Positions 1 to 56,838 of a stretch of DNA of 56,838 nt are shown piece by piece; positions within the stretch are counted from its first letter, which is position 1, and the number at the start of each line of letters is the position of its first letter. The notes under the pieces are model-generated. The model did no database searches, was not told the origin of the DNA, and saw only the letters and a program-made list of their open reading frames with translations. Where the stretch lies: the NCBI GenBank assembly GCA_020430845.1, contig JAGQJA010000066.1:1-56838 (forward strand). Reading direction: 5' to 3'. Position numbers and translations under genes: made by a program. This stretch comes from Myxococcales bacterium (GTDB lineage: Bacteria; Myxococcota_A; Polyangia; Polyangiales; Polyangiaceae).

Positions 1-912
1 ATCACGTCGAAGGCCCGCCGCACGCCCGACCTGCTCCCGCGCGACATCGTCGCCCGCGCCATCTACACCGAGGTCAAAGAGGGCCGCGGCAGCCCGCACG
101 GCGGCGTCTTCCTCGACATCTTCTCGCGCCGCACGCCCGAGGACATCAAGCGCAAGCTCCCCGCGATGTACCACCAGTTCAAGGAGCTCGGTGACGTCGA
201 CATCACCAAGGAGCCGATGGAGGTCGGGCCCACGGGCCACTACACGATGGGCGGCATCCGCGTCGATCCCGACAGCCAGGAGACGCGCGTGAAGGGCCTC
301 TTCGCCGCGGGCGAGTGCGCGGCGGGCCTGCACGGCTCCAACCGCCTCGGCGGCAACTCGCTGTCCGACCTGCTCGTCTTCGGCCGCATCGCCGGCCATC
401 ACGCCGCCAAGTTCGCCAAGGCCACCGGCGCCAAGGGCGTCGACCAGGGTCAGATCGACGAGGCCGAGCGCGAGGTGCTCGCGCCGTTCGACCGCGAGGG
501 CGGCAAGAACCCATTCGCCATCCGCGAAGACCTCATGAACGTGATGCAGAAGCACGTGGGCATCATGCGCAACGAAGAGGACCTCACCGCCGGGCTCAAG
601 GAGCTCGAGCGCCTCAAAGAAGACGTCGCCAAGGCAGGCATCTCGGGCAACCGCCACTACAACACCGGCTGGCACGAGACGCTCGACCTCCGGAACCTCC
701 TCATCGTCTCCGAGGCGATGGCGCAGTCGGCGCGCCACCGCAAGGAGAGCCGCGGCGGTCACGCCCGGTCGGACTACGAGGAGATGGACAAGGGCCACTT
801 CTCGAAGGTCAACACCGTCGTGAGCGCCGGCGGCAACGGGATGGAGCTCCGCGAGGAGCCGCTCCCGCCGATGCCCGACGAGATCAAGAAAGTGCTCGAG
901 GAGGACGGCTGA
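1..912 (+). CDS. sdhA: Succinate dehydrogenase/fumarate reductase flavoprotein subunit (3' part)
   Basis: The reading frame is open from the first base, so the 5' half is outside the window; about 303 codons remain of a protein usually near 600. The FAD subunit oxidises succinate to fumarate (or the reverse) at the cytoplasmic membrane and passes electrons to SdhB. Visible family marks are the substrate-site arginine in LPRDIVARA (fragment residue 14), the HYTMGGIRV histidine segment, the FAD-binding block FAAGEC followed by GLHGSNRLGGNSL, and the C-terminal helical region. Its TGA overlaps the ATG of sdhB (TGATG), so the two are translationally coupled. A membrane anchor gene is expected upstream, outside the window. 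Confidence 0.93.
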   Translation: MTSKARRTPDLLPRDIVARAIYTEVKEGRGSPHGGVFLDIFSRRTPEDIKRKLPAMYHQFKELGDVDITKEPMEVGPTGHYTMGGIRVDPDSQETRVKGLFAAGECAAGLHGSNRLGGNSLSDLLVFGRIAGHHAAKFAKATGAKGVDQGQIDEAEREVLAPFDREGGKNPFAIREDLMNVMQKHVGIMRNEEDLTAGLKELERLKEDVAKAGISGNRHYNTGWHETLDLRNLLIVSEAMAQSARHRKESRGGHARSDYEEMDKGHFSKVNTVVSAGGNGMELREEPLPPMPDEIKKVLEEDG

Positions 913-1754
913 TGGCAGACAAGGCGACGCTGCGGGTCTGGCGAGGCACGAAGGACAAGCCGGGCGAGTTCCAGGAGTTCGAGGTCGAGACCTACCCGGG
1001 CATGGTCGTCTTGGACGCGATCCACGACGTACAGGCCACGCAAGACCCGAACCTGGCTGTGCGCTGGAACTGCAAGGCGGGCCGCTGCGGCTCTTGCAGC
1101 GCAGAGATCAACGGGCGCCCGCGCCTGCTCTGCATGACGCGCATGAGCCACTTCGAGCCCGGCGAGCCCATCACGGTCACGCCGATGAAGTCTTTCCCGC
1201 TCATCCGCGACCTCGTCACGGACATCTCGCACAACTACCGGATGGCGAAGAAGATCCCGCCGTTCAAGCCGCGCCCGCGCGAGGCCGACGGCACGTGGCG
1301 CATGCAGCAGCACGACATCGACCGCATCCAAGAGTTCCGCAAGTGCATCGAGTGCTTCCTCTGTCAGGATGTGTGTCACGTGCTGCGTGACCACGACAAG
1401 CACGAGAGCTTTGCCGGCCCTCGCTTCATGATCCAGCTGGCCAACCTCGACATGCACCCGCTCGACACGGTCGACCGGCGGCCCATGATCAAGGACACCT
1501 TCGGCATCGGCTACTGCAACATCACGCGGTGCTGCACCGAGGTGTGCCCCGAGAACATCACCATCACCGACAACGGCATCATCCCGCTCAAGGAGCGCAT
1601 CGCCGACGACTTCTACGATCCGGTCAAGTGGCTGCTGCGCAAGGTGATGGGGACCAAGAAGAAGAAGAGCCTCCCCGTGGTGCAGGAGGCCGGCTCGAAG
1701 AAGAGCGAGGCGCCGAAGGCGAAGAAGAAGGAGCCTGCCGACGCCGAGGAGTAG
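912..1754 (+). CDS. sdhB: Succinate dehydrogenase/fumarate reductase iron-sulfur subunit
   Basis: 280 residues. SdhB carries electrons from the flavin of SdhA to quinone through three iron-sulfur centres. The [2Fe-2S] ligands are C54, C59, C62 and C74 in the N-terminal ferredoxin domain. The C-terminal domain has C145-x2-C148-x2-C151-x3-C155 and C202, C207/C208, C212-Pro for the [4Fe-4S] and [3Fe-4S] centres. The ATG overlaps the sdhA stop. The last 25 residues are an unusual Lys/Glu/Ala-rich tail (about 255-280), probably disordered and absent from many homologues. The paired arrangement with sdhA makes the assignment secure; succinate oxidation versus fumarate reduction cannot be told from sequence. 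Confidence 0.95.
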   Translation: MADKATLRVWRGTKDKPGEFQEFEVETYPGMVVLDAIHDVQATQDPNLAVRWNCKAGRCGSCSAEINGRPRLLCMTRMSHFEPGEPITVTPMKSFPLIRDLVTDISHNYRMAKKIPPFKPRPREADGTWRMQQHDIDRIQEFRKCIECFLCQDVCHVLRDHDKHESFAGPRFMIQLANLDMHPLDTVDRRPMIKDTFGIGYCNITRCCTEVCPENITITDNGIIPLKERIADDFYDPVKWLLRKVMGTKKKKSLPVVQEAGSKKSEAPKAKKKEPADAEE

Positions 1755-1802
1755 GCTCGCAGGGGAGTGTCGAGGCGGGTCTCAGGCTCGCGGGAGGGAC
1801 AG

Positions 1803-2303
1803 ATGGTCGAGCTCAAGAAACTCGGGGAGCGGAACATCGCGGCGGCGATGGACCTCGCGAAGCACTACCGCAACCTCAACGAGCCCGACGAGGCCGAGAG
1901 CATCTGTCGCGACATCCTCGCGGTGGTGCCCGACCACGACGAAGCGTTGCGCACGCTGGGCCTCGCCCTCACCGACAAGTTCCCCACGCACTGGATGACC
2001 GTCTTCGAGGAGGCGACCGAGACGTTCGCCAAGCTCGCGAGCGAGTACGATCGCGTGTACTATACAGGCATTGCGTGGGAGCGCTACGCCAAGGTCGTGC
2101 TCGAGCGAGGCCGCGCCGACAACGCGCTCCACGCCTTCGACGAGGCGCTGCGACGCTTCGACGAGGCCGAGCGCATCGGCCCCAAGGACTCACCCGCCCC
2201 GATCCTGCGCTTCAACAGCTGCGTGCGCGAGATGCGCTCGCACCCCGACCTGCTCAAGGCCGCCGACGAGCGCGGCGAGCTCGCGTACGAGTTCGGCGAC
2301 TGA
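1803..2303 (+). CDS. TPR-like protein downstream of sdhB
   Basis: 166 residues, alpha-helical, cytosolic (no signal peptide). Residues about 12-60 and 85-130 read as degenerate tetratricopeptide repeats (AMDLAKHYRNLNEPDEAE, then LVPDHDEALRTLGLAL-type spacing), so it is probably a protein-interaction module. ATG 1803 is chosen because GGGAGGG lies about 4 bases upstream; an in-frame GTG at 1767 would add 12 residues but has no separate ribosome site. It starts 48 bases after sdhB on the same strand and may be co-transcribed. No enzymatic motif was seen and its function is unknown. Confidence 0.75.
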   Translation: MVELKKLGERNIAAAMDLAKHYRNLNEPDEAESICRDILAVVPDHDEALRTLGLALTDKFPTHWMTVFEEATETFAKLASEYDRVYYTGIAWERYAKVVLERGRADNALHAFDEALRRFDEAERIGPKDSPAPILRFNSCVREMRSHPDLLKAADERGELAYEFGD

Positions 2304-2363
2304 CGGCGCACATGTCCGTACAAGTCGCTGGCCGACCGACGCGCACGCCGCCGGTGACCGCGC

Positions 2364-2369
2364 TACGAT
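2364..2369 (+). promoter_or_regulatory. -10-like TACGAT element, leaderless
   Basis: TACGAT lies 6 bases before the GTG at 2376. It fits the TAnnnT boxes found just ahead of many start codons in this window. No good -35 was found, so confidence is moderate. Confidence 0.45.
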
Positions 2370-2375
2370 GACGTC

Positions 2376-3803
2376 GTGAGGTCTCGGTGGAGCTCGCTCG
2401 TGCTCGTCGCCGCCTCGGCTTCGTGCAACGCGCTCACGGGCGTGGACGACCTGTCCGCGGGGCCCGGGGACGTGTGCCCCGAGTGCGACGGCGGCGCAGC
2501 GCGCCCCGACGGAGGAGGACCTACCGACGGCGCTGTGTCCGCGGACGGGGCGCCGCTCGACGCCGGGACGGACGCCGGGCCGCAACCTTGGGGCGGGCTC
2601 GACCCCACGTTCGGCGTCGCCGGCACAGCGCTGCTGCAGCTCCCGCTCCGCGAGGTCCGCGCCGCGCTCGTCCTGCCCGACGGGAAGATCGTCGTCGTCG
2701 GTGCCACCACAGGCAACGACGCCGCGCTGCTCCGCGTCCTGCCCGACGGTCAGCCCGACCCGGCGTTCGGCGCGGGGGGCTTGGTCGTCGACGGCTTCGG
2801 CAACTCGAGCGAGCTGCGTGCCGTCGCGCTCGACGCGACCGGGCGCCTCGTCGTCGCGGGCCTGACCGTCACGACCGACGCCAACGGCGCCCACCGATAC
2901 GGCTTCGCGTCGCGCTACTCGGCCACGGGGCAGCGAGACACGGGCTTCGGTATCCAGGGACGCTCCCGCACCGTGCTCGACAACCAAGAGTGGAGCGCGC
3001 TCGTGCTCGATCCGTCCGGCAGCATCTTCACCGCCGGCCAGTGCGACACCAACGGGCGCGATTTCGGCGTGTTCAAGCTCACGCAGAACGGAAGCGGCGA
3101 GCTCGCCTTCGGCAGCGCGGGGCGCGTGTGCCACTCGTTCGGCAACGGCATCGACGCCGCCCTCGCCATGGCGCCGTCTCCCAACGGGACGCTCGTGCTC
3201 GCCGGCTATGCGCGCGTGAGCAACGACGACGGCGCGGCCGTCCGCGTCACGCGGGCCACGGGTGACGGCGACCCCACGTTCGGCACGCTCGGACGCACGA
3301 CGTTCGCGGTGGGCACCCAGACCGACCGCGCGGTCGCCGCCGCCGTCGGCGCGGACGGCAAGGTCGTGCTCGCCGTCGAAGTCGCCGTCGAGCCGTCGTC
3401 GGGACAGAACCGCGACCGCGACGACTTCGGCGTCGCGCGCCTCACGGCGTCGGGCGCGCTCGATCCCACGTTCGGCACAGCGGGCATCGTCACGACGGAT
3501 TTCCCCCAGCTGGCCAACGACGAGGATCGCGGCGACTACCCCACATCCATACTGCTCCAGGCCGACGGGCGCGTCATGGTCGCGGGCTTCAGCGACATGC
3601 GCAGCAAGGGCGTGGGCCGCGTCGTGCGCTACACCCCAGCGGGCGCGCTCGACCCGCTCTTCGCCGACAGCGGCGTGCTCACGATCGCGCTGCCAAACAA
3701 CGACCTCCGCGCGCGCGCCCTCGCGACGACGCCCGACGGCAAGGTGGTCGTGGCGAGCGAGACCGACGGCGCCGGCGTCGCCCTGACGCGCTTCGTCCCC
3801 TGA
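2376..3803 (+). CDS. Delta-60 repeat lipoprotein
   Basis: 475 residues. A short signal peptide ends at a lipobox-like ASASC (Cys17), and a low-complexity Gly/Asp/Ala linker follows to about residue 70. The rest consists of about seven delta-60 repeats with the hallmark LDPTFGxxG: LDPTFGVAG, PDPAFGAGG, DTGFGIQG, ELAFGSAG, DPTFGTLG, LDPTFGTAG and LDPLFADSG, each followed by a VLPDGKIVVVG-like strand. Such repeats form beta-propellers on exported proteins of unknown ligand. The mature N-terminus (CNALTGVDDL) resembles that of two other lipoproteins in this window. GTG start; probably leaderless (TACGAT 6 bases upstream). It converges on the Nif3-like gene with a 12-base gap. Confidence 0.88.
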   Translation: MRSRWSSLVLVAASASCNALTGVDDLSAGPGDVCPECDGGAARPDGGGPTDGAVSADGAPLDAGTDAGPQPWGGLDPTFGVAGTALLQLPLREVRAALVLPDGKIVVVGATTGNDAALLRVLPDGQPDPAFGAGGLVVDGFGNSSELRAVALDATGRLVVAGLTVTTDANGAHRYGFASRYSATGQRDTGFGIQGRSRTVLDNQEWSALVLDPSGSIFTAGQCDTNGRDFGVFKLTQNGSGELAFGSAGRVCHSFGNGIDAALAMAPSPNGTLVLAGYARVSNDDGAAVRVTRATGDGDPTFGTLGRTTFAVGTQTDRAVAAAVGADGKVVLAVEVAVEPSSGQNRDRDDFGVARLTASGALDPTFGTAGIVTTDFPQLANDEDRGDYPTSILLQADGRVMVAGFSDMRSKGVGRVVRYTPAGALDPLFADSGVLTIALPNNDLRARALATTPDGKVVVASETDGAGVALTRFVP

Positions 3804-3815
3804 CACCAGCGAGCG

Positions 3816-4604
3816 TCACGCCACCGAGAACGGATCACGATCCTCGCGGCTCGTCGTGACGCGCACACCCTCGAGCGCAGCAGCCAGGCGCTCCGCGAGC
3901 GGCGTCATCGCGGCGCGCTCGCTGTTCGAGTGCAGGAGCGCGATCACCGTGCGCCCTTCGCGCGCGAGCGCGAGCGCGTCGTGGTGGCGCACCTCACCGG
4001 TCACGAGCACGTCGGCCCCCTCGGCCGCGGCCACCGACACGAGCTCACCAGCCGCGCCCGCGCACACGGCGACCGAGCGAGCTTCGCCCTCGAGCGGTCC
4101 TGCGACGAGCGCGTGGTCGAGCGTCAGCCCCGCCTTCAAGCGACGTACGATCTCGGCGCGCGGCGTCGGTTCGATGTCGCCGATGCGCCCCATGCCGAGC
4201 GCGGGGTCGGACTCGCTGCGCCCCGCCTTCGAGGGCCGCAGGCATCGGCGCGCCGGCCCGAGCCCCGCGGCGTCGGCGAGCACGTCGTTGGTCCCGCCTC
4301 GCGCGACGTCGAGCGCCGTGTGCGGCGAGTAGAGCGCGACGTCGTGGCGGATGGCCTCGGCGACCACGCTCCCGTGCGCGATCCGCTTGAGGCCCGAGAA
4401 GATCGGCGGGTGGTAGCAGACGACGAGCTCGGCGTGTGCCTCGCACGCCTCGGCCCAGACCACCGGCGTCAGATCGACGCAGACGAGGACGCGGCGGAGC
4501 GCGCGCCCTGGATCGCCCACGAGCAGCCCGACGTTGTCCCACGCCTCGGCGTGCGCGAGCGGCGCGATGTTCTCGAGCGCCCCTACGGCGTCGCGGATGA
4601 GCAT
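3816..4604 (-). CDS. Nif3-like dinuclear metal centre protein (DUF34)
   Basis: 262 residues, the usual length for the compact Nif3/YbgI/DUF34 family. Motifs: DNVGLLVG near residue 23, VCYHPPIFSGLK with metal-ligand His65, YSPHTALDVARGGTND near residue 92, and the C-terminal LLHSNSER that supplies the last His and Glu ligands. Members form hexameric toroids with a two-metal site. They have been called GTP cyclohydrolase I type 2, but their physiological role is unsettled. Start ATG is 6 bases downstream of TAGGAT, so its mRNA is probably leaderless. Confidence 0.92.
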   Translation of the reverse strand: MLIRDAVGALENIAPLAHAEAWDNVGLLVGDPGRALRRVLVCVDLTPVVWAEACEAHAELVVCYHPPIFSGLKRIAHGSVVAEAIRHDVALYSPHTALDVARGGTNDVLADAAGLGPARRCLRPSKAGRSESDPALGMGRIGDIEPTPRAEIVRRLKAGLTLDHALVAGPLEGEARSVAVCAGAAGELVSVAAAEGADVLVTGEVRHHDALALAREGRTVIALLHSNSERAAMTPLAERLAAALEGVRVTTSREDRDPFSVA

Positions 4605-4610
4605 GGGCCC

Positions 4611-4616
4611 ATCCTA
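4611..4616 (-). promoter_or_regulatory. -10-like TAGGAT ahead of the Nif3-like gene
   Basis: Read on the minus strand, TAGGAT is followed by GGGCCC and then ATG. The 6-base spacing matches the other putative leaderless starts. The -35 is not convincing. Confidence 0.45.
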
Positions 4617-4659
4617 CGCGCGGACCGCGGCCGACGTCGCGGTCGCGTCGTGCGCGCCG

Positions 4660-4854
4660 TCAGGACTTGAACCAGCCGTCCGCGAACGGATCGCCGATGA
4701 ACTCGCCGAGCCGCTGCTCGACGGGCATCAAGAGCGTAGGCGGCCGGCTGCTCGGGATCGGCACCGTCTCGAACCAGCTCTCCACATCGCCAGGCGGCGG
4801 GCCCGGCTCTTCGATCCTGCCGAAATCGCTCAAGCGCGGCGTCGAGTCTTGCAT
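4660..4854 (-). CDS. Small hypothetical protein
   Basis: 64 residues, Pro- and Glu-rich, no signal peptide or known motif; it ends FADGWFKS. A purine-rich stretch GAGGTGAGGG stands 9-18 bases before the ATG. It points in the same direction as the Nif3-like gene, 55 bases upstream of it. Support is limited to the open frame and the ribosome-site-like sequence. It could be spurious in such GC-rich DNA. Confidence 0.4.
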   Translation of the reverse strand: MQDSTPRLSDFGRIEEPGPPPGDVESWFETVPIPSSRPPTLLMPVEQRLGEFIGDPFADGWFKS

Positions 4855-5067
4855 GTCACACCCTCACCTCGCGCGGCTCCCCCCGCGCGTCCGACGCGTG
4901 TGTACCAAGGCCGTGGGCATCGGCGACATCGGCAAGTTGTCCTCAACCCGCGGGCGATCGAGCGGTCGAGCCCTCTCCTCGGCGCGCGCGCGCGGCCTTC
5001 CGGCATCGCGCCCCTCGCTCGTCCATCCCACGCTGCGGCCGCGGAGTCGCAGCGACGACGTCCGAAT

Positions 5068-5097
5068 TTGGCCCGCGTCGGGCCGGCCCCCTACCCT
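5068..5097 (+). promoter_or_regulatory. Promoter of the PilZ gene
   Basis: TTGGCC (5068-5073), an 18-base spacer, then TACCCT (5092-5097). Transcription would begin near 5103, giving a leader of about ten bases before ATG 5114. Confidence 0.45.
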
Positions 5098-5113
5098 TCG
5101 TCGTGAGGTCCCG

Positions 5114-5503
5114 ATGTACCTAGACGAGCCCGAGCCGCTGGAGTTCCGCCGATCCGTCCGCCGCTTCGTGCGCGGCGAGTGCCACGTCACGCGGAGCCGC
5201 GACCTCTCTCCCGTCGGCGAGCGCCTCCTCGACCTGTCCCCCGACGGCGCGCTCGTCGCGTCCGATGCCGAGGTGCTCCCGGGCGAGACCGTCCGCGTGA
5301 GCTTTCGCGTGCCGGGCACGGACGCGTGGTTCGACGCCGACGCGCACATCGCGCGCATCGTCCACGGCCGGCGCCCGGGTGATCCCGGCCGCGCCGTCGC
5401 CGTCGCGTTCGACCGCGCGCCCGACGAGGCCCGTGAGGCGCTCGCGCGCGGGCTGCAGCGAGTCCCCCCGACGATCCCCAAGCCCCGGCGCCCCGCCCCC
5501 TGA
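5114..5503 (+). CDS. PilZ domain protein
   Basis: 129 residues forming essentially one PilZ beta-barrel. The family binds cyclic di-GMP through an N-terminal RxxxR and a D/NxSxxG motif. Here the N-terminal basic stretch FRRSVRRFVRGE (residues about 12-23) and DLSPDGAL (about 40) fit these. It probably acts as a free-standing c-di-GMP effector, or as one of the non-binding myxobacterial PilZ proteins. ATG 5114 is chosen because the domain starts there and the promoter-like element ends at 5097. The gene converges with lgt, leaving only 2 bases between stops. Confidence 0.82.
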   Translation: MYLDEPEPLEFRRSVRRFVRGECHVTRSRDLSPVGERLLDLSPDGALVASDAEVLPGETVRVSFRVPGTDAWFDADAHIARIVHGRRPGDPGRAVAVAFDRAPDEAREALARGLQRVPPTIPKPRRPAP

Positions 5504-5505
5504 CC

Positions 5506-6435
5506 TCAACGGGCCGCGGCGCGCTCGGAGCGACCCTGCGTGCGGTGCACGGCGTACGCGGCGGCGACCAAGAGCAGTCCGATGAGCTGGGACGTGGAGA
5601 GCCCGAGCATCCCGCCGCGCGCGTCACGGCGGAGGATCTCGATGACGAAGCGCGCGAACGCGTAGAGCGCGAGCGACGCGGCGAAGACCTGCCCGTCGTA
5701 GCGCTTGCGTGGCAAGAGCCAGAAGAAGCAGAACGCGGCGACGGCGAGCGACGCGGCCGACTCGTAGATCTGTGTAGGATGCACGGGCTCGCTCCACGCG
5801 TACGCCGTCGGCAAGATGTGCTCTTTGGCCTGCGCCTCGCTGGCGGGGCTGCGCGGCGGGAACGACAGCGCCCAAGGCAGCGAGCTGCGCGCGCCGAAGC
5901 AGCACCCCGCGAGCAGACAGCCCATGCGCCCGAACGCCAGGCCCATGGGGATCGCGAAGCCCGCCATGTCCGCCGCCTTCCAGAACGGGAACTTGTCGCG
6001 GCGCAGCAGGTAGACCGCCGCGATCGCGGCGCCGATCAGGCCGCCGTAGTACGTCAGCCCGCCCGCCCAGAACTTCGCCCACGCGAAGCAGTCGGTCGTC
6101 TTCGGGTGGCAGACCCGCCGCGCCTCGTCCCACACGCCGTCGTACACGCTCGACAGACACTCGGCCCGCTCGAGCGGCCAGTCGACCTTCGACGGGTCGG
6201 TGCAGAGGTGCACGTAGTCCCAGAAGTAGCCGTCGGCGAGCACGTGCAAGATGCGCGAGCCGGCGACGCCCGAGAGCAGCATGGCGAGCCCCAGGTCGAC
6301 GATGACGTCCGGGTTCATGCCGATGCGTCGCGCCCACAGCACGCCCAGGCCCGTCGCGAACAGGAAGCCCGACAAGAGGAGGACGAAGTACGACGGGAAG
6401 CCGACGTCGAAGAGCCGATAGAGCTCGGGGCGCAT
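5506..6435 (-). CDS. lgt: Prolipoprotein diacylglyceryl transferase
   Basis: 309 residues, polytopic inner-membrane enzyme. It transfers diacylglycerol from phosphatidylglycerol to the lipobox cysteine of prelipoproteins, the first step of lipoprotein maturation. Marks: GGLTYYGGLIG (equivalent of the HGGLIG motif), AFGRMGCLLAGCCFG and PVHPTQIYES, with about seven membrane helices. Between helices 2 and 3 (residues about 75-120) there is an insertion with four cysteines, probably periplasmic and possibly disulfide-bonded, not present in the enterobacterial enzyme. The gene suits a window with many lipoproteins. Start ATG sits in the palindromic context GCGCATGCGC. Confidence 0.95.
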   Translation of the reverse strand: MRPELYRLFDVGFPSYFVLLLSGFLFATGLGVLWARRIGMNPDVIVDLGLAMLLSGVAGSRILHVLADGYFWDYVHLCTDPSKVDWPLERAECLSSVYDGVWDEARRVCHPKTTDCFAWAKFWAGGLTYYGGLIGAAIAAVYLLRRDKFPFWKAADMAGFAIPMGLAFGRMGCLLAGCCFGARSSLPWALSFPPRSPASEAQAKEHILPTAYAWSEPVHPTQIYESAASLAVAAFCFFWLLPRKRYDGQVFAASLALYAFARFVIEILRRDARGGMLGLSTSQLIGLLLVAAAYAVHRTQGRSERAAAR

Positions 6436-6634
6436 GCGCGAGACGACAACTACCAGATCCCCGCCCGTTTTCTCTATCCTGCATGCACCTACATGCGCCT
6501 ACGAATACGTCGGCAGAGGCTCGACGACAGGCCCGTCCGTCATCACGCTATGGACTACCTCTCCGCACACCCCTGGGTTCGCGCGCGCCTGAGCGGCCCC
6601 ATCAGAGTGTCGGCAAGCCTGGGCCCGTGGGGTC

Positions 6635-6640
6635 TAGACT
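6635..6640 (+). promoter_or_regulatory. -10-like TAGACT of the kinase gene
   Basis: TAGACT lies 10 bases before ATG 6651. The same 8-mer CTAGACTA recurs at 14805-14812 ahead of the giant surface protein. No ribosome-binding site is seen between the element and the start. Confidence 0.45.
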
Positions 6641-6650
6641 AGCTCCTTCG

Positions 6651-8060
6651 ATGGATCCCTTCGCGCAGACCACGACGCCGCCGGCCGCGCCCGGACAGCT
6701 CCTCGCGGGAAAGTACCGCGTCGAGCGCGTGCTCGGCGAAGGCGGGATGGGCATCGTGCTGCTCGCGATGAACGAGGCGCTCGGGCAGCGCGTTGCGATC
6801 AAGCTGCTGCGCACCGGCACGTTCGGTCAGGGCGAGGCGCTCGCGCGCTTCGAGCGAGAGGCGCGGGCGGCCGCGCGGCTGCGCACCGAGCACGTCGCGC
6901 GCGTGCTCGACGTCGGCAAGCTGGAGGACGGCTCGCCCTACATGGTGCTCGAGTACCTCGAGGGCAACGATCTCTCGCACTACATCGACGGCGCGCCTCC
7001 CCTCGCGGTGGCCGACGCCGTCGACTGGCTGCTGCAGGCGTCGGAGGCCGTGGCCGAGGCGCACTCGCTCGGGATCGTGCACCGCGACCTCAAGCCCAAG
7101 AACCTCTTCCTCACGACGACCGTCGACGGGCGCCACAAGGTCAAGGTGCTCGACTTCGGCATCTCGAAGACCGTCGAAGGCCCGCACCAGGACTTCGCGC
7201 TCACGCGCACGAGCGAGATCATCGGCTCGCCGAGCTACATGTCGCCCGAGCAGCTCAAGAGCGCGCGCGACGTCGACCACCGCACCGACATCTGGGCGCT
7301 CGGCGTCATCCTCTACGAGCTCTTGACCAAGCAGGTGCCGTTCGGCGGCAACACGATCACGGAGCTCGTGGTGAGCGTGCTGCAAGACCCGACGCCCGAC
7401 GTGCGCGCCATCCGCCCCGACGTGCCCGAGGGGATCGCGATCGCGATCGCGCGCTGTCTGGCCAAGGACGTGAACGCGCGCTACCCCGCCGTCGTCGACT
7501 TCGCCCAGGCGATCGAGCCCTTCGCGAGCAGCCTCACGTCGAGCGCGGCCGACAGGGTCCGGGGCGTCGCGCGCATCTCGGGCCGCAGCCTGCCTCCGCC
7601 GGCGCCCACGTCGTCGGCGCAGATGGTGGGCGGTATGCACGCGAGCACGTCGGTCGCGTGGGGCGAGACGCAGCTCGACCCGCCCAAGTACGTGCCGGCG
7701 CGCCGCTGGCCGCTCGTGCTCCTCGGCGTGGTCTCGGTCCTGCTCCTCACCGGCGCCGTCGGCACGCTCTACGTGCTGCAGCGCCCCGACCCGACCCACA
7801 CCGCGAACGGTCCGCCGAGCGCGTCGGCCGACGCGCTGCCCCCGGGGCGCAAAGACCTGCCGCCGCTCGGCACCGCGGCGATCGCCGAGGACGCCGACGC
7901 GAGCGCGCCGAGCACCCTGCCCACGGGGCGCGAGCCGGTGACGCCTGCGCCTGTCGACACGACCTCCAAGATCACGCCGCGGCGCCCGGGCACCAAGCAC
8001 GGCAAACAGGCCCCGACGCCGAAGCCGCCCGACGACCTGTCGAACATCGGCCGCCGCTGA
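6651..8060 (+). CDS. Membrane-anchored Ser/Thr protein kinase (Hanks type)
   Basis: 469 residues. The kinase domain occupies residues about 21-290: P-loop GEGGMG at 29-34, catalytic Lys51 in VAIKLL, HRDLKPKN with His144, DFG at 168-170, SPEQ (for APE) at 198 and DIWALGVILYEL. A single membrane helix follows at about 350-375 (WPLVLLGVVSVLLL). The last 95 residues form a Pro/Ala/Asp-rich tail that should be periplasmic, and it carries no PASTA repeats. ATG 6651 is chosen because it directly precedes the family-typical N-terminus and follows TAGACT. It stands next to a TPR-PEGA protein, a common arrangement in myxobacteria; the pair may share a signalling task. Confidence 0.95.
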   Translation: MDPFAQTTTPPAAPGQLLAGKYRVERVLGEGGMGIVLLAMNEALGQRVAIKLLRTGTFGQGEALARFEREARAAARLRTEHVARVLDVGKLEDGSPYMVLEYLEGNDLSHYIDGAPPLAVADAVDWLLQASEAVAEAHSLGIVHRDLKPKNLFLTTTVDGRHKVKVLDFGISKTVEGPHQDFALTRTSEIIGSPSYMSPEQLKSARDVDHRTDIWALGVILYELLTKQVPFGGNTITELVVSVLQDPTPDVRAIRPDVPEGIAIAIARCLAKDVNARYPAVVDFAQAIEPFASSLTSSAADRVRGVARISGRSLPPPAPTSSAQMVGGMHASTSVAWGETQLDPPKYVPARRWPLVLLGVVSVLLLTGAVGTLYVLQRPDPTHTANGPPSASADALPPGRKDLPPLGTAAIAEDADASAPSTLPTGREPVTPAPVDTTSKITPRRPGTKHGKQAPTPKPPDDLSNIGRR

Positions 8061-8149
8061 GGAAGGGCCTCCTCTCGCACACCGTAGGATCGTGAAGGAG
8101 GAGGAAGGGTGCGAGATCCCGTCGGCCGAAGTGTGTCCAGAACCTGCGT

Positions 8150-8155
8150 TACGAT
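8150..8155 (+). promoter_or_regulatory. -10-like TACGAT, leaderless
   Basis: TACGAT is followed after 7 bases by GTG 8163. The ATG at 8154 lies inside this box, which argues for GTG 8163 as the start of the TPR-PEGA gene. Confidence 0.45.
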
Positions 8156-8162
8156 GGCGAGC

Positions 8163-9215
8163 GTGAGCCCCTCGCGACGCAAGAGCCCCAACGCCCTACG
8201 ACGTGCCGCCGCGTGCGGCCTCGCCATCGCCATGCTCGCCGCGAGCGCGCCGGCGCGCGCCGGAGACTCCGCCGCTGCCGAGGCGCTGTTCCTCGAGGCG
8301 AAGAAGCTCATCGCGAAGAAGCAGTACGCCGAGGCGTGCACCAAGTTCGCCGAGTCCAACCGCCTCGACCGCGGCGCCGGGACGCTCATCCACCTCGCCA
8401 ACTGCTACGAGAAGAACAAGCAGGCCGCGAGCGCGTGGGCCACGTTCAAAGAGGCGGCGTCTGCCGCGCAGGCGCTCGGACGCGCGGACTGGCAGAAGCT
8501 CGCGCGCAACCGCGCCGCCGCGCTCGAGCCCAAGCTCGCGCAGCTCACGATCCGCGTCGCCGAAGCGCCGCCGGGCATCGAGGTCACGCGCGACGGCGCG
8601 CCGATGTCGCAAGCGACGTGGGGCCTGTCGATCCCCGTCGACGTCGGGCCGCACACGGTCGAGGCCAAGGCCGCCGGGTTCAAGCCCTTCAAGACCGAGG
8701 TGACGGTCAAGGCCGACGGCGAGAAGATCGAGGTGATCGTCCCAAAGCTCGAGGCCGAGCCCGAGGCCGCGCCCGCGCCGGCGGCGGCGCAGAAGATGGA
8801 AACCCCACCGAGCGACGCCTGGGAGAAGGCGCGCTCGGGTGGCACGCAGAAGACGCTCGGCTACATCGTCGGCGGCGTCGGCATCGTGGGCCTCGGCGTG
8901 GGCGGCGGCATGGGTCTGCTCGCGCTCAGCAAGAACAACGCGAGCAAGAGCGAGTGCCCCGAGGACGGCGCGTGCGCGAGCCCGGCCGCCGTCGAGGCCA
9001 ACGACCAGGCGCGCACGTTCGGCACGGTGTCCACGATCTCGTTCATCGCGGGCGGCGTGCTGCTCGCGACGGGCGCCGTGCTCGTCTTCACGGCGGGCGG
9101 CGGGTCCAAGCGCGGGAGCGCACAGGGCTCGAAGACGGCGAGCGCCGGCGGCGTGCGCATCGTTCCGTCGCTCGGCCCGCGCGGCGGCGGGCTCTTCCTC
9201 GGTGGCACGTTCTGA
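8163..9215 (+). CDS. Exported TPR-PEGA domain membrane protein
   Basis: 350 residues. Signal peptide with an Arg/Lys n-region, a hydrophobic core and ARA cleavage near residue 33. Residues about 35-105 are TPR-like (AAEALFLEAKKLIAKKQYAEA; LIHLANCYEKNKQAASAW). Residues about 120-190 form a PEGA domain (PPGIEVTRDGAP, GPHTVEAKAAGFKPF). Two hydrophobic glycine-rich helices follow at about 235-260 and 290-315. PEGA proteins in this phylum often accompany Ser/Thr kinases; this one is 100 bases after the kinase. GTG 8163 is preferred over ATG 8154, which overlaps the probable -10. Function is unknown; an envelope scaffold is plausible. Confidence 0.85.
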   Translation: MSPSRRKSPNALRRAAACGLAIAMLAASAPARAGDSAAAEALFLEAKKLIAKKQYAEACTKFAESNRLDRGAGTLIHLANCYEKNKQAASAWATFKEAASAAQALGRADWQKLARNRAAALEPKLAQLTIRVAEAPPGIEVTRDGAPMSQATWGLSIPVDVGPHTVEAKAAGFKPFKTEVTVKADGEKIEVIVPKLEAEPEAAPAPAAAQKMETPPSDAWEKARSGGTQKTLGYIVGGVGIVGLGVGGGMGLLALSKNNASKSECPEDGACASPAAVEANDQARTFGTVSTISFIAGGVLLATGAVLVFTAGGGSKRGSAQGSKTASAGGVRIVPSLGPRGGGLFLGGTF

Positions 9216-10433
9216 ATGAAGCCCCGCGCGCCGTTCCGAGCCCCCCTCACCCGCGTCACACTGGCCTCGCTGGCCGCTTCGCTCCTCGCGTGCACCGCCG
9301 TGCTCGACGTGAAGGACCTCGAGCTCACCGACGGCAAGAGCGTCGGTGGTGTCACGCAGGCGCCGGCCCCCGGCTCGCCGCAAGGCGCGACCTCCACCGA
9401 CGGAGGCGCGCTGCCCGACGCCCCGGCCGCCCCCGTCACGTGCGACGGCGTCGACACGCGCACCGACGCGCGCCACTGCGGGCGGTGCGGTCACGACTGC
9501 CTCGGCGGCGCCTGCGAGAGCGGCGTGTGCCGCGCCAAGGAGATCGCCACGTCGCTCGACTCGCCCTTCTCGCTCACCGTGACGGCCGACCACGTCTTCG
9601 TGGCGACCAACCGCGGCGGGACGATCCTGCGCGTGAAGAAGGACGGCTCCGCGACCGAGACGTTCGCGACGGGCCAGCGCTCGCCTTGGGGCATCACGAC
9701 CGGCGGCGGGTTCGTCTACTGGGCGAACAACTACTTCGCGAACGACGGCGGCGGGATCTGGCGATGCCCCCTGACGGCATCACCGTGCGTCGCGCCCCAG
9801 CGCATCGTGAGCACCGCCCACCCGCGGCGCCCGACCTTCGCGGGGGGCTTCGTCTACTACGCAGAAGAGGACGCGAACCTCGTGCGGCGCGCGACGCCCG
9901 ACGGTGCGACGGTCACGACGGTGGCCAACGCCTCGAAACCATTCGGGATCGCGGTCGACGCGAAGCATGTATATTACACGAGCGCGGCGAACAGCTTCCA
10001 GCGCGCGCCCGTCGCGGGCGGGACCGTCGAGGATCTGGGCCCGGCCAACGGCAGCTCGTGGGGCCTCGCGGCCGTCGACGACGCGCGCGCGTACTACGTG
10101 TTCGGGTTCAGCGACGGGACCGGGCGCGTGCTCGCGGTCGACAAGGCCAAGCCCGCGACCGTCACCGAGTACGGCAAGCCCGAGTCGCACCGCGAACCGC
10201 TCGGCGTCGCGGTGAGCGGCGGCTGGGTCTACTGGACCGAGCACGGCACGGGCAGCGACGGCGCCCTCCGCGCGTGCCCTGTGGCGGGCTGCCCCACCTC
10301 GGGGCCGCTCGAGCTCGCGACGCAGCTGTCGTTCCCCGGTGACATCGCGGTCGACGACACGGCCGTCTACGTCGTGTCGGCGGGGACGTTCGGGCGCGCG
10401 GTCGGCACGCTGCACCGCGTCGCGCGCCCCTGA
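9216..10433 (+). CDS. Lipoprotein with Cys-rich module and beta-propeller-like repeats (copy 1)
   Basis: 405 residues. Signal peptide and lipobox LLAC (Cys26), a short Gly/Pro/Ala linker, then a small Cys module TDARHCGRCGHDC with LGGACESGVC (about 85-110). The rest is made of about 40-residue repeats with DxxxVYWxxxxG- and RVKKDGS-like strands, as in six-bladed propellers related to NHL/LDL-receptor-YWTD folds. The mature N-terminus CTAVLDVKDLEL matches the motif of its neighbour at 10508. ATG follows the previous stop with no gap (TGAATG). Probably a surface or periplasmic sensor or binding protein; no catalytic motif. Confidence 0.85.
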   Translation: MKPRAPFRAPLTRVTLASLAASLLACTAVLDVKDLELTDGKSVGGVTQAPAPGSPQGATSTDGGALPDAPAAPVTCDGVDTRTDARHCGRCGHDCLGGACESGVCRAKEIATSLDSPFSLTVTADHVFVATNRGGTILRVKKDGSATETFATGQRSPWGITTGGGFVYWANNYFANDGGGIWRCPLTASPCVAPQRIVSTAHPRRPTFAGGFVYYAEEDANLVRRATPDGATVTTVANASKPFGIAVDAKHVYYTSAANSFQRAPVAGGTVEDLGPANGSSWGLAAVDDARAYYVFGFSDGTGRVLAVDKAKPATVTEYGKPESHREPLGVAVSGGWVYWTEHGTGSDGALRACPVAGCPTSGPLELATQLSFPGDIAVDDTAVYVVSAGTFGRAVGTLHRVARP

Positions 10434-10507
10434 CGACCCGACGCGACCCCGCCGCCGAAGGTCCCGGGGCGCTCCGACTTGCCCTGTCGCGCGCCGTTCG
10501 TTACTCC

Positions 10508-11674
10508 ATGAGCGTGCAGCGCGCGCTCGCCTTCGTCGCATCCGTCACCGCGCTGGCCGGGTGCACGGCCGTCCTGGGCGTCCGCGACATCTACCTCGAC
10601 CCGTCGGCCGGAGAGGGCGGCGTCGACGGCGGCGTGACGCCCGACGGCAGCGCCCCGCCCGACGGCAGCGCGCCCGACACCGGCCCTGCCCCGACCTGCG
10701 CCGGCGCCGACCTCCAGACCGACGCCAAGCACTGCGGGCGCTGCAACCACGACTGCCTCGGCGGAAAGTGCGAGGCCGGCTCCTGCAAGGCCGTCTTGCT
10801 CGTCCCTGGCCTCGATCAACCTGTCGCGCTCGCCGTCGACGCCCAGAGCATCTACGTCACGCAGTACGGCTCGGGCACCATCATCCAGACGGCCAAGGAC
10901 GGCTCGAGCCCCAAGCCGATCATCACGGGCCAGCCCAACGTACAGGGCGTCGTGATCGACGGGCAGACGCTCTACTGGTCCAACCGGGACTTTCCCGCCG
11001 ACGGCAACACGCGCAAGGGCGGCGTCTACAAGTGCACGCTGCCCACGTGCACGGCGCAGCTCGTGAGCGCCGCGAACTTCGCCGTCAACGTCACCAAGTT
11101 CGGCGATCAGCTGTTCTTCGGCGGCAACAACGAGTCCAAGCTCTATCAGGTCAAGATCGACGGCACGGGCCGCATCGAGCTCGACGCGACCATCAACAAG
11201 CCGTTCGGCGTCGCGACCGACGGCGCGCACGTGTACTTCACGAGCCAGGCGTCGACGTTCTACCGGGTGCCCGTGGGCGGCGGCGCGCTCCAGGCGATGG
11301 GGAGCGCCGCGGGTCCCACCGTGGGCCTCACCGTCGTCGACGCCACGCGCGTGTACTGGACCACGGGAGACAAGGTGCTCGGGCTCGACAAGGCCACGCC
11401 GCAAGGCGTGCCGACGCAGTACCTCTCGGGCGGCCAAGACGCCGCGGGCCTGGCGGTCGACGACGCCAACGTCTACTGGACGAACTACCTCGACGCCGAC
11501 GGAGACCTGCGCTTCTGCCCCAAGGTCGGCGCCTGCACGGGCGGCGGAACGGCGCTCGCGGGCGGGATGATCCGCCCTTTCACCATCACGACCGACGCGA
11601 CCGCCGTGTACTGGGTCGAAGAGGGCCTGCCCGGCGCAGGCAACGGTCGCCTCTGGAAGATAGCGAAACCATGA
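10508..11674 (+). CDS. Lipoprotein with Cys-rich module and beta-propeller-like repeats (copy 2)
   Basis: 388 residues, paralogue of the preceding gene: lipobox LAGC (Cys19), CTAVLGVRDIYL at the mature end, linker with PDGSAPPDGSAPD, Cys module TDAKHCGRCNHDC with LGGKCEAGSC (about 75-100), then propeller-like repeats (YVTQYGSGTIIQTAKDG, LYWSNRDFPADG, VYFTSQAS, VYWTTGD, VYWTNYLDADGD). Two adjacent copies imply a local tandem duplication. The stop overlaps the ATG of mtnP (ATGA), so a cytosolic nucleoside enzyme appears translationally coupled to a lipoprotein; this may be chance crowding. Confidence 0.85.
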   Translation: MSVQRALAFVASVTALAGCTAVLGVRDIYLDPSAGEGGVDGGVTPDGSAPPDGSAPDTGPAPTCAGADLQTDAKHCGRCNHDCLGGKCEAGSCKAVLLVPGLDQPVALAVDAQSIYVTQYGSGTIIQTAKDGSSPKPIITGQPNVQGVVIDGQTLYWSNRDFPADGNTRKGGVYKCTLPTCTAQLVSAANFAVNVTKFGDQLFFGGNNESKLYQVKIDGTGRIELDATINKPFGVATDGAHVYFTSQASTFYRVPVGGGALQAMGSAAGPTVGLTVVDATRVYWTTGDKVLGLDKATPQGVPTQYLSGGQDAAGLAVDDANVYWTNYLDADGDLRFCPKVGACTGGGTALAGGMIRPFTITTDATAVYWVEEGLPGAGNGRLWKIAKP

Positions 11675-12522
11675 CGAAGAACGTTCTCGCGGTGCTGGGA
11701 GGCAGCGGCCTCTACGCGATGGAAGGGCTCGAGGCCACCGAGGAGATCACCGTCGACACGCCGTTCGGCGCGCCCAGCGACAAGATCGTGCGCGGCCGCC
11801 TCGGCGACACGACGCTCCTCTTCTTGCCGCGCCACGGGCGCGGTCACCGCGTGCCGCCGCACCAGATCAACTACCGGGCGAACGTGTGCGCGCTCAAGAT
11901 GGCCGGCGCCACGCACCTCGTGAGCGTCAGCGCGGTCGGATCGATGAAGGAAGAGATCGTCCCCGGCCACCTCGTCGTCGTCGACCAGTTCGTCGACCTC
12001 ACCAAGAAGCGCGTCACGACGTTCTTCGACGACGGCGTCGCGGGGCACGTGGCCTTCGCCGAGCCCGTCTGCAAGCTTCTCGCGACCGAGCTCGCCGCGG
12101 CGGCCGAGACCTCGGGCGCCAAGGTGCACCGCGGCGGCACGTACGTGTGCATCGAGGGCCCGCAGTTCTCTTCGCGCGCCGAGAGCCTCATCTATCGGTC
12201 GTGGGGCGTGTCGGTCATCGGCATGACCTCGATGCCCGAGGCCAAGCTCGCGCGCGAGGCCGAGCTGCCCTTCTCGACGCTCGCCCTCGCGACCGACTAC
12301 GACTGCTGGCACGACGATCACGATCACGTCACGGTCGAGGCCGTGGTCGCCACGATGAAGGCCAACGTCGCGTCGGCGCAGAAGGCGATCGCGGCGCTCG
12401 CGGCGCGCTTGCCCGACCCGACCAAGAGCGTCGCGCACGGGGCCGCGCGGGGGGCCGTGATGACCGCGCCCGACGCGATGCCGGCCGACGCGAAGGCGCG
12501 CCTCGGTTGGCTGCTCGGGTGA
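11671..12522 (+). CDS. mtnP: S-methyl-5'-thioadenosine phosphorylase
   Basis: 283 residues, PNP/MTAP family. The enzyme splits methylthioadenosine, a by-product of polyamine synthesis, with phosphate into adenine and methylthioribose-1-phosphate. Visible motifs: LGGSGLY (9-15), PRHGRGHRVPPHQINYRAN (about 51-70), SAVGSM, CIEGPQFSSRAES, MTSMPEAKLAREAELPF and ATDYDCWH, which carries the base-binding Asp. The nearby spermidine-synthase-like genes (30-35 kb) could be a source of its substrate. ATG overlaps the preceding stop. Purine nucleoside or inosine phosphorylase specificity cannot be excluded. Confidence 0.92.
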   Translation: MTKNVLAVLGGSGLYAMEGLEATEEITVDTPFGAPSDKIVRGRLGDTTLLFLPRHGRGHRVPPHQINYRANVCALKMAGATHLVSVSAVGSMKEEIVPGHLVVVDQFVDLTKKRVTTFFDDGVAGHVAFAEPVCKLLATELAAAAETSGAKVHRGGTYVCIEGPQFSSRAESLIYRSWGVSVIGMTSMPEAKLAREAELPFSTLALATDYDCWHDDHDHVTVEAVVATMKANVASAQKAIAALAARLPDPTKSVAHGAARGAVMTAPDAMPADAKARLGWLLG

Positions 12523-12543
12523 CGATTTCGCGTCCGTATGGGC

Positions 12544-12572
12544 TCGACCCCCTAGCGCAGTTCGCCTAGGCT
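12544..12572 (+). promoter_or_regulatory. Promoter of the PfkB kinase gene (leaderless)
   Basis: TCGACC (12544-12549), 17-base spacer, TAGGCT (12567-12572), then 6 bases and ATG 12579. One of the cleanest examples of the window's leaderless promoter pattern. Confidence 0.6.
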
Positions 12573-12578
12573 CCGCGC

Positions 12579-13511
12579 ATGGAAAAGAGCTCGATCCTCG
12601 TGGTCGGATCGCTGGCGTTCGACGATCTGGAGATGCCCTTCGGCACCTTCGAAAACGTTCTCGGCGGCGCGGCCACCTACTCGGCCGTGGCGGCGTCCCT
12701 CCTCGGCGCGCCCACGCGCCTCGTCGGCGTCATCGGCGAGGACTTCGAAGAGGCGACGCTGACCGACCTGCAGAAGCGCGGCGTCGACACCGCCGGCGTC
12801 GAGCGCGCCAAGGGCAAGACCTTCCGCTGGCGCGGGCGTTACTCGCAGGACCTCGCGAGCCGCACGACGCTCGACACGCAGCTCAACGTCTTCGCCGACT
12901 TCCGCCCCAAGATCCCCGCGTCGTTCAAGAGCTCGCCGTACGTGCTGCTCGGCAACATCCACCCGGCGCTCCAGCTCGAGGTGCTCGCGCAGATCGACAA
13001 GCCGTGGCTCGTCGTCGCCGACACCATGAACTTCTGGATCAGCGGCGAGCCCAAGCTCGTCGCCGACGTGCTCGCCAAGATCGACCTCCTCGTCATCAAC
13101 GACGAAGAGGCGCGCGAGCTGAGCGGCGTCCACAACCTCGTCAAGGCGGCGGCCGAGATCCGCAAGCGCGGCCCGTCGAAGCTCATCATCAAGCGCGGCG
13201 AGCACGGCGCCCTCTACTTCGACGACGAGGGCGTCTTCTTCGCGCCCGCCTATCCGCTCGAGGAGGTCGTCGACCCGACGGGCGCGGGCGACTCGTTCGC
13301 CGGCGGGCTCATCGGCTACCTGTCGCGCGCGGGCACGGTGAGCCACGCGACCATGCGCCAGGCGATGTACTTCGGCTCGGCGATGGGCTCGTTCTGCGTC
13401 GAGGGCATCGGCCCGCGCCGCCTGCTCGAGACCACGCGCGACGACGTCTCCGCCCGCATCAAGGACTTCGCCGATCTCGTCGAGACCGGTCCGCTCACGT
13501 TGCCCGAGTAG
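12579..13511 (+). CDS. PfkB/ribokinase-family sugar or nucleoside kinase
   Basis: 310 residues. Family signatures are the N-terminal GGAATYSAVAASLLG (about 28-42) and the C-terminal DPTGAGDSFAGGLIGYL (about 231-247), with anion hole and catalytic Asp in GAGDSF. The second signature and LINDEEARELSG are typical of adenosine/ribokinase-like members. Substrate is not predictable from motifs alone. Location right after mtnP suggests adenosine, or a ribose derivative arising from methylthioadenosine. ATG is preceded by a leaderless-type promoter, so it can be expressed separately from mtnP. Confidence 0.9.
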   Translation: MEKSSILVVGSLAFDDLEMPFGTFENVLGGAATYSAVAASLLGAPTRLVGVIGEDFEEATLTDLQKRGVDTAGVERAKGKTFRWRGRYSQDLASRTTLDTQLNVFADFRPKIPASFKSSPYVLLGNIHPALQLEVLAQIDKPWLVVADTMNFWISGEPKLVADVLAKIDLLVINDEEARELSGVHNLVKAAAEIRKRGPSKLIIKRGEHGALYFDDEGVFFAPAYPLEEVVDPTGAGDSFAGGLIGYLSRAGTVSHATMRQAMYFGSAMGSFCVEGIGPRRLLETTRDDVSARIKDFADLVETGPLTLPE

Positions 13512-13517
13512 CCCCGC

Positions 13518-14648
13518 ATGCGCCCCCGCAACAAGGTCCTCGTCGCGCTCGCCGCGCCTGCCTGCGTCACCGCCGCGCTCTTCGCATGCGCCGACGATCC
13601 GCACAGGCGCACGACCGCCGACCAGGTCAACGTGGGGGGCGGCGCGTGCGAGGCCAAGGCGGGGGCGCTGCCCGCGCCCGACTGCGACAACTCCGACAAG
13701 AGCTGCGCGCCGACGCCGGGGTGCACCATCGACGAGGCCGCGTGCGGCTCCAAGTCGACGTGCCTCCCGCTCGCCGACAACAAGGGCAAGGACGTCCTCG
13801 ACTTTCGCATCCGACGGCTCAACGTCGCGGCGCCCGAGGCGCTCGCGGCCTCGTTCATCCAGACCACGGTCGTCACCGCGAACATCGACTTCAACGAGCC
13901 GCGGTGCGGCGAGCTGGGCAAGGGCCTCTTCACGTGGCTCATGCGCGTCGACCGCAAGAACGGTCAGCTCATCACGGGTGGCGCGCCTCCGCTGCCGGGC
14001 GCGATCTCGAGCGGGTTCTGCTTCGCGCGGTTCGACTCGAACGGCATCCCCATCGACCCGATCACGCTCAAGATCGAGGAGTCGGGCGGCAAGCTCAGGA
14101 CGACCGAGAAGAAGAAGGTCAACATCCCGATCTTCTTGAGCGAGGCGCTCTCGAGCGCGATCGTCTTGCCCATCACCGACGTCACCGTCGAGGGCGTGTC
14201 GATCTCCGACGACGGCAACTGCATCGGCAGCCTCAACCCGGCGGCGCTCGCGTCGAACTGCTCCGACGATCCGAGCGCGTGCTCCAAGTGGAACACCTCG
14301 GGCGCGCTCGGCGGGTTCATCACGCTCGAGGAGGCCGACGAGGTCTTCGTCAAGGACCTCAACCGCTCGCTCTGCGTGGTCCTCAGCCGTGACCAGGCCG
14401 ACCCCGAGGGCAAGTGCCCGCGCGAAGGTGGCAAGATCAAGTTCAAGGGCGACTACTGCTCGACGGACCGCCAGGCAGGCAGCTGCCAGGACGCGGTGTG
14501 GATGGCGGCCACCTTCGCGGCGAGCGCCGTCAAGGTGATCGACGGCGCCGACACCGAGGGCTGCCGGCCACGCGCGACGACCGACGCGGGCGCCGACGCG
14601 GGCGCCGACGCCGGAGACACCGACGCGGGCGACGCCGCGACCGACTGA
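13518..14648 (+). CDS. Cys-rich hypothetical lipoprotein
   Basis: 376 residues. N-terminal signal with LFAC (Cys24) as a possible lipobox, a Cys-rich segment at about 40-95 (CDNSDKSCAPTPGC, CGSKSTC), a beta-rich central region, and scattered cysteines after (CIGS, CSDDPSAC, CSTDRQAGSC). The C-terminus is an Asp-Ala-Gly repeat tail (DAGADAGADAGDTDAGDA). Begins 6 bases after the PfkB kinase stop, so probably in the same transcript. No recognised domain; secreted or surface-exposed by inference. Confidence 0.75.
   Translation: MRPRNKVLVALAAPACVTAALFACADDPHRRTTADQVNVGGGACEAKAGALPAPDCDNSDKSCAPTPGCTIDEAACGSKSTCLPLADNKGKDVLDFRIRRLNVAAPEALAASFIQTTVVTANIDFNEPRCGELGKGLFTWLMRVDRKNGQLITGGAPPLPGAISSGFCFARFDSNGIPIDPITLKIEESGGKLRTTEKKKVNIPIFLSEALSSAIVLPITDVTVEGVSISDDGNCIGSLNPAALASNCSDDPSACSKWNTSGALGGFITLEEADEVFVKDLNRSLCVVLSRDQADPEGKCPREGGKIKFKGDYCSTDRQAGSCQDAVWMAATFAASAVKVIDGADTEGCRPRATTDAGADAGADAGDTDAGDAATD
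14583..14633 (+). repeat. Short tandem repeat encoding Asp-Ala-Gly
   Basis: The 12-mer GACGCGGGCGCC occurs twice in perfect tandem (14583-14606), followed by two diverged units. It encodes the DAG tail of the preceding lipoprotein and could vary in copy number between strains. Confidence 0.6.
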
Positions 14649-14677
14649 GCCCCCGGGGCTCCGGTACGGCCATTTTT
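14647..14677 (+). terminator. Possible terminator after the Cys-rich lipoprotein gene
   Basis: A GC inverted repeat (GAGCCCC / GGGGCTC) overlaps the stop codon; a second weak stem CCG-GTA-CGG precedes CATTTTTC. The T run sits about ten bases after the first stem, so this is only a weak candidate. Confidence 0.3.
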
Positions 14678-14805
14678 CAGCCGCACCACCCAAATGAGAC
14701 TGGCGCCGCGACGGCGGGACCCGTAGATCCTGCACACGCGAGCACCCACGTGGGCTCCTGAGGCGTGATAACGCGGTGCATCAGGGCGCACGTTCGCGTG
14801 TGAGC

Positions 14806-14811
14806 TAGACT
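14806..14811 (+). promoter_or_regulatory. -10-like TAGACT of the giant surface-protein gene
   Basis: TAGACT within CTAGACTA, identical to the element before the kinase gene at 6634-6641. It lies about 127 bases before the chosen start, leaving room for a structured leader. No clear -35 was seen. Confidence 0.35.
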
Positions 14812-14829
14812 AATCAGTGTTTTCAAAGA

Positions 14830-14881
14830 GATAGCGCCGCCAGGGAGGCCGCGCTATCGACGCCATCGGCCGGTGATGGCG
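14830..14881 (+). promoter_or_regulatory. Two adjacent hairpins in the 5' leader
   Basis: Hairpin 1 pairs GATAGCGC (14830-14837) with GCGCTATC (14851-14858), extended inward by GCC/GGC. Hairpin 2 pairs CGCCATC (14861-14867) with GATGGCG (14875-14881). Both lie between the probable -10 and the start of the 1,398-residue gene. They may be a cis-acting RNA structure; no known riboswitch class is recognised. The remainder of 14649-14919 holds no gene. Confidence 0.4.
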
Positions 14882-14937
14882 GCTTCGGCGCGCAAGCGAC
14901 GGCTGGGTCCCGTCGCGAGATGTCATGGGAGGACTCG

Positions 14938-17900
14938 ATGCTTGATCGCATGTGCGGCTGGGGCCGGAGCAGCGGCGGACTCGTTCGTCGCATCTTCGGA
15001 GTCGTCTTGTTCTTGCTCGTCGCTTCGTGCAGCGGCGGCGGTTGTTCCTCGGGCTGCGGCGGATGCGGAGGCACCACGCCTCTGCCCGGCGGCTTCCCCA
15101 AGGAGAAGGCCATCGAGAACGCCGCGAGCGTTCGCGTGTCGAAGCCGGGCCTCGACTTCGTGTCGACGAGCCTGCCGGCGATCGCGTCGAAGCTCACGAA
15201 CGCGCCCGGCGGCAAGATGACGATCCCGATCCCGACGACGCACATCGAGCAGAAGCCGGCGTTCTCGGTCATCATCGACTTCGACCTCATCGCCGACATC
15301 TGCCCCGGCGGCCCCGACCCGAACGCCAACCCGCCCCGATGCACCGCGGAGGTGAACATCGGCGCGTCGACGTTCAAGATCGACGCGGTCACGCCCGACG
15401 CGCTGTTCATCCAGGCGACGATCCCGCTCCAGCTCGACGACACCCCCGTCGCGGCCGACGTGAACCCCGGCCCCGCGCTCACGCTGCACGTGGGCTACGG
15501 CTCCAACGGCACCTGCACGGGCCCCAAGTCCGAGCGCGTCAGCGTCCAGCCCAAGGCGCTTCCGGTCAAGATCCGCATCCCGCTCGTGGCCGAGACGACG
15601 GCCCCGCGCGACGGCTACACCAAGATCGACGTCGACAACGCCGTCATCGACCTCGACGCGATCAGCGGCAGCGACGTCCGCATCTGCGCCGACTGCGGGA
15701 TCCTCAGCAACATCCCGATCGCGGGCAACATCTGCAACCCCGTCCTCAACGCCGGGTTCATCAAGAACACGATCGTCAACGCGATCAAGGGCGGCCTCGA
15801 CGGGCAGGTCAAGGGCATCCTCAAGGACGCGCTCTGCACCGCGCCCGCGCCCAACCTCAACCCGCCCTGCCCCGACGGCAGCAAGCCCGACGCGGCCAAC
15901 AAGCACTGCGTCTACAACTCTGCGCCGACGCAGTGCGTGCCCATGCTCCTCGGCACCGACGCGCACATCGACCTCGGCGGCTTCCTCAAGAGCATCTCGC
16001 CCGGCACCGCGGGCGGCCTCGACTTCGGCCTCGCGGCCGGCGGCAGCATGGACCCCGCGCCGCGCCTGCCCGCCGACAACCAGGGCTACCAGGGCCACAC
16101 GCCCAACGGCATGACGCTCGGCATGGTCGGCGGCACGATCCCGCAGCCCGTCAGCAAGTGCGTGCCGCTCTCGGACCCGCCGCAGCTCCCGACCGGGATC
16201 CCGATCCCCGACGAGCTCGCGCCGACCAACCCCGACACCGCGACGAGCCCGCACCTCGGCGTGGCGCTCGCCGGGCGCTTCCTCGACTACACGCTCACCA
16301 GCGTGTACCGCAGCGGCCTCTTGTGCCTCGGCGTGTCGACCGAGCAAGTCGACCTGCTCAAGAGCGGCCTCGTGAGCCTCATCATCCCGTCGCTCAAGAA
16401 GCTCACGTTCGAGCAGAAGGACGCGGCGGTCGCCATCGCGACGCGACCGCAGGCGCCTCCCACGCTGCAGATCGGCGGCGGCGGAGACGTCAACGCCGAC
16501 CCGCTGCTCCGCATCGGGCTGCCCAAGTTCGCGATCGACTTCTACGTGTGGAGCTACGATCGCTTCGTGCGCGCGTTCACCTTCCAAGGTGACCTGAGCG
16601 TGCCGGTCAACCTCCAGGCGTCGAAGGCGGGCATCACGCCGGTGCTCGGCGAGATCAAGATCGCCAACCCGTCCGTGTCCAACTCCGAGCTCCTGCTCGA
16701 GGACCCGAACCTCATCGCGGGCGCGCTCGCCCCGCTGCTCGGCGGCCTCTCCGGTCAGCTCGTGGGCGGCGGCTTCTCGCCGATCGACATCTCGGGCGCC
16801 ACCGCGTCGCTCGGACTGAACCTCGAGGTGAACAGCTTCAAGAAGCTCACCAAGGGCCAGGACGACTTCCTCGCGATGTTCGCCACGTTCTCGAAGACCA
16901 CGGCCGCCGTCGGCCAGTCGACGACGCAGGCCAAGCTCGTCGGCAAGCAGGTCGACAAGGACGCGATGCGCCTGGCCACGCTCGACCGCACGCGCGGCCC
17001 GAAGCTCACGGTCGACGTCGCCTCTTCGCTCGACGACGGTCAGCGCCTCGTCGAGTACAGCTACTGGATCGACAAGAGCACGCGCAGCGCGTGGTCCACG
17101 GCCAAGCAGCTCGAGATCCGCGACGACTACCTCTTCTTCCAGGGTCGCCACGTGCTCTACGTGACGTCGCGCGTCGTGGGCATGCCCGAGACCGAGGACG
17201 CGACGCCCGCCGCCATCCCCTTCACGATCGACGCGCTCGCGCCGTTCGTCGAGGTCAAGCGCGAGGGCTCCAAGGCGGCCGTCAAGGCGTGGGACGTCGT
17301 GTCCGACACCGAGGCGCTCGTCGGCCGCTACCGCGCCGACGAAGGCGCGTGGAGCGACTGGGGCCCGCTCTCGAAGCTCGGCGACATCGACGTCTCGGGC
17401 AAGGAGACGCTCGACGTCGAGGTGCGTGACGAAGAGGGCAACGTCGCGCAGATCTCGCAGCCGCTCATCCGCGGTCGCGGCGACACCAGCATCGGTGCGG
17501 CGGGCTCGGGCTGCGGCTGCTCCACGCCGGGTCAGGCGCCCGCGCGCGGTCCCGTGGCGCTCACCCTCGGCGTGCTCGGCGTGCTCGGCCTCTTCGCGGC
17601 GCGCCGTCGTCGCGCGGTCCGCCCCGACGCGCCCTCGCGCATCAAGCTCGCGGCGATGGCGCTCGGCGTCACGACGGCCGTGGCCGCCACCAGCCAGGGC
17701 TGCGCGTGCGGTAGCGAGGACGGCGCGCCCGAGGGGTGCGGCGCCGACTGCCGACAGGAGTGCAAGGAGGCGTTGCCGCAGGGCCTCACCGGCGCGTACC
17801 TGTCGGTCGCCAAGGCAGGCGACAGCATCTGGGTCGCCGGCTACAACGACGCGCTGCTCGCCACGGGAGAGAGCATGCTCTGGGGCGACCTCATCGTGGG

Positions 17901-19134
17901 CCGCTACGACTCCGGCAAGCAGGCCGTGCAGTGGGAGACGGTCGACGGCCTCCCCCCGCGCGCTGAGGGCTGCGCCGAGCACTACCCCGGCGGCTGGCGC
18001 CGCGGTGAGACGGACTCGGGCGACAACGTCGGCCTGTGGACCAGCATCCAGATGGCGGGCGAAAAGCCCATGGTCAGCTATTACGACGCCACCAACAAGC
18101 GACTCAAGTTCGCCTTCAAAGACGACGGCTGGAAGTCGTACGTGCTCAAGGAGGCGCCGAACACCGACGCGGGGCGCTACTCGAAGATGATCCTCGTCGA
18201 CGGCAAGCCGACGGTGTCGTTCCTCTTGCTCGAGCCCGGCAGCAACGGCTCCACGCGCTCCAAGGTCGTCGTCGCGCGGGCCAACAGCGAGCTGCCGCGC
18301 GAGCCCGGAGACTGGCGCTTCGAGGACGCGGCGGTCGAGGACGGCGGCCCGTGCCGTGGCGACTGCCCCGGCGGACAGTTCTGCATCAAGGCCACCGGCG
18401 CCTGCCAGTCGGCGGTCGCCGGCTGCACGCCCGACTGCGGGTCGGGCCAGAAGTGCGTGAAGATCGGCGACAAGGCGACGTGCTCGGCCGTGCGCGATCC
18501 CGCGTCGGTGGTCACCTACCCCAACGCGTTCGGCGACTACATCAGCGCGGCGCCCGGCGGGATGGTCGTGTACGACCGCGTGCACGGCAACCTCGTCGCG
18601 CTCATCGAGAAGGGCGGAAAGTACGACCGCCTCATCCTCGACGGCGAGACGGGCTCGCGTCCGCAGAACACGGCCATCGACACCGGCGACGTCGGCATCG
18701 GCGCCTCGCTCGCCATCACCGGCGCCAAGTGGCACGTCAGCTACGTCAACGGCTTCGACGAGTCGCTCCGCTACATCTCCCTCGAGGGAGGCGTGGTCGG
18801 ACGGAGCGAGATCGTCGACGACGGCACGCAGGTCGACGGAAAGCCCTTCCCCGACGGCAAGCACGTCGTCGGTGACGACTCGAGCATCCGCGTCGACGGC
18901 GACGTCGTGCGCATCGTCTATCAGGACGCCACGGCCGGCACGCTGCGCCTCGCCACGGGCACGCCCGCGGGGGCCACGCGCAAGTGGACGCTGCGCACGA
19001 TCTCTCAGCCGGGGCGCTTCGCGGGCTTCTTCCCGCAGATGATCCCGGGTGAGAACAAGATCGCCAACTTCTGGCGCTCGACCGACAAGGTCAGCAAAGA
19101 CATCCTCGGCGACGTCGCGATCGTCGAGCCCTGA
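14938..19134 (+). CDS. Giant surface lipoprotein with an internal MYXO-CTERM-like signal (apparent fusion)
   Basis: 1,398 residues. ATG 14938 is chosen because GGGAGGA stands 4 bases upstream; ATG 14920 lacks this. N-terminus: signal peptide with lipobox LVASC (Cys31) and a Gly/Cys-rich stretch. Residues about 60-720 are beta-rich without a recognised family. At about 856-893 there is a complete MYXO-CTERM-like signal: GC-GC (Cys859, Cys861), a hydrophobic helix, then four arginines (889-892). After it comes a second export-like segment (Met907, hydrophobic, then Cys922) and a second beta-rich domain (about 945-1398) with a Cys-rich knot near 1140-1185. It reads as two secreted proteins joined in frame. 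I see no stop or frameshift at the joint. Confidence 0.85.
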   Translation: MLDRMCGWGRSSGGLVRRIFGVVLFLLVASCSGGGCSSGCGGCGGTTPLPGGFPKEKAIENAASVRVSKPGLDFVSTSLPAIASKLTNAPGGKMTIPIPTTHIEQKPAFSVIIDFDLIADICPGGPDPNANPPRCTAEVNIGASTFKIDAVTPDALFIQATIPLQLDDTPVAADVNPGPALTLHVGYGSNGTCTGPKSERVSVQPKALPVKIRIPLVAETTAPRDGYTKIDVDNAVIDLDAISGSDVRICADCGILSNIPIAGNICNPVLNAGFIKNTIVNAIKGGLDGQVKGILKDALCTAPAPNLNPPCPDGSKPDAANKHCVYNSAPTQCVPMLLGTDAHIDLGGFLKSISPGTAGGLDFGLAAGGSMDPAPRLPADNQGYQGHTPNGMTLGMVGGTIPQPVSKCVPLSDPPQLPTGIPIPDELAPTNPDTATSPHLGVALAGRFLDYTLTSVYRSGLLCLGVSTEQVDLLKSGLVSLIIPSLKKLTFEQKDAAVAIATRPQAPPTLQIGGGGDVNADPLLRIGLPKFAIDFYVWSYDRFVRAFTFQGDLSVPVNLQASKAGITPVLGEIKIANPSVSNSELLLEDPNLIAGALAPLLGGLSGQLVGGGFSPIDISGATASLGLNLEVNSFKKLTKGQDDFLAMFATFSKTTAAVGQSTTQAKLVGKQVDKDAMRLATLDRTRGPKLTVDVASSLDDGQRLVEYSYWIDKSTRSAWSTAKQLEIRDDYLFFQGRHVLYVTSRVVGMPETEDATPAAIPFTIDALAPFVEVKREGSKAAVKAWDVVSDTEALVGRYRADEGAWSDWGPLSKLGDIDVSGKETLDVEVRDEEGNVAQISQPLIRGRGDTSIGAAGSGCGCSTPGQAPARGPVALTLGVLGVLGLFAARRRRAVRPDAPSRIKLAAMALGVTTAVAATSQGCACGSEDGAPEGCGADCRQECKEALPQGLTGAYLSVAKAGDSIWVAGYNDALLATGESMLWGDLIVGRYDSGKQAVQWETVDGLPPRAEGCAEHYPGGWRRGETDSGDNVGLWTSIQMAGEKPMVSYYDATNKRLKFAFKDDGWKSYVLKEAPNTDAGRYSKMILVDGKPTVSFLLLEPGSNGSTRSKVVVARANSELPREPGDWRFEDAAVEDGGPCRGDCPGGQFCIKATGACQSAVAGCTPDCGSGQKCVKIGDKATCSAVRDPASVVTYPNAFGDYISAAPGGMVVYDRVHGNLVALIEKGGKYDRLILDGETGSRPQNTAIDTGDVGIGASLAITGAKWHVSYVNGFDESLRYISLEGGVVGRSEIVDDGTQVDGKPFPDGKHVVGDDSSIRVDGDVVRIVYQDATAGTLRLATGTPAGATRKWTLRTISQPGRFAGFFPQMIPGENKIANFWRSTDKVSKDILGDVAIVEP

Positions 19135-19136
19135 GA

Positions 19137-19172
19137 GCGCTCGCGCGTGAGCGCGGCGACGTCGCGACGTCG
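19137..19172. terminator. Bidirectional hairpin region between convergent genes
   Basis: Two neighbouring hairpins: GCGCTC / GAGCGC with a 6-base loop (19137-19154), and a perfect 16-bp palindrome CGACGTCGCGACGTCG (19157-19172). They lie between the stop codons of the giant gene and the 87-residue gene. No T run; probable transcription barrier. Confidence 0.45.
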
Positions 19173-19214
19173 AGCCGCGGCGCCCGCCGCCTCACGGCCG
19201 CGGATCGCGCGGGC

Positions 19215-19478
19215 TCAGGCCGCGACGACGGCGTCGGCGTCCGACAGCTCCGCGAGCGGTCGCATGGCGGGCCCGCTCGACTTCTCGCGCTCGGCGTTCA
19301 CGACCTCGACCAGCTCGCCCTTGGTGACGAACCCCGCGTCGAGCAGGGCGCGCATGTAGCCGTCCACGTACCCGTGGGCGCGCGCCAGGCGGCCGTACGA
19401 CTCACCGGACGCCTTCGCGGTGAACACGTCACCCAACATCGATCGAAGCTCCCCCAGAATCTCGGCCTTGGTCTTCAT
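19215..19478 (-). CDS. Small conserved-looking helical protein
   Basis: 87 residues, no signal peptide. The start is set by a strong ribosome site (GGAGGAG, 3 bases, then ATG). The protein is predicted helical and charged (MKTKAEILGELRSMLGDVF; GRLARAHGYVDGYMRALLDAGF), with FVTKGELVEVVNAER resembling a short winged-helix or coiled segment. No family recognised. It stands alone between two plus-strand genes. The good ribosome site and codon use support a real gene. Confidence 0.7.
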   Translation of the reverse strand: MKTKAEILGELRSMLGDVFTAKASGESYGRLARAHGYVDGYMRALLDAGFVTKGELVEVVNAEREKSSGPAMRPLAELSDADAVVAA

Positions 19479-19662
19479 CGCTCCTCCGGGGCGGTGCTGA
19501 GCCCGCTCGTGAACGCGCGGACGCGGTCCGCTCTGGGCGTGCGCGCCTCGCGGCGCGTGCCCACCTCCGTCCGGTATCGCATCGCCGCCGTCGTGGCCAA
19601 ATTCGCGGCGACGAAATAGTGGTCTTCGCACGGGCGTTCGGGTAGACGAAAGCCGAGAGCCC

Positions 19663-21018
19663 ATGGCGGAGACGTCGGAAGAACGGCGGCCGAGCGGAGC
19701 GGCGATCGCGGAGGCAGAAGCCCGCGAAGCCTCCCCGAGTGACGCCGCAGAGGCGGCGGACGCGCAGGCTCCGGCCGCTCGAAAGAGCGCGCGCCCCTCG
19801 GGCAGCGGGCGACCACACTTCCCTACGTCCAGCACGATGGACGTGGCGGCCCAGGAGCGGGTCGAGCCACGCGCCGCGTACGACGCGCTCGGAAAGAACG
19901 CGCGCCTCGGCGACATCGTCGCGCTCGGTCGTCGCGCGCTCGGACACGCGATCGAGGCGCGGACGGTCGACGGGCTCGGCGCCCGTGCACGGGAGATCGC
20001 CGACGAGCTCGGCGTGACGCGAGCCGATCTCGACACGCCGTTCGGCAACGTGCTCGCCGCGCTCGAGAGCCCCGAGACGCAAGCCGAGCGCGCGCTCGCG
20101 GCGGCGCTCCTGGGCCACGTGCTCGCCGAGACCCCGCGCAAGACGCCCGAAGAAGAAGATCGCCTCGTGGCCGACGCGCTCTGGCTCGCCGCGAGCACGC
20201 CGTACGACGCGCTCGAGCTGTTCGATCGCGCGCTCGGTGAGGACGCGGCCGACGTCTGGGTCGCGGTCGCCGATCGCGTGCGTCGCTTCGACGCGGGACG
20301 TGGAGGCTCGACCACGCGCGCAGAGGCGGTGCTCGGGTGCGTCGCCCTCGTCGGCTCGTCGTCCGCGGCCGCGGCAGCTCAGTGCGCGCGGATCGCACCG
20401 GCCCTGCGCGATCCGGCGCTGCGGCGGCTGCTCGAGACGCGCGCGGAGCCCGCAGGCGAGGTCCGCATCGAAGGAGAGCTCGCGAGCCCACCTCGCGGCC
20501 TCGTGTGGACCGCGCTGCTCGGCGTGACGGGCGTGCTGTTCTTCATCCACGCGGCGCGCCTGCTCGCGCGCGTCGCGCTGGCGTACAAGCGGCCCACCGA
20601 GGTCACCCTCGACGAGGCGGGAGCGCGCGTGCGCACCAAGACCGAGTTGCTCGGGCGCACGCTGCGCGAGTCCGACGAGCGCGTGACGCGGGCCGACGTC
20701 GTGCGCTTCGCCCGCGAGGTGCGCTACCCACGGCTCGCGTTCTACGCGGGCCTGTTCGCCCTCGCGCTGGGGAGCTGGGTGGGCGTACGCACGCTGTCCG
20801 ACGGCGTCCGCGCCGCCTCCCCTTCGCTCCTGCTCGCGGGGCTCGCGCTGGTGGTCATCGGGATCGGCGCCGACTTCGTGCTCGGCACCCTCTTGCCGGG
20901 AGCGCGCGGACGGTGCCGTGTCACGCTCGTGTCACGCACCGGCCGTCCGATCTGCGTCGAGGGCGTCGACCGCGATCGCGCCGACGACGCGCTCCGCGGC
21001 TTCTCGCCGAAGGGCTGA
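19663..21018 (+). CDS. Hypothetical three-helix membrane protein
   Basis: 451 residues. An Ala/Glu-rich, probably disordered N-terminus (1-60) precedes a helical soluble region (60-270) with HEAT/TPR-like composition and Glu/Ala/Arg helices. Membrane helices lie at about 279-305, 353-372 and 387-412 (LLAGLALVVIGIGADFVLG). A short basic C-terminus (GRCRVTLVSRTGRPICVEGVDRDRA) forms a final beta element. No catalytic motif. The neighbours give no functional hint. Conserved family unknown to me. Confidence 0.75.
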   Translation: MAETSEERRPSGAAIAEAEAREASPSDAAEAADAQAPAARKSARPSGSGRPHFPTSSTMDVAAQERVEPRAAYDALGKNARLGDIVALGRRALGHAIEARTVDGLGARAREIADELGVTRADLDTPFGNVLAALESPETQAERALAAALLGHVLAETPRKTPEEEDRLVADALWLAASTPYDALELFDRALGEDAADVWVAVADRVRRFDAGRGGSTTRAEAVLGCVALVGSSSAAAAAQCARIAPALRDPALRRLLETRAEPAGEVRIEGELASPPRGLVWTALLGVTGVLFFIHAARLLARVALAYKRPTEVTLDEAGARVRTKTELLGRTLRESDERVTRADVVRFAREVRYPRLAFYAGLFALALGSWVGVRTLSDGVRAASPSLLLAGLALVVIGIGADFVLGTLLPGARGRCRVTLVSRTGRPICVEGVDRDRADDALRGFSPKG

Positions 21019-21027
21019 GGCGCGCGA

Positions 21028-21055
21028 CGTCCGCGCGACGCTGCGAAGGCGGACG
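21028..21055. terminator. Hairpin between convergent genes
   Basis: CGTCCGC (21028-21034) pairs with GCGGACG (21049-21055) over a 14-base loop, between the stop at 21018 and the stop at 21068. No T run. Confidence 0.4.
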
Positions 21056-21067
21056 CGCGGTGACGGG

Positions 21068-21646
21068 CTACTGGCAGATCGCGTAGCCCGCGGGCACGAC
21101 GGTGAGGTCCTGGCGCTGGCCGTTGACGTCGCGCGTGTACGGCTTGCACGCCTGACCGGGGCAATGCGAAGCCTCGCCGAGGGCGCAGAGCCGATGCTGC
21201 AGCTCGGCGTCGGGGCACGCGTCCGCCGCCACGCAGAAGGCGCGCGTGATCTCGAACGTCTGCTGCCCCGCCCCGCGGGTCGCCGTCACGCAGCAGACCT
21301 CGCCGGGCGCGCACGCTGTGGGATCACTGCAGAGGACCTCTCCGTAGCGTGGCCCGCACACGGTCCGCCGGTCGACGCAGCCGGCGTCCAGCCCCTCGTC
21401 GAGAGGCAAGCAGCACGTGAGATCGGACGGGCACGTGCGGTAGCCGCACCGCGTGTCGGCGCGGGGAGCGGTCCCGACGTCGGAGCCCGCGTCGTTCACC
21501 GGCGTCGCCGCAGCGTCGACGGCAGGCTCCGGAGGCGGCGGCGGCTCCGAGCGGAAGGCGCCACACGCCCCCGCGGCGGCCGACAGCGCGAGCGCCAGCG
21601 CCGCGGCAGGCTTGGCCGTCTTGTGGCGCGTGCTCACCATCGTCAC
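21068..21646 (-). CDS. Cys-rich secreted lipoprotein
   Basis: 192 residues. Signal peptide with AAGAC (lipobox-like, Cys28), Pro/Glu linker, then fourteen cysteines in CxxxxC-type pairs (CGYRTCPSDLTCCLP, CSDPTACAPGEVCC, CPDAELQHRLC, CPGQAC), the style of small disulfide-rich extracellular modules. GTG 21646, ATG 21640 and GTG 21637 are alternative starts and make no difference to the mature protein. Ligand and role unknown. Confidence 0.75.
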   Translation of the reverse strand: MTMVSTRHKTAKPAAALALALSAAAGACGAFRSEPPPPPEPAVDAAATPVNDAGSDVGTAPRADTRCGYRTCPSDLTCCLPLDEGLDAGCVDRRTVCGPRYGEVLCSDPTACAPGEVCCVTATRGAGQQTFEITRAFCVAADACPDAELQHRLCALGEASHCPGQACKPYTRDVNGQRQDLTVVPAGYAICQ

Positions 21647-21698
21647 CGTGCGCGATAGAAGCGTCGCTCGCGCGATCGGTCAAGACATGGCGACCGCC

Positions 21699-23360
21699 TC
21701 AGCGACCGCTCCACCGCTCGCCGAGCACACCCGAGAGCTTGCCCGTCGTCGCGCGCGCCTCGAACCGCACCGAGCGCGCCGTCGACGTCGCGCACGCGCG
21801 CACTTCGCCGCTGGTCTGGGCGTTGGACCTGTCGATCTCCTCGCCGCTCACGACGTCGTACGCGCGCAGCTCGATGCCGGTGCCGTCGCCCTCCACACCG
21901 AGGTAGACGCGCACGCAGCGCGACGGAGGGACCGTCGCCGCGTGCGAGGTCACGTGGCCTGCGTCGAGCGAGACGGCGTGCACCGCGCCCGACACGCCCC
22001 ACGGCGTGGGGCCCGCGAGCGCGCGCGCGAGCATGCGTGACGCCGCGAGCGGGTGCGACGCGAACGCCGCGTCGGTCCACGGCTCGTTGCGGACCATCAC
22101 GGCGTACGGCCCCGGACGCCCCACCGCCGCGAGGTCCAGTCGAGCCTTGCGCCCGCACGCGTAGAGGACCGCGCCGTCGGCCCCCTCGCCTTCGCCGAGC
22201 AACGCGCCGGCGTCGTCGGACGCCCGCGCCTCGACGAGCGCGAGCGGCGCGCCGGCCACCACGTCGATGCGCGAGCACGCGGCGCCGCGCGGTGCGTCGA
22301 CGTTGACGATGCTGCGCGCCCCGAGCAGCAACTTGCCGGCGCGACTCGACGTCGGGCTCCCGTAGCCGGCCTTTCCGAGCAACGCGCTCCGCGAGCGCTT
22401 GGCCGCTTCGAGGTCGAGCCTCGTGCCGTGCCACGCGACGTCGACGCGACCCGAGCCGTCACCCGCGCCGTCCATGCGGCCGCGCGAGAGGACGACGGCC
22501 ACGATGCCGCGACCGACGTGCGGGCGGATCTCGAGCGCGCCCGAGAAGCTCTCTCGCGAGCACACGACGACCGCCCGCGCCCCGTTGCCCTCGCGCGCGC
22601 GCGCGACGAGGCTCCCCCTGTCGTCGATCGCCTCGAGGTCCACGATCGCCACGTCGTCGTCGGGCACGACGAGGGCCGCCGTGCATCCGCCGGGCTCGAC
22701 CTGCAGCGCGAGGGTGCTCACGAGCCTCGCGTCGACGGTGACGGCCACCCGGCGCGCCTCGGTCCACGCGCCGCCGAGCGCCGCGCGGTGGGTCCGCACT
22801 GCGAAGTCGAGGCCGGGCCAGGCTTCCGGCGTCCGCGGCGTTCCGCCGAGAGCTCCCCTCGCGCCCGCGACGCGCGCGACCTCGCGCGAGGCGTCACGCG
22901 GCACCAGTTGGGCGGCCACCACGACGAGCCCCTCGCCCGTGGACGAGTGCGCCGACACGTAGACGCGATCGGGGTGCGGCGGGCACACGAGCAGGGTCGG
23001 ATGCGGGTCGCGTCCCTCGTCGACGGCGACCGGATTGCCGTCCTCGGAGTACGCGGCGAGATCGATGTCCTCGATCGACGACGCACCGCGCGCGTAGAGC
23101 AGGAGGCAGGTGGCCATCGGCACGTCGACGAACGCGCCCACGCGCTCGCCCTCGGAGAGCGGCCCCTGGCCGACGATGGTAAGCGGCCCGCCGCCGGCGG
23201 CGCGGACACGCGCGGGGAGATCTCCGAGCAGTGGAGAGCCGTCGAGCGCGCCCTGGGTCACGCGTGGCGCCCCGAGCGGCTCCGCGCCCGGCGACGCACC
23301 GGGCGCCGCGCGGGGACCGCACGCCATCACGGCGAGAGACAGCAACGCGGCGCGCTTCAC
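21699..23360 (-). CDS. Exported beta-rich protein, last gene of the cysteine operon
   Basis: 553 residues. GTG 23360 overlaps the stop of the upstream gene (GTGA), so it is translationally coupled. Short signal peptide with lipobox VMAC (Cys14). The body contains repeated segments with a Cys-valine-strand pattern (CLLLYARGASSIEDIDLAAY; CVRVYLGVEGDGTGIELRAY), resembling pre-peptidase C-terminal (PPC) or jelly-roll modules, probably three to four copies. No catalytic triad was found. It forms a pair with the gene at 23357-24664, which has similar segments. Why exported proteins follow a cytosolic cysteine pathway is unclear. Confidence 0.72.
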   Translation of the reverse strand: MKRAALLSLAVMACGPRAAPGASPGAEPLGAPRVTQGALDGSPLLGDLPARVRAAGGGPLTIVGQGPLSEGERVGAFVDVPMATCLLLYARGASSIEDIDLAAYSEDGNPVAVDEGRDPHPTLLVCPPHPDRVYVSAHSSTGEGLVVVAAQLVPRDASREVARVAGARGALGGTPRTPEAWPGLDFAVRTHRAALGGAWTEARRVAVTVDARLVSTLALQVEPGGCTAALVVPDDDVAIVDLEAIDDRGSLVARAREGNGARAVVVCSRESFSGALEIRPHVGRGIVAVVLSRGRMDGAGDGSGRVDVAWHGTRLDLEAAKRSRSALLGKAGYGSPTSSRAGKLLLGARSIVNVDAPRGAACSRIDVVAGAPLALVEARASDDAGALLGEGEGADGAVLYACGRKARLDLAAVGRPGPYAVMVRNEPWTDAAFASHPLAASRMLARALAGPTPWGVSGAVHAVSLDAGHVTSHAATVPPSRCVRVYLGVEGDGTGIELRAYDVVSGEEIDRSNAQTSGEVRACATSTARSVRFEARATTGKLSGVLGERWSGR

Positions 23361-24664
23361 GGAGGCCACGCCGCGCTCCTCACCCTGAAGACCGCGAGCG
23401 CCCACGCCAGGCCCGCGCCGCGCGCTTGGACCTCGAGGGACACCTTTTCATGTGCATACACGCAATAGGACGTCAGAGCGGCCTCGAAGGCGGCGCCCCG
23501 ATCGTCGGTCGACTCGCGACCGCCGATGCGCGCGCGGAGCTCGAAGGCGCGCACCTGGCCGTGCGTGAGCCCCACCACCGCCACGTAGCAGGCGCCCACC
23601 TCGCCCGGCGCGCGCACGGGCGTGGTCCCGGCGCCCCCTTGCACCATCAAGACCGGCTCGTCGGGAGGCACCGCCACGTGCCGCTGGAACAGCGCTCGCG
23701 CCATGTGGCTACGCACGACGGGGCCCCACAGCGGCGGCAGGCGCGCGGGCAGAGGCCAGGTCGACTGGCTCACGAGCACGCGCCCCCTGGGCGGAGCGCC
23801 GACGAACACCACCCCCACCGGCGTCGGCTCGCCGACGCACGCCTCGAGCCGCGCGTCCGGCGCCTCGGTGCGATCGCTCGCGAGCAGCGCGCCGTCGGCG
23901 GCGTGGCGCATCTCGGCGTCGACGTCGAAGCGCACGCGCGACTTGCCGCGGAGCTCCACGGCGAAGAGCTCGAGCCGGTGACATCCGGGCGTGAGCACCA
24001 TCTCGATCTCGCCGTTGCCGTCCTCGCCAGGCCGCGCGATCTCGCGCGCCGCGACGCGCCCGCCGTCGAGCCGCGCGCGGGCCTCGGCCGAGTCGGCGCG
24101 ACCCGACGCCGGGACGACAATGGGGAGATTTCCCGGCTCGGGCGCCGCGGGCAGTGCGCCGCCGGTCCGCTCGGGCACGACGCTCGCCAGGCTCGGGATC
24201 GTGCCGCGCACGCGGCCGACGACGATCTCGAGGGCGCCGCGACCGGCCGCGCTGGTGATGGCGACGTGACGCACGGCCTTGCCCCCGCACCGCTGGAGCT
24301 CGAGCACGCCGGCCAGGCTCGAGGCCCGCGCGCCCGGCTCTTCGTCGAGCGGGTCGGTCGAGGCGTCCGAGAGTCGCGCCCGAAAGCTCATCCCGCGCGA
24401 ACCGATGATCGCGACGTGCGTACACGCACCGTCGCCCTCGGCCGGCGGAGGCACCGGCACGAGCAAGCTCTCGTCGTCGTAGATGAACCGCGACGGGAGG
24501 GCGACCGTGCGCGCGCCCGCGCGGGCCCATTGCTCGTTCACGCGTCCTGCCAGCTCGCGCAGGTCGGCGCGAGCCACGCCCGGCGCCCACGCGCACGCGA
24601 GCGCGCCCAACGACACGGTGATGCGAACGAAGCGGCGCACGAACGGCCAGCGTACCACGCTCAC
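23357..24664 (-). CDS. Exported beta-rich protein coupled to the JAMM protease gene
   Basis: 435 residues. Signal peptide MSVVRWPFVRRFVRITVSLG with cleavage after GVARA (about 33). The mature part repeats CTHVAIIGSRGMSFRARLSD-type segments (near 80, 240 and 360), again like PPC-type beta sandwiches, with conserved Cys near each strand (CYVAVVGLTHGQVRAFELRA). GTG start overlaps the TGA of the upstream mec-like gene (GTGA), and its own stop overlaps the next start, so it lies within a coupled operon. Function unknown. Confidence 0.72.
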   Translation of the reverse strand: MSVVRWPFVRRFVRITVSLGALACAWAPGVARADLRELAGRVNEQWARAGARTVALPSRFIYDDESLLVPVPPPAEGDGACTHVAIIGSRGMSFRARLSDASTDPLDEEPGARASSLAGVLELQRCGGKAVRHVAITSAAGRGALEIVVGRVRGTIPSLASVVPERTGGALPAAPEPGNLPIVVPASGRADSAEARARLDGGRVAAREIARPGEDGNGEIEMVLTPGCHRLELFAVELRGKSRVRFDVDAEMRHAADGALLASDRTEAPDARLEACVGEPTPVGVVFVGAPPRGRVLVSQSTWPLPARLPPLWGPVVRSHMARALFQRHVAVPPDEPVLMVQGGAGTTPVRAPGEVGACYVAVVGLTHGQVRAFELRARIGGRESTDDRGAAFEAALTSYCVYAHEKVSLEVQARGAGLAWALAVFRVRSAAWPP

Positions 24665-25173
24665 TCGACGGTGAGCTTCGACTCCAAGAAGCCCCGGGAC
24701 GCGGCGTCCCAGACGAAGAGCTTTCGGTCGTCGACCTGCCCCGCCCGCACGCTCGTGACCAGGTACGCGAGGGCGTGCGTCGGGGCGTCTCCGCCCATCG
24801 TCGCCGCCTGCGCGTCCGTCTCCGAGAAGTACGCGCCCACGTCGAGGTGTGAGTGGTAAAGCACCTTGACGGGCCGACCCGCGGCCGCACCGGCGTCGAT
24901 GAGCCGCTCGAACTTGAGCGGGTCGATGTCGAAGTACATGCGCCCCGTGCGCGGGTAGGTCTCGGGATCGAGCGCGTGCAGCTTGTTCGCGCGGTTCTCG
25001 AGCGCGACGAGATCGTCGACGAGCCGCGCGTCGTCAGCCGGCCCGGTCAGCACGCCGCAGCTCTCCTCGTCGCGCCCGTACGCGGCCCGCGCCTCTTCGT
25101 CGATGCGTTCGAGCAGGGCCCGCGGCAGGCGCAGATCCCCCCGCGCCCACGGCGCGTCGGAGTCACCAGACAT
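24661..25173 (-). CDS. mec: JAMM-family metalloprotease (Mec type), cysteine-releasing
   Basis: 170 residues, single MPN+/JAMM domain. Zinc site HSH (His107, His109), Ser117 and Asp120 in H-x-H-x7-S-x2-D, with catalytic Glu37 in EESCG; all key residues are present. In actinobacteria Mec hydrolyses the CysO-cysteine adduct and frees cysteine. Location directly after cysM and close to a CysO-like carrier supports the same role here. It overlaps the cysM stop by 11 bases. Cytosolic, no signal peptide. Confidence 0.9.
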   Translation of the reverse strand: MSGDSDAPWARGDLRLPRALLERIDEEARAAYGRDEESCGVLTGPADDARLVDDLVALENRANKLHALDPETYPRTGRMYFDIDPLKFERLIDAGAAAGRPVKVLYHSHLDVGAYFSETDAQAATMGGDAPTHALAYLVTSVRAGQVDDRKLFVWDAASRGFLESKLTVE

Positions 25174-26101
25174 AGGTCTTCTCCCACTTCATCGGCGAAA
25201 AATACCTGTCCCCGCGGTCGCACACGATGACCACGACGCACCCCGGCTCCTCGCGAGCCTGGAGCTCTTCGGCGAGCTTCACGGCGGCGAACACGTTCGC
25301 GCCCGACGAGTGGCCCACGTGGATGCCCTCCTCGCGCGCGAGCGCGTCGGCCATGTCCCAGCCGTCCTCGGTCGAGACGCGGCGCACCTCGTCGTGCAGC
25401 GACGCGTCGTAGATGGCAGGCACGAGGCTCGACTCCATGTGCTTGAGGCCCTCGAGCCCGTGCAGCGCCGAGTCGGGCTCCACCGCGACACAACGGATCG
25501 GCCGGTGGTGCTCCTTGAGGCGCCGCGCCGTGCCCATCATGGTGCCGCTCGTGCCCAAGCCCGCGACGAAGTGCGTCACGCGGTCGCCGAGGTCGCGCAG
25601 GATCTCCGCGCCCGTGCCCTCGTAGTGCGCCCGCGGGTTCGACGGATTGGAGTACTGATCCGGATAGAAGTACGCGTCGGGATCGGCGTCGACGAGCTTC
25701 TTCGCCTCGCGGATGGCGCCGTCGGACCCCTCGAGGGGATCGCTCCACACGATCTCGGTCCCGAACGCGCGCACGATGTCCTTGCGCGGCTTGGAGACGT
25801 TCGACGGCATCACGAGCCGGACGCGCAGCCCGAGCGCCGCGCCGAACAGCGAGTACGCCACGCCCGTGTTGCCGCTCGTCGAGTCGATCAAGATCTTGTC
25901 GCGCGTCAGACGGCCGTCGGCCATCGCGTCGAGGATCATGCGACGGGCCGCGCGATCCTTGACGCTCCCTCCCGGGTTCTCGAACTCGAGCTTGGCGTAG
26001 ACGGGCACATCGGGCGCGCGACGCGTGACGACGCGCAGCCGCACGAGCGGCGTGTCGCCCACGGCGTCGAGCACCGACTCGATCCTCCGGGCGGCGCGCA
26101 C
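25163..26101 (-). CDS. cysM: CysO-dependent cysteine synthase (CysM type)
   Basis: 312 residues, PLP fold-type II. Lys48 in FENPGGSVKDR is the PLP Schiff-base lysine; TSGNTGVAY and GLGTSGTMMGTARRL bind substrate and phosphate. The C-terminal tail SPMKWEKTYVW is the extension seen in CysM of the CysO pathway, where it closes the active site. The CysM enzyme uses O-phosphoserine (or O-acetylserine) and thiocarboxylated CysO. GTG start immediately after the TGA of the upstream gene. The second synthase in the operon (27450-28433) is of CysK type, so the two probably use different sulfur donors. Confidence 0.92.
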   Translation of the reverse strand: MRAARRIESVLDAVGDTPLVRLRVVTRRAPDVPVYAKLEFENPGGSVKDRAARRMILDAMADGRLTRDKILIDSTSGNTGVAYSLFGAALGLRVRLVMPSNVSKPRKDIVRAFGTEIVWSDPLEGSDGAIREAKKLVDADPDAYFYPDQYSNPSNPRAHYEGTGAEILRDLGDRVTHFVAGLGTSGTMMGTARRLKEHHRPIRCVAVEPDSALHGLEGLKHMESSLVPAIYDASLHDEVRRVSTEDGWDMADALAREEGIHVGHSSGANVFAAVKLAEELQAREEPGCVVVIVCDRGDRYFSPMKWEKTYVW

Positions 26102-26425
26102 TCAGCCCTCCCCTGGCGTCGCGGAGAGAACGGCACCTCGAAAGGCGACGAGCGCGCGCATCGCCCCCTCGCCGACCTCGAGCGGCCCCGCGTGGCGGAG
26201 CCCGAGCGACGCCCACGCCGCGGGCAACGGCGGCGCGTCCGCATCGGCGCCGTCGCGCACCTGGGCGCCCGCCGCGAGCAGGTACGCCCGCTCGACGAGG
26301 CGCGCCTCGCCGTCACCCCCGAGGGGCGCGTGCGTCGCCGCGAGGCGCTCTTGCCCCGCGACGCCCACCTCTCGCAGACGGACCTGCCGCCCGTGACGCA
26401 GGAGATCGACGGCCACGCGCGTCAT
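26102..26425 (-). CDS. Truncated E1-like protein carrying the MoeB/ThiF N-terminal Arg-Gln helix
   Basis: 107 residues, coupled on both sides: ATGA overlap with cysO, and stop directly before cysM. Residues 11-54 align without gaps to the N-terminus of E. coli MoeB: RQ at 13-14 (MoeB Arg14-Gln15), L17, GQE at 24-26, L28 and YL..AG at 48-53. The Gly-rich ATP loop GxGGxG is degraded (LGGDGE). No Cys, no CxxC zinc pairs, no catalytic Asp. The C-terminal GAMRALVAFRGAVL resembles the last helix of E1 domains. MoeB Arg14 acts in trans across the dimer, and the operon's full E1 lacks this helix, so the protein may be a complementing subunit. A decayed duplicate is the alternative. Confidence 0.8.
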   Translation of the reverse strand: MTRVAVDLLRHGRQVRLREVGVAGQERLAATHAPLGGDGEARLVERAYLLAAGAQVRDGADADAPPLPAAWASLGLRHAGPLEVGEGAMRALVAFRGAVLSATPGEG

Positions 26426-26694
26426 CCGCCGGCGATCGCGGGCACGATGCTGATCTGGTCGCCGCTCTTGAGCTCGGTGGCGAGCCCGCCGGTGAAGCGC
26501 ACGTCTTCTTCTCCGACGTAGATGTTCACGAAGCGGCGCACGCCCTTCTCGTCGAGCAGCCGGTCGCGCAGCCCGGGGTGACGGCGCTCGAGATCTTCGA
26601 TGACCGCGCCCACCGTGCCGCCTTCGGCGGAGACCTCGTCGGCGCCGCCGGTCAAGCTGCGCAGCGCTGCGGGAATTCTAACCAAGGTGTCCAT
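26422..26694 (-). CDS. cysO: CysO-like sulfur carrier protein (ThiS/MoaD fold)
   Basis: 90 residues ending in Ala-Gly-Gly, so the C-terminal diglycine needed for adenylation and thiocarboxylation is already exposed. RFVNIYVGEEDVRFTGGLAT and the ending VPAIAGG closely match actinobacterial CysO. The start is ATG 26694: GGAGG lies 7 bases upstream, whereas ATG 26700 directly abuts it. Adenylated by the E1 next door, it receives sulfide and donates it to CysM. Overlaps the next gene by ATGA. Confidence 0.93.
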   Translation of the reverse strand: MDTLVRIPAALRSLTGGADEVSAEGGTVGAVIEDLERRHPGLRDRLLDEKGVRRFVNIYVGEEDVRFTGGLATELKSGDQISIVPAIAGG

Positions 26695-26724
26695 GTTCAT
26701 TCCTCCGTCGATGGCTCTTGTGGT

Positions 26725-27453
26725 TCATGCTTCGCACGCCGCCTGTGCGACGTAGCGAGAGGTCGTGAGCGAGGCGATGCTCCGGTCTTCGGAGCAGAGG
26801 GCGCAGCCGCGGCGCGGGCGCACCGTGCGACGCCGGGCGGTCATCGCGAGCCCGTCGAAAGTGACGAGCTCACCGGCGACCACGAGATCGGTCAGCAGCG
26901 AGATGGCGAGGTCTGCCTGCGCGGCCGCGACGACGCCGACCACGGGGCCCACCACGCCGGCCGAGTCGCACGTGGCCGCCTCACCCTCGGGCAAGTCCTC
27001 GAACAGGCAGCGGTAGCAGGGCGCGCCCTCCGCCGAGACTGCGAGCGCCGTGCCGTGCCACCGGATGGCCGCGCCATGGACGACGGGGCGCCGCTCGAGG
27101 GCGCACGCGTCGGCGAGCAAGAACTTCGTGGCGAAGTTGTCCGAGCCGTCGATGGCGAGATCGTACCCGCGCACCAGCTCGCGCGCGTTGCGCGGCGTGA
27201 GGCGCGCGTCGTGCGGCTCGACGCGCAGCGATGGCGCGCGCGCGACGAGGGCCTTCGCGGCGACCGACACCTTGGGCTCGCCGACGTCGGCCTCGCCGAA
27301 GAGGATCTGCCGGTGCAGGTTGCTCGCGTCGACGCGATCGTCGTCGACAAGCCCGAGCGTCCCCACGCCCGCGAGCGCCAGCGCGAGCGCCGCCGGACAG
27401 CCGAGACCGCCCACGCCCACGACGAGCACGCGCGCGTCGGCGAGGCGCGTCAC
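26725..27453 (-). CDS. MoeB/ThiF-type E1 adenylyltransferase lacking the N-terminal helix
   Basis: 242 residues. Present: ATP loop GVGGLG (13-18), DDDRVDASNLHRQ (MoeB Arg73 equivalent), GEPKV (Lys86), DGSDN (Asp130), zinc pairs CYRC and CALC, and TCDSAGVVGP with the candidate transthiolation Cys. Absent: the first 25-30 residues of the family with the RxxRQ...GQ helix; the frame starts directly at RLADARVLVVG. The GTG overlaps the cysK stop (GTGA), and upstream codons in this frame are cysK sequence read out of frame, so no longer form exists. It activates the CysO carboxyl end as acyl-adenylate. No rhodanese domain is fused. Confidence 0.93.
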   Translation of the reverse strand: MTRLADARVLVVGVGGLGCPAALALALAGVGTLGLVDDDRVDASNLHRQILFGEADVGEPKVSVAAKALVARAPSLRVEPHDARLTPRNARELVRGYDLAIDGSDNFATKFLLADACALERRPVVHGAAIRWHGTALAVSAEGAPCYRCLFEDLPEGEAATCDSAGVVGPVVGVVAAAQADLAISLLTDLVVAGELVTFDGLAMTARRRTVRPRRGCALCSEDRSIASLTTSRYVAQAACEA

Positions 27454-28433
27454 GGCGCGACCCCGGCGAAGTGCTCTTCGAGGCTGAAGTATCGCTCTCC
27501 CGTGTCGCACAGGATCGTGACGACGTTCTTGCCAGGACCGAGCTCGCGCGCGATCTCGGCCGCGACGTGCACGTTGGCGCCCGCGCTGATGCCGACGAGC
27601 AGGCCCTCGCGCTGCGCGAGCGAGACCTTGGCGCGCCACGCGTCGACGTCACGGACCGTGCGCACCTCGTCGACCGCCGACGGGTCGTAGTTGCCGGGCA
27701 CGAAGCCCGCGGCGAGCCCTTGGATCTTGGTGGGTCCCCGCTCGCCGCGCGAGATGGTCGCGCACGCCTCGGGCTCGACGGCGACGACCCTGGCGCTGGG
27801 GAACGCCGCCTTGAGCTCGCGCCCCACACCGCTCACCGTGCCCCCCGTGCCCACGCCCGCCACGAACGCGTGCACCGCGAGGCCGTCCATGGCGTCCTTG
27901 ATCTCTCGGGCCGTCGTACGCGCGTGCACGTCGGGGTTGGCCGGGTTGTCGAACTGGTGGGGCATGAACGCCCCCGGCGTCGACGCGGCGATCTCCTTGG
28001 CGCGCGCGATGGCGCCATCCATCTGCTCCTCGGCGGGCGTGAGCACGATCTCGGCGCCGTACGCGGCGAGCAGCTGCCGGCGCTCGAGGCTCATGCTCTC
28101 GGGCATCGTGAGGATGCAGCGGTAGCCCTTGACCGAGCAGATCCACGCGAGCCCGATGCCCGTGTTGCCGCTCGTCGGCTCGACGACCACGCCGCGCGGC
28201 TCGTCGACCGCGGGCGCCCCCGAGGGCCCGGGCGCGCGGCTGTCGCGGGCCCGCTTGAGCACGCCACGCGCCTCGGCGTCCTCGATCATGGCCTTGCAGA
28301 TGCGGTCCTTGACGCTCCCGCCCGGGTTGAGGTGCTCCATCTTGGCGAAGACGGCCGCGCGCCCGTCGCCACCGTGGCGGATCCGGACGAGGGGCGTCGC
28401 CCCCACGAGCTCGAGCATCGACTCGACGATCAC
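27450..28433 (-). CDS. cysK: Cysteine synthase, CysK type (O-acetylserine sulfhydrylase)
   Basis: 327 residues, PLP fold-type II. Lys42 in NPGGSVKDR is the PLP lysine; PTSGNTGIGLA and GVGTGGTVSGVG bind substrate and phosphate. A 15-20 residue insertion rich in Pro/Ala/Arg (about 62-80, KRARDSRAPGPSG) lies before the PTSGN loop and is unusual. First structural gene after the Rrf2 regulator, 37 bases away. In Firmicutes CysK also acts as co-repressor partner of the Rrf2 protein CymR; the gene order makes a similar arrangement worth testing. Confidence 0.93.
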   Translation of the reverse strand: MIVESMLELVGATPLVRIRHGGDGRAAVFAKMEHLNPGGSVKDRICKAMIEDAEARGVLKRARDSRAPGPSGAPAVDEPRGVVVEPTSGNTGIGLAWICSVKGYRCILTMPESMSLERRQLLAAYGAEIVLTPAEEQMDGAIARAKEIAASTPGAFMPHQFDNPANPDVHARTTAREIKDAMDGLAVHAFVAGVGTGGTVSGVGRELKAAFPSARVVAVEPEACATISRGERGPTKIQGLAAGFVPGNYDPSAVDEVRTVRDVDAWRAKVSLAQREGLLVGISAGANVHVAAEIARELGPGKNVVTILCDTGERYFSLEEHFAGVAP

Positions 28434-28469
28434 GCGCGCGCCTCCGGCCGGGGGATGCTCATCCCACGC

Positions 28470-28907
28470 TCAGATGACATACGTGCCTCCGGGGGGTCTC
28501 TGCAGGGCGCGGGCGCCCTCGCTCGCGCACAGGTCGCCGATCGTGACCTCGTCGAAGCAGCGCTCCACCGACCGCGTCAGGTCCCACAAGAAGAGCTCGG
28601 GCACCTCGCGCAGCTCTCCGCGTGCCCGCTTGGGCGGCGCGGTCGAGATGGGGCCCTCGACCGCCCGGACCACGTCGCCCAGGCGCACTTGCTCGGGCGC
28701 CTTGGCCAACACGAACCCGCCGCGCGGTCCGCGCTTGGACGAGACGATGCCTGCGCGCTTGAGATCGCCGAAGATCTGCTCGAGGAAGCGGAGCGGGATG
28801 CGCTGCCGCTCGGCGATGTCGCGCACGAGGGCGGGCGCGGGCGCGTGGAACGCCACGTCGAACACCGCGCGCACCGCGTAGCGGCACTTGCTCGAGAGCT
28901 TGAGCAC
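28470..28907 (-). CDS. Rrf2-family regulator (CymR-like)
   Basis: 145 residues. N-terminal winged helix (KCRYAVRAVFDVAFH; IPLRFLEQIFGDLKRAGIV; GPRGGFVLAKAPEQV) and C-terminal dimerisation helix. The three closely spaced cysteines that hold the IscR cluster are missing in the 90-110 region, which favours a CymR-type cysteine-metabolism repressor over IscR. GTG start with AGGGG close by. It heads the cysteine operon and probably controls it. Candidate binding sites lie in the AT-richer stretch just upstream. Confidence 0.9.
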   Translation of the reverse strand: MLKLSSKCRYAVRAVFDVAFHAPAPALVRDIAERQRIPLRFLEQIFGDLKRAGIVSSKRGPRGGFVLAKAPEQVRLGDVVRAVEGPISTAPPKRARGELREVPELFLWDLTRSVERCFDEVTIGDLCASEGARALQRPPGGTYVI

Positions 28908-28913
28908 ACCCCT

Positions 28914-28941
28914 GATCTAATTCACGCATCGGAAATATCAA
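28914..28941 (-). promoter_or_regulatory. Promoter of the cysteine operon
   Basis: On the minus strand: TTGATA (-35, 28936-28941), 16-base spacer, TAGATC (-10, 28914-28919), then AGGGGT and GTG 28907. This AT-rich patch stands out from the surrounding GC-rich sequence. Confidence 0.5.
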
Positions 28942-28952
28942 GAATAAGATGT

Positions 28953-28965
28953 AAGTCTATGACTT
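28953..28965. promoter_or_regulatory. Palindromic operator candidate AAGTC-TAT-GACTT
   Basis: Perfect inverted repeat with 5-base arms and a 3-base centre, 12 bases upstream of the cysteine operon -35 and between that operon and the divergent dipeptidase gene. It could bind the Rrf2 regulator. No second copy was found in the window. Confidence 0.4.
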
Positions 28966-29023
28966 TTTGTGACTAACGAAGAGCTTTCTTGCGACGGGGC
29001 TCCGGGCCACGGAAGATGGTCGC

Positions 29024-30025
29024 ATGCTCGGAAGCCCGGAGGCGCAGGCCATCCACGAAGCGCACCCCGCGATCGATCTGCACGCCGACACGCTCATGTG
29101 GGCGCGCTGGATCGGCTACGACCTGCACAAGGCGCACGAGCCCCCGCTGCCGCGCGCGGCGCTGGGAGGCCACGTCGACGTACCGAGGATGCGCGAGGGC
29201 GGGATGGGCGCGCAGTTCTTCGGCCTGGTGTCCCTGCCCCTCGCCGACCGCGTCCGCGGCATGGCCCGCGTGGTCCACGAGCAGATCGATCAGCTCGACG
29301 CGCAGATCGCGCGCAAGCCCGACGGGCTCCGCCTGGTGCGGACGGCCGACGAGGTCGACGCCTGCCGGCGCGACGACGTGATGGGCGCCCTCTTGGGCAT
29401 CGAGGGGGCGCACGCGCTCGAGGGCGATCTCGACAACGTCGACGCGTTCGCGCGGCGGGGGGTGCGCTACATCGGCCTCCTGCACTTCAGCGCGAACGAG
29501 GCCGGCTTCCCGGCGTACGGGCGCGGGCGCGACGACGCGACGGGCCTCACGCCGTGGGGCTTCGAGCTCGTGCGCCGGTGCGAGGCCGCGAGGGTCATCG
29601 TCGACCTGGCGCACATCAACAAGCGAGGCTTCCTCGACGCGTGTCGCATCGCGACCAAGCCGCCGATGGTCAGTCACACAGGCGTGCTCGGCGCCTTCGA
29701 GCACTGGCGCAACATCGACGACGAGCAGCTGCGCGCCGTGGCCGACAAGGGCGGCTGCGTCGGCGTGATCTTCTGCCCGCGCTTCGTGGGGGGAGACGGC
29801 CTCGCGCCGGTGGTCAAGCACATGCTCCACATCCTCGACGTCGTGGGCGAAGAGGGCGCCGCGCTCGGCAGCGACTGGGACGGATTCATCGTGCCGACGA
29901 ACGATCTCAAGGACCCGCGCGGGCTGCCGCTGCTGACCGACGCCCTACTCGAGGCCGGGGTGAGCGAGGCGGCCATCGGCAAGATCCTGCGCGGCAACGC
30001 GATGCGCGTGCTCGCCGAGTGTTGA
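29024..30025 (+). CDS. Membrane dipeptidase family protein (peptidase M19)
   Basis: 333 residues. Zinc site: HxD at His20/Asp22 (DLHADTL), bridging Glu in GIEGAHAL (about 127), His in SHTG (about 218), Asp in GSDWDGF and final GNAMRVL. Renal-dipeptidase family enzymes split dipeptides, including some with D-amino acids. No signal peptide, so probably cytosolic. Divergent from the Rrf2-cysteine operon; it could recycle Cys-Gly-type dipeptides, which is speculation. Convergent with the SpeE-like gene, 4 bases apart. Confidence 0.92.
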   Translation: MLGSPEAQAIHEAHPAIDLHADTLMWARWIGYDLHKAHEPPLPRAALGGHVDVPRMREGGMGAQFFGLVSLPLADRVRGMARVVHEQIDQLDAQIARKPDGLRLVRTADEVDACRRDDVMGALLGIEGAHALEGDLDNVDAFARRGVRYIGLLHFSANEAGFPAYGRGRDDATGLTPWGFELVRRCEAARVIVDLAHINKRGFLDACRIATKPPMVSHTGVLGAFEHWRNIDDEQLRAVADKGGCVGVIFCPRFVGGDGLAPVVKHMLHILDVVGEEGAALGSDWDGFIVPTNDLKDPRGLPLLTDALLEAGVSEAAIGKILRGNAMRVLAEC

Positions 30026-30029
30026 CCGA

Positions 30030-31667
30030 TCAGCGCGCCCAGCGCTGCCACTCCGCCTCGTAGTAGCGGACGAGCGCCTGGTTGTTGAGGCGGTTGGGCT
30101 CGACGTCGACGCGCGCCATGTCGGGCGGCATCTCGAAGAGCGACGGCAAGATGGCCGACGTGAGCCACCGGAGCTCGCCCGGGGCCTCGCGCGGCACCTC
30201 GAACGACCCGAGGCGCGCCAGCGCGAAGCCCCACTCACCGAACGACGGGACGAACGCGTGGTAGGGCCGCACGAAGAAGCCCGCCTCCTCCATCGATCGG
30301 ACGACGCACCAGAACGACTGACGCGCGACGAGGGGCGAGGTGCTCTGCACCACGACGGCCGCGCCCTCGGCGAGCCGACGACGAAGCAGCTTGTAGAAGC
30401 GCACCGTGTAGAGCTTGCCGAGGGCGAAGTTGTTCGGGTCGGGGAAGTCGACGATGACGACGTCGTACGTGCCGTCGGTCTGGGAGCCCGGCGGTCGACC
30501 CTCGGGCGCGGCGGCGGCAGACGCGGGCGCGTCCGACTGTACGCCACCGGACGTCGCCGCCACCCACACCATGGCGTCGTCGTTGACCACGGTGACGCGC
30601 GGATCGGAGAGCGAGCCGCGGTTGAGATCTCTCATCACGGGCGTGTCGCGCGAGAGCGACGTCATGCCCGGGTCGAGGTCGACGAGGGTGACCTCGGACA
30701 CCTCGGGGTGGCGCAGGATCTCGCGCACCGCGAGCCCGTCGCCCCCACCGAGCACCAAGACGCGCGCGCGGCGCGCCGCGACGGCGAACGCCGGGTGCAC
30801 GAGGGCCTCGTGGTAGCGGTACTCGTCACTCGATGCAAACTGCAGGTTTCCGTCGAGGAAGAGGTTGAAGCCGGACTTGTGCTGGGTCATCACGATGCGC
30901 TGGTACGGCGTCTGACGCGTCATCATGACGGGCTGGAGCATGAGCGACTCGTCGGCCACCTGCGCCACGCGGCTCGACGCGAAGAGCAGGCCGGCCATCA
31001 CCGCCAGGACCACCCCGGCGCGCACGCGGAGCGGCCGAGGCTCGACCGACGTGCCGAGCGCCCACGTGCCCCAGAGCGCGGCCACCGCGCCGAACACGCC
31101 GAACGCGATGCCGGCGCGCATCACGCCGAGCGACGGCAGCACGAGCAACGCGAACGCGACCGAGCCGACGAGCGCGCCCACGTAGTCGAGCGCGAGCACG
31201 CGCGGCACGACGTCGCGGAAGGCGACGCGGCGCCGGAGCACGCGCACGAGCAGGGGGATCTGCGCGCCGACGAGCACGCCCGTCACGGTGACGAGCGCGT
31301 ACATCACGAAGCGCACGTGCGACGTCTCGGCGAACGTGAGGTAGAGCACCGGCGCCGACGCTCCGCCCACGAGGGCGGCGCCGAGCTGACAGTGCACGAA
31401 CGTCTGCGCCGGTCGCTCGGTGACGTACGACGAGAGCCACGCGCCGAGGCCCATGGCCGACAGGTGCACGCCCACGACCGTGGACAGCTGCGTGACGCTG
31501 TCGCCGAGCAGGTACGTCGACACGGCGCCCGCCACGAGCTCGTAGACGAGCCCGCACGTGGAGATGACCACCACCGTGAGGTAGAGCAGCCACTCGGCGG
31601 GCGTCAGCGGGCCCGGCTTACTTGCCGCCGAAGCCGCCGCTCGAGCTTCCACCGACACCGCGGACAC
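30030..31667 (-). CDS. speE: Membrane-anchored spermidine-synthase-like protein
   Basis: 545 residues. Residues 20-235 form about seven membrane helices (LLYLTVVVISTCGLVYELVAG; VVGVHLSAMGLGAWLSSYV); residues 250-545 form the aminopropyltransferase domain: FLDGNLQFASSDEYRYHEALVHPA, GGGDGLAVREILRHPEV (about 307), DLDPGM, and VDFPDPNN (about 405) with the catalytic-type Asp. It would transfer aminopropyl from decarboxylated SAM at the membrane, or act on another acceptor, since the DFPDP site differs from classical SpeE. GTG start lies within the 3' end of the DUF4178 gene (50-base overlap); GTG 31658 and 31652 are alternatives. Confidence 0.88.
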   Translation of the reverse strand: MSAVSVEARAAASAASKPGPLTPAEWLLYLTVVVISTCGLVYELVAGAVSTYLLGDSVTQLSTVVGVHLSAMGLGAWLSSYVTERPAQTFVHCQLGAALVGGASAPVLYLTFAETSHVRFVMYALVTVTGVLVGAQIPLLVRVLRRRVAFRDVVPRVLALDYVGALVGSVAFALLVLPSLGVMRAGIAFGVFGAVAALWGTWALGTSVEPRPLRVRAGVVLAVMAGLLFASSRVAQVADESLMLQPVMMTRQTPYQRIVMTQHKSGFNLFLDGNLQFASSDEYRYHEALVHPAFAVAARRARVLVLGGGDGLAVREILRHPEVSEVTLVDLDPGMTSLSRDTPVMRDLNRGSLSDPRVTVVNDDAMVWVAATSGGVQSDAPASAAAAPEGRPPGSQTDGTYDVVIVDFPDPNNFALGKLYTVRFYKLLRRRLAEGAAVVVQSTSPLVARQSFWCVVRSMEEAGFFVRPYHAFVPSFGEWGFALARLGSFEVPREAPGELRWLTSAILPSLFEMPPDMARVDVEPNRLNNQALVRYYEAEWQRWAR

Positions 31668-33168
31668 CTCCGCTGCTCGAAGAGCTGCTGTAGCCGCTGC
31701 TGCTGTAGCCGCTGCTCCGTCGTGAGCCGCTCGAGCACGCGCCGCACGCCGCGATCATGAGCACGAAGACGACCAACACGATGACGAGCGCGATGATGAC
31801 CCCGCTGCCGCCTCCCGAGCTCGCCGGCGGCGTGTAGCCCGCGTTGAAGGCGGCCGGCGGCGGCGCGCCGTACGGCGACGTCTTCACCTGGAAGCCGAAG
31901 GCCTGCACGATGACGGGCACGGGCACGATGACGCCGTGCGACCAGTTGACCTCGCTGGCGGTGCGCTCGACGCTCACGATCTCGCGACCGTGCTCGTAGT
32001 CCTCCATCTGCACGGTCTCGCCGTTCTGGACCTTCCAGTAGAACTCGCCGAGCACGTAGTCGACGCGGCACTGCTGCGCGTTGCGGCGTCGGAAGTGGAG
32101 GTTGCGGAAGACGACGAACACCGGCGCGCGCGAGGCGTCGACGTCGCCCGCGCCGAGCGGGGTGATGTAGTAGAACTGCCCCTCGTCGTAGACGAGCCAG
32201 CGGTAGCCGTGCTGCGGGTTGTAGAGCAGGTACTCCTGCCAGCCGAACCAGTCGTCGGTGCCCTGCGCGCCCGTCGAGCGCTCGACGTAGCCGAGGACGG
32301 TCCACTCTTGGTTGTAGATGCCGCGCCCGTCGGCGAGCGGCATCACGCCCTTGCGCCCGAGCTCGATGCCGGGCACCTGCCGCGCCTGCGCCTGGCGCGC
32401 GACGACCTGCTGCAGCTTGACGTCGCTGATGGCGTTGCAGTGCCGACACGCCGCGCGCTCGGTGCCTGCGGAGAGCACGGGCAGCGGCGCGCCGCAGCTC
32501 GGGCACTTGATGGCGTCGGTCTTGACCGCCGCGGCCGGCCGATCGCCGCCCCGCTCGGTGATCTGGAACTCGGCGAACGACGTCTGCGAGCCGACGTAGA
32601 TCTGCGGCGCGCCCGTCCCGTCGCCGTAGTCGATCGTGGCGAAGCCGCCTCCGGGCCCGGAGAGGTCGACGAAGAGGCGCTTGGTCCCGGGCTTGGCGGC
32701 GAACGGTAGCTCGCCTTCGCCCGCCAGGAACGTGGCCTCGTTCTTCTCGGCCACGACGAACGTGCCGTGCGTCCCGAGCTGCACCTGCATGCCCGGCTGC
32801 AGGTGGTGCGGCGGTGGCGCGGGCGCCTGCGCGGCCCAGACGACCTGCCAGAAGCCCTGCGCCTCGCTCACCCACGCCGGCTGGCCGGCGAAGACGACGT
32901 AGTACTCCTCCCACTGCCCGCCCGCGGGGTGTTGGAGCACGAGGCGCCCCTCGACCGAGAAGCTCCGCCCCTTGAACGTGCCCCGATCGCCCGGCGCGAG
33001 CGCCGTGTCGCCGAAGACGACGTCGGCGATCTTGCCGAGGTTCTGGAAGTCACGGTCGGTCCGGACGACGACGTGCTTGCAGTACTTGCAGACGAGGGAG
33101 ATCGAGGAGCCGGCACGGAACTCGATCTGCCCCCCGCAGTTCGGGCAGCTGCCGCTGGTCACCGCCAT
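31618..33168 (-). CDS. Zinc-ribbon DUF4178 protein with C-terminal membrane helix
   Basis: 516 residues. N-terminal zinc ribbon (C8, C11, C27, C30), DUF4178 domain 1 (about 55-200), a second CPSC...CRHC ribbon (about 214-238), DUF4178 domain 2 (about 265-420), one membrane helix (about 455-475, VIIALVIVLVVFVLMIAAC) and a Ser/Gly-rich tail. DUF4178 proteins are of unknown function but recur beside DUF350 and SpeE-like genes. TATCGT 9 bases before ATG suggests a leaderless start. It runs divergently from a second DUF4178 gene. Confidence 0.88.
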   Translation of the reverse strand: MAVTSGSCPNCGGQIEFRAGSSISLVCKYCKHVVVRTDRDFQNLGKIADVVFGDTALAPGDRGTFKGRSFSVEGRLVLQHPAGGQWEEYYVVFAGQPAWVSEAQGFWQVVWAAQAPAPPPHHLQPGMQVQLGTHGTFVVAEKNEATFLAGEGELPFAAKPGTKRLFVDLSGPGGGFATIDYGDGTGAPQIYVGSQTSFAEFQITERGGDRPAAAVKTDAIKCPSCGAPLPVLSAGTERAACRHCNAISDVKLQQVVARQAQARQVPGIELGRKGVMPLADGRGIYNQEWTVLGYVERSTGAQGTDDWFGWQEYLLYNPQHGYRWLVYDEGQFYYITPLGAGDVDASRAPVFVVFRNLHFRRRNAQQCRVDYVLGEFYWKVQNGETVQMEDYEHGREIVSVERTASEVNWSHGVIVPVPVIVQAFGFQVKTSPYGAPPPAAFNAGYTPPASSGGGSGVIIALVIVLVVFVLMIAACGACSSGSRRSSGYSSSGYSSSSSSGGVRGVGGSSSGGFGGK

Positions 33169-33177
33169 CGCGGTTCG

Positions 33178-33217
33178 ACGATAGACGTTTGTCGGCGCCG
33201 ACGCGAGGGGTTAGCCT
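33178..33217. promoter_or_regulatory. Divergent promoters with a shared palindrome
   Basis: Plus strand: TTGTCG (33189-33194), 17 bases, TAGCCT (33212-33217), then 9 bases to ATG 33227. Minus strand: TATCGT (33178-33183) 9 bases before ATG 33168. The perfect 12-bp palindrome GTCGGCGCCGAC (33191-33202) lies between them and covers the plus -35, a natural operator position. Confidence 0.5.
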
Positions 33218-33226
33218 GCGTTCGCG

Positions 33227-34261
33227 ATGGCGGGTAGCGCGGCGGACAGGACGGCCCTCGAGCTGGGGGCCCGCGGAGCATTTCGCGGGGCGCCCTTTGT
33301 GCTCAGCTCACGCACGGAGGTGTCGAACGCAGGCGGCGCCACGTGGAACGAGTGGCGCCTCACGTTCGACGACGGACGCGTGGGCTGGCTCGCCGAGGCG
33401 CTCGGTGTGCTCACGCTCTACTTCGAGGGAGCGCTGGCACCGCCCTTCGACGCGCTCGAGGTGGGCGGCGGCCTGACGCTCGACTGGACGGTGGTCGAGC
33501 GCGGCACGGCGATCCGCCTCAAGACGTGGGGCGGCGAGAGCCCCGGCAAGCGCACGTACGCATACGCCGACCTCTCCGGCCGGGACGGGCGACGCGCCAC
33601 CGTCGACTACGGCGAGCGCGAACCCATTGTTTTTGTTGGGCAAACAGTCACCTTGACGAAGCTCGGGCTGACGCCTCGCCCCGGCGGGGCGCCGCTCGTC
33701 GCGGTCTCGGGCGGGCGAACATCGCGCGACGGGGCGCCAGCGCTCGAGGTGGGCGCCGAGGGCACGCTCGCGGGCGCGAAGGTGCGGGTACGGGGCGTGA
33801 TGCAGCGCACGATGCGCACCGGCGGCGAGACGGCCACGTGGGACGAGTACCTGCTCGACGCGGGCGAGCTCGGCCTGCGCTGGCTCACGTGCGCCGACGG
33901 CCACTGGAACTTCGTCGCGCCCGTCGAGCCCGGGCTCGTGCGCGAGAGCGCCGACGGCGAGCGCGCAACGTATGACGGCGAGACCTACCGCGCCTTCGGC
34001 AACGGGACCGCGAAGGTCAGCTACCTGGCCGGGGAGCTGCCCTGGCCCGCCCGCGTGGGCGACGCCTCGGAGGTGTGCGACTTCGTCTGCGCGCCGCGGG
34101 TGCTCTCATGCGAATGGACGGACGACGAGATCTCGTGGTCCCTTGGAATCTACACGGAGCCCGACGCGATCCTTCGCGCGTTCGGGCGCCGTGCTCTGCC
34201 CAAGCCGCGAGGTCGGGCCCCGAATCAACCGCGCAAAGCCGCGAAAAGCTCACGGAGGTGA
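33227..34261 (+). CDS. DUF4178 protein, soluble
   Basis: 344 residues, two DUF4178-like halves: residues about 20-150 (GARGAFRGAPFVLSSRTEV, TWNEWRLTFDDGRVGWLAE) and 175-325 (LAGAKVRVRGVMQRTMRTGGE, TWDEYLLDAGELGLRWLT), each with the W-x-E-Y/W and G-W/RWL marks. No zinc ribbon and no membrane helix, unlike its divergent partner. First gene of a five-gene plus-strand operon; its TGA lies inside the ribosome site GGAGGTGA of the DUF350 gene. Confidence 0.85.
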   Translation: MAGSAADRTALELGARGAFRGAPFVLSSRTEVSNAGGATWNEWRLTFDDGRVGWLAEALGVLTLYFEGALAPPFDALEVGGGLTLDWTVVERGTAIRLKTWGGESPGKRTYAYADLSGRDGRRATVDYGEREPIVFVGQTVTLTKLGLTPRPGGAPLVAVSGGRTSRDGAPALEVGAEGTLAGAKVRVRGVMQRTMRTGGETATWDEYLLDAGELGLRWLTCADGHWNFVAPVEPGLVRESADGERATYDGETYRAFGNGTAKVSYLAGELPWPARVGDASEVCDFVCAPRVLSCEWTDDEISWSLGIYTEPDAILRAFGRRALPKPRGRAPNQPRKAAKSSRR

Positions 34262-34267
34262 CGCCTC

Positions 34268-34486
34268 ATGCAGTTCGAGAACATCGCAAAGACCCTCGTT
34301 TCCGCGCTGGCCTTCAGCCTCGTCGGCATCGTCCTCTTCGCCATCGCCTTCGTCATCATCGTCAAGGTCTCGCCCTTCTCGATGCGCAAGGAGATCGAGG
34401 AGGATCAGAACACCGCCCTCGCGATCATCATCGGCTCGGTCATCATCGGCATCTCGTTGATCGTCGCGGCGGCCGTCCACGGCTGA
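34268..34486 (+). CDS. Half-size DUF350 membrane protein
   Basis: 72 residues, two membrane helices (about 9-33 and 48-70) joined by MRKEIEEDQNTALAI, the conserved DUF350 signature. Typical DUF350 proteins have two such units, this one only one, so it may dimerise. Strong ribosome site GGAGGTGA, 6 bases before ATG, overlaps the previous stop. DUF350 family members (YjfL-like) occur in polyamine/membrane-stress loci. Confidence 0.88.
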   Translation: MQFENIAKTLVSALAFSLVGIVLFAIAFVIIVKVSPFSMRKEIEEDQNTALAIIIGSVIIGISLIVAAAVHG

Positions 34487-34508
34487 CGGCGCCGCGCGGA
34501 GGTCGCCC

Positions 34509-35213
34509 GTGAGGAGGCGCCTGCTCCTGCTCAACGTGTTCGTCGTCGCGTTCTGCGCGCTCGTGTACGAGCTCGTGTGCGGGACGGTGGCGAGCTACCT
34601 GCTGGGCGGGGCGGTCTCGCAGTTCGCCCTCGTGCTCGGCACCTACCTCTTCGCCATGGGCGCGGGCGCCTGGCTCTCGCGCCGCGCCGAGGCGCACGCG
34701 GCGAGTCGGTTCGTCCAGGCCGAGCTCGCCCTCGCGCTGCTCGGGGGCCTGAGCGCGCCCACCCTGATGCTCGCCTTCGGCGCGAACGTGCCGCTCCGGC
34801 CGATGCTCTACGCGCTGGTCTTCGCCATCGGCGCGCTGGTCGGCGTGGAGCTGCCGCTGCTCATCGCGCTGCTCTCCCCTCGGCGCGACGGAGGCGACGA
34901 GGCTCCCCCTGCCCCGCCCCCCGCTGACGCGCCCGGCGGGCGCACCGACGCGTTCTCTCGCGCGCTCGCGCTCGACTACGCGGGCGCCCTGGGGGCGTCG
35001 CTGCTGTTCCCGCTCGTGCTCGTCCCGCGCCTCGGCCTCGTGCGTACGAGCGTCGCGTTCGGCCTCGTGAACGTCGCGGTCGCCCTCGGCGCGACGGCCC
35101 TGCTCCGACCGGCGAGGAGCGGCGCGCACTACGCCGCCGGCGCGGCCGTCACCGCGGCGCTCGTGGTCGCGTTCGCGCGCGCCGAGACGTGGGTGCTCGG
35201 GGCGGTGGACTGA
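34509..35213 (+). CDS. SpeE-type membrane domain without the enzyme domain
   Basis: 234 residues, about six or seven membrane helices. It matches the N-terminal membrane half of the protein at 30030-31667 ([25 protein letters not shown] compared with [43 protein letters not shown] compared with ALDYVGALVGSVAFALLVL), but ends before any aminopropyltransferase motif. GTG start after GGAGGT. It may form a mixed complex with the full-length protein or work as a transporter or sensor. Confidence 0.85.
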   Translation: [234 protein letters not shown]

Positions 35214-36838
35214 TGTCGCTCACGCGCCGCGATGTGCTCGCCGCGATGCTCGGCGCGCCGCTCGCCGCCGAGGCGTGCAAGAAGAAGAAGCGGGTGCCCG
35301 ACGGCGAGCTCGCCTTCCGCCCCGAGGTGCTCGGCCACCGCGTACGAGACGGCGCCGCGGTGCAGATCCCGGGCGACAAGTGGGAACGCGCCCGCGTCGT
35401 GATCGTCGGGGCCGGCGTCGCGGGGCTGTCCGCCGCGTGGACGCTCCTCGACGAGGGCGTCGAGGACTTCGTGATCGTCGAGCTCGAGTCCGAGGCGGGT
35501 GGCACGGCGCGCTCCGGAAAGAACGCGACGAGCGGCTACCCATGGGGCGCGCACTACATCACGGCGCCGATGCAGCACAACGCCGACCTCATCGGCCTCC
35601 TCACGCGGCTGGGGCTCGTGACGGGCACCACGAAGGACGGCGAGCCCACGTTCCGCGAAGAGCACCTCTGCCGCGAGCCGCAGGAGCGCGTCTTTGCGGA
35701 CGGCGCGTGGCACGACGGCCTCTACCTGCACGCGGGCGAGAGCGATCACGACCGCGCGCAGCTCGTCGCGTTCCGCAAGCTCATCGAGGATCTCGCGGGC
35801 GCGCGCGACGAGCGCGGGCGTCGCGCCTTCAGCGTCCCGGTGGCGAGCGGCTTCACCTCCGACGCCGCGCGCGCCCTCGACGGCATGACGGCGGCGGCGT
35901 GGCTCGACGCCCAGGGCATCACGTCGCCGCGCGTCCGGTGGCTCGTCGACTACGCGTGCCGCGACGACTTCGGCGCCAAGGCGGAGCACACGAGCGCGTG
36001 GGCGGCGGTGCACTACTTCGCGTCGCGCACGCGGGCGCCCGGCGTCGACCCGCAGCCTGTGCTCACGTGGCCCGAGGGCAACGGCTACCTGGTCCGGCGC
36101 CTGCTCGAGCGCGTGCGTCCCAAGCTGCGCCCGTCGCTCGCCGCCGCCGACATCGTGCCGTGGGAACGCGAAGGCGCACGCGGCGTCGACGTGGCCTGCC
36201 TGGGTCCGCCGCCCGAGGCGCGAGGGCTCCGCGCCGAGCGCGTCATCTTCGCCGCGCCGCAGATGGTCGCGCGCGTCGCGATCCGCCCGTACCGCGAGGC
36301 GCCGCCTCCGCACATCGCGCGCATCCGCTACGGCGCGTGGATGGTCGCCAACCTCACGCTCCGCCAGCGACCGAAGCTCGAGCAATTTCATGGATATGCG
36401 AGCCACATGCTCGCGTGGGACAACGTGCTCTACGACAGCCCCTCGCTCGGCTACGTCGTCGCGACACACCAGTCGGGGCGCGACCACGGGCCGACGGTGC
36501 TCACGTACTACTATCCACTCTGTGACGAGGACGCCGGCGCGGCGCGGCGAAAGCTCTACGGCGCGGGCCGCGAGGAGTGGGTCGACGTCGCGCTCACCGA
36601 CCTCTCGCAGGCCCACCCCGACATCCGCGATCTCGTCGAGCGCGCCGACGTGGTGCGCTGGGGACACGCGATGGTGCGGCCCGATCCGGGGCTCTTCTTC
36701 GGCGGCGCGCTCGCCAAGGCCGCGGAGCCGTTCCGCGGCATCCACTTCGCCGCGAGCGATCTGAGCGGCCTCGGGCTCTTCGAGGAGGCCTTCTTCCACG
36801 GACGGCGCGCCGCGCTCGAGGCGCTCGGGCGCACGTGA
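35213..36838 (+). CDS. Tat-exported FAD-dependent amine oxidase-like protein
   Basis: 541 residues. N-terminus SLTRRDVLAAMLGAPLAAEAC has the twin Arg and hydrophobic core of a Tat signal. FAD site: VVIVGAGVAGLSAAW (about 63-77) and EAGGTARSG. The C-terminal motif GIHFAASDLSGLGLFEEAF closes the FAD site, as in flavin monoamine/polyamine oxidases and carotenoid-desaturase relatives. In the context of spermidine-synthase-like genes, a polyamine substrate is a reasonable guess. ATG overlaps the previous stop (TGATG); the stop overlaps the next GTG. Confidence 0.85.
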   Translation: MSLTRRDVLAAMLGAPLAAEACKKKKRVPDGELAFRPEVLGHRVRDGAAVQIPGDKWERARVVIVGAGVAGLSAAWTLLDEGVEDFVIVELESEAGGTARSGKNATSGYPWGAHYITAPMQHNADLIGLLTRLGLVTGTTKDGEPTFREEHLCREPQERVFADGAWHDGLYLHAGESDHDRAQLVAFRKLIEDLAGARDERGRRAFSVPVASGFTSDAARALDGMTAAAWLDAQGITSPRVRWLVDYACRDDFGAKAEHTSAWAAVHYFASRTRAPGVDPQPVLTWPEGNGYLVRRLLERVRPKLRPSLAAADIVPWEREGARGVDVACLGPPPEARGLRAERVIFAAPQMVARVAIRPYREAPPPHIARIRYGAWMVANLTLRQRPKLEQFHGYASHMLAWDNVLYDSPSLGYVVATHQSGRDHGPTVLTYYYPLCDEDAGAARRKLYGAGREEWVDVALTDLSQAHPDIRDLVERADVVRWGHAMVRPDPGLFFGGALAKAAEPFRGIHFAASDLSGLGLFEEAFFHGRRAALEALGRT

Positions 36839-37959
36839 AGGCGAGCTGGCTCTTCTCGCGCGAGCTCGACCTCGCGGCGTTCGGCGGCAGCGCGCTCCTG
36901 TCGTTCGTCGCGCTCGCCGCGGGCGGCGCGCTCGGCTTGCTCTCGGGCGACACGACCCCGGGCTGGGCGTGGGTCCCGGCGGTCATCCTGTGCGACGTCG
37001 CGCACGTCTGGTCGACGGCGTTCCGCACCTACCTCGACCCCGAAGAGCGCGCCGCGCGCGCTCGGCTCCTGCTCGCGGTGCCGGCGCTCGGGCTCGCGGC
37101 GAGCGTGGCGTTGCACCTCGTGGGGGAGCTCACCTTCTGGCGCACGCTCGCGTACGTCGCGATCTTTCACTTCGTGCGGCAACAGTACGGCTGGATCGCC
37201 CTCTACCGCGCGCGCAACGGCGAAAGAGACGCCGTGGGCCGGCTGGTCGACGGCGCCGCCATCTACGCCTCGACGCTCTACCCGCTCTTCTACTGGCACA
37301 CCCACGCGCGCCGGTTCGCGTGGTTCTTCCCCGGCGACGTGGTGCACGTGTCGTCGACGCTCGCGCCGGTCGCCAAGGCCGCGTGGGCGCTCGCGCTCGG
37401 CGTTTACGCGCTCCGGTCGATCGCGAGCTGGACGGTCGTCCGCCGCGCCCACCGCGACGGGCGGGCCGAGGCTCTCCCCGCCTTCTTGCGAGGCGCGCGG
37501 CCCAACCCGGGCAAGGACCTCGTGGTCGTCACGACGGCGGCGTGCTGGTACGTGGGCATCGTCACGTTCGACTCGGACTACGCCTTCACGGTCACGAACG
37601 TGTTCATCCACGGCGTGCCGTATTTCGTGCTCGTCCGCGCCTACGCGAGGCAGCGCGTGGAGCGCGCTCCGCAGGTGGTGGCGGGCACGGCGCTCGATCG
37701 CCTCACGCGCCACGCCGCCGTCTTCGTGGGGCTCCTGTGGGCCGTGGCGTTCGCCGAGGAGCTCGTGTGGGACCGCGCCGTGTGGCACGACCACGCGTGG
37801 CTCTTCGGTGAGAGCTGGGACCTCGACGCGCTCAAGCCCTTCGTGGTCCCGCTGCTCGCCTTGCCGCAGCTCACGCACTACCTGCTCGACGGCGTGCTGT
37901 GGCGTCGCCGCGCGAACCCGTCGGTCGCGAGGCTCGTCGCCGTCAGCGCACCTCGCTGA
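36835..37959 (+). CDS. His-rich polytopic membrane protein
   Basis: 374 residues, about nine membrane helices. GTG 36835 overlaps the oxidase stop (GTGA). Conserved-looking polar residues lie in or near helices: DVAHVWSTAFRTYLD (about 48-62), HLVGELTF, AIFHFVRQQYGW (about 110-121), FYWHTHARRF, VFIHGVPYF and LTHYLLDGVLW. At least eight histidines near membrane faces could bind metal or heme, as in membrane desaturases, but no standard motif set is met. Unknown function; likely partner of the oxidase. Confidence 0.8.
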   Translation: MKASWLFSRELDLAAFGGSALLSFVALAAGGALGLLSGDTTPGWAWVPAVILCDVAHVWSTAFRTYLDPEERAARARLLLAVPALGLAASVALHLVGELTFWRTLAYVAIFHFVRQQYGWIALYRARNGERDAVGRLVDGAAIYASTLYPLFYWHTHARRFAWFFPGDVVHVSSTLAPVAKAAWALALGVYALRSIASWTVVRRAHRDGRAEALPAFLRGARPNPGKDLVVVTTAACWYVGIVTFDSDYAFTVTNVFIHGVPYFVLVRAYARQRVERAPQVVAGTALDRLTRHAAVFVGLLWAVAFAEELVWDRAVWHDHAWLFGESWDLDALKPFVVPLLALPQLTHYLLDGVLWRRRANPSVARLVAVSAPR

Positions 37960-38623
37960 CGTCGAGACCGCGGCGGCGCAGACGGTCGGTGATCCGCTCG
38001 CGGAACTGGTCGACCTCGCCCGCGGGCCCGTCGACCTCCACCTGCAGCTTGCCCTCCTCGGCGTGGACGAGCACGACCGCCCCGTCGAGGCCGCCGCCGA
38101 GCTCCATCCGCACCGACGCCTTGCGCTTGTCGCCGCCCCAGGCGATGCGCCGCACGACGCTCGGCATCAGGTGCTCGAGCGACGGCGGGACGGCCGGGGG
38201 AGCGCCGGCGACGCCCGCGGGATCGGGCGGGTGCGCCGCGGCGGGCGCGGGCGACGGGTGACCGAGCTGGGCCAGCTGGCGGGTCGAAGGATCGAGCGGA
38301 TCGAACGCCGGGGCGCGCTCGTCGGCCGGATCTCGCTCGGCGTCGGGGTCGAGGGCGGAGCGGCGCGCCCGAGGCTCCGCGGCGCTCGCGTCCGGTGCGG
38401 GCTCGGCCCCGGCACCGGCGGCGCTCTTGGGGGTCCCCGCTCCGGCCGTCGGGCGGCTCGGACGCGCGAAGGGGCACGTCGGACGTCGCCCCCCGAGCGT
38501 CTGCCGAACCAGGGCTGAAAACGCAGTCTTTTCATGCACTTGATGGCGCCCACGGGGAACCTCTCGGGGGGCGGTGCGAGGCGGCGGGGCGGCGGTGTCG
38601 GGGGTCTTCGCGCGGACGGTCAT
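37943..38623 (-). CDS. FliK/SctP C-terminus-like protein
   Basis: 226 residues (an ATG at 38662 would add 13). The first 150 residues are Pro/Ala-rich and disordered. The last 75 (RIAWGGDKRKASVRMELGGGL, VLVHAEEGKLQVEVDGPAGE, LRRRGLDVSEV) follow the pattern of the C-terminal switch domain of flagellar FliK and type III needle-length proteins. No flagellar or secretion genes are in the window, so it would be an orphan or a satellite of a distant cluster. It overlaps the convergent gene end by 17 bases. Confidence 0.65.
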   Translation of the reverse strand: MTVRAKTPDTAAPPPRTAPREVPRGRHQVHEKTAFSALVRQTLGGRRPTCPFARPSRPTAGAGTPKSAAGAGAEPAPDASAAEPRARRSALDPDAERDPADERAPAFDPLDPSTRQLAQLGHPSPAPAAAHPPDPAGVAGAPPAVPPSLEHLMPSVVRRIAWGGDKRKASVRMELGGGLDGAVVLVHAEEGKLQVEVDGPAGEVDQFRERITDRLRRRGLDVSEVR

Positions 38624-38670
38624 GGGGGCCCATCGGCCGACGCCTGCGAGAGTTGTCCACATGGGGCCCG

Positions 38671-38699
38671 TTGAACCCGAGCCCGACAGAAGCTACCGT
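38671..38699 (+). promoter_or_regulatory. Promoter TTGAAC-N17-TACCGT
   Basis: TTGAAC (38671-38676), exactly 17 bases, TACCGT (38694-38699), then 6 bases to GTG 38706. Best-formed leaderless promoter in the window; it drives the short upstream ORF and the CorC-like gene. Confidence 0.65.
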
Positions 38700-38705
38700 G
38701 GGCAC

Positions 38706-38789
38706 GTGAGCCCCCGATTGGGAGAGTACCCTCCAGGTAAGCCCGCCGCGGTCCGGGGGGACCGGGGCAAAGGAGCAGCCGAGCGTTGA
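38706..38789 (+). CDS. Upstream ORF (27-residue leader peptide) of the CorC-like gene
   Basis: VSPRLGEYPPGKPAAVRG... 27 codons. It starts 6 bases after a good promoter, so ribosomes would load directly on the 5' end. Contains Tyr-Pro-Pro-Gly, a classical EF-P-dependent stall motif. Its TGA overlaps the TTG start of the CorC-like gene (TTGA). Could be a regulatory leader coupling transporter translation to ribosome speed; could also be just a coupling ORF. Confidence 0.5.
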   Translation: MSPRLGEYPPGKPAAVRGDRGKGAAER

Positions 38790-40051
38790 GCGGTTCTCTG
38801 GGATCCGTCGCGCTGGCCGTCCTGGCCACCGCCGTCGGATCGTTGTTCGCCGCGGCCGACGCGGCCATCACGTCTGTTCCCGAGGCCCGTCTCCAGGTCC
38901 TCGCCGCGGACTCGCCCGGCTTTGCGCGCTACGCAGCGGCGCGAGAGCGCGTCCTCTCGCGCTGGCTCGTCGGGCGCGTCGTCGCCATCAGCCTGGCCGC
39001 GCCGCTCTTCGCCACGGCGAGCGACGGCTTCGGCCCCGTGCTCGGGCCGCTCGCGGCCGTCGTCGGCACGCTCATGACGTACGCGGTCTTCGCCGAGATC
39101 GGCGGCGTGGCCGGCCGTCGCAGGCCCGAGCAGATCGGCCGCTTCGCGCTGAGGTGGCTGCGCCCGCTCGAGCTGGCCCTCATCCCGATCGCCGAGCCGC
39201 TCGCCGCCCTCGCCCGCTGGGTGGGCAGCGCCATCCCCGAGGCGCCCGCCGGCGACGCGCGCATGACCGAGACCGAGGTCGAGTGGGCCGTCGCCCAGGG
39301 CGAGAAGGCCGGCGCGATCGGCGAGGAGCCCGCGGAGATGATCCGCAAGGTGCTCGAGTTCAAGGAGCTGACGGCGCGCGAGGTCATGATCCCCCGCAAG
39401 CGCATGTCGGCCTTCAAAGAAGACACGCCGCTGGCGCAGGTGCTCGAGCGCGTGATCGAGGAGGGCCACTCGCGCTACCCCGTGTACCGCGAGGGCCTCG
39501 ACGACATCCTGGGCCTGCTCTACGTGAAGGACCTCTTCGAGCTCGTGCACCAGGGCCGCATGGCAAAGGCCAAGCTCGAGGAGCTCATCCGTCAACCGGT
39601 GCTGTTCGTCGCCGAGACCCAGCCCGCGCTGAGCGTCCTCCGCGAGATGCGCGCCAAGCGCCTGCACCTCGCGATCGTGAGCGACGAGTTCGGTGGGACG
39701 AGCGGGCTCGTCACGCTCGAGGACATCATCGAAGAGATCGTCGGCGACATCGAGGACGAGTACGACGCCGAGGACAGCGCCCCTATCCAGAAGCTCGCCG
39801 AGGGCCGCTTCGTGGCCGACGCCGCCATCTCGCTCGGCGATCTCGAGCACCACCTCGGTCGCCGCCTCCCCGACGACGGCGACTTCGAGTCGCTCGGCGG
39901 GCTGATGGTCCACCGCGTCGGGCGCGTGCCCGAGGTCGGCGCGATCGTGTCGCTCGACGGCTTTCGCCTCATCGTCCGCGAGGCGGACGAGACGCGCATC
40001 GTCAAGGTCGAGATCGTGCGGTCGGAGCCGGAGCTCGCGCCCCCCACCTGA
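38786..40051 (+). CDS. CNNM/CorC-family membrane protein (HlyC/CorC hemolysin-like)
   Basis: 421 residues. DUF21 membrane domain (1-140, three to four helices), two CBS domains (about 190-320: ARDVMIPR-like REVMIPRKRM, SRYPVYREGLDDILGLLYVKDL, AIVSDEFGGTSGLVTLEDIIEEIVGDIEDEYD), then the CorC_HlyC domain (about 335-420). The family exports or regulates Mg2+/Co2+. TTG start supported by AGGAG about 8 bases upstream and by overlap with the upstream ORF stop. Ends at a strong hairpin. Confidence 0.92.
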   Translation: MSGSLGSVALAVLATAVGSLFAAADAAITSVPEARLQVLAADSPGFARYAAARERVLSRWLVGRVVAISLAAPLFATASDGFGPVLGPLAAVVGTLMTYAVFAEIGGVAGRRRPEQIGRFALRWLRPLELALIPIAEPLAALARWVGSAIPEAPAGDARMTETEVEWAVAQGEKAGAIGEEPAEMIRKVLEFKELTAREVMIPRKRMSAFKEDTPLAQVLERVIEEGHSRYPVYREGLDDILGLLYVKDLFELVHQGRMAKAKLEELIRQPVLFVAETQPALSVLREMRAKRLHLAIVSDEFGGTSGLVTLEDIIEEIVGDIEDEYDAEDSAPIQKLAEGRFVADAAISLGDLEHHLGRRLPDDGDFESLGGLMVHRVGRVPEVGAIVSLDGFRLIVREADETRIVKVEIVRSEPELAPPT

Positions 40052-40054
40052 CGG

Positions 40055-40084
40055 GCCGCGCGTGACCTCTCGATCACGCGCGGC
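40055..40084. terminator. Perfect 11-bp stem-loop, bidirectional terminator
   Basis: GCCGCGCGTGA (40055-40065), 8-base loop, TCACGCGCGGC (40074-40084), lying between the convergent CorC-like gene and the gene ending at 40091. Strong stem without T run. Confidence 0.65.
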
Positions 40085-40090
40085 GAGGCG

Positions 40091-41344
40091 TCAGCGGACG
40101 GCCTCGAGGTTCTTCACGAGGCGGTCGGCCTTCTCGAGCAGGCCGGGCTTCGTCTCGGTGATCACGTCGCCACCCTTGGGGGCTTCTTCGCCCTTGATCT
40201 CGGTGACGAACTTGCCGAGCTGACCGCCGAGCTGGAGCACCTGCCCCGCCGTCTCGCTGGGGCACGCGGCCTCGACGGACTTGGGGATCACGTAGATCGC
40301 GGCGCCCTTCTTCTCGTCGATCGCGCCGCCCTTGTACGTGGGGAGGGTGACGTTGGTGCCGCGCGTGGGGTCGGTCGCCGTCATGTCGGCCGGCACCGAG
40401 ATCTGGCGCGGGTTGGTGAACTCGATCTGCTTGGTGAGCGGCGCGAGGATCGCGAACGCGTTCGACGACGGGTCGCGCTGTCCCAGGAGGACGACGTGGT
40501 TGATCGTCGACTTTCCGCCCGCCGCGAAGCGCTCCTTGAGGGGCTTCTCGAGGCGGTTGAGGAGGTTGGCCGTGGCGACGCGGCGATCGTTGATGCCCTC
40601 GACGGCGGTGATGAAGTCGAAGAGCAGCGTGACGGTCTCTTGGTTGTATCCGCTGAAGCGGACGCCCGCGAGCTTGCCTCCGTCGAAGTCGACGTTCATG
40701 CCGCCGAGATCCTTGGCCAGGCTCTCGGGGAACTTGTTCTCGCCGAGCGACTTGCGTCCCTCTTCGACCTTGTCGTTGAGCTTCTTGAGCGTCTCGCGCG
40801 CCGCGCCGACGTCCTTGGCGAGGCCCTTGGCGTCGTTCACGCTGCGCTTGCGCGCGGCGCTCGTCTCGGCCGCGTTGCCCGCGATGTAGCCCACCGCGCC
40901 GAGCACGAGGGCGCCCACGAGCCCGGCGAGCAGACCCTGCTTTCGCGCGCCGCGACGCGCCTCTTGGACGGCGATCTCGTCGACCTCGATGCGCTGCGGC
41001 GCGGGAGGCACCGACGGGGCCGGGCGCGGGGCCGGACGCGCTTGAGGCTGCGCGACGCCGAGGGCGGCGGCGAGCGGGTTGGAGGGATCGAGCGCGGGCG
41101 CGGACCCCGCGCCGAAGCCCGGGGGCGGCCCGACCGGGATGCCGGGCGGCGGGACCTTGGGCGACGGGCTCGACGACGGCGCCGCCTGAGGCACGTGGTT
41201 GGCCCCGCTCGACACGGCCGCGGGGGCGGGCGTCGGCAGCGGGATGCCGCCGGGCGCAGGGGCCGGCGCGGGCGTCTGCTGCCCGAGCGCGGTCTTTCCC
41301 AGACGCGCCTTCAGATCGATCTTCGGCTTCTTCTCTTCGGCCAT
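40091..41344 (-). CDS. Hypothetical single-span membrane protein
   Basis: 417 residues. A Pro/Ala-rich disordered N-terminus (20-115) precedes one membrane helix (about 140-160, LLAGLVGALVLGAVGYIAG). A coiled-coil follows (about 165-205, RETLKKLNDKVEEGRKSLGE), then a globular, presumably periplasmic domain to the end (GYNQETVTLLFDFITAVEGI; NHVVLLGQRDPSSNAFAIL). The topology resembles PilN/PilO-like or energy-transducer proteins, but no motif confirms this. ATG with GAGGG near it. The preceding 245 bases (41345-41589) hold no gene. Confidence 0.75.
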   Translation of the reverse strand: MAEEKKPKIDLKARLGKTALGQQTPAPAPAPGGIPLPTPAPAAVSSGANHVPQAAPSSSPSPKVPPPGIPVGPPPGFGAGSAPALDPSNPLAAALGVAQPQARPAPRPAPSVPPAPQRIEVDEIAVQEARRGARKQGLLAGLVGALVLGAVGYIAGNAAETSAARKRSVNDAKGLAKDVGAARETLKKLNDKVEEGRKSLGENKFPESLAKDLGGMNVDFDGGKLAGVRFSGYNQETVTLLFDFITAVEGINDRRVATANLLNRLEKPLKERFAAGGKSTINHVVLLGQRDPSSNAFAILAPLTKQIEFTNPRQISVPADMTATDPTRGTNVTLPTYKGGAIDEKKGAAIYVIPKSVEAACPSETAGQVLQLGGQLGKFVTEIKGEEAPKGGDVITETKPGLLEKADRLVKNLEAVR

Positions 41345-41589
41345 CGAGTTGCCCTCGTATTCGGCGACGCTCAGGCGACAAGGCCGCCGCCCGCCGTGCG
41401 CGCCCGCGAAGCGAGCGCGGCGACGACTTCTGAAACAACGGCGCCACGTTAGTTAGTCTTGGGTTTGAGCGCAACAAGTCAGGCACGTCACGCGCCGCGA
41501 GCGCCGAGCGACGGCAGAACACGAAGGAACTGAAGAAACTGGGCCACCCGCCTACTTTTCCACACACTGACGTCGGGGAAGGAGGAGGC

Positions 41590-41916
41590 ATGGAACGACG
41601 AGGTGTCCCGCGGGCAGAGCTGCAGCGCGTGTACGTGAACAAATACGTCGAGGGCGCGCCGCACGCGGCCGAGATCCTCGACCTGTCGGAGGACGGCCTG
41701 CGCGTCCGGCGGATCTTCGAGCCCGAGAGCGAGCAGGAGCGCTACTGCGTCGAGCTCGTCGTGCCGTCTCCGGACGGGAGCGCGCGCGATCGTATCTGGC
41801 TCTGGACGCGCCGCGCGTGGCGTCGGGGTGACGAGGAGGCGCTGGCGATCTGCTGGTCGGACCCGCTCGACCGAATCCGACTGCGGCGCTTCGTCCAAGC
41901 GGCCACCGCCGCGTAA
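41590..41916 (+). CDS. PilZ-like protein, first gene of the trp cluster
   Basis: 108 residues, PilZ fold: N-terminal [11 protein letters not shown] (RxxxR-like), [13 protein letters not shown] (D-x-S-x-x-G) and a C-terminal strand-rich part. Strong ribosome site (GGAAGGAGGAGG) just before ATG. It ends 13 bases before trpG, so it should share the trp transcript. c-di-GMP binding is possible but the RxxxR register is imperfect. Confidence 0.8.
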
Positions 41917-41929
41917 GCTGGAGAGGGCG

Positions 41930-42505
41930 ATGCTCGTCCTCGTGCTCGACAACTACGACTCGTTCACCTTCAACCTGGTGCAGTACCTCCGGGAGCTGGG
42001 CGCCGAGGTGCGCGTCGAGAAGAACGACGCGCTCGACCTCGAGGGCGTCGCGGCCGTGGGCGCGCACGGGGTGCTGGTCTCGCCCGGTCCGTGCACCCCC
42101 GACGACGCCGGCGTCTCGCTCGCCGCGGTCGCGCATGTGGGAGTGCCGGTGCTCGGGGTGTGCCTGGGGCATCAGGCGATCGGTCAGGCCTTCGGCGGGC
42201 GCGTGGTGCGCGCCGAGCGCCTCATGCACGGGCGCACGTCGTTGATCTTCCACGACGGGAAGGGCGTGTTCGCCGGGCTCCCCTCGCCCTTCACGGCCAC
42301 GCGCTACCACTCGCTCATCGTCGAGCGCGCGACGCTCCCCGGTTGCCTCGAGGTGAGCGCGTGGACCGAAGAGGGGGACATCATGGGCCTCCGCCACAAG
42401 GAGCGGAAGGTCGAGGGCGTTCAGTTCCACCCCGAGAGCATCCTGTCGGAGCACGGCAAGCCGATGCTCGAAAACTGGCTGCGCACGCTGGGGTCGGTCT
42501 CGTGA
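41930..42505 (+). CDS. trpG: Anthranilate synthase glutamine amidotransferase
   Basis: 191 residues, class I glutaminase. [14 protein letters not shown] at the start, Cys in [11 protein letters not shown] (about 80), and catalytic His/Glu in [10 protein letters not shown] (about 169-171). Supplies ammonia to TrpE for anthranilate; trpE is not in the window. It could also serve aminodeoxychorismate synthase (PabA); the neighbourhood of trpD and trpC favours tryptophan. GGAGAGGG precedes ATG. Confidence 0.92.
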
Positions 42506-43524
42506 GGTTCGCCGACGCGCTCGACAAGGCCGAGGCCGGGACGCTGACCGACGCCGACGTGCGCGCCGCGTTCGGCTCCCTGCTCGCCGGAGACTGGCCG
42601 AGCACACAGATCGCCGCGTTCGCGGTCGCGCTGCGCATGCGCGGGACCGACGAGGCGACGCTCGCGGCGGCGGCCTCGGCCATGCGCGACGTCATGGCGC
42701 CGGTCGAGCACGGGCTGCCCAAGACGCTCGACACCTGCGGCACCGGAGGGGACGGGGCGAGCACGATCAACGTCTCGACGGCCGCCGCGATCGTGGTCGC
42801 GGCGTGCGGCGGCGTCGTCGCCAAGCACGGCAACCGCTCGGTCTCGAGCCGCTGCGGCAGCGCCGACGTGATCGAGGCGCTCGGCATCCCGCTCGACCTC
42901 ACGCCCGAGGCGCAGGCCGCGGTGCTCCGGCGAGCGCGCATCGCGTTCCTGTACGCGCCCGCACATCACCCCGCGCTGCGCCACGCGGCGAGCGCGCGAC
43001 GAGAGCTCGGCGTGCGAACCATCTTCAACGCCCTCGGCCCGTTGGCGAACCCCGCCCGCGCGACCCACCAGCTCGTGGGGGTGTACGCCGACGAGCTGCG
43101 ACCGGTCGCGGCGCGCGCGCTCCGCACCCTCGGCGTCACCCGCGCCTGGGTGGTGCGCAGCGACGACGGGCTCGACGAGATCAGCCCGGCGGCGCCGACG
43201 CGCGTGTCCGAGCTCGACGGGCGCGAGGTGCGCGAGCGCGTGGTGACGCCGGGCGATTTCGGGCTCGAGCCCACGCCGATCGGCGCGCTCGCGGGCGGCG
43301 ACGCGGCCGACAACGCCGCCGCGATCGAGCGCATCCTCGCGGGCGAGCCGCACCCGGCCACCGCAGCCGTGGTGCTCAACGCGGCGGCCGCCCTCGTCGT
43401 GCTCGACGGAGACGATCCGCGCGCGGCGGCGACGCGAGCGAGCAAGGCGATCGACGAGGGCGCGGCGAAGGCCACGCTCGAGCTCTGGCGGCGCGCGTGC
43501 CGTGAGGCAAAGGAGGCAGGATGA
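42502..43524 (+). CDS. trpD: Anthranilate phosphoribosyltransferase
   Basis: 340 residues. [14 protein letters not shown] (about 75-88) binds [20 protein letters not shown] and [10 protein letters not shown] are family signatures. Catalyses phosphoribosyl transfer to anthranilate, second step of tryptophan synthesis. GTG start overlaps the trpG stop (GTGA), and its end overlaps trpC (ATGA). Confidence 0.94.
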
Positions 43525-44339
43525 GCTCGATGCTCGACAAGATCATCACGTCGAAGCGCGCCGAGGTCGACGCGATGCGCGACGACTCGGACATCGAGGA
43601 CACCTGGGCACCGACGGGCGTGCCGGCGTTCGAGGCCGCGCTCCGACGCGGCGCATCGGGCGGGCCGCGGCCTCCCCTGCGACTCATCGCGGAGCACAAG
43701 CGCAAGAGCCCGAGCGCGGGCGAGCTCTCGACGGCGCTCTCCCCTGGCGAGCGCGCGGTGGCCTACGCGCGCGCGGGCGCGACCGCCGTGAGCGTGCTCT
43801 GCGACGCGCCGTTCTTCGGCGGAGCGTGGGAGCACGTCGGAGCGGCGCGCGCGGCGCTCGACGGCGCACGGCTCGCCGCGCCGGTCCTCGCCAAGGAGTT
43901 CATCGTCGACGCGCTCCAGCTCACGCGGGCGCGCCGTGAGGGCGCGAGCGCCGTGCTCCTCATCGCGCGCATCGTCACGCCCGCCGAGCTCAAGACGCTG
44001 GTGTCGGCGGCGCGCGTGGCCGACCTCGAGCCGCTCGTCGAGATCGTCGACGAACAGGAGCTCGCGGCCGCCCTCGACGCGCGCGCACGCGTCATCGGGG
44101 TCAACGCGAGAGACCTCGACACGCTCGACATCGACGGCGCGCGCGCCGCGCGCGTGCTCGCCGCGATCCCGGGCGATCGCGTCGCCGTGCACCTCTCCGG
44201 CCTGCGCACGCCCGCCGACGTCGCGGCCGTGGCGGCCACCCGCGCCGACGCGGCGCTCGTGGGTGAGGCGCTCATGCGCCTCGACGATCCGAGCGCGCTC
44301 CTGGCCGAAATGGTGCGCGCGGCCGCCTCGGCCCCGTAA
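43521..44339 (+). CDS. trpC: Indole-3-glycerol phosphate synthase
   Basis: 272 residues, TIM barrel. Active-site marks: IAEHKRKSPSAG (Glu and Lys of the ExKxxSPS motif), PVLAKEF (catalytic Lys), LVEIVDE (Glu), GVNARDL (Asn) and LVGEALM. The conserved SESG motif near strand 8 reads HLSG (VAVHLSGLRT, about 232), so the active-site Glu (Glu210 in the Sulfolobus enzyme) is replaced by Leu. Closes carboxyphenylaminodeoxyribulose phosphate to indole glycerol phosphate. Coupled to trpD. Confidence 0.92.
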   Translation: MSSMLDKIITSKRAEVDAMRDDSDIEDTWAPTGVPAFEAALRRGASGGPRPPLRLIAEHKRKSPSAGELSTALSPGERAVAYARAGATAVSVLCDAPFFGGAWEHVGAARAALDGARLAAPVLAKEFIVDALQLTRARREGASAVLLIARIVTPAELKTLVSAARVADLEPLVEIVDEQELAAALDARARVIGVNARDLDTLDIDGARAARVLAAIPGDRVAVHLSGLRTPADVAAVAATRADAALVGEALMRLDDPSALLAEMVRAAASAP

Positions 44340-44342
44340 GAT
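44337..44342 (+). promoter_or_regulatory. -10-like TAAGAT of xerD, overlapping the trpC stop
   Basis: TAAGAT includes the trpC TAA and stands 7 bases before GTG 44350, the same geometry as other leaderless starts. No -35 recognised. Confidence 0.35.
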
Positions 44343-44349
44343 CTCACGC

Positions 44350-45255
44350 GTGGACCTGTACGCGTGGATCGACGTCTACCTCGACCACCTCCGGGTCGAG
44401 CGAGGGCTCGCGCGCAACACGCTCGAGTCGTACGCGCGCGACCTGCGAGACCTGACCGCGTTCCTCGCCAAGGACGCGGGAGAGTCCGCCGCGCTCGAGC
44501 CCGCGTCGGTCGACCACGCCGCGCTCGTCGACTTTCTCCTCCACGCCGGGCGCCGCGGCCTCAGCGCGCGCTCGGCGGCGCGGCAGCTCTCGGCGATCCG
44601 CGGGCTCTTCAAGTTCCTCACGCGAGAGCGCGCGATCACCAAAGACCCCACCGAGCTGCTCGACCGTCCGCGGCTCGCCAAGCGTCTGCCGCGCGTGCTC
44701 AGCGTCGACGAGGTCGACCGCCTGCTCGCCACGCCGTCGCTCGAGACGCCGCGCGGCATCCGCGACAGCGCCATGATCCACCTGATGTACGCGTCCGGCT
44801 TGCGCGTGAGCGAGCTGTGCGACCTCAAGCTCTCGGACCTCGACTCGAAGGTCGGCACCGTCGCGCCGCTCGGCAAGGGCAGCAAGCGGCGCGTCGTCCC
44901 GGTGGGTCAGATCGCCCTCGAGCGCCTCGACGCGTACCTGTCGCTCGTGCGACCGCTCTCGAGCCGCGCCGGCGTCGACCCGCACATGTTCCTGTCTCCG
45001 CGGGGCCGGCGGTTCAGCCGGCAAGGGTTCTGGAAGCTCCTCGTGCGGTACGCGCGCGCCGCCGGCATCACCACGCCGCTCTCTCCGCACAAGCTCCGAC
45101 ACTCGTTCGCGACCCACCTCTTGCGCGGCGGCGCCGACCTTCGCGCGGTGCAGGTCATGCTGGGTCACGCCGACCTGGGGACGACGGAGATCTACACGCG
45201 CATCGCCCAGGACCACGTCCGCGAGGCGCACGAGCGCGCGCACCCTCGCGGCTGA
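44350..45255 (+). CDS. xerD: Tyrosine recombinase XerC/XerD
   Basis: 301 residues, usual Xer length. N-terminal SAM-like domain (VDLYAWIDVYLDHLRVERGL) and catalytic domain with Arg152 (SGLRVSE), Lys about 176, His247 and Arg250 (HKLRHSFATHLL), His273 and nucleophile Tyr282. Resolves chromosome dimers at dif; the D/C distinction cannot be settled here. No dif-like site or mobile island flanks it, so it is a housekeeping copy, not an integrase. Starts 10 bases after trpC. Confidence 0.92.
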   Translation: MDLYAWIDVYLDHLRVERGLARNTLESYARDLRDLTAFLAKDAGESAALEPASVDHAALVDFLLHAGRRGLSARSAARQLSAIRGLFKFLTRERAITKDPTELLDRPRLAKRLPRVLSVDEVDRLLATPSLETPRGIRDSAMIHLMYASGLRVSELCDLKLSDLDSKVGTVAPLGKGSKRRVVPVGQIALERLDAYLSLVRPLSSRAGVDPHMFLSPRGRRFSRQGFWKLLVRYARAAGITTPLSPHKLRHSFATHLLRGGADLRAVQVMLGHADLGTTEIYTRIAQDHVREAHERAHPRG

Positions 45256-45276
45256 CCGCTCACCACCCATCAATGG

Positions 45277-45308
45277 TTGCGCGTCCGGGGGCAGGCCCGT
45301 ACTACCTT
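45277..45308 (+). promoter_or_regulatory. Promoter candidate of the N-formylglutamate amidohydrolase gene
   Basis: TTGCGC (45277-45282) and TACTAC/TACCTT (45300-45308), 17-20 bases apart, ending 5 bases before ATG 45314. Confidence 0.35.
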
Positions 45309-45313
45309 GAGGC

Positions 45314-46177
45314 ATGAGCCCGGGCCGACGCCAGGACGAGCGCCGTGAGCGCGACGCGGGCTTTCGCGTCGTGGAGCCCGCGGGCGCGACCAGCCCGGTC
45401 ATCGTCGAGGTCCCGCACGCCGGCCTGCGGGTCGACGCCCCTGCCCTCGCGTCGCTCGCGGCCCCCGCGTCGTGCCTCGCCACCGACGCAGACCTCTACG
45501 TCGACGAGCTCTATCGGGACGCGCCGTCGGTCGGGGCGGCGATGTTGGTCGGCGAGATGTCTCGGTACGTCGTCGATCTCAACCGAGGCCCGCGCGACGT
45601 CGACGCCGGATCGGTCGTCGGCGGACCGAGGCCCATGCGTGCGCCCCGCGGCCTCGTCTGGCGGCTGACGAGCGACGGCCAGCCCGCCCTGCACGCGCCG
45701 CTCTCCCAAGACGAGCTGTCGCGGCGTGTCGACCGCTACTACGCGCCGTACCACGCCGCCCTCACGCGCCTCATCGACGACCGGGTCGAGCGCTTCGGCT
45801 ACGCGGTCGTGCTCGCGGGACACTCGATGCCGAGCGTGGGTCGCAAGGCGCACCCCGACACCGCGACGCACCGCGCGGACGTCGTGCCCGGGACGCGCGG
45901 ACGCACCTCGGCCGCGGCCCCGTTCATCGACGCCGTCGACGCGGCGGCGCGCGCCGCGGGTCTGTCGGTCGCGCACGACGATCCGTACCAGGGCGGGTTC
46001 ACCACGAGCCACTACGGTCGACCGTTCGCGCACGTGCACGTGGTGCAGATCGAGCTCGCGCGCCGGCTCTACATGGACGAACGCGCGCTCACGCCGAACG
46101 AATCGTTCGAGCGCACGCGCGCGTCGTGCATCGCCTTCGTCGAAGCGCTCGTCCGCGCGAGGCCCCCACGAGGGTGA
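45314..46177 (+). CDS. N-formylglutamate amidohydrolase family protein
   Basis: 287 residues. Family marks: IVEVPHAG (about 33-40), DADLYVDELY, YVVDLNRGP, VLAGHSMPS and VQIELARRLYMDE. Zinc-dependent hydrolase of N-formylglutamate in the histidine pathway, although many members act on other N-acyl amino acids. No hut genes lie nearby. Convergent with the SnoaL-like gene, 21 bases between stops. Confidence 0.9.
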   Translation: MSPGRRQDERRERDAGFRVVEPAGATSPVIVEVPHAGLRVDAPALASLAAPASCLATDADLYVDELYRDAPSVGAAMLVGEMSRYVVDLNRGPRDVDAGSVVGGPRPMRAPRGLVWRLTSDGQPALHAPLSQDELSRRVDRYYAPYHAALTRLIDDRVERFGYAVVLAGHSMPSVGRKAHPDTATHRADVVPGTRGRTSAAAPFIDAVDAAARAAGLSVAHDDPYQGGFTTSHYGRPFAHVHVVQIELARRLYMDERALTPNESFERTRASCIAFVEALVRARPPRG

Positions 46178-46198
46178 GGGCCCGGCGCGGGTCGAGGG

Positions 46199-47347
46199 TC
46201 ACTTCTTGGGCGCGGGCTTGGCGGCGGCCTTGGGCGCCGCCTTCGCGTCGGCCTTGGGAGCCGCCTTCGCGTCGCCGGGCTTCGGGCCCATCTTCTCGGG
46301 CGCGATCTGCATCATGAGCTCGGCGCCGTTGTCGTACGACCAGCCCTTGACGATCTTGTCGCCCTCGACCTTCATGACGTCGAGGCCGTGCATCGTCACC
46401 GGCTTCTTGGTCGCGGGGATGCCCATGAACGTGCCCTTGTGGGTCGCCGTCCACTTGGTCTCCTGCACGACGTAGTCACCGAAGACCCACACGTCCTGCT
46501 TGTCGGACTTCATGTCACCGAACGCGGCGGTGAACATCTTGAAGTACTTCTTGGCGCCGTCCTTGCCCTTGGTCGGGCCGGGCGCGGCGACGTCGTCCCA
46601 CTCGATGTTGTCGGCGAGGCCACCCACGAAGTCGGCCTCCTTCTTCGACGCCATCGCGCCGTTCATCTTCTCGACGAGCGCCTTGTGGGCGGCGTCCTTG
46701 TCGCCGGCCTTGAACGTCACCATCTCGGGAGACGCGGGCAGCTCGGGGACCGCGCGGGCCTTCATTCCCTTGATCGCGCCGATCTGCGCCATCATCGTCG
46801 GCATGTTGAAGTAGGTGTGGTCCTCGGTGACCTTGCCGTCCTTGTTGAACTTCATGAGGGTCGCGCCGTGCCAGCCGACGGGCTTCTCGGTCGCCTTGAC
46901 GCCCATGAAGTCGCCGGTGTGCACGCCGTTCATCGCCCACTCGGCGATGACGGTGTCGTCCTTGGTGAAGACGCGGGTGGCCGCCATCTTGAGCTTGCTC
47001 ACCGCGGCGAAGAACTGCGCCGTGTCCTTCTCGATGGCCGCGCGGCCCTTGGCCTCGGGCATGCCGGGCATCATCATCACCGCGTCGTCGGCGTAGATGC
47101 TGGCGACCTTCTTGGCGTCGCCCGCGACGAAGCCGTCGGTCATGACCTTGATCGCCTCGGCCTGCATCTCCGGCATCGACTTCTGCGGGGCGGCGGGGGC
47201 GGCGGCCTCGGTGGCCGTGGGCGCCGGCGGGGGCGTCGTCGTCGCGACGGGCGGCGGCGCGGGGGGCTTGGGCTCCGGGGTCTCACCACCGCACGCCACT
47301 CCGATGAGGCCAGCCGCGAGAGCAAACGACAAACGTGCAATACGCAT
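46199..47347 (-). CDS. Exported protein with two SnoaL-like domains
   Basis: 382 residues. Signal peptide ending GVAC (weak lipobox, Cys19), Pro/Thr/Ala linker (25-55), then two NTF2/SnoaL-like domains. Domain 1 is about 65-185 (DAKKVASIYADDAVMMMPGM; GRAAIEKDTAQFF); domain 2 is about 210-350 (EADFVGGLADNIEWDDVAAPG; GTFMGIPATKKPV). An Ala/Lys-Pro repeat tail follows. The start is set by GGAGG 7 bases upstream of ATG 47347. These folds often bind small hydrophobic ligands; no activity is assignable. Confidence 0.85.
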   Translation of the reverse strand: MRIARLSFALAAGLIGVACGGETPEPKPPAPPPVATTTPPPAPTATEAAAPAAPQKSMPEMQAEAIKVMTDGFVAGDAKKVASIYADDAVMMMPGMPEAKGRAAIEKDTAQFFAAVSKLKMAATRVFTKDDTVIAEWAMNGVHTGDFMGVKATEKPVGWHGATLMKFNKDGKVTEDHTYFNMPTMMAQIGAIKGMKARAVPELPASPEMVTFKAGDKDAAHKALVEKMNGAMASKKEADFVGGLADNIEWDDVAAPGPTKGKDGAKKYFKMFTAAFGDMKSDKQDVWVFGDYVVQETKWTATHKGTFMGIPATKKPVTMHGLDVMKVEGDKIVKGWSYDNGAELMMQIAPEKMGPKPGDAKAAPKADAKAAPKAAAKPAPKK

Positions 47348-47468
47348 TGAAAATCCTCCTGTGGCCAGGCCTCCTCCCCCGGGGCCGTGGCGCGCGGACA
47401 CTCGCGCCTTTGGCGGCTGAGGTCAAGGGTGCCGCGCCCACGCGACGGCCGCGCAGCGCGCCTCGGGC

Positions 47469-47496
47469 TTGACAACCCGCGTCGTTTCCGTAATTT
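47469..47496 (+). promoter_or_regulatory. rpmB promoter TTGACA-N16-TAATTT
   Basis: A perfect -35 TTGACA (47469-47474) and -10 TAATTT (47491-47496). The strongest sigma-70 type promoter in the window, consistent with a ribosomal gene. Confidence 0.85.
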
Positions 47497-47524
47497 ACGC
47501 CTCCCCGCGGTCACCGTGGGCGCG

Positions 47525-47544
47525 GCGCACGTACGTACGTGCGC
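47525..47544 (+). promoter_or_regulatory. Perfect 20-bp palindrome in the rpmB leader
   Basis: GCGCACGTAC followed by its exact reverse complement. It lies about 20 bases after the expected transcription start and 22 bases before ATG. It may act as DNA operator or, in RNA, as a hairpin near the ribosome site GAGG. Confidence 0.6.
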
Positions 47545-47566
47545 GTTAAGACGAGGAAAATCGATC

Positions 47567-47791
47567 ATGGCCAAGAGCGACATCACGGGCAAGCGCAAGC
47601 TCAAGGCGCAGAACGTCTCGCACTCGAACATCAAGACGAAGCGCTGGCAGAACGTGAACATCCAGCAGCGCCGCGTCTGGGTGCCCGAGTTCGGCCGCTT
47701 CGTGACGCTCAAGCTGACGACGCGCGACATCCGCTCGATCGACAAGCTCGGCGTGCTCGAGTACGCGCGGCGCCACAACGTCAGCCTCTGA
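47567..47791 (+). CDS. rpmB: Ribosomal protein bL28 (cysteine-free form)
   Basis: 74 residues: DITGKRKLKAQNVSHSNIKTK, VWVPEFGRFVTLKL, RSIDKLGVLEYARR, all typical of bL28 in the large subunit. There are no cysteines, so this is the zinc-independent (C-minus) form. A ribosome-site-like GAGG is located about 11 bases before ATG. Promoter, leader palindrome and terminator make a single-gene transcription unit. Confidence 0.95.
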   Translation: MAKSDITGKRKLKAQNVSHSNIKTKRWQNVNIQQRRVWVPEFGRFVTLKLTTRDIRSIDKLGVLEYARRHNVSL

Positions 47792-47809
47792 GAGCGCCAC
47801 GCGGCGCGA

Positions 47810-47850
47810 CGCGCGCGTTCCCCGAGCGGGAGCGCGCGCGGTGCTATTTT
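47810..47850 (+). terminator. Intrinsic terminator of rpmB
   Basis: Stem of 13 pairs (47810-47822 with 47828-47840, one G-U) around the loop CGAGC, followed by GTGCTATTTT. The clearest Rho-independent terminator in the window. Confidence 0.85.
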
Positions 47851-47935
47851 GTCGCCGCGCTAGACGCGTCGGCGTGCGATGCCGGGCGCGTGGTGGGCGC
47901 TTGCCGCGCGCTTGGCGGGCGAGCGCCCGAGCGCG

Positions 47936-48964
47936 TCAGGACCGGAGGACCGAGGCGCCCGAGGTGCCCAGCGAGAGCGCCGCGAACCGCGCCGCCCCGT
48001 GCGCCTCGACCAGACCGTCCGTGACGTAGCGCCCGAGCGCCGCCGCGAGCACGTCGTACGCGTCGGTCGCGCCGAAGGCCGCCACCGAGAGGCGCACGGC
48101 CCCCGCCGGGTCGAGCAGGAGCGCGGCGGGGCAAGCTGCGGGGCGCGCGTCGCCAGGACGGATCCGCGCCTCGCCGCGCCGCACGGGCGCCGCGTGGGGC
48201 GGGGCGCGCAGGCCGATCTCCTCGATGAAGAGGCCCTCCGGCGGGTCCTCGAAGACCGCGACCGCGAACGTCCCGTTGCGGTCGACCGCCGCGACGGCGC
48301 GTGACCAGCCGACCTCACACCCTGCGGGCGCGGTGGGCGCCCCGTCGACGACGTGCACCCACGGGCACGTGCCGAGCGAGAGCGCGACGCCGTCGGGGCC
48401 GGCGCCGAGGCCGACGCGCGCTCCGGCCACGGGCGCCGGTCGCGGAGACGCGAGATCGTCGGTCGTGAGCAGGCCGTCGGCGACGCGCCCGGCCGCGGCG
48501 ACGAGCTCGGTCACGAACGGGCGCTCTTCGAGCGCGCGTGGCCCGCGCGCGGCGATGCGAGACAGCGGATCGTGGCGCGGCGTCTTCTTGGCGAAGTCGA
48601 GGGCGGGCCCGGCGACCTGCGAGAGCGACAGCGTGCCCGCCGTCGCGAGCGCGGTGGCGAGCGCCGCGGGCAACCAGGGGACGCCGACCGTGGCCGCCGC
48701 GGGCACGTCCTCGCCCTCCACGAAGCCGCGCGGACGCGGGGCCCCGACGCCCGGCTGCCGTACCCGACCGTCGACGGCGCGGATGCCCACGCCGGCGCCG
48801 CCGATCAAGATCTGCACGGGCCCGAGGAGCACGCCCGCGCTCGCGGCGCACGCCCCGAGCACGCCCGCGACGACAGCGTCGACCGCGTTGCCCTTGGCGA
48901 GGATCTGCTCGGCCGACTGCTCGGCCTCGGCCAGCGCCCCGACCGCCGCGCGACGTGCCTTCAC
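47936..48964 (-). CDS. Gamma-glutamyltransferase-like protein, shortened
   Basis: 342 residues. The first half resembles the large subunit of gamma-glutamyltranspeptidase: EQILAKGNAVDAVVAGVL and GTLSLSQVAGPALDFAKKTP. The second half is only vaguely like the small subunit. The Thr-centred autocleavage motif with T-x-H is not evident, and the length is about 340 instead of 550, so the protein may lack classical activity. GTG 48964 overlaps the stop of the DUF72 gene (GTGA). No signal peptide. Confidence 0.72.
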   Translation of the reverse strand: MKARRAAVGALAEAEQSAEQILAKGNAVDAVVAGVLGACAASAGVLLGPVQILIGGAGVGIRAVDGRVRQPGVGAPRPRGFVEGEDVPAAATVGVPWLPAALATALATAGTLSLSQVAGPALDFAKKTPRHDPLSRIAARGPRALEERPFVTELVAAAGRVADGLLTTDDLASPRPAPVAGARVGLGAGPDGVALSLGTCPWVHVVDGAPTAPAGCEVGWSRAVAAVDRNGTFAVAVFEDPPEGLFIEEIGLRAPPHAAPVRRGEARIRPGDARPAACPAALLLDPAGAVRLSVAAFGATDAYDVLAAALGRYVTDGLVEAHGAARFAALSLGTSGASVLRS

Positions 48965-49710
48965 TCGTCCTGCTCGCCTTCGGGGATGCGCAGCACCTTG
49001 ATGCCCCGCGGCCGGATGAGCCGCGCCGCGCCGGCGCGTGCGCCGCCCTTGGACTCGCGGACCAGGCGGCGCAGCGTCTTGCACTCCTTGAGCGCGCCGG
49101 AGGTCTCGATGACGACGTACGCGTCGCGACGGTCTTGCCCGATCGCCTGCGCCACGCGATCGAGCTGGCTGAGCCCGTACGAGCGCGTGGCCCCGAGCTC
49201 GCGCAGGCGCACGTAGGCGACGGGACCGTCGGGCACCTCTTCGCGCAGCGGGTCGACCGCGAGCACCACGCCCCACCGCTTGGCCTGCTCGGCGGCCTCT
49301 TCGGCCTGCCAGACGCCGCGCGGCTCCCAGATCACGCTCGTGACGTCGCGCGGGAGTCGGTCGAGCATGCGCTGCATCCGGTCGCGCCACACGGGGCCGG
49401 GCGTCACGTCGATCGGCGTGCGGAGCAGGACGGCGCGCGACTCGAGGGTCGTCAGCTGGGCGAGCGTCACCTCGAGCTCGGCCTCGAGCGCGTCGCCCGG
49501 TCGGAGTCGCGCGACGTTGGGGCCCGCGATGACGCAGAACTCGAAGGTGGGCGGCGCGGCCTTGCGCCACCGACGGAGCGTGGCGGGCGTGGGGGCGAAC
49601 CGGAGATCGGCCGCCTCGGGCACGGCGACCTCGAGCAGATCGAAGCGCTTGGCGTACGCCTCGAGATCTCCTTTGAGGTGCTTGGCACCGACGTGTAGGC
49701 GGGTGGCCAT
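48961..49710 (-). CDS. DUF72 (YecE-like) TIM-barrel protein
   Basis: 249 residues, DUF72 fold: LHVGAKHLKGDLEAYAKRFDLLEV at the start, PTFEFCVIAG, EPRGVW, VAYVRLRELG and a C-terminal YVVIETSGALKECKTL. Function of the family is unknown; structures are TIM-barrel-like. Its stop overlaps the next gene's start. The usual N-terminal GWS..W is not evident (starts MATRLHVGAKHL). Confidence 0.85.
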   Translation of the reverse strand: MATRLHVGAKHLKGDLEAYAKRFDLLEVAVPEAADLRFAPTPATLRRWRKAAPPTFEFCVIAGPNVARLRPGDALEAELEVTLAQLTTLESRAVLLRTPIDVTPGPVWRDRMQRMLDRLPRDVTSVIWEPRGVWQAEEAAEQAKRWGVVLAVDPLREEVPDGPVAYVRLRELGATRSYGLSQLDRVAQAIGQDRRDAYVVIETSGALKECKTLRRLVRESKGGARAGAARLIRPRGIKVLRIPEGEQDE

Positions 49711-50073
49711 CGGAGGCCGGGGGTGCCACCGAAGTCACCGGGCGGCAAGGACAATCACGGTTTCTCGCCGCGGCGCGTCGGAGCGCGACGTCCCCGAACG
49801 GCAACGAGCCGACGGCTCCGCCGCCGAACGACTCGCTCGAGCCCAAGCCCGGCGCGCGGCTTCTGCGACCGGTGCGCTGACCGCGCCGCCCGCCTCACAC
49901 CAGAGCGCGGGACCACACAGGTGCGCACGTTCTCCCATCGCGCCGCGTCGCGACGGGCTTCGCGCGAGCGCGCGAGGCGCGGACGTTCACGTCGAAAGGT
50001 TCCATCGCGGGCGTACGGATCGCGCGCGATCCGCAGGTTCTGGCGTCGGCCCGCAACCTGCAACACGGCGCGC
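49711..50073. other. Intergenic region with an 18-bp palindrome
   Basis: 363 bases between divergent genes, no convincing gene on either strand. It contains the perfect palindrome CGGATCGCGCGCGATCCG at 50016-50033 and a small inverted repeat CAGGTT...AACCTG (50034-50060) ahead of the M15 peptidase gene. Confidence 0.5.
50016..50033. repeat. Perfect 18-bp palindrome
   Basis: Located 40 bases before the M15 peptidase start codon. Candidate operator or leader hairpin; GC-rich palindromes can occur by chance in this DNA. Confidence 0.45.
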
Positions 50074-51090
50074 ATGTCGTCTGCCTGGATCCGCGCGCTC
50101 TCCGTCGTCACGCTCTCGTTCACCGTGGGGGCATGTGCGTTCGACACCGACGGCGACCACCATGACGACGGCGAGGAGCCGACGGGCCAGGTCTCGAGCG
50201 AGCTGTCCGCCACCGACACAGTCGAAGCGGCTGTCTCGCAGGCGTGCTCGACCACGGCGGTCAAGGCGCTCTCGCAGCAGCTCGTCGACGAGATCCAGTG
50301 CATGCGCCCGGGCACGCTCTCGCGCATCGACAACATCTCCGGCCTCAGCCTCGGCTCGGCGGTCTTTCCGTACCTGCAGACGCCCGCGGCCAAGGCGCTC
50401 GCGAGCGCGCAGCAAGCGCGCGGCCGCACGCTCGCCATCAACTCCGCGCTCCGCGCGCTGCCGCAGCAGTACTTGCTCTACCGGTGGTACCGCGCCGGTC
50501 GGTGCGGCATCGGCCTCGCCGCGTCTCCCGGGCGCAGCAACCACGAGTCCGCCGTCGCGCTCGACATCCAAGACAACGCGGGCTGGCGGTCGAGTATGAC
50601 GTCCAAGGGCTTCCGCTGGCTCGGCTCGAGCGATCCGGTGCACTTCGACTTCGTCGGATCGGGCGCGGTCGACCTGCGCGGGCTCAGCGTCAAGGCGTTC
50701 CAGCGCCTGTGGAACCGCAACCACCCCGAGGACCGGATCGACGAGGACGGCGCCTACGGTCCGCAGACCGAGAAGCGGCTCGCCCGCTCGCCCATCGGCG
50801 GCTTTGCCAAGGGCGCGTGCTCGGCCAGCCCCACGACCGTGGCCGATCCGGCACCTGCCGACGCGCCCTTCGTCGCGCCGACGGAGGCCGACGGCCCGGA
50901 GCCCGAGCCCGAGGCCGCGAGCACGACCGACGAGCCCGCGCCGCTCGCGCCCGCCCCGGGGGCGGCCGACGCGCAGGGGTGTGCGGCGTCTCCTACGCGC
51001 GCGACGGGCGGCGGCGCGTGGGCGGCGCTCCTCACGGCCGCGGCCATCGCGACCGCGACGCGGCGACGTCGGCGCGCCGCGGCGCGGTGA
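50074..51090 (+). CDS. Secreted M15-type D-Ala-D-Ala carboxypeptidase-like protein with MYXO-CTERM
   Basis: 338 residues. Signal peptide with TVGAC (possible lipobox, Cys18). Metallopeptidase M15/VanY-like core: SNHESAVALDIQD (His157, Asp164) and SDPVHFDF (His about 190), the zinc ligands. A short peptidoglycan-binding-like repeat follows (about 205-240, AFQRLWNRNHPEDRIDEDGAYG) and then a Pro/Glu/Ala linker. The C-terminal MYXO-CTERM signal has GC (about 303), a hydrophobic Ala/Leu/Thr helix and RRRRR. Likely cleaves or binds peptidoglycan peptides and is anchored and processed at the surface. Confidence 0.88.
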   Translation: MSSAWIRALSVVTLSFTVGACAFDTDGDHHDDGEEPTGQVSSELSATDTVEAAVSQACSTTAVKALSQQLVDEIQCMRPGTLSRIDNISGLSLGSAVFPYLQTPAAKALASAQQARGRTLAINSALRALPQQYLLYRWYRAGRCGIGLAASPGRSNHESAVALDIQDNAGWRSSMTSKGFRWLGSSDPVHFDFVGSGAVDLRGLSVKAFQRLWNRNHPEDRIDEDGAYGPQTEKRLARSPIGGFAKGACSASPTTVADPAPADAPFVAPTEADGPEPEPEAASTTDEPAPLAPAPGAADAQGCAASPTRATGGGAWAALLTAAAIATATRRRRRAAAR

Positions 51091-51126
51091 GGATCACGAG
51101 ACGCCCGACCCGGAGTCGGCTGCGCG

Positions 51127-54100
51127 TCAGACGCGCGTGAGATCCGGCGCGTGCTCGATCATCTGATCGAGCCACGCGTTGGTGATCTTCTCCTGCATCG
51201 AGTTGGCGCGGAGCCGCTCGCGGAGGTGGCCGAAGTCGACCCAGTCGAGCGGCTGGTCTTGGTTGAAGCACGTGAAGACCAGGAGCTCCTTGCCCGTCTC
51301 TGGATCGCGCTGACGCTGGAGGCACTGCGCGCACACCTCCTTCATCATGCACTGCATGGGCGAGTTGATGCTGCCGATGGCGAGGTGCTTGGGGTCGAGC
51401 AGCGGCGCGAGCGCCCCGTGGCGCGCGTCCTTGACGGCGGCCATCATGCGATCGGAGCCGATGGCGATGATGCGGCCGACCTGCGAGAGCGGGATCGGGG
51501 GCTTTCCGTCCTTGCGCGCGGCGAGCTCGCCCTTGCCGTAGGCGATCATGGCCTGGACGATGTTGCCGCGGAAGTGCGCGTCTTGAGCGCGACGCACGGG
51601 CACCTCGGCGCCCGCGTCGGTGCACCACACCACGAGGTCGGTGTACTTCTCGATGTCGTCCTGCTTGAAGAGGTCTTCGCCGTTCTTGTAGCCGGCAAAG
51701 TAGAGGACCTTCGAGCCCATGCCCTTGAACGCGCGCGCGATCGAGAAGAGCACGGCGTTGCCCAGGCCGCCGCCGCAGAGGAGCACGGTCTCGCCCGCCA
51801 TGATCTCGGTGGGCGTGCCCGTGGGCCCCATCAGGATGGCCGGCTCGCCCTCGCGGAGCGCCGCGCACAGGCGTGAGCTGCCACCCATCTCGAGCACGAT
51901 CGTTCCGAGCAGGCCCTTCTCTTCGTCGATCCACGCGCCCGTGAGCGCGAGGCCTTCCATGGCCATGCGCGTGCCGTCGACGACGGGCGAGTACGACTCG
52001 AAGTTCTGCAGCCGATAGAACTGCCCGGGCTTGAACTTGCGTGCGGCGAGCGGCGCGCGCACGACCACCTCGACGATGGTGCGCGTGAGGCGGTTGACCT
52101 TGACCACGTGCGCGAGCAGCAGATCGTCGGTCTTGGCGAAGAAGTCGCGCGCCCTGGCCTGGAGCTCGCCTTCGCGCGCGGCGTCGGACGGCGCGTCCCA
52201 CGCCTTGACCTCGGGGAAGAGCGCCGCCACGTGCGGGAAGCCGTGCTTGGCGCTCGCCATCGCCTTGACGACGCTGCCCGCGTAGTACGGGTGGTTGTCG
52301 CCGTAGAAGCTCACGGTTCGGCCGTCCCGCTGGTAGCTCGTGAAGAACGCTTGATCGCTGCGCGTGGCGGGGTCGAGCGCGATCGCGTCGCCGGCGCGCG
52401 AGGCGCCGTGCGCGCGGAAGTACTGCTTCTTGTCGTCGAGCGCGAACGAGCCCTCGTACTCCTTCTCGTACATCGTGTTGGGGCTCGTGCCCGCCGCGAC
52501 GCACACGGTGCGCGCGGGGAGCTCGACGACGCTGCGGTCGCCGCGCTGGAACTTGACCGCCTTGACGTGCCCCTTGCCGTCGAGCACCGCCTCGAGCGGC
52601 GACAGGTTCTCGACGTAGCGCACGCCCTCCTCGAGGCTCTTGGCGACCTCTTCGTGGTTGAGGCGGTAGGCGGGCGACTCGACGAGCGAGCGCCGGTAGA
52701 CGAGCGTGACGCCGCCCCACTTGTCGAGCAGCGGCTGGAGGCGCGGATCGCGGGCCTCGCGCGCGGCGAGCTCACGCTCTTCTTCGAGCTCGCGCGCCTG
52801 CTGCAGCTGCACCTCGAGCTGCGCCCACTCCTCGTCGTCGAACATGGCGCGCACGGCCTCGGGCCCGCGCTCCTTGGTGAGCGCGTCGATGCGACGCGCC
52901 GTCTTCTCGAGCTGCACGGGGTAGTAGGCGAGCAGCTCGGTCGCGGTGTCGATCGCCGTGAGCCCGCCGCCGATCACGATCGCGGGCAGGCTCACCTGCA
53001 AGTTGGCGATACTGCTGCGCTTGTAGGCACCCGTCAGCTGCAGCGCCATGAGGAAGTCGCTCGCCTTGCGGATGCCGCGGGCGAGGTTGTTCTTCATCGG
53101 GATGATGGTGGGGCGGCCGGCGCCGGCGGCGAGCGCAACATGGTCGAACCCGAGCTGCCACGCGTCGTCGAGCGTGAGCGTGCCGCCGAAGCGGACGCCG
53201 CCGTACATGCGGAGCAGCGGGTTGCGCGCGAGCGTGATGTAGAGGACCGTGAGGAAGTTCTTGTCCCAGCGGACGGTGATGCCGTACTCGCTGACGCCGC
53301 CGAACCCGAGCAACGTGCGCTCGTCGAGCTCCTCGTACAGGGCGCCGAAGTCGCGCACCGGCGCGGGGGGCGTGTCTGCGTCGCCCACGAGCGAGGCCGG
53401 CAGCGGCTCGACCTTGAGCCCGTCGACCGCCACGACGCCGAAGCCCTCGCGCGTGAGGTGGTGGGCGAGCGTGTAGCCGGCCGGCCCGAGGCCCACGACG
53501 AGCACGTTCTTGCCGCAGTACGGCGCGGGGAACGGGCGGCGCACGTCGAGCGGGTTCCACCGCGTGAGCAGCCCGTAGATCTCGAGGCCGAACGGGAGCC
53601 CGAGCACCTCGGTCAGCACGCGCGTCTCGATCTCGGGGATGTTGACCGGGTCCTGCTTCTGGAAGACGCAGGCCTTCATGCAGTCGTTGCAGATGCGGTG
53701 CCCGGTGCCAGGGCACATCGGGTTGTCGAGCGTGACGAGCGCGAGCGCGGCGAGCGGATCGCCGTCGCGTCGCATCACGTGCATCTCGCTGATCTTCTCG
53801 TCGAGCGGGCAGCCGTTGAGCAGGACGCCGAGCGCGTTCTTCTTGATCTCCTTGGTCTTGGGATCGCGATAGCCCTTGCTGCACGAGTCCTTGTCGCGCT
53901 CGTGGCAGTAGAGGCAGTAGTCGATCTCTTGCTCGACGTGCCGCGGGCTCATGCGACGGTCGGTGAGGACGAAGCCGTCGCGCTCGCGCCGCTCGTCCTG
54001 CGGTCCGACGAACAGCTCGGGGAGCTTGGCCTCGGGGCGCACGAGGCGCACCAGGTTCTGCGGGTCGAGGTTGTGGGGCTGGCGGAGCGTGGCCCAGGTG

Positions 54101-54924
54101 TGCGCGGGATCGCCGTGGTCTTTGCGGCGGCTCGCGAGCCACGCCTCGATCGCGTCGAGCGCGAAGGCGACGACGCGGCCGTTCTCGGCGTCGGTGGGCG
54201 CCGACGCGTCCTCGCAGGCGCACGCGTGCTCGGCGATCTTGGTCACGCGCCAGTCGTCCGAGAGCGCCTTGCGGACGGACACGGCGCGCGCGCGCAGCTC
54301 GTCGGTCCACGAGGCACCGCCCGCCTTGGCCGCGCGTCGCGCGGTGTCGTCGACCTCGTGCAGGGCCACGACGGCCTTGGCGACCGACAGCTCCTCGTCG
54401 GGCAGCTCGCGCGTGCCGCGGCGCAAGACGGCGTGGGACTCGAGCGGGAACATGGCCGACACGGCGGCCGTGGCCACGGCGGCGGCCTCGGCGAGCGTGC
54501 CCGTCCACGCCTTGCCCGCGCTGTCTTTGACGACGCGCTTCTTGACGAACTCGGCGCGGAACTTCCACAGCGGGCTGCGCGTGCGGATCTCGCCGCTCAG
54601 GGACGCGAGCTCCTTGTCGACGCCGAAGAGGCGACCGACGAACGCGCTCACGTGCGGCGCGACGGCGAGCAGCGCCTCGCTGACGGCCTCGGGGCCCATG
54701 CCCTCGCCCTTGCACGCTCGGTAGGCCTCGTAGGTCTTCCACGCGTCGGGCGCAGACTTCTCGAGCTCGGCGCAGAAGACGGCGTACAGATCGCGCAAGC
54801 GCTCGGGCGCGTGCAGGTCCTTGTATCGGAAGCCGGGGACGCCGAGCTCCCTGTCCGAGCTCTCGGGGCCGCCGGGCGGCGGGTAGGACCTACGCGTGGC
54901 GGTGAACGAAGCAGAAGCGGACAC
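51127..54924 (-). CDS. Fused Nfn/GltD-like FAD and iron-sulfur oxidoreductase
   Basis: 1,265 residues. After about 330 helical residues comes an iron-sulfur segment with CLYC (about 336), NGCP and CPGTGHRICNDCMKAC (about 400-415). Two nucleotide-binding folds follow, VLVVGLGPAGYTLAHHL (about 475) and AIVIGGGLTAIDTATEL (about 650), as in GltD/NfnL. From about 935 it becomes a ferredoxin-NAD reductase/PyrK-like module (FKPGQFYRLQN; LLCGGGLGNAVLFSIARA). A Cys cluster C-x5-C-x2-C plus a later Cys (about 1197-1220) suits a [2Fe-2S]. It looks like NfnL and NfnS in one chain. GTG start 45 bases after yggX. Confidence 0.85.
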   Translation of the reverse strand: MSASASFTATRRSYPPPGGPESSDRELGVPGFRYKDLHAPERLRDLYAVFCAELEKSAPDAWKTYEAYRACKGEGMGPEAVSEALLAVAPHVSAFVGRLFGVDKELASLSGEIRTRSPLWKFRAEFVKKRVVKDSAGKAWTGTLAEAAAVATAAVSAMFPLESHAVLRRGTRELPDEELSVAKAVVALHEVDDTARRAAKAGGASWTDELRARAVSVRKALSDDWRVTKIAEHACACEDASAPTDAENGRVVAFALDAIEAWLASRRKDHGDPAHTWATLRQPHNLDPQNLVRLVRPEAKLPELFVGPQDERRERDGFVLTDRRMSPRHVEQEIDYCLYCHERDKDSCSKGYRDPKTKEIKKNALGVLLNGCPLDEKISEMHVMRRDGDPLAALALVTLDNPMCPGTGHRICNDCMKACVFQKQDPVNIPEIETRVLTEVLGLPFGLEIYGLLTRWNPLDVRRPFPAPYCGKNVLVVGLGPAGYTLAHHLTREGFGVVAVDGLKVEPLPASLVGDADTPPAPVRDFGALYEELDERTLLGFGGVSEYGITVRWDKNFLTVLYITLARNPLLRMYGGVRFGGTLTLDDAWQLGFDHVALAAGAGRPTIIPMKNNLARGIRKASDFLMALQLTGAYKRSSIANLQVSLPAIVIGGGLTAIDTATELLAYYPVQLEKTARRIDALTKERGPEAVRAMFDDEEWAQLEVQLQQARELEEERELAAREARDPRLQPLLDKWGGVTLVYRRSLVESPAYRLNHEEVAKSLEEGVRYVENLSPLEAVLDGKGHVKAVKFQRGDRSVVELPARTVCVAAGTSPNTMYEKEYEGSFALDDKKQYFRAHGASRAGDAIALDPATRSDQAFFTSYQRDGRTVSFYGDNHPYYAGSVVKAMASAKHGFPHVAALFPEVKAWDAPSDAAREGELQARARDFFAKTDDLLLAHVVKVNRLTRTIVEVVVRAPLAARKFKPGQFYRLQNFESYSPVVDGTRMAMEGLALTGAWIDEEKGLLGTIVLEMGGSSRLCAALREGEPAILMGPTGTPTEIMAGETVLLCGGGLGNAVLFSIARAFKGMGSKVLYFAGYKNGEDLFKQDDIEKYTDLVVWCTDAGAEVPVRRAQDAHFRGNIVQAMIAYGKGELAARKDGKPPIPLSQVGRIIAIGSDRMMAAVKDARHGALAPLLDPKHLAIGSINSPMQCMMKEVCAQCLQRQRDPETGKELLVFTCFNQDQPLDWVDFGHLRERLRANSMQEKITNAWLDQMIEHAPDLTRV

Positions 54925-54969
54925 GACGATGTCTCTCCTCGGCGCGCCTCGGGAAGAGGCCGCGCGCTG

Positions 54970-55266
54970 TCACTCTTTGGCGTCGCCGGCGGCGGGCACG
55001 AACGCGGTCTTCGCGAGCTCGCCCTCTTCGAACCCGAAGTACACCTTGCACTGCTCGAACATGAACTTCTGCCCGTCGGGCGAGGACAGGTCGACGCCGT
55101 ACGTGTTGATGTACTTGACGGAGTCCTTGAGCCACATGCCCCAGGCCTCTTTGCTGATCTCCTCGTAGATGCGCTTGCCGAGCTCGTTCTTGTAGGGCGG
55201 CCGGGACAGACCGGGCAGCTCTTTGCCGAGCTTCTTGCACATGACCATGCGGGGAGCGTCGCTCAT
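54970..55266 (-). CDS. yggX: Fe(II)-trafficking / oxidative damage protection protein YggX
   Basis: 98 residues. YKNELGKRIYEEISKEAWGMW (about 25-45) and the N-terminal VMCKKLGKE with the conserved Cys10 identify YggX. The protein protects labile iron-sulfur clusters. AAAAGGGG precedes the ATG. It sits between the MBL hydrolase and the large iron-sulfur flavoprotein in one minus-strand operon, which fits cluster protection. Confidence 0.93.
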   Translation of the reverse strand: MSDAPRMVMCKKLGKELPGLSRPPYKNELGKRIYEEISKEAWGMWLKDSVKYINTYGVDLSSPDGQKFMFEQCKVYFGFEEGELAKTAFVPAAGDAKE

Positions 55267-55281
55267 GGGTGCCCCTTTTAG

Positions 55282-56121
55282 TCACACAGGGCGCGAATGG
55301 CCAGCACGCCCGACGGGCCCGAACGGGAGCGCGAGCTGACCCCACGCCCGCGCGCGCGCCCCTGGGGCGGCCGGCGGAGGGCGGCGGAGCTCTCGGACCT
55401 CCCCCTGCTCGACGAGATCCACGTCGAGCCATGGCGCGCGCGCCCGCACCGTCGCGAGCGCTCGGTCGGCCGTGTTGTTCGCGCGCGAGACATGACCGAG
55501 CAGCATGCCCCGCAAGCGCGAGCCCTCGAGGCGCGCCGCGAGATCGGCGACCTCTCGGTTTGACAAGTGCCCGAGACCACTCGATATTCTCGCCTTGAGG
55601 TGGGGCGGGTACGGCCCCTGGCGGAGCAGCTCGGTGCAGTGGTTGGCCTCCACGAGCGCCGCGTCGCACGCGCCGAGGAGGTCGACGAGCGCGTCGGTGA
55701 CGCGCCCCACGTCGGTGGCGTAGCCGACGGCGAAGTCCGCCGTCGCGACGCGGAGGGCCACCTGCGGGGCGTCGTGCGGCACGGTCACCGCCGTCAGCTC
55801 GAGGTCACCGACGCAGAACGGGCGCCCGATCTCGTACGGGCGGACGTCGTGTCGTCTGCGGAGGCGCGCGCCGGTGATGCCGTCGTGCGCGAACACCGGG
55901 CAGCCGAGCGCACGCGCGAGCTTCTCGGCGCCGCCGAAGTGATCGCCGTGCTCGTGGGTCGCGACGATGCCGTCGAACGGACGCGACGGGTCGAGCCCGG
56001 AGGCCGCGAGCGTGCGCTCGAGCGCGCGCGGGCCGATGCCGGCGTCGAGCAGCACGCGGGCCGACGACTCGACGACGACCGCGTTGCCGCTCGAGCCGCT
56101 GGCAAGGACCACGACGCGCAT
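55282..56121 (-). CDS. MBL-fold metallohydrolase (YycJ/WalJ-like)
   Basis: 279 residues. SSGNAVVVES start, metal motif THEHGDHFGG (HxHxDH, about 55-62), ANHCTELL, GHLSNREVAD and a late His in LLGHVSRANN, all typical of the YycJ branch, thought to act as a nuclease in DNA metabolism. The C-terminal 40 residues are Pro/Arg-rich and not conserved in type. First gene of the yggX operon, 15 bases before it. Confidence 0.9.
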   Translation of the reverse strand: MRVVVLASGSSGNAVVVESSARVLLDAGIGPRALERTLAASGLDPSRPFDGIVATHEHGDHFGGAEKLARALGCPVFAHDGITGARLRRRHDVRPYEIGRPFCVGDLELTAVTVPHDAPQVALRVATADFAVGYATDVGRVTDALVDLLGACDAALVEANHCTELLRQGPYPPHLKARISSGLGHLSNREVADLAARLEGSRLRGMLLGHVSRANNTADRALATVRARAPWLDVDLVEQGEVRELRRPPPAAPGARARAWGQLALPFGPVGRAGHSRPV

Positions 56122-56227
56122 GCGCAGGTTCTTTGGGTGAAACGGGCCGGCGACGCAACCCTCGCGGCGCCCCGTCGACGGTCTGCGCGGGACATCGGCA
56201 GGGCTGTGCGAACGTGCAGGTTTCGCG

Positions 56228-56233
56228 TATCGT
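56228..56233 (+). promoter_or_regulatory. -10-like TATCGT ahead of the zinc-ribbon gene
   Basis: TATCGT 9 bases before GTG 56243. Same element and spacing as before the DUF4178 gene on the minus strand. Confidence 0.35.
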
Positions 56234-56242
56234 CATCCCGCC

Positions 56243-56838
56243 GTGTCCAACCGCAGCTGCCCCCAATGCGGCGCGCCTCTTCCGGACAACGCCCGCTTCT
56301 GCGGTCAGTGCGGGAACGTCCTCCGGACCGACGAGAGCGCGACGAGCCCGCCCGCGGGGGCTGCCGTCAAGACGCCCGTCGCTCCGCCGCCGGGGCCCGG
56401 CGCAGGGCGGGCCGACATGTCGCGCACGATGCTCGACCCGCCGCCGCGGTTCGAGCCCGACGTGCACGAGGAGGTGACGGTCGCGAGGCCCATGCCCGAC
56501 CTCAGCACGCTGCTCGACGCCGTCCCCTCCGAGCGCCTCGACGAGCCGAACGCGCCGCCAGCCCAGGGTGCAGAGAAGAACGCGCTGGCGCAGACGCTCG
56601 CCGACCCCGAGGCCATCGCGCGGGCGCGTGAGATGCTCGACGCGGCGCTGCCCCCCACCGAGGCGACGATGAAGTCGCCTCGTCAGGCGATGGGGCAGAC
56701 GATGGCGCTCGGCCAGATGCCGCCCGCGACGCTCCAGAGCGGACCCGCCGGCGCGCCGGAGCCGCGTCCGTCGCCGGCGTCGTCGATCCCGACCCCGTAC
56801 GTGTCGCAGGTGCCCGAGCAGCTCGCGGCCCTGCGCGA
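56243..56838 (+). CDS. Zinc-ribbon protein with low-complexity linker (3' end outside window)
   Basis: 198 codons are visible and the frame stays open at the window edge. N-terminal double zinc knuckle CPQCG...FCGQCG (C6, C9, C20, C23). Then a long Pro/Ala/Asp linker with threonine-rich motifs (SRTMLD; AMGQTMALG), which in myxobacteria often are targets of Ser/Thr kinases and FHA domains. A membrane or effector domain is expected further on. GTG start after TATCGT. Confidence 0.75.
   Translation, partial: MSNRSCPQCGAPLPDNARFCGQCGNVLRTDESATSPPAGAAVKTPVAPPPGPGAGRADMSRTMLDPPPRFEPDVHEEVTVARPMPDLSTLLDAVPSERLDEPNAPPAQGAEKNALAQTLADPEAIARAREMLDAALPPTEATMKSPRQAMGQTMALGQMPPATLQSGPAGAPEPRPSPASSIPTPYVSQVPEQLAALR

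Follow-up and report, generated by a model that had tools for sequence, protein, structure and literature searches.

A shrunken pseudo-E1 as the probable partner subunit of an N-terminally truncated sulfur-carrier E1 in Myxococcota

Many soil myxobacteria encode an E1, the activating enzyme of a ubiquitin-like sulfur carrier, without its front end and, as a small separate protein, a second E1-related polypeptide (here called S) that probably completes the enzyme, in the manner of the inactive partner subunits of human ubiquitin-type E1s. We assign a probability of about 0.7 to the reading that S is an in-trans partner subunit and forms, with the N-truncated E1, one asymmetric E1. Homology, co-occurrence, fusions in both orders, conservation, and evolutionary intermediates are seen in the sequences, and the fold and docking of S are predicted; we infer that a complex is formed, that Arg13 of S contacts ATP, and that S is needed for activity. 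In the proposed mechanism, the large subunit would bind ATP-Mg and the sulfur carrier and carry out the chemistry. S, having lost its ATP site but retained whatever pairs it with the catalytic subunit, would bring Arg13 to the ATP phosphates in trans, in a role like that of the second protomer in MoeB or the inactive adenylation domain in UBA1. S would supply both the finger and the interface to the catalytic E1. To reach this state, a full second E1 would have shrunk to about 95–110 residues, and the active copy would have lost its N-terminal segment.

The operon and its two E1-related proteins

The window, the whole stretch of 56,838 nucleotides that was analyzed, carries on its minus strand a tightly packed operon in the order Rrf2, cysK, E1, MoaD/CysO-like, S, cysM, and JAB. 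An Rrf2-family regulator (28470..28907; Pfam Rrf2, 1.6e-28) is followed by a CysK-like cysteine synthase (27450..28433) that scores above the cut-off of TIGR01139 (2.8e-109), and by the N-truncated catalytic E1 of the MoeB/ThiF type (26725..27453), the proposed active subunit. Next come a MoaD/CysO-like sulfur carrier with the C-terminus AGG (26422..26700; Pfam ThiS, 5.2e-17) and the 107-residue S (26102..26425), the proposed inactive partner subunit. A CysM-like cysteine synthase (25163..26101; PALP, 3.5e-64, scoring under the cut-offs of the cysKM and cysM models) and a Mec-like JAB peptidase (24661..25173; Prok-JAB, 1.4e-11) complete the series. The E1 starts with GTG and shares a 4-nt overlap with the cysK stop. 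S starts with ATG in a 4-nt overlap with the cysO stop, and cysM starts directly after the S stop; of the intact overlapping starts on both sides that the original prediction held against decay of S, the one with cysO is present, but cysM only abuts. Two conserved proteins (23357-24664 and 21699-23405), neither with a Pfam match at E 0.01, adjoin the locus in the window and in several relatives, and they persist beside E1 and S in relatives where the cysteine genes are missing.

Judged from its sequence, the protein encoded at 26725-27453 is an E1 body that is incomplete as a MoeB. It has the ThiF fold and the GxGGxG, Asn/Arg, Lys, Asp, and crossover Cys motifs of the MoeB/ThiF type, and a Pfam search of its 242 residues found ThiF only, with no Cys domain and no ubiquitin-fold domain. 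The Pfam ThiF match (16-234, E 1.3e-65) begins only at model position 16, and the MoeB models TIGR02355 and PRK05690 are matched from positions 21 and 29, in agreement with the earlier claim that the E1 lacks the N-terminus of the family and starts straight at its ATP loop. Twelve residues precede the GVGGLG loop (residues 13-18; 27400..27417). With starts chosen by script, the median distance to this motif is 13 residues in 65 truncated E1s versus 38 in 16 full-length E1s. An arginine-finger helix of its own was not found at the N-terminus of the window E1 in the sequence, the profile matches, or the upstream frame. A frame or start error was considered and rejected: the E1 frame is open upstream to 27639, yet the added stretch is cysK sequence read in another frame, and no RQ helix is encoded there. 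In the E1 tree, the truncated E1s form one side of a single branch (SH-aLRT 98), which is consistent with a single origin of the split.

Residues 7-54 of S align with positions 9-56 of the MoeB model PRK05690, 48 against 48, with a weak single-sequence E of 0.0024; a gapless match of about 44 residues had been predicted, and the RQ at 13-14 and GQE at 24-26 lie where they had been placed. The S family profile was built from alignment A1, which holds 54 of the 60 S rows. Left out were L044 (fused to the next gene), L079 (near full length), and four copies cut by contig ends (L064, L075, L095, and L111); S starts were set by the R[QH] motif, and S reading frames were chosen by profile. Against solved structures, this profile matched Uba4 (1.5e-9), ThiF (8.6e-9), and MoeB (4.6e-6), well outside what chance would give, and 40 of the 54 members individually matched the ThiF model at E<=0.01. 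The predicted losses of the ATP loop (GxGGxG), the catalytic Asp, and the Cys pairs were all observed in A1. S retains a degenerate beta1-alphaA-beta2 unit (residues 31-57; 26255..26335), in which AF2 secondary structure and the alignment indicate that the ATP loop is lost and YLxxAG is kept, plus a C-terminal helix (residues 79-100; 26126..26191) that aligns, in the AF2 model and structure alignment, with the C-terminal part of the E1 fold. S had been described as precisely the segment missing from the E1; that segment is present, but S is larger and keeps degenerate parts of the fold. A search of its own genome with S found one place only, the window, and in the second E1 of this genome (C592, full length) the match was confined to the N-terminus of C592 itself.

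Distribution, conservation, and origin of S

A single E1 scan of genome contigs gave 80 loci, or 81 with the window, of which 65 carry N-truncated and 16 full-length E1s. The loci were ranked by likeness to the truncated E1; therefore, the full-length controls come mostly from other phyla. S is present at 61 of the 65 truncated loci, as a separate gene in 60 and as a C-terminal fusion in one (L093), and in the remaining four (L034, L076, L085, and L091) the contig ends before the expected place of S. No S was found beside the E1 at the 16 full-length loci, a combination that the original prediction had named as contrary to it. To offset the bias of the controls, 40 Myxococcota genomes, picked by eye from a phylum search, were surveyed with the S profile, a check that had likewise been proposed. 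A truncated E1 occurs with S in 17 of them and without S in 10, and neither was found in 13; a genome with S and no truncated E1 was not found among the 40. Among the 17, G378 carries E1 and S on different contigs and G066 carries them fused, and the PF00899 match starts at 7 in the E1-S pairs of G133 and G323. In the 13 genomes with neither, eight secondary ThiF-fold loci (from at most six genomes) were examined and resemble other ThiF families, and the other secondary hits were judged by Pfam start, open-frame length, and a missing S match. The survey scored 122 candidates in most genomes, so that a very weak S may have escaped detection. The phylum-wide search matched 322 of 377 genomes, and many of the matches listed fall within open frames some 400 residues long, which we read as the N-termini of full-length E1s. 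Twenty extra loci chosen on S matches carry no weight for co-occurrence, and the distribution beyond Myxococcota rests on the 80 E1-scan loci.

By alignment and profile positions, Arg13 of the Arg13-Gln14 pair of S (26384..26389) is equivalent to MoeB Arg14 and ThiF Arg11. According to excerpts of PMC13139853, ThiF borrows Arg11 from the neighboring subunit and MoeB Arg14 is the same arginine finger, which bears out the earlier statement that the MoeB-type Arg works in the site of the partner. Only two columns, Arg13 and Gly53, are invariant in all 54 rows of A1; Gln14, Gly21, Gly24, Gln25, Tyr48, Ala52, Gly87, and Ala91 are conserved in at least 90% of them. The six copies outside A1 (L044, L064, L075, L079, L095, and L111) all have Arg at this position, and 27 further copies have 24 Arg, one Lys (L159), and two His (L180 and L181). 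The two His copies (L180:4327-4704 and L181:4363-4623) belong to one genus and have a truncated E1 alongside. Nei-Gojobori dN/dS of S ranges from 0.20 to 0.82 and is below 1 in all 25 of the closest pairs listed. Arg13, for which missing purifying selection would have spoken against the original prediction, is conserved in nearly all copies.

Relatives of S with 209-248 residues are near-complete inactive E1s, and these longer forms occupy the same slot, from the carrier gene to cysM (L079 and L151). When a three-member profile of long forms (L079, L151, and the contig-cut L150) was compared by hhalign with nine full-length E1s, 198 columns were aligned, spanning 5-219 of 225 and 2-253 of 278, with a probability of 98.4 and a pairwise E of 4.5e-15. 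The ATP loop is gone from the long forms, a CxxC pair near the end is retained in L079 and L151, and single-sequence matches to E1 are significant in the first 50-60 positions only. Intermediate lengths of 147-167 residues occur in L147, L148, L152, L154, and L155, and many other copies have about 95-135 residues. Given these longer and intermediate forms, the best reading of these sequences is that S is a duplicated E1 that shrank, not a cut-off N-terminus. Simple gene fission was rejected, since S holds a degenerate second version of the beta1-alphaA-beta2 region still present in the E1 body and its longer relatives carry more of the E1 fold; duplication followed by complementary loss fits better. 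In L079 (5585-7003) and L151 (3412-4674), a threonine synthase-like gene, of the PALP family in L151, lies between the E1 and the carrier.

The 10 genomes with a truncated E1 and no S all belong to one family, f16 (L163-L172). The operon is otherwise the same in nine of them (the L171 contig stops short of where Rrf2 would lie), and just 71-166 nt separate the MoaD and cysM matches in those nine; L169 has the E1 and JAB only. The S profile gave one match per f16 genome, inside a full-length E1, among the candidates that were scored. All 10 f16 E1s keep GxGGxG, Asn, Arg, Lys, Asp, and the crossover Cys in columns defined by the motifs of the window E1, and the first, third, and fourth residues of the ATP loop are Gly in 90 of the 90 truncated rows outside f16. 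The f16 E1s form one clade (SH-aLRT 97) that is nested among S-bearing E1s; therefore, S was probably lost in f16. Positions such as Asp98, Gly103, Phe107, Leu112, and Arg131 (window E1 numbering) are changed in f16 and, in a post hoc look, are conserved in most full-length and S-bearing E1s. These core changes may reflect adaptation to the loss of S. A truncated E1 whose catalytic residues are intact, in genomes where no S was detected, indicates that S can be lost, which counts against an obligate role and makes f16 a natural test of what S does.

Fusions, predicted structures, and the role of S

L093 has a natural E1-S fusion and L173 the reverse, S-E1; the latter order, inactive then active, is that of UBA1 and BilD, and no Pfam domain other than ThiF was found in the L173 fusion. 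E1 and S stand together at 13 loci without cysO, cysK, cysM, or JAB in the fetched DNA (L044, L045, L052, L057, L060, L069, L077, L080, L089, L093, L099, L173, and L176), some of which end shortly after S (L060 and L093). Gene loss is plain in L044, L045, L057, and L069, where both flanks of the window locus (an M19 dipeptidase and the 23357-24664 gene) enclose the retained pair and Rrf2 and the cysteine genes are missing around it. By parsimony on the E1 tree, the presence of cysteine genes changes 12 times over 90 rows, a rough count because many branches are weak. S is thus linked to the E1 rather than to the cysteine genes. The heteromeric E1 for CysO that had been predicted fares accordingly: the pairing of E1 and S is supported by their travelling together and by the fusions, but it is not confined to CysO.

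Several of these loci have distinctive surroundings. In L060 (2621-5708), the pair adjoins moeA and a mobA-like gene, hinting that a split E1 can serve molybdenum cofactor synthesis. Next to the pair in L052 is a class V aminotransferase gene, which we take for a cysteine desulfurase. The L176 contig has a MoaA-like gene (Radical_SAM and Mob_synth_C), and S, with a weak match of E 6e-7, lies downstream of the E1. In L044 (5720-7339), S continues in frame into the homologue of the 23357-24664 gene, giving a 539-residue frame that is either a fusion or an assembly error.

The AF2 model of S (pLDDT 88.6, pTM 0.80) has the predicted fold of a mini-E1, and VIA-align superimposed its residues 3-103 on residues 4-217 of MoeB. 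The model of the L093 fusion aligned with UBA1/6/7 over 263-280 residues at 3.1-3.6 Å; this is too many residues for the E1 part alone. In this model, S takes the place of the second adenylation domain of UBA1. The docking was obtained by running AF2 on one chain; the rows were unpaired, E1 rows were few, and no E1 homodimer competed. Any E1-like piece would be apt to occupy the vacant interface, and the network may be reproducing UBA1. A first fusion alignment (A2) was set aside because its S rows fell on the E1 body. Alignment A3 (MAFFT) has 52 rows, including 45 S rows and 6 of 59 E1 rows, the latter picked in local trials so that the S rows fell on the S part of the fusion; this selection rested on alignment register and not on any structural outcome, and the E1 depth is low. 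At the sequence level, S has the marks of an inactive subunit, namely homology to the E1 fold, lost catalytic residues, and a conserved Arg with Lys and His as exceptions. The fusions in both orders and the predicted docking suggest a physical E1-S complex.

S could, on another account, be a stabilizer or assembly subunit that covers the dimer interface or aids solubility, with Arg13 kept for packing and not for catalysis. In excerpts of PMC13139853, the inactive Tcd1 is needed for the stability of Tcd2; moreover, three S copies are without the Arg, and the loss of S in f16 accompanies altered core positions of the E1. Arg13 is, however, one of just two invariant columns in 54 rows, and we regard this account as a genuine possibility that falls short of an even chance. 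It is unlikely that the E1 still homodimerizes and that S only adds its helix in an E1(2)S(2) assembly without replacing the second protomer. MoeB and ThiF are homodimers, as stated in part of PMC12355090, and f16 E1s occur without S, but S holds a whole degenerate mini-fold and a C-terminal helix, beyond what a helix donor would need, and the fusion model sets it as a second adenylation domain.

The position of S between cysO and cysM in the window would suit an adaptor of the cysteine pathway that binds CysO or CysM and lies near the E1 through the operon only. This very improbable role was rejected on account of f16, in which the cysteine genes are kept without S, and of the 13 loci that have E1 and S without a cysteine gene; the fusions of S and E1 in both orders and the pair beside moeA and the mobA-like gene in L060 also contradict it. 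S has lost much sequence relative to an E1 and is absent in f16, as a functionless, decaying duplicate might be, but the dN/dS values below 1 in all 25 pairs listed and the conservation of the Arg ruled this out almost completely, and the S frames are open at 60 loci. The reading that we prefer is S as the in-trans partner subunit of an asymmetric E1. The arginine fingers of MoeB and ThiF are called non-essential, and mutation of the finger in Tcd1-Tcd2 had little effect, in excerpts of PMC13139853. Because the finger is called non-essential elsewhere and f16 is without S, we are clearly less confident in Arg13 as a catalytic need than in S as a partner.

Comparison with known E1 systems

Asymmetric E1s with an active and an inactive half are known in APPBP1(NAE1)-UBA3, SAE1-UBA2, and the IAD-AAD arrangement of UBA1. 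Compared with these enzymes, the window E1 has a ThiF domain only by Pfam, S is far smaller than the inactive subunits of the eukaryotic heterodimers, and the setting is that of a sulfur carrier. Neither the window E1 nor the L173 fusion carries the Cys and ubiquitin-fold domains of a canonical eukaryotic-type E1. The closest likeness of the window E1 in catalytic body and motifs is to MoeB and ThiF, whose Arg14 and Arg11 fingers correspond to Arg13 of S. In those enzymes, however, the helix and the active site are on one polypeptide, whereas in the present system two genes divide them, with an inactive second copy of about 100 residues.

As far as the source describes it, BilD of the Bil operon is a bacterial E1 pseudodimer of inactive and active adenylation domains (PMC11354881), in the same inactive-active order in one chain as L173. 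By that description, it is set apart as a single chain with a catalytic Cys domain and an ISG15-like target, whereas in the window there are two genes, with a carrier of the MoaD/CysO kind; L173 has the order and ThiF only. Yeast Tcd1-Tcd2 is, in excerpts of PMC13139853, a heterodimer of ThiF fold whose arginine finger is contributed by the inactive subunit, as proposed for S, but both of its subunits are full length and the substrate is tRNA. The CysO-type operons of Iyer 2006 (types 4b-4d) combine ThiS/MoaD and JAB with, depending on type, an E1 and a cysteine synthase; in types 4b and 4c the E1 is fused to a rhodanese, and the sections of that source at hand do not mention a split E1 (PMC1779556). 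A description of a split sulfur-carrier E1 was not found in searches of open-licence PMC literature, which is no proof of absence.

Asymmetric E1s being already known, the new part lies in two genes for a bacterial sulfur-carrier E1, an inactive subunit some 100 residues long, and living intermediates. We consider it fairly probable that Myxococcota, independently of eukaryotes, evolved a two-subunit active/inactive E1 for sulfur carriers, the inactive subunit having dwindled to about 95–110 residues. If this is true, the near-full pseudo-E1s, the 147-167-residue forms, the fusions, and the S-less lineage record the passage from obligate homodimer to heterodimer and the shedding of the second active site. 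The role of the inactive half of an E1 would become testable, since a minimal S, an R13 mutant, the naturally occurring Lys or His copies, and the f16 enzymes can be lined up to tell interface, finger, and second site apart. The evolution of E1s led from two-site homodimers (MoeB and ThiF) to half-active asymmetric enzymes (UBA1, NAE, and SAE). A comparable asymmetry would here be found in bacteria, in the simple sulfur-carrier branch, where the inactive half is about a hundred residues long.
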